From an uncultured Bacteroidales bacterium (GTDB taxonomy: Bacteria; Bacteroidota; Bacteroidia; Bacteroidales; Lentimicrobiaceae), in NCBI GenBank assembly GCA_937864935.1, contig CALMDN010000377.1, positions 1 through 10,317 on the forward strand: a stretch of 10,317 nucleotides of DNA. Reading direction: 5' to 3'. Shown here in pieces: positions 1 through 10,317 of this stretch; the stretch's first letter is position 1; the number at the start of each line of letters is the position of its first letter. The notes under the pieces were generated by a model. That model was given only the letters and a program-made list of their open reading frames with translations, made no database searches and was not told the origin of the DNA. A program made the translations under genes and the position numbers.

Positions 1-1
1 G

Positions 2-100
2 TTCTATGACCAGGTTTTGCGGTTTACCCGGAAAAATGTCCGCCACCTGGGCTCCAATCCGATGAACCTGCTTGAATTGAAGCGGGTTATAAAAAACTGA
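2..100 (+). CDS. C-terminal fragment of an unidentified protein
   Basis: An open frame enters from the left edge of the window and ends at TGA 98-100, giving 32 residues that finish in ELKRVIKN. The fragment is basic (several Arg and Lys) and mostly helical-looking, with no membrane segment or recognisable motif. It lies on the same strand as the DUF6913/dapA cluster, but about 220 non-coding bases separate them, so it may belong to a different transcript. The fragment is too short to name the family. Confidence is moderate that it is a real gene end, because the frame is open to the window edge and the residue composition is protein-like. Confidence 0.5.
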   Translation, partial: FYDQVLRFTRKNVRHLGSNPMNLLELKRVIKN

Positions 101-324
101 AGGTTAAGCAGTATTCCAATTGAGGCAGGTTGTTATTGTCCCGTATATCAGGGAGCAGCAGTTCCTTGTTCAAAAAACATCAAATAATCTCAAAATAATG
201 AATACTTCAACGGAAGTGGTTCTTTTGTTTTATATTTTTATGCCTTCGTTGCACGGCCGGAACTTGTCAGGGATGATCCCGGCTGGGGAGTTGATTTCAC
301 TCATTTTTCAAACTGAAACACACG
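101..324. other. Non-coding gap upstream of the DUF6913 gene
   Basis: I see no convincing gene here. The left two thirds is AT-rich. At about 231-240 there is a TATATTTTTA stretch that loosely resembles the Bacteroidota -7 element (TAnnTTTG), but no TTG lies at the expected distance upstream, so I do not call a promoter. A short hairpin, GGGA-TGA-TCCC, occurs at about 271-282 without a T-tract. The gap probably contains the promoter of the DUF6913-dapA-carboxypeptidase cluster, but its position cannot be fixed by eye. Confidence 0.4.
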
Positions 325-873
325 TTGAATTTTATCACGAAAATACGTGTAACGCTCGGCTGGTATTTTCTCAGGAAGGAACTATCCAAGTTTAAGCGTG
401 AACTGAAGGCTGCCAATCTGGTGGATGCCAGGGAAATAGGCATTCTGTTCAGTATGGAGTCAGAAGCAGACTATGACAGGGTCAGCCGGTTTGCCACAGA
501 ACTGAATCAGGTGGGGAAAAAGGTACAGATTATTGGTTATTACCAGTTTAACAAACTTCCACCGTATTATGCCCAGAAACTTGCCTATGATCTGATTCTG
601 CCCAAAAACCTTGATTTCTTCATGAGGCCTAAGGCAGATTTTGTGAGAAAGTTCATGCATTACGAATTTGATATGCTGATCGATCTGAGTACCAGGGATG
701 ACTTCCCTCTGCATTACATTGCATCATTATCGAAAGCGAAGTTTAAACTTGGTCAGTCATCGGGAGAATCCGGGTTGCCGTACGATCTGATGATCGATTC
801 AGGTGATCAGATGGAGGGTGATGAACTCATCAGGCAAATGGTTCATTATACCAGCGCCTTTAAAATCAGTTGA
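325..873 (+). CDS. DUF6913 family protein, function unknown
   Basis: A soluble protein of 182 residues with no signal peptide or membrane span. I recognise the layout of the DUF6913 family, a Bacteroidota-restricted group often found beside dapA: a basic N-terminal helix (about 1-30, FLRKELSKFKRELKAA), then an alpha/beta body beginning REIGILFSMESE, with GKKVQIIGYY near 64-73 and a second half around DMLIDLSTRDDFPLHYIASLS and LPYDLMID. No catalytic motif is known for the family. The start is a TTG at 325; the next in-frame ATG encodes Met44 and would remove the conserved first strand. The frame is open only back to 295, so TTG 325 (or CTG 313) must serve as the start. There is no Shine-Dalgarno, as is usual in this phylum. 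The stop lies 39 bp before dapA, with no terminator between them, suggesting co-transcription. Family assignment is from memory of the sequence pattern. Confidence 0.8.
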   Translation: MNFITKIRVTLGWYFLRKELSKFKRELKAANLVDAREIGILFSMESEADYDRVSRFATELNQVGKKVQIIGYYQFNKLPPYYAQKLAYDLILPKNLDFFMRPKADFVRKFMHYEFDMLIDLSTRDDFPLHYIASLSKAKFKLGQSSGESGLPYDLMIDSGDQMEGDELIRQMVHYTSAFKIS

Positions 874-912
874 TTATTTTTTTTGAAAACGGTTATTAAT
901 CCATAAACATAT

Positions 913-1812
913 ATGGCAACAAACTTTAAAGGCACCGGGGTGGCATTGGTAACCCCGTTTCACAAGCAGGGGACCATTGACTTTGGTTCTCTTGAGAAAC
1001 TGATTGAGCACACCCTTGAAGGAGGGGTAGACTACCTGGTGGTGCTTGGAACCACCGGAGAAGCAGCAACCCTATCGAAAGATGAAAAGTTTGCGCTTGT
1101 CGGATTTGTGAAGGATGTTGTTAGTCAGAGGGTTCCCCTTGTATTGGGGATGGGCGGCTACAATACCCAGGAGGTGGTTTCAACCCTCAGTCATGGCGAT
1201 TTTGATGGGTTTGATGCCATCCTGTCTGTAACACCCTACTACAACAAACCAACCCAGAGGGGATTGTATCTGCACTATAAGCATATAGCCAGTGCAAGCC
1301 CGCTGCCCGTGATCCTTTACAATGTGCCGGGGAGAACCGGAGTGAACATGACAGCAGAAACTACCCTTGATCTGGCACGTGAGTTTGAGAATATTGTTGC
1401 TGTGAAGGAAGCATCCGGGAACTTCGGACAGATTATGGACATTGTAAACAACAAGCCTGCCGGGTTTCTGGTAATTTCGGGCGATGACGGAATTACGCTT
1501 CCCTTGATTGCAGCCGGCGCTGACGGGGTGATCTCCGTGGTAGCCAATGCTTACCCGTCAACATTTTCTGCTATGGTAAAGGCTGCACTGGATGGCAAAA
1601 TGGCAGAGGCACGCAAGCTGCATTACCTCCTGCTTCCGTTTATCAATGCGCTTTTCGCTGACGGAAGCCCCGGTGGAATCAAGGCAGCACTCGATGTGAT
1701 GAAAATTGTCCCCAACAACCTTCGTTTACCGGTGGTGAAAGTAAACAAGGCTACCCAATCCCTGTTAACCACACTGATTACTGAACTTAAAGAAAAAGGA
1801 ATTGAATCCTGA
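913..1812 (+). CDS. dapA: 4-hydroxy-tetrahydrodipicolinate synthase
   Basis: A cytoplasmic enzyme that condenses pyruvate with aspartate semialdehyde, the first committed step of the diaminopimelate/lysine pathway. At 299 residues it is of normal length for this class I aldolase TIM barrel. By alignment to E. coli DapA, the Schiff-base lysine is K165 in VAVKEASG, the catalytic triad is T48 (GTTGE 46-50), Y110 (TPYYNKP) and Y136 (YNVPGR), and the substrate-binding arginine is R141. The SGDD and GVISV motifs at 189-208 are also present. The E. coli lysine-inhibition residues His53 and His56 correspond here to K56 and K59, and Asn80 to Y83, so feedback inhibition by lysine is probably weak or absent (inference). 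The ATG at 913 follows an A-rich stretch with no Shine-Dalgarno. The gene is flanked closely by the DUF6913 gene and the secreted carboxypeptidase, 15 bp downstream, in an apparent operon. Confidence 0.97.
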   Translation: MATNFKGTGVALVTPFHKQGTIDFGSLEKLIEHTLEGGVDYLVVLGTTGEAATLSKDEKFALVGFVKDVVSQRVPLVLGMGGYNTQEVVSTLSHGDFDGFDAILSVTPYYNKPTQRGLYLHYKHIASASPLPVILYNVPGRTGVNMTAETTLDLAREFENIVAVKEASGNFGQIMDIVNNKPAGFLVISGDDGITLPLIAAGADGVISVVANAYPSTFSAMVKAALDGKMAEARKLHYLLLPFINALFADGSPGGIKAALDVMKIVPNNLRLPVVKVNKATQSLLTTLITELKEKGIES

Positions 1813-1827
1813 ATAAAACAGTGAACT

Positions 1828-4134
1828 ATGAAGACTATACTTACACTCCTGCTTCCGTTTATTCTCGTATATGCAAACGCACAGACTTCGTTGCATTCGG
1901 TTGATACAGAAAAGGAATTCGGTAATGCAAATGAAATCTACTTTGCACTACCCGGTTCAGCCTCCGAGGCATCCCGCTTAACATACATCATCAGTATCGA
2001 CAAAATCAAGGGCGACACCCTGTTTGCCTATGCCAGCAAGAAGGAATTTAACCGTCTGAAGGAGAGCGGAAACCGCAGTTTCCTCAGGTTGCAGCATCCC
2101 GGCACATTGATTGAACCCCTGATGTCATCTTCAACTCGGGACATTCTTGAATGGAACTACTACCCGACCTATCCGGCCTACGAACAGATCATGCAGGATT
2201 TTGCAGCCAATTACCCCGATATCTGCTCCCTGCAAACAATTGCTGTATTACCCAGCGGACGTAAATTACTGGCTATCAGAATATCTGATAATGTGAATGT
2301 TGAGGAAAATGAACCGGAGTTTCTTTATACTTCCACCATGCATGGTGACGAAACCACCGGATATGTTTTAATGCTTCACCTGATTGATTATTTGCTGACA
2401 AATTATGGGATTGATCCCCGGGTAACAGAAATGGTGAATAACATTGATATCTGGATCAATCCAAATGCAAATCCTGATGGAACTTATGCAGGAGGCAACA
2501 ATTCTGTTTACGGGGCTACCCGTTACAATGCCAATTTTGTTGACCTGAACAGAAACTATGCTGACCCGGAAGATGGCCCCCATCCTGATGGAGAAGCCTG
2601 GCAGCCGGAGACAGTGGCTTTTATGAATCTTGCCGAGAACCGTAATTTTGTGATGTCGGCCAATTTTCATGGAGGCGCCGAAGTGGTTAACTATCCGTGG
2701 GATACATGGAGCAGACTTGCGGCAGACAATAACTGGTGGGTGCTCGTTAGCCGTGAATACGCGGATACATGCCATGCCAACAGCCCTCCCGGGTATATGA
2801 CCGACCTTGACAACGGAATTACCAATGGCTATGCCTGGTACACAACTGCCGGGTGCAGGCAGGATTATATGAACTACTTTCAGCAATGCCGTGAATCAAC
2901 CATTGAAATATCTGCAACCAAACTTCCACCAGCCTCACAGTTAATTAATTTCTGGAATTACAACCATCGTTCATTATTGAATTATATTGAACAATCAACT
3001 TACGGAGTCAGGGGTGTCGTCTCTGATTCTATTACCGGCGAGCCAATAAAGGCCCAGGTATATATCAGTGGTCACGACATGGACAGTTCCATGGTTTTCA
3101 GCAGCCTGCCGGTCGGTAATTATCACCGTCTTTTAAAAGCCGGCACCTATAACCTGACTTTTTTTGCTGAAGGCTATATGCCCAAAACTATTCAGAATGT
3201 AGTGGTAGCGGATAAGTCAACGGTATGGCGGAATGTGAAACTGTGGGATGGTTCTGCTATTCCGGCCTTTACCTCTTCCGATACAATTACCCATGCCGGA
3301 GGCAGCATCCAGTTTAACGATGTTTCCGGTGGAAATCCTTCAAGCCGCCTGTGGACCTTTGAAGGATCCAATACCAGTACATCAACCGAAGCAAATCCGG
3401 TAGTTACCTACAATCAACCCGGAGAATATGCAGTTTCTCTTTATGTTTCGAATGCCATCGGTGGCAACCAGCTGGTAAAAGAGGACTATATCACGGTGAC
3501 CCCTGATTATTTTATCGGAACACTGAACCCATCCCTGTGTTATGCCCGTTTCTACGACAGCCAAGGTCCAGATGGTTCCTATGGCGGGGGAGAGAACCTG
3601 AGCACCACCTTTACCTCCGCTGATGCTGAGAAAGTACTTCGGGTACATTTTACCGGACTTGACATAGAAAACACATCAGGATGTACAGCAGATGTACTGA
3701 ATATTTATGATGGACCCTCCGTAAATTCTCCTTTGCTGGCCAGTATCTGCGGTAATGAAATTCCCGAAGACATTCTGGGTACTGAGCAGGGTGGTTCACT
3801 GACATTTTCTTTCAGTTCGGATGCCACCAACAACTTTAGCGGGTGGAGTGCAGTCATCAGTTGTGATACCGGAGTTGGTATTCCTTTCAGGGCAATGCCG
3901 GGTTTTGAACTTTACCCCAATCCTTCAACACAGGGAGAGGTCAATATCAGGTCAGCAGAAACAATCCACCGGGTTGATGTAAGGGATCTGTCGGGCAGGC
4001 TGGTATATTCAGGCGCACCGGAATCAAAACAGATTGTGCTGAATACCAGAGGTATCCACACAGGTTTGTACCTCATAACCATTGTTACAGGGGAAGGGGA
4101 GAAGACCGCCCGTTTGCAGGTCATCAACCGGTGA
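1828..4134 (+). CDS. Secreted M14 zinc carboxypeptidase with PKD, CUB-like and T9SS sorting domains
   Basis: A 768-residue exported metallocarboxypeptidase. A Sec signal peptide (1-18, cleavage near ANA/Q) precedes an M14 catalytic domain at about 108-388. Zinc ligands are H172 and E175 (MHGDE) and H281 (NFHGG); N241/R242 (DLNRNY) bind the substrate carboxylate; Y347 (QDY) matches the mobile tyrosine; E360 (STIEIS) is the general base. The NGITNGYAWY...QDY block resembles the N/E subfamily (M14B), as does the following transthyretin-like domain (about 391-472). Next come a PKD domain (about 478-558), a CUB-like domain with four Cys (about 570-680; NIYDGP, C-G), and a type A T9SS tail (about 693-768; LYPNPS, LSGR, GLYLI). 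The architecture recalls P. gingivalis CPG70, which removes C-terminal Lys/Arg; that specificity is inferred here. The product should be secreted through T9SS and may be anchored at the surface. It starts 15 bp after dapA and its stop abuts the convergent gene. Confidence 0.93.
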   Translation: MKTILTLLLPFILVYANAQTSLHSVDTEKEFGNANEIYFALPGSASEASRLTYIISIDKIKGDTLFAYASKKEFNRLKESGNRSFLRLQHPGTLIEPLMSSSTRDILEWNYYPTYPAYEQIMQDFAANYPDICSLQTIAVLPSGRKLLAIRISDNVNVEENEPEFLYTSTMHGDETTGYVLMLHLIDYLLTNYGIDPRVTEMVNNIDIWINPNANPDGTYAGGNNSVYGATRYNANFVDLNRNYADPEDGPHPDGEAWQPETVAFMNLAENRNFVMSANFHGGAEVVNYPWDTWSRLAADNNWWVLVSREYADTCHANSPPGYMTDLDNGITNGYAWYTTAGCRQDYMNYFQQCRESTIEISATKLPPASQLINFWNYNHRSLLNYIEQSTYGVRGVVSDSITGEPIKAQVYISGHDMDSSMVFSSLPVGNYHRLLKAGTYNLTFFAEGYMPKTIQNVVVADKSTVWRNVKLWDGSAIPAFTSSDTITHAGGSIQFNDVSGGNPSSRLWTFEGSNTSTSTEANPVVTYNQPGEYAVSLYVSNAIGGNQLVKEDYITVTPDYFIGTLNPSLCYARFYDSQGPDGSYGGGENLSTTFTSADAEKVLRVHFTGLDIENTSGCTADVLNIYDGPSVNSPLLASICGNEIPEDILGTEQGGSLTFSFSSDATNNFSGWSAVISCDTGVGIPFRAMPGFELYPNPSTQGEVNIRSAETIHRVDVRDLSGRLVYSGAPESKQIVLNTRGIHTGLYLITIVTGEGEKTARLQVINR

Positions 4135-4938
4135 TCAGATTTTGATCGGAAAATTCAGAATAATCCGGTAGGCAAGAATAAATGAAAAGGCAGCAGCGAT
4201 CAGGCTGCTGCTTATTTTTATGGTTTTGGGTTCTTCATCAAAATAAAGGACCGAAGAACCACCGCCACTGATAAATGAAGGCAGGATTACAATTACCGGA
4301 ATCAGCATCCTGAAAAGTTCGTAATAATCCATCGGAAATCTCAGCCCGAAGATGATCGCTGAGCCCACAATGTAAGGAAGCATCAACTGCCAGAAGAGAA
4401 AACTTCTGCGTTGTTCAAAAGCCAGTTTGTTAAAGTAGGTATTGGCAGAAAGTACGAAAAGGCGTGTCAGGGCAAACCCCAGTGCTGCCAGACCGAACAA
4501 TCCGATCAGCGTAACAATCAGCTTCCCTGTATCTGGCGTATACATCCATACCAGTACATGCCCAAAACCCTCATCCAGGAGTGCGCCTGCGACAGCAGAA
4601 CCGAGGGTTATGCTGATGCTGTGAACAAAGCCCCATTGAAAGAACACCTTGAGCAACCCGTCGTATTCACGGAAGCGGATGGCCACCACCAGCATAAAAA
4701 TCGCCAGAAGAATACAGAAGATGGGTCCGGCGCTGTAGATGATCTTCACGGAATCAAACGTCCAGGCATATTTATATACAAGAAAATAGATCTCTGTGTA
4801 ATTTATCTGCAGCGGATAATTGAATATATAGGCTGCAAGTACGGTGAAAGCCTGATGGCCGGTAAAAACGAAAAAATATGCCAGCAGGTACAACATCAGG
4901 GAATTGATGGCAATGGCCGACTTTTCAGCTGTATTCAT
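4135..4938 (-). CDS. Multi-pass inner membrane protein of unknown function
   Basis: A 267-residue very hydrophobic protein with about six or seven membrane spans, at roughly 11-38, 66-88, 97-120, 139-163, 182-200, 209-223 and 243-262. Recognisable landmarks include FTGHQAF (25-31), HSISITLGSAVAGALLDEGFGH (106-127), a basic loop at 171-178 and a SGGGSS turn (224-229). There is no HExxH, no transporter signature and no signal peptide apart from the first span. I do not recognise the family; it may be a Bacteroidota-restricted membrane protein. The reverse strand also reads open for long stretches, but those frames are Gln/Lys-rich shadows of the hydrophobic codons. It is transcribed convergently with the carboxypeptidase, stop codon to stop codon with no gap, and divergently from the lipoprotein/receptor cluster. 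A plausible promoter lies about 90-120 bp upstream of the start. Confidence 0.85.
   Translation of the reverse strand: MNTAEKSAIAINSLMLYLLAYFFVFTGHQAFTVLAAYIFNYPLQINYTEIYFLVYKYAWTFDSVKIIYSAGPIFCILLAIFMLVVAIRFREYDGLLKVFFQWGFVHSISITLGSAVAGALLDEGFGHVLVWMYTPDTGKLIVTLIGLFGLAALGFALTRLFVLSANTYFNKLAFEQRRSFLFWQLMLPYIVGSAIIFGLRFPMDYYELFRMLIPVIVILPSFISGGGSSVLYFDEEPKTIKISSSLIAAAFSFILAYRIILNFPIKI
4188..4220 (+). terminator. Intrinsic terminator for the carboxypeptidase transcript, inside the opposing gene
   Basis: A perfect 8-bp GC-rich inverted repeat, GCAGCAGC (4190-4197) and GCTGCTGC (4204-4211), encloses a 6-base loop and is followed by TTATTTTTA. It extends by a G-T and an A-T pair at the base. On the + strand this is a good Rho-independent terminator 55 bp after the carboxypeptidase stop. 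It lies within the codons for the last membrane span (SSLIAAAFSF) of the convergent gene. On the minus strand the hairpin is followed by a poorer CTTTTCATTT tract. Confidence 0.65.
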
Positions 4939-5025
4939 GGAAGAAGTTTGTTGAACCTTGAATCAGTTTCAGGGGTTTGAAACAGAATAGAGTTTCGGTA
5001 TATGATTGCAAAGTTGATTCATCCG

Positions 5026-5055
5026 CAAAAATAAGCGAAAACAGGAATTTTCCAA
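5026..5055 (-). promoter_or_regulatory. Bacteroidota-type promoter for the membrane protein gene
   Basis: Read on the minus strand, a TTG (5055-5053, context ATTGG) is followed by a 19-base spacer and then TATTTTTG (5033-5026). The latter matches the Bacteroidota -7 consensus TAnnTTTG at every fixed position, and the spacing suits the -33/-7 arrangement. Transcription would start near 5018, leaving a leader of about 80 nt before the ATG at 4938. A second partial match, CAACTTTG, lies at 5016-5009. Confidence 0.5.
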
Positions 5056-5182
5056 TGCTGTTCTTCCGGATTGTCAGGGAACGAAAAACTGAAACCGGGA
5101 GTAACCCACCAGATTCCCGGGATACAGCCATCAATGACGGCATTGCCATTCAGCTCAGGAAGGCAATAATCCGGTTTTTGGT

Positions 5183-5231
5183 TTAATTCTGTTTAACAAT
5201 AACTTAACATTCATTTAAAAGTAGCTTAAAC
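5183..5231 (+). promoter_or_regulatory. Pho-box-like array of TTAA-core direct repeats
   Basis: Five hexamers with a TTAA core begin at 5183 (TTAATT), 5193 (TTTAAC, core TTAA 5193-5196), 5204 (TTAACA), 5215 (TTAAAA) and 5226 (TTAAAC), at spacings of 10, 11, 11 and 11 bp. They therefore all lie on one face of the helix. The best copies read TTAACA, the same as the hexamer recognised by Bacillus PhoP, and PhoB-family regulators generally bind direct repeats with an 11-bp period. The array ends where a -33 element would sit relative to the TTACTTTG at 5252-5259, as for a class II activator. The repeats and phasing are seen directly; the identity of the regulator is inferred. Confidence 0.6.
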
Positions 5232-5251
5232 TCTATCCGGATTTGATTGGA

Positions 5252-5259
5252 TTACTTTG
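5252..5259 (+). promoter_or_regulatory. -7 element of the lipoprotein promoter
   Basis: TTACTTTG matches the Bacteroidota -7 consensus TAnnTTTG at five of six fixed positions. There is no TTG 19 bp upstream; that position is taken by the last repeat of the Pho-box-like array, which suggests activator dependence. The predicted transcript starts near 5266, giving an A-rich leader of about 20 nt before the ATG at 5287. Confidence 0.5.
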
Positions 5260-5286
5260 CAGTCACAAATCAAACCAAAAAAAAGT

Positions 5287-6720
5287 ATGAAAAAAATTCT
5301 GATGTTTGCTCTTGTTGCTTCACTTGCAGTTTTTACTGCCTGTAAAGATGACGAAGAAACTTTTAGTGCACCTACAGTTTCTACCCCTACTCCGGTTTCT
5401 GCTGAATTCAGCACTGATGTAGAATTATCATTCAATTATACTGCTGATGCAGGTTTCAAATCTGCAACGGTTTCTGCCACCAATGGCAGTGCAGTAATCA
5501 AGACCAACGGAACCAGCGGTTCAAAGTCAGGTTCAGTTGTAGTAACCTACACTGCAGGAACAACAGTAGGTGCCGGTAGTGTAATACTGACAGTAACCGA
5601 CAATTCGAATCAGACTGCCAGTGGTACAGCTGTTATCAGTGTTCTTGAAGAACAGATGGAATATACGATTACAGGTAACATTACCGAGAATACCACCTGG
5701 GAAACCGGCAAGGTATACATTCTGGCCAGCAGGATCGCTGTAGTTTCAGGAGTTACCCTGACCATTGAGCCTGGTGTTATAGTTAAAGGTGAGGCCGGAA
5801 CCGGTGCCAATGCAACTGCATTGCTCGTTGCCCGCGGTGGTAAAATTATGGCCGAAGGTACTGCTTCATCCCCGATTATCTTTACTTCCATTGCCGATGA
5901 AATTATGCCGGGTGAAGTAGCCAGTCCGAACCTCGACCCAAGTCTGAACGGATTGTGGGGTGGTCTGCTTATCCTTGGCAACGCACCGATCTCTGCAAGT
6001 GCTGCCTCAGTTCAGATTGAAGGTATTCCTCCTTCAGATCAGAACGGTCTGTTTGGTGGTTCTGATGCCAGCGACAATTCAGGCGTAATCAAATATGTTT
6101 CTATCCGTCACGGCGGCGCCAACATCGGCGAAGGCAACGAAATCAATGGTCTTACCCTTGGTGGTGTCGGCTCAGGTACTGTGATTGAGAATGTTGAAAT
6201 CATTGGTAACCAGGATGACGGAATCGAATGGTTCGGCGGAACTGTAAATGTAAAAAATGCAATTATCTGGAATCCCGGTGACGATGCAGTAGATACTGAT
6301 ATGTCATGGGGTGGTACCCTGGATAACTTCGTGGTTGTAAACGCCGGTGACGAGTGTTTTGAACTCGACGGTCCTGAAGGCGCTATGGCTGCTAAGCATA
6401 CCATTAAAAACGGAACCGTTTATGCTCTGGCTGCCGATGGACTGGTTGATAACGATGCCAACTCTTATGTTGACATGATGAATGTATACTTCCGCGACAT
6501 CAAAGACGGACAGGATTTTGATCAGTTGCCTGTTGATTACACCTGTGTGTTCAGCAGCCTGGAAGCTACCCTGCCCGATGGAACAGCCGTTTCTGATTTC
6601 TTCAAAGGTGGATCGGATGCTTTCGTAACAAGTGTTGCTCTTGACGCCAACACTGTTGGTGCAGACCTTACAAAGTTTGAAGGTTGGTCATGGGCCCATA
6701 CCTCCGGATCTTTAAAATAA
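5287..6720 (+). CDS. Surface lipoprotein with Ig-like domain and right-handed beta-helix
   Basis: A 477-residue predicted surface lipoprotein. The signal peptide MKKILMFALVASLAVFTAC ends at lipobox Cys19, and the following K-D-D-E-E resembles the lipoprotein export signal (K followed by acidic residues) that sends Bacteroidota lipoproteins to the outer face of the outer membrane. Residues about 27-122 form an Ig-like/Big-type beta domain. From about 126 to the end there is a right-handed parallel beta-helix: TLTIEPGVIVKG (157-168), IIFTS, LWGGLLILGNAP (223-234), IKYVSIRHGG (268-277), then short rungs with stacked acidic motifs (DDGIE, DDAVD, DECFE). No catalytic signature and no T9SS tail are visible. 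ATG 5287 is chosen over an upstream in-frame TTG at 5257 because it begins the lipoprotein signal and follows the promoter. The gene sits just before a TonB-dependent receptor, the position usually held by a SusD-like partner, so a role in ligand capture is inferred. Confidence 0.88.
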   Translation: MKKILMFALVASLAVFTACKDDEETFSAPTVSTPTPVSAEFSTDVELSFNYTADAGFKSATVSATNGSAVIKTNGTSGSKSGSVVVTYTAGTTVGAGSVILTVTDNSNQTASGTAVISVLEEQMEYTITGNITENTTWETGKVYILASRIAVVSGVTLTIEPGVIVKGEAGTGANATALLVARGGKIMAEGTASSPIIFTSIADEIMPGEVASPNLDPSLNGLWGGLLILGNAPISASAASVQIEGIPPSDQNGLFGGSDASDNSGVIKYVSIRHGGANIGEGNEINGLTLGGVGSGTVIENVEIIGNQDDGIEWFGGTVNVKNAIIWNPGDDAVDTDMSWGGTLDNFVVVNAGDECFELDGPEGAMAAKHTIKNGTVYALAADGLVDNDANSYVDMMNVYFRDIKDGQDFDQLPVDYTCVFSSLEATLPDGTAVSDFFKGGSDAFVTSVALDANTVGADLTKFEGWSWAHTSGSLK

Positions 6721-6742
6721 TTCAACTTTTTTGATTGCATTG

Positions 6743-6772
6743 AAGCTCGCAGGGTTTTACCCTGCGGGCTTT
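6743..6772 (+). terminator. Strong hairpin between lipoprotein and receptor, probable attenuator/terminator
   Basis: The arms AGCTCGCAGGGT (6744-6755) and ACCCTGCGGGCT (6759-6770) pair over 12 bp with one U-G wobble and a TTT loop, extend by another A-T pair, and are followed by TTATT. It lies 23 bp after the lipoprotein stop and 40 bp before the receptor start. The U-tract is short and no promoter is visible before the receptor, so partial termination, or mRNA 3'-end protection, that leaves more lipoprotein than receptor message is likely. Confidence 0.65.
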
Positions 6773-6812
6773 ATTAACGAATATCGATTAAAAACAATAT
6801 CAATAAAAAAGT

Positions 6813-9713
6813 ATGCACAATTTAAAATTTCTTTCAATCCTGTTGTTTATTGTCCTCACAGGTAAACTGCTTCTGGCGCAGAACGGATTTATCCGGGGTA
6901 GTGTTTTTGACGATACTACCGGAGAAACCCTTCCGGGGGTAACCATCTTTGTTGAAGGAACCACCACAGGCACTCTAACGGATTTTGACGGTAAATTCAA
7001 CCTGAGCATAGCACCGGGGAAATACAACATAAGAATTTCATTTATTTCTTATGAAACAGTAAACCTTAAAGAGGTTGCCGTCACTTCAGGAAAAGTCACC
7101 CTGTTTGAGAACATCAGGCTGAAAGAAGCCAAGATTGAACTTGCCGAAGTTACCATTACCGCCGAAGCGGTGAGAAATTCTGAAGTGGCCTTACTCACCA
7201 TGAAGCAGAAATCAGCCAACCTGATTGACGGTATTTCGGCTGCCAATTTCAGGAAAATCGGTGATTCAGATGCTGCATCCTCGATGAAGAGGGTTGCCGG
7301 TGTCTCCGTGGAGGGAGGAAAATATGTGTACGTCAGGGGATTGGGCGACAGATACAGCAAAACCATCCTGAACGGAATGGATATCCCGGGCATTGATCCG
7401 GACAGGAACACGGTTCAGATGGACCTGTTTCCAACAAACATAGTTGACAACATTATTGTACATAAATCCTTCAGTGCCAATCTTCCGGCAGATTTTACCG
7501 GGGGAGTTGTGGATATTGAAACAAAAGATTTCCCGGAATTAAAAACCGGGAGTATATCACTCAGTCTTGGCTATAACCCCCTGTTCAACCTCAACAGCGA
7601 TTTCCTCACCTATGAGGGGGGGAGTACCGATTTTTTAGGCTTTGACGACGGAACCCGGGACATTCCGGCCGTAGACAATATACCTCAGTTTTCAGAGGTG
7701 GCTGGTAATCCTGACGGAGAGAAAGGACTGAGATACAAGGAAATTCTTGAGAGTTTTAATCCGGAGATGGGTACATCGCGCAAAACCAGCATGCCGGACT
7801 TCAATTTCGGATTCTCCATAGGGAATCAGATACCAAAAGAGAAGGTAACCTGGGGATACAATGCCTCCTTTTCATATAAGAACTCATCTGAGTTTTATGA
7901 AGAAGTTCAGTATGGCAGGTATGGTGTGGATCCGGCAAAACCGGAAGTTAATGAAATGGATTTCAGGGAGTTTCAGAATGGTGGTCTCGGTGTCAACAAT
8001 GTGATGATCAGCGGTATGGCTGGTGTTGCAATGAAAACCAAATATTCGAAATACAGACTGAATGTCCTGCATCTGCAGAATGGCGAGAAAAGGGCTGGTA
8101 TCTTCATCTACCGGAATTCAGACCTGGGTGCCATCTTTGAAGGAGTTCAGCATAACCTTGAATTCACCGAGCGTTCAATGACCAATATCCTGCTGAATGG
8201 TAAACATCTGTTCTCTGACAACAACTGGCAGCTTGAATGGAAACTGTCACCGTCATTTTCGAGAATGGATGATCCCGACATCCGTTTTACCCGTTATGAA
8301 CTTAAAGACGGAGATTATATTATAGGTACTGAAGCCGGTTTCCCGGAACGGATATGGCGCGAACTGGATGAAGTCAGCCTGTCAGGAAACTTTGATCTGA
8401 CCAGAACCCTGAATGTATTTGGCGAAAAATCACAATTGAAGTTCGGAGGATTGTTAACCCGCAAGGACCGCAATTTTATCATCCGTAACTTTCAGCTGAA
8501 TGTCAGAAATATTCCTTTAACCGGCGATCCCAATGAATTGTACTTTCCTGAAAACCTCTGGCCTTACAATGGAAACCCGGGGCGGGGAACAACCTTCGAA
8601 ACACCTTTTATTCCGGTAAATCGCAATCAGTTTGAAGCTAATAACCTGAATGCCGCAGGCTACGTGTCATGGGAAATGTCACCGCTTTCTTTCCTGAAAC
8701 TTATTCTTGGGGTCAGGACAGAAATGTACCAGCAAAGATATACCGGGCAGAATCAGCTTGGCGACATCGTACTGGACAATGAGAAAGTACTCGACGACCT
8801 GGATATTTTCCCTGCTGCCAACGTAATTTTCAACCTCAGCCAAAGCCAGAATCTTCGGTTTTCGTACTCCAGAACTATCGCGAGACCTTCTATGAAAGAG
8901 TTGTCCTATGCTGAAATATTTGACGCAATTACCGGCAGAACGTTTATCGGTGGTCTTTTCACCGATGAAGAATATAAGCTTGGAATATTCTACTTGGATG
9001 GAAAAATCAAAAGTACCCACATCGATAACCTCGATCTGAGATGGGAAATGTTTGGCAAAGGTGGACAGACAGTTTCACTTGGGGCGTTCTATAAGTATTT
9101 CGTTGACCCGATAGAGATTGTACAGTATTTCACACAGGCAGGTGCGTTCCAGCCCCGGAATGTTGGCGATGGCACGCTCATCGGAATGGAAGCTGAGTTC
9201 AGGAAGAATCTTGAATTTATTAATCCTGTGCTTTCAGCCATCAGCCTGAGCTCAAATTTCACCTACACCATTTCGCGAATAAAACTGAGTTCAACAGAAT
9301 ATGAATCGCGACTAAAAAATGCAAGGGCCGGAGAAACCATCGATAAATACCGCAGCATGGCCGGTCAGGCTCCTTTTATCATCAATGCCGGTCTGGCTTA
9401 TGATGGTTCCGGGAAAGGGTTCCTTCAAGGCCTGGAAGCCGGTATCTACTACAATGTGCAGGGCCCAACCCTCGAAGTAGTGGGAATTGCCTCACTGCGG
9501 GATGTCTATACAAAACCCTTCAACAGTCTGAACCTCAATATCAATAAATCCTTTGGTGAAAGTAAGAAATTTCAGATCGGACTCAAAATTGATAACCTGC
9601 TTGGTGATGTCAAGGAGTCTGTATTCCGGTCATACGAAGCGGCCGATCAATACTACACCTACCTGAAGCAGGGAAGAACTTACCAGCTGAGACTGGGTTA
9701 CAAGTTTTTCTGA
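6813..9713 (+). CDS. TonB-dependent outer membrane receptor with carboxypeptidase-regulatory-like domain
   Basis: A 966-residue outer-membrane beta-barrel transporter that takes up a ligand using TonB/ExbBD energy. A signal peptide (1-22, LLLA/Q) is followed by a CarboxypepD_reg-like/SusC-type N-terminal extension (about 25-104; GETLPGVTIFVEGT, TDFDGKF), a TonB-box-like segment (AEVTITA, 111-117) and the plug (about 130-240; SMKRVAGVSVEGGKYVYVRG, GDRYSKTILNGM, FTGGVVDIETKD). The remainder is the barrel, ending in a C-terminal aromatic (LGYKFF) as required for BAM insertion. The length suits the family. The VRGLGDRYSKT plug is the iron/siderophore-receptor-like branch found widely in Bacteroidota and differs from typical SusC polysaccharide receptors. 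No SusD follows; the beta-helix lipoprotein precedes it by 92 bp and is the likely partner. The ATG at 6813 has an AAAAAAGT leader like that of the lipoprotein. The substrate is unknown; the upstream Pho-box-like array suggests a phosphorus compound (inference). Confidence 0.93.
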   Translation: MHNLKFLSILLFIVLTGKLLLAQNGFIRGSVFDDTTGETLPGVTIFVEGTTTGTLTDFDGKFNLSIAPGKYNIRISFISYETVNLKEVAVTSGKVTLFENIRLKEAKIELAEVTITAEAVRNSEVALLTMKQKSANLIDGISAANFRKIGDSDAASSMKRVAGVSVEGGKYVYVRGLGDRYSKTILNGMDIPGIDPDRNTVQMDLFPTNIVDNIIVHKSFSANLPADFTGGVVDIETKDFPELKTGSISLSLGYNPLFNLNSDFLTYEGGSTDFLGFDDGTRDIPAVDNIPQFSEVAGNPDGEKGLRYKEILESFNPEMGTSRKTSMPDFNFGFSIGNQIPKEKVTWGYNASFSYKNSSEFYEEVQYGRYGVDPAKPEVNEMDFREFQNGGLGVNNVMISGMAGVAMKTKYSKYRLNVLHLQNGEKRAGIFIYRNSDLGAIFEGVQHNLEFTERSMTNILLNGKHLFSDNNWQLEWKLSPSFSRMDDPDIRFTRYELKDGDYIIGTEAGFPERIWRELDEVSLSGNFDLTRTLNVFGEKSQLKFGGLLTRKDRNFIIRNFQLNVRNIPLTGDPNELYFPENLWPYNGNPGRGTTFETPFIPVNRNQFEANNLNAAGYVSWEMSPLSFLKLILGVRTEMYQQRYTGQNQLGDIVLDNEKVLDDLDIFPAANVIFNLSQSQNLRFSYSRTIARPSMKELSYAEIFDAITGRTFIGGLFTDEEYKLGIFYLDGKIKSTHIDNLDLRWEMFGKGGQTVSLGAFYKYFVDPIEIVQYFTQAGAFQPRNVGDGTLIGMEAEFRKNLEFINPVLSAISLSSNFTYTISRIKLSSTEYESRLKNARAGETIDKYRSMAGQAPFIINAGLAYDGSGKGFLQGLEAGIYYNVQGPTLEVVGIASLRDVYTKPFNSLNLNINKSFGESKKFQIGLKIDNLLGDVKESVFRSYEAADQYYTYLKQGRTYQLRLGYKFF

Positions 9714-9724
9714 AGCAGGATAAA

Positions 9725-9747
9725 AGATACCGGAATTCCGGGTCTTT
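9725..9747 (+). terminator. Possible weak terminator after the receptor gene
   Basis: A perfect 12-bp palindrome, CCGGAATTCCGG (9730-9741), begins 17 bp after the receptor stop. With AGA/TCT flanks and a small bulge it forms a hairpin followed by a short TTT. The U-tract is weak. It could terminate the transcript partly, or it could be a chance palindrome. Confidence 0.35.
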
Positions 9748-9800
9748 GAAGGAAGAAGTTTATAATTTTACAACGAATCTTAACAACTTAATTTCAAATC

Positions 9801-10262
9801 ATGAAAAACGCTTTACTTACTGCCTTGTTTCTGATGGTGGTATCGTTGGGATTTTCTCAGAACCTTGAGTACAAAGATGGCCTTTACTATAAAAAAGGTA
9901 TGCTCTATACCGGCACCCACATTGAATATTACGACAATGGCAGAATACTGGTTGAGCTCTCCATCAAAAACGGACTGGAAGATGGTACGGTAAACCACTA
10001 TTACGAAAACGGCAACAAAAAGGAGCAATGGCAATATACCGAAGGAAAGAAAAACGGTACCTGGATCACCTGGAGCGAGGAGGGCGTGAAAATTGCCGAG
10101 GCTTCGTACAAGGATAACCAGAAAGACGGAACCTGGTATATCTGGGACAACAAAGGCACCATGCTATATGAAATGCACTACACCATGGGGAAGAAGACCG
10201 GTATCTGGAAACAATGGGATGAATCCGGCAAACTTATCATGGAAAGAGCGTATACAGACTGA
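9801..10262 (+). CDS. Secreted MORN_2/YwqK-type repeat protein
   Basis: A small exported protein of 153 residues. Residues 1-19 form a Sec signal peptide (LLTALFLMVVSLGFS/Q, the cleavage context common in Bacteroidota) with no lipobox, so it is probably periplasmic or secreted. The mature part has five tandem repeats of about 22-25 residues, at roughly 36-58, 59-83, 84-108, 109-131 and 132-153, with consensus G-T/I-W-x-x-Y/W-x-x-x-G-x-K/L. These match the MORN_2 repeats grouped by databases under 'YwqK family antitoxin'. That name does not imply an antitoxin role: no toxin gene adjoins it and the protein is exported. The repeats form a twisted beta-sheet and usually act as a binding scaffold. 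It lies 87 bp after the receptor gene on the same strand, with a weak hairpin between, so co-transcription is possible but unproven. Function is unknown. Confidence 0.85.
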   Translation: MKNALLTALFLMVVSLGFSQNLEYKDGLYYKKGMLYTGTHIEYYDNGRILVELSIKNGLEDGTVNHYYENGNKKEQWQYTEGKKNGTWITWSEEGVKIAEASYKDNQKDGTWYIWDNKGTMLYEMHYTMGKKTGIWKQWDESGKLIMERAYTD

Positions 10263-10286
10263 TTTTCCTGTTTTCAGATTGCTGCA

Positions 10287-10317
10287 GCTGAGGCGATTTC
10301 TTCATGATCTCCTCAGC
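10287..10317. repeat. Inverted repeat at the right edge, possibly part of a terminator
   Basis: GCTGAGG (10287-10293) and CCTCAGC (10311-10317) are perfect inverted copies separated by 17 bases, 24 bp after the repeat-protein stop. The second arm ends at the window edge, so whether the stem extends or a T-tract follows cannot be seen. Confidence 0.3.

Follow-up and report, generated by a model that had tools for sequence, protein, structure and literature searches.

The PhoP box of Bacillus subtilis is composed of TTAACA-type hexamers with a period of about 11 bp. Judging from the accessible part of its description, the Pho box of E. coli consists of two 11-nt direct repeats with the core CTGTCAT (PMC4415409). 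For Bacteroidota, the published texts available to us in part contain several related observations: the DAP-seq motif of PhoP from Riemerella anatipestifer, with TTTAACA as its most conserved nucleotides, is found around 579 out of 583 peaks, which extend beyond phosphate genes, and was likened to ArcA by its authors (PMC9603813); PhoB of B. fragilis binds the pstC promoter (PMC3547664); and putative Pho boxes were recognized in plcP clusters of marine bacteria, a flavobacterium being among the hosts (PMC4796936). In F. johnsoniae, Pi depletion induces several TonB receptors as well as three lipoproteins (FI, FII and FIII) that were likened to polygalacturonase, whereas N and Fe limitation represses them, and FII belongs to the phoBR cluster; the main text of this report does not contain the words Pho box, motif or promoter (PMC8115612). 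Within the literature searched, mainly open-access and partly available as excerpts, no description was found of a Bacteroidota Pho box of the form presented below.

The array compared here with these systems is located in a window of 10,317 nucleotides, i.e., the whole stretch of DNA analyzed (contig C377), from the 3.0 Mb genome of an uncultured Bacteroidales bacterium (589 contigs, estimated completeness 72.5%). The named relatives found comprise Lentimicrobium, further members of the Bacteroidales and other Bacteroidota, for the most part MAGs. With its TTAACA-like sequence in tandem copies at one-turn spacing, the array resembles the PhoP box of B. subtilis, while differing from it in belonging to another phylum, in being docked to the Bacteroidota -7 element in 11-bp steps and in the drift of its copies to TTAAT and GTAA. 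With the E. coli Pho box it shares direct repeats of 11 bp serving an activator of the PhoB family, but it has a different half-site sequence and four copies instead of two. The R. anatipestifer motif comes from the same phylum and has the same core, although its description, in the part available, includes neither a four-copy 11-bp layout nor -7 phasing or a focus on phosphate genes. Since the site recurs at phosphate-uptake genes both in the source genome and in relatives, the array (Table 1) is very probably a phosphate-starvation switch site, and it is read with high confidence as a Pho box, in which a phosphorylated response regulator of the PhoB family would bind four tandem half-sites of 11 bp.

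Table 1. Features of the window and array-bearing genes of relatives (window positions, unless a locus is named).
Feature	Position	Strand	Remarks
Extra TTAA	5183..5186	+	10 bp 5' of the array; not conserved, probably chance
Pho-box-like array	5193..5231	+	four TTAA(C/A) repeats at 5193, 5204, 5215 and 5226, spaced by exactly 11 bp
-7 element TTACTTTG	5252..5259	+	sequence element; TTTG at 5256, 30 bp past the start of the last repeat
Lipoprotein	5287..6720	+	lipobox FTAC, then KDDEE; Ig/PKD-like domain and beta-helix; predicted main target
Terminator-like hairpin	6741..6773	+	z -6.7 for 6721-6812; between lipoprotein and receptor
TonB-dependent receptor with CarbopepD_reg_2	6813..9713	+	predicted second operon gene; gene order same in relatives
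MORN-repeat protein	9801..10262	+	third gene in the conserved order; candidate operon member
~117-aa CarboxypepD_reg gene with array	L191:9306-9662	-	
~117-aa CarboxypepD_reg gene with array	L192:11770-12123	-	
~117-aa CarboxypepD_reg gene with array	L194:6124-6474	-	
~117-aa CarboxypepD_reg gene with array	L195:8889-9242	-	
~117-aa CarboxypepD_reg gene with array	L295:2625-2975	-	
~117-aa CarboxypepD_reg gene with array	L296:2721-3074	+	

The five TTAA cores (spacings of 10, 11, 11 and 11 bp) and the two TTAACA copies, at 5193 and 5204, were present as described in the initial annotation, and tandem direct repeats with an 11-bp period, as in a Pho box, are thus found in the window. The exact five-core pattern occurred once, its three overlapping matches with up to 3 mismatches all fell on the array site, and no match at this tolerance appeared in 200 dinucleotide shuffles of the window. 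The proposal of a five-copy array was nevertheless reduced to four copies: none of the 12 congeneric arrays examined had a TTAA 10 bp before the first repeat (the L018 array had one at 8 bp instead), and the functional unit was therefore taken to be the four copies at 5193-5231. Three TTAA at 11 bp were unremarkable by themselves, because the AT-rich source genome gave five forward matches at three places compared to three for the reversed control pattern. The four-copy degenerate pattern gave a single match in this genome and none for its reversed control, and over the 19 genus genomes there were 37 matches versus 8 for the reversed pattern; it preceded the lipoprotein gene in 13 of the 19.

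The array is conserved over several orders of the Bacteroidota. Among the lipoprotein homologues, the best 80 of 318 confirmed loci were analyzed, resulting in 72 upstream regions after dereplication. In these regions, TTAA pairs numbered 98 at lag 11 (3.7 in dinucleotide shuffles), 61 at lag 22 (3.4) and 33 at lag 33 (3.3), with 1-3 pairs each at lags 9, 10, 12 and 13 and a mild increase to 11-14 versus 3-4 at lags 5, 6, 17, 28, 32, 39 and 41. On a 44-bp matrix with the repeat unit (C)(T/G)TAA(C/T)A, the window array scored 33.4 bits, and 65 of the 72 regions exceeded the 99% point of shuffled sequences, the shuffles preserving single-base composition only and the matrix being fitted to the sequences that it scored. 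As the matrix was fitted to lipoprotein promoters, other loci were used for the later recurrence tests. Judged by the titles of their records, the scoring loci include Bacteroidales, Crocinitomix, Cryomorpha, Flavobacteriales, Portibacter, Saprospirales and Fulvivirga, while a convincing array was absent from 7 of the 72 regions, including Algoriphagus and Echinicola. Conservation of the phasing, on which the initial annotation had made its reading depend, was evident from all 12 congeneric arrays, which keep four copies at exactly 11-bp spacing, and from the phylum-wide excess at lag 11. That the TTAA copies of this AT-rich intergenic region are arranged by chance might be argued from the three-copy TTAA arrays at two other places in the source genome, but this was rejected as having next to no probability in view of the conservation in relatives and the excess both at lag 11 and of the four-copy pattern; the phasing of TTTG and the difference between pstS and SusD loci, both given below, also speak against it.

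TTTG is the core of the Bacteroidota -7 element, with the consensus TAnnTTTG. The -7-like TTACTTTG initially claimed downstream of the array was confirmed, and the 30-bp offset of its TTTG (5226 to 5256) was repeated in 12 out of 12 congeneric arrays. Among 62 arrays of at least 14 bits, counted from the last scored repeat and with about 0.3 occurrences expected per position, 58 had TTTG at one or more of the offsets 19-20, 30-31 and 41-42 bp past the start of that repeat (22 arrays at 19 bp, 2 at 20 bp, 26 at 30 bp, 8 at 31 bp and 3 at 41-42 bp), i.e., at offsets separated by whole 11-bp turns. At the PHO4 sites of the source genome the second copy, counted by hand, is 40 bp ahead of TTTG. 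A fixed promoter position replacing the -35/-33 element, as in a Pho box, was thus found, and this arrangement is the geometry of a putative activator meeting RNA polymerase from one helix face and substituting for the missing -33. The AT-richness of the array, its location directly upstream of the -7 and the phase between the two would also suit an UP-element-like tract or helix-phased curved DNA boosting the promoter without a dedicated regulator; yet the repeats are sequence-specific and paired at 11 rather than 10 bp, and functionally linked genes have the array while SusD loci within the order do not, which makes such an explanation very improbable.

The recurrence of the site was followed first of all around the lipoprotein genes. 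Scanning the flanks of the 80 genes (820,728 bp) with the matrix revealed, at 50 of the 80 loci, a site of at least 20 bits no more than 260 bp ahead of the lipoprotein gene and 24 further sites of at least 20 bits in the surroundings, compared to none for the reversed matrix over the same length. Fourteen of these 24 preceded a secreted CarboxypepD_reg protein of ~117 aa (from the listing read by eye, with Pfam applied to one example), two were at pstS (one confirmed as PstS, the other by resemblance), one at the Porin_O_P gene of L056 (family confirmed) and two shared a single divergent region of L054, while the remaining ones were assigned by resemblance to a PHO4-like gene, a response-regulator fragment, two TonB receptors and a MORN protein. 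In the divergent region (L054:2927-3016) two arrays, of 31.1 and 26.7 bits, overlap on opposite strands; one of them precedes the gene of a 424-aa secreted protein, and a 425-aa protein resembling the latter is encoded near arrays in L197.

A matrix scan upstream of pstS, proposed in the initial annotation, detected arrays in relatives. The PstS set consisted of 30 of the best TIGR02136 matches at the order level, from 149 genomes, and was not used for the matrix. A site of at least 16 bits was present within 240 bp upstream of pstS at 12 of these 30 loci and before a ~420-aa gene preceding pstS at three more, and was absent from 15; locus L207, lacking the site, was counted as a miss. The locus sets overlap in places: the pstS sites of L109 and L229 are identical in sequence, and L117 and L211 represent one gene. 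The ~420-aa gene product, scanned in one of the three cases, matched no Pfam family. Among the 24 PF12849 loci of the genus, a site of at least 14 bits was present in two, both ahead of a pstSCAB-phoU operon (G003 and G007), and absent from 22; the pst operon of G008 has 71 bp of upstream sequence only. In the PHO4 set, 7 of 30 loci had a site at 14 bits and 23 had none, five of the seven sites preceding a DUF47-like or PHO4 gene (one by Pfam, four by resemblance). None of the 30 SusD control loci (105 kb) had a site, by which a generic Sus-type promoter feature was rejected, and across the four locus sets a single site at 14 bits was obtained with the reversed matrix. The array, therefore, is found again ahead of pstS and further Pi-uptake genes, as is characteristic for a Pho box.

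A profile based on sequence only and built from 24 arrays, the window array included, was run over the 19 genus genomes; in the source genome, 150 of the 643 first-look candidates were scored with it. Among the matches listed for this genome, the window array, itself a member of the profile, was the best (E 3.1e-7), followed by the site upstream of the PhoB-like gene on C267 (E 0.0019). Two sites were associated with PHO4 genes, both of them two-copy half arrays with weak E-values: C294:3187 (E 0.096), ~100 bp ahead of a DUF47 (PhoU_div) gene, behind which a PHO4 transporter is encoded, and C572:1186 (E 0.15), flanked by a Na/Pi-cotransporter-type gene and a PHO4 gene. G001, G017 and G018 have a half or a full array at the same gene. 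An about equal score was obtained for C558:4765 (E 0.186), located beside a regulator-kinase pair with no phosphate gene in view; C160:1280 (E 0.72) was also listed, and no match among those listed belonged to the third PHO4 gene, on C413.

For the initial condition of a similar array at Pst or phosphatase genes of the same genome, the outcome is mixed. An array or half array stands upstream of the PhoB-like gene and at two PHO4 loci, the latter two being weak. Read literally, however, the condition spoke against a Pho box: the MAG, incomplete as it is, gave no match to PstS, and in the genus none of 30 loci with a PF00245 alkaline phosphatase, representing 23 distinct genes or best fragments with some second fragments of one gene, reached 14 bits (best 12.1; 99,929 bp), the two loci of the source genome included. 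Accordingly, the alkaline-phosphatase placement expected of a Pho box was not observed for PF00245, and the confidence in a Pho box was slightly lowered by this absence. Alkaline phosphatase is not a member of every Pho regulon. The only hint for PF00245 was a weak 12.1-bit site (profile E 0.17) ~220 bp before the alkaline phosphatase gene of L381 (G015:C538). Profile matches G003:C40 and G011:C43, preceding proteins of unknown function, were set aside, as were G009:C98, located inside an open frame, and the C558 match of the source genome.

Two PhoB-like regulators are encoded in the source genome, on C53 and C267. For the C53 regulator, PhoB was the best of 96 NCBIfam families, with 210.6 bits versus a cut-off of 296.2 and 208.3 versus 270, while the C267-type regulator of G001 scored 198.1 and 195.4 bits; because these scores are below the curated cut-offs of TIGR02154 and NF053854, the regulators are called only PhoB-like. 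The C53 gene is followed by a PhoR/PnpS-like kinase gene. Of the 30 genus proteins whose loci were available, the regulator tree placed 10 with the C267 type, 16 with the C53 type and 4 elsewhere. All 10 of the C267 type had the array, starting 62-81 bp before ATG (13.2-21.6 bits), compared to none of the 16 C53-type and none of the 4 other genes at their own promoters (best 8.9 bits). The clade with the array in its own promoter includes G000:C267 (L241) and G001:C2 (L306:2592-3272), and no kinase gene was seen beside the regulator in the G001:C2 stretch. Furthermore, at 8 of the 80 loci (L077, L082, L084, L092, L096, L108, L111 and L114) a PhoB-like gene points away from the lipoprotein gene with a site of at least 14 bits between them; six of these eight regulators group with the C53 type, while those of L108 and L111 fall into neither clade. 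The phoBR-type (C53) protein is likely the activator of the array, with the C267 type as its target or partner.

The same data were weighed for a different assignment, in which the array would serve another regulator of the OmpR/PhoB family, such as the C267-type paralogue or a redox or envelope regulator, and would be used by some phosphate genes as well. Tandem sites with a spacing of about one turn are common to proteins of the OmpR family, the clade with the array in its own promoter differs from the clade preceding the PhoR-like kinase, and the array is absent from alkaline-phosphatase loci in the genus. The ArcA-like appearance of the R. anatipestifer motif, as judged by its authors in the accessible part of their report, points in the same direction (PMC9603813). 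On the other hand, the sites cluster at Pi-uptake genes and not at SusD loci, G017 and G018, both with the array at the lipoprotein gene, have a single strong PhoB match each, which belongs to the phoBR-type clade, and the same clade includes, from sequence, most of the lipoprotein-linked regulators (see above). The assignment to another regulator is, therefore, unlikely, although it is the most serious competitor of the Pho box. The latter reading, proposed initially, is strongly supported: it fits the geometry, the conservation, particularly of the phasing, and the company of phosphate-uptake genes, including pstS of relatives, and fails the alkaline-phosphatase expectation. In its favour are also the published TTTAACA core of the R. 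anatipestifer motif (PMC9603813), the binding of B. fragilis PhoB to the pstC promoter (PMC3547664) and, for the phosphate response predicted initially, the Pi-depletion induction of look-alike proteins in F. johnsoniae (PMC8115612).

According to the Pho-box reading, a PhoR-type kinase would phosphorylate PhoB at low phosphate, and two PhoB-family dimers would occupy the four half-sites head-to-tail on one DNA face. PhoB positioned next to the -7 would replace the missing -33 and recruit RNA polymerase, with strong induction of the lipoprotein and a weaker one of the TonB receptor located behind the hairpin. Similar hairpins were seen in 5 relatives examined by eye, two of them nearly identical, with stem bases changed in relatives. 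Its place between the two genes points to a lower output of receptor than of lipoprotein for the window hairpin, and of the read-through into the receptor predicted by the initial annotation only a partial one may, consequently, be retained.

Relatives of the lipoprotein have the precomputed label PF28492, and a Pfam scan of the window protein itself gave no family. Its structural model (mean pLDDT 82.7) consists of an Ig/PKD-like domain (~25-121) and a right-handed beta-helix of the pectin-lyase type (~121-472), the best structural matches of the latter being PL6 alginate lyases and polygalacturonases. The best Foldseek matches were polygalacturonases, with E 4e-6 and poor superposition, and a PDB sequence search detected no relative (E 0.17 and above). 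The K-D-D following the lipobox cysteine resembles a surface-export signal of Bacteroidota. Lipoprotein and receptor probably serve together to capture phosphate, organic or polymer-bound, on the outside of the cell and to import it. In the available text on F. johnsoniae, PUS III/IV likewise combine polygalacturonase-like lipoproteins with pf13715 TonB receptors, although with the receptor before the lipoprotein, the reverse of the window order (PMC8115612). The window lipoprotein shares the beta-helix/polygalacturonase likeness of FI, FII and FIII, compared by description, and the window operon looks like a member of the same functional class, because both lipoproteins were likened to the same enzymes.

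The ~117-aa secreted CarboxypepD_reg protein with the array is present in many Bacteroidota, often within a few kb of the lipoprotein operon, and is predicted from its promoter to be an uncharacterized member of the Pho regulon. In G011 its gene is located ~4.5 kb past the end of the lipoprotein gene, and the window ends before that distance. Tentatively, and with a little less than an even chance, the Bacteroidota may share an ancient Pho regulon with a TTAACA-type four-copy box docked to the -7 in whole turns, whose most constant members would be surface proteins (the beta-helix lipoprotein with the TonB receptor and the ~117-aa CarboxypepD_reg protein) and not pst or alkaline phosphatase. 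If so, capture of phosphate compounds at the outer membrane would be the core of the phosphate response of the phylum. Independently of this, the array provides a workable and testable definition of the Pho box in the Bacteroidota, whose phosphate regulons have been measured and in which, within the literature accessible to us, no such box was found laid out. Phosphate-starvation genes of uncultured relatives, several with no known function, would become predictable from sequence, with the surface lipoprotein and the TonB receptor standing out as a main phosphate-scavenging machine. Upstream of the locus, at 1828-4134, the window also encodes a zinc carboxypeptidase (M14) with CUB, PKD and type IX secretion sorting domains.
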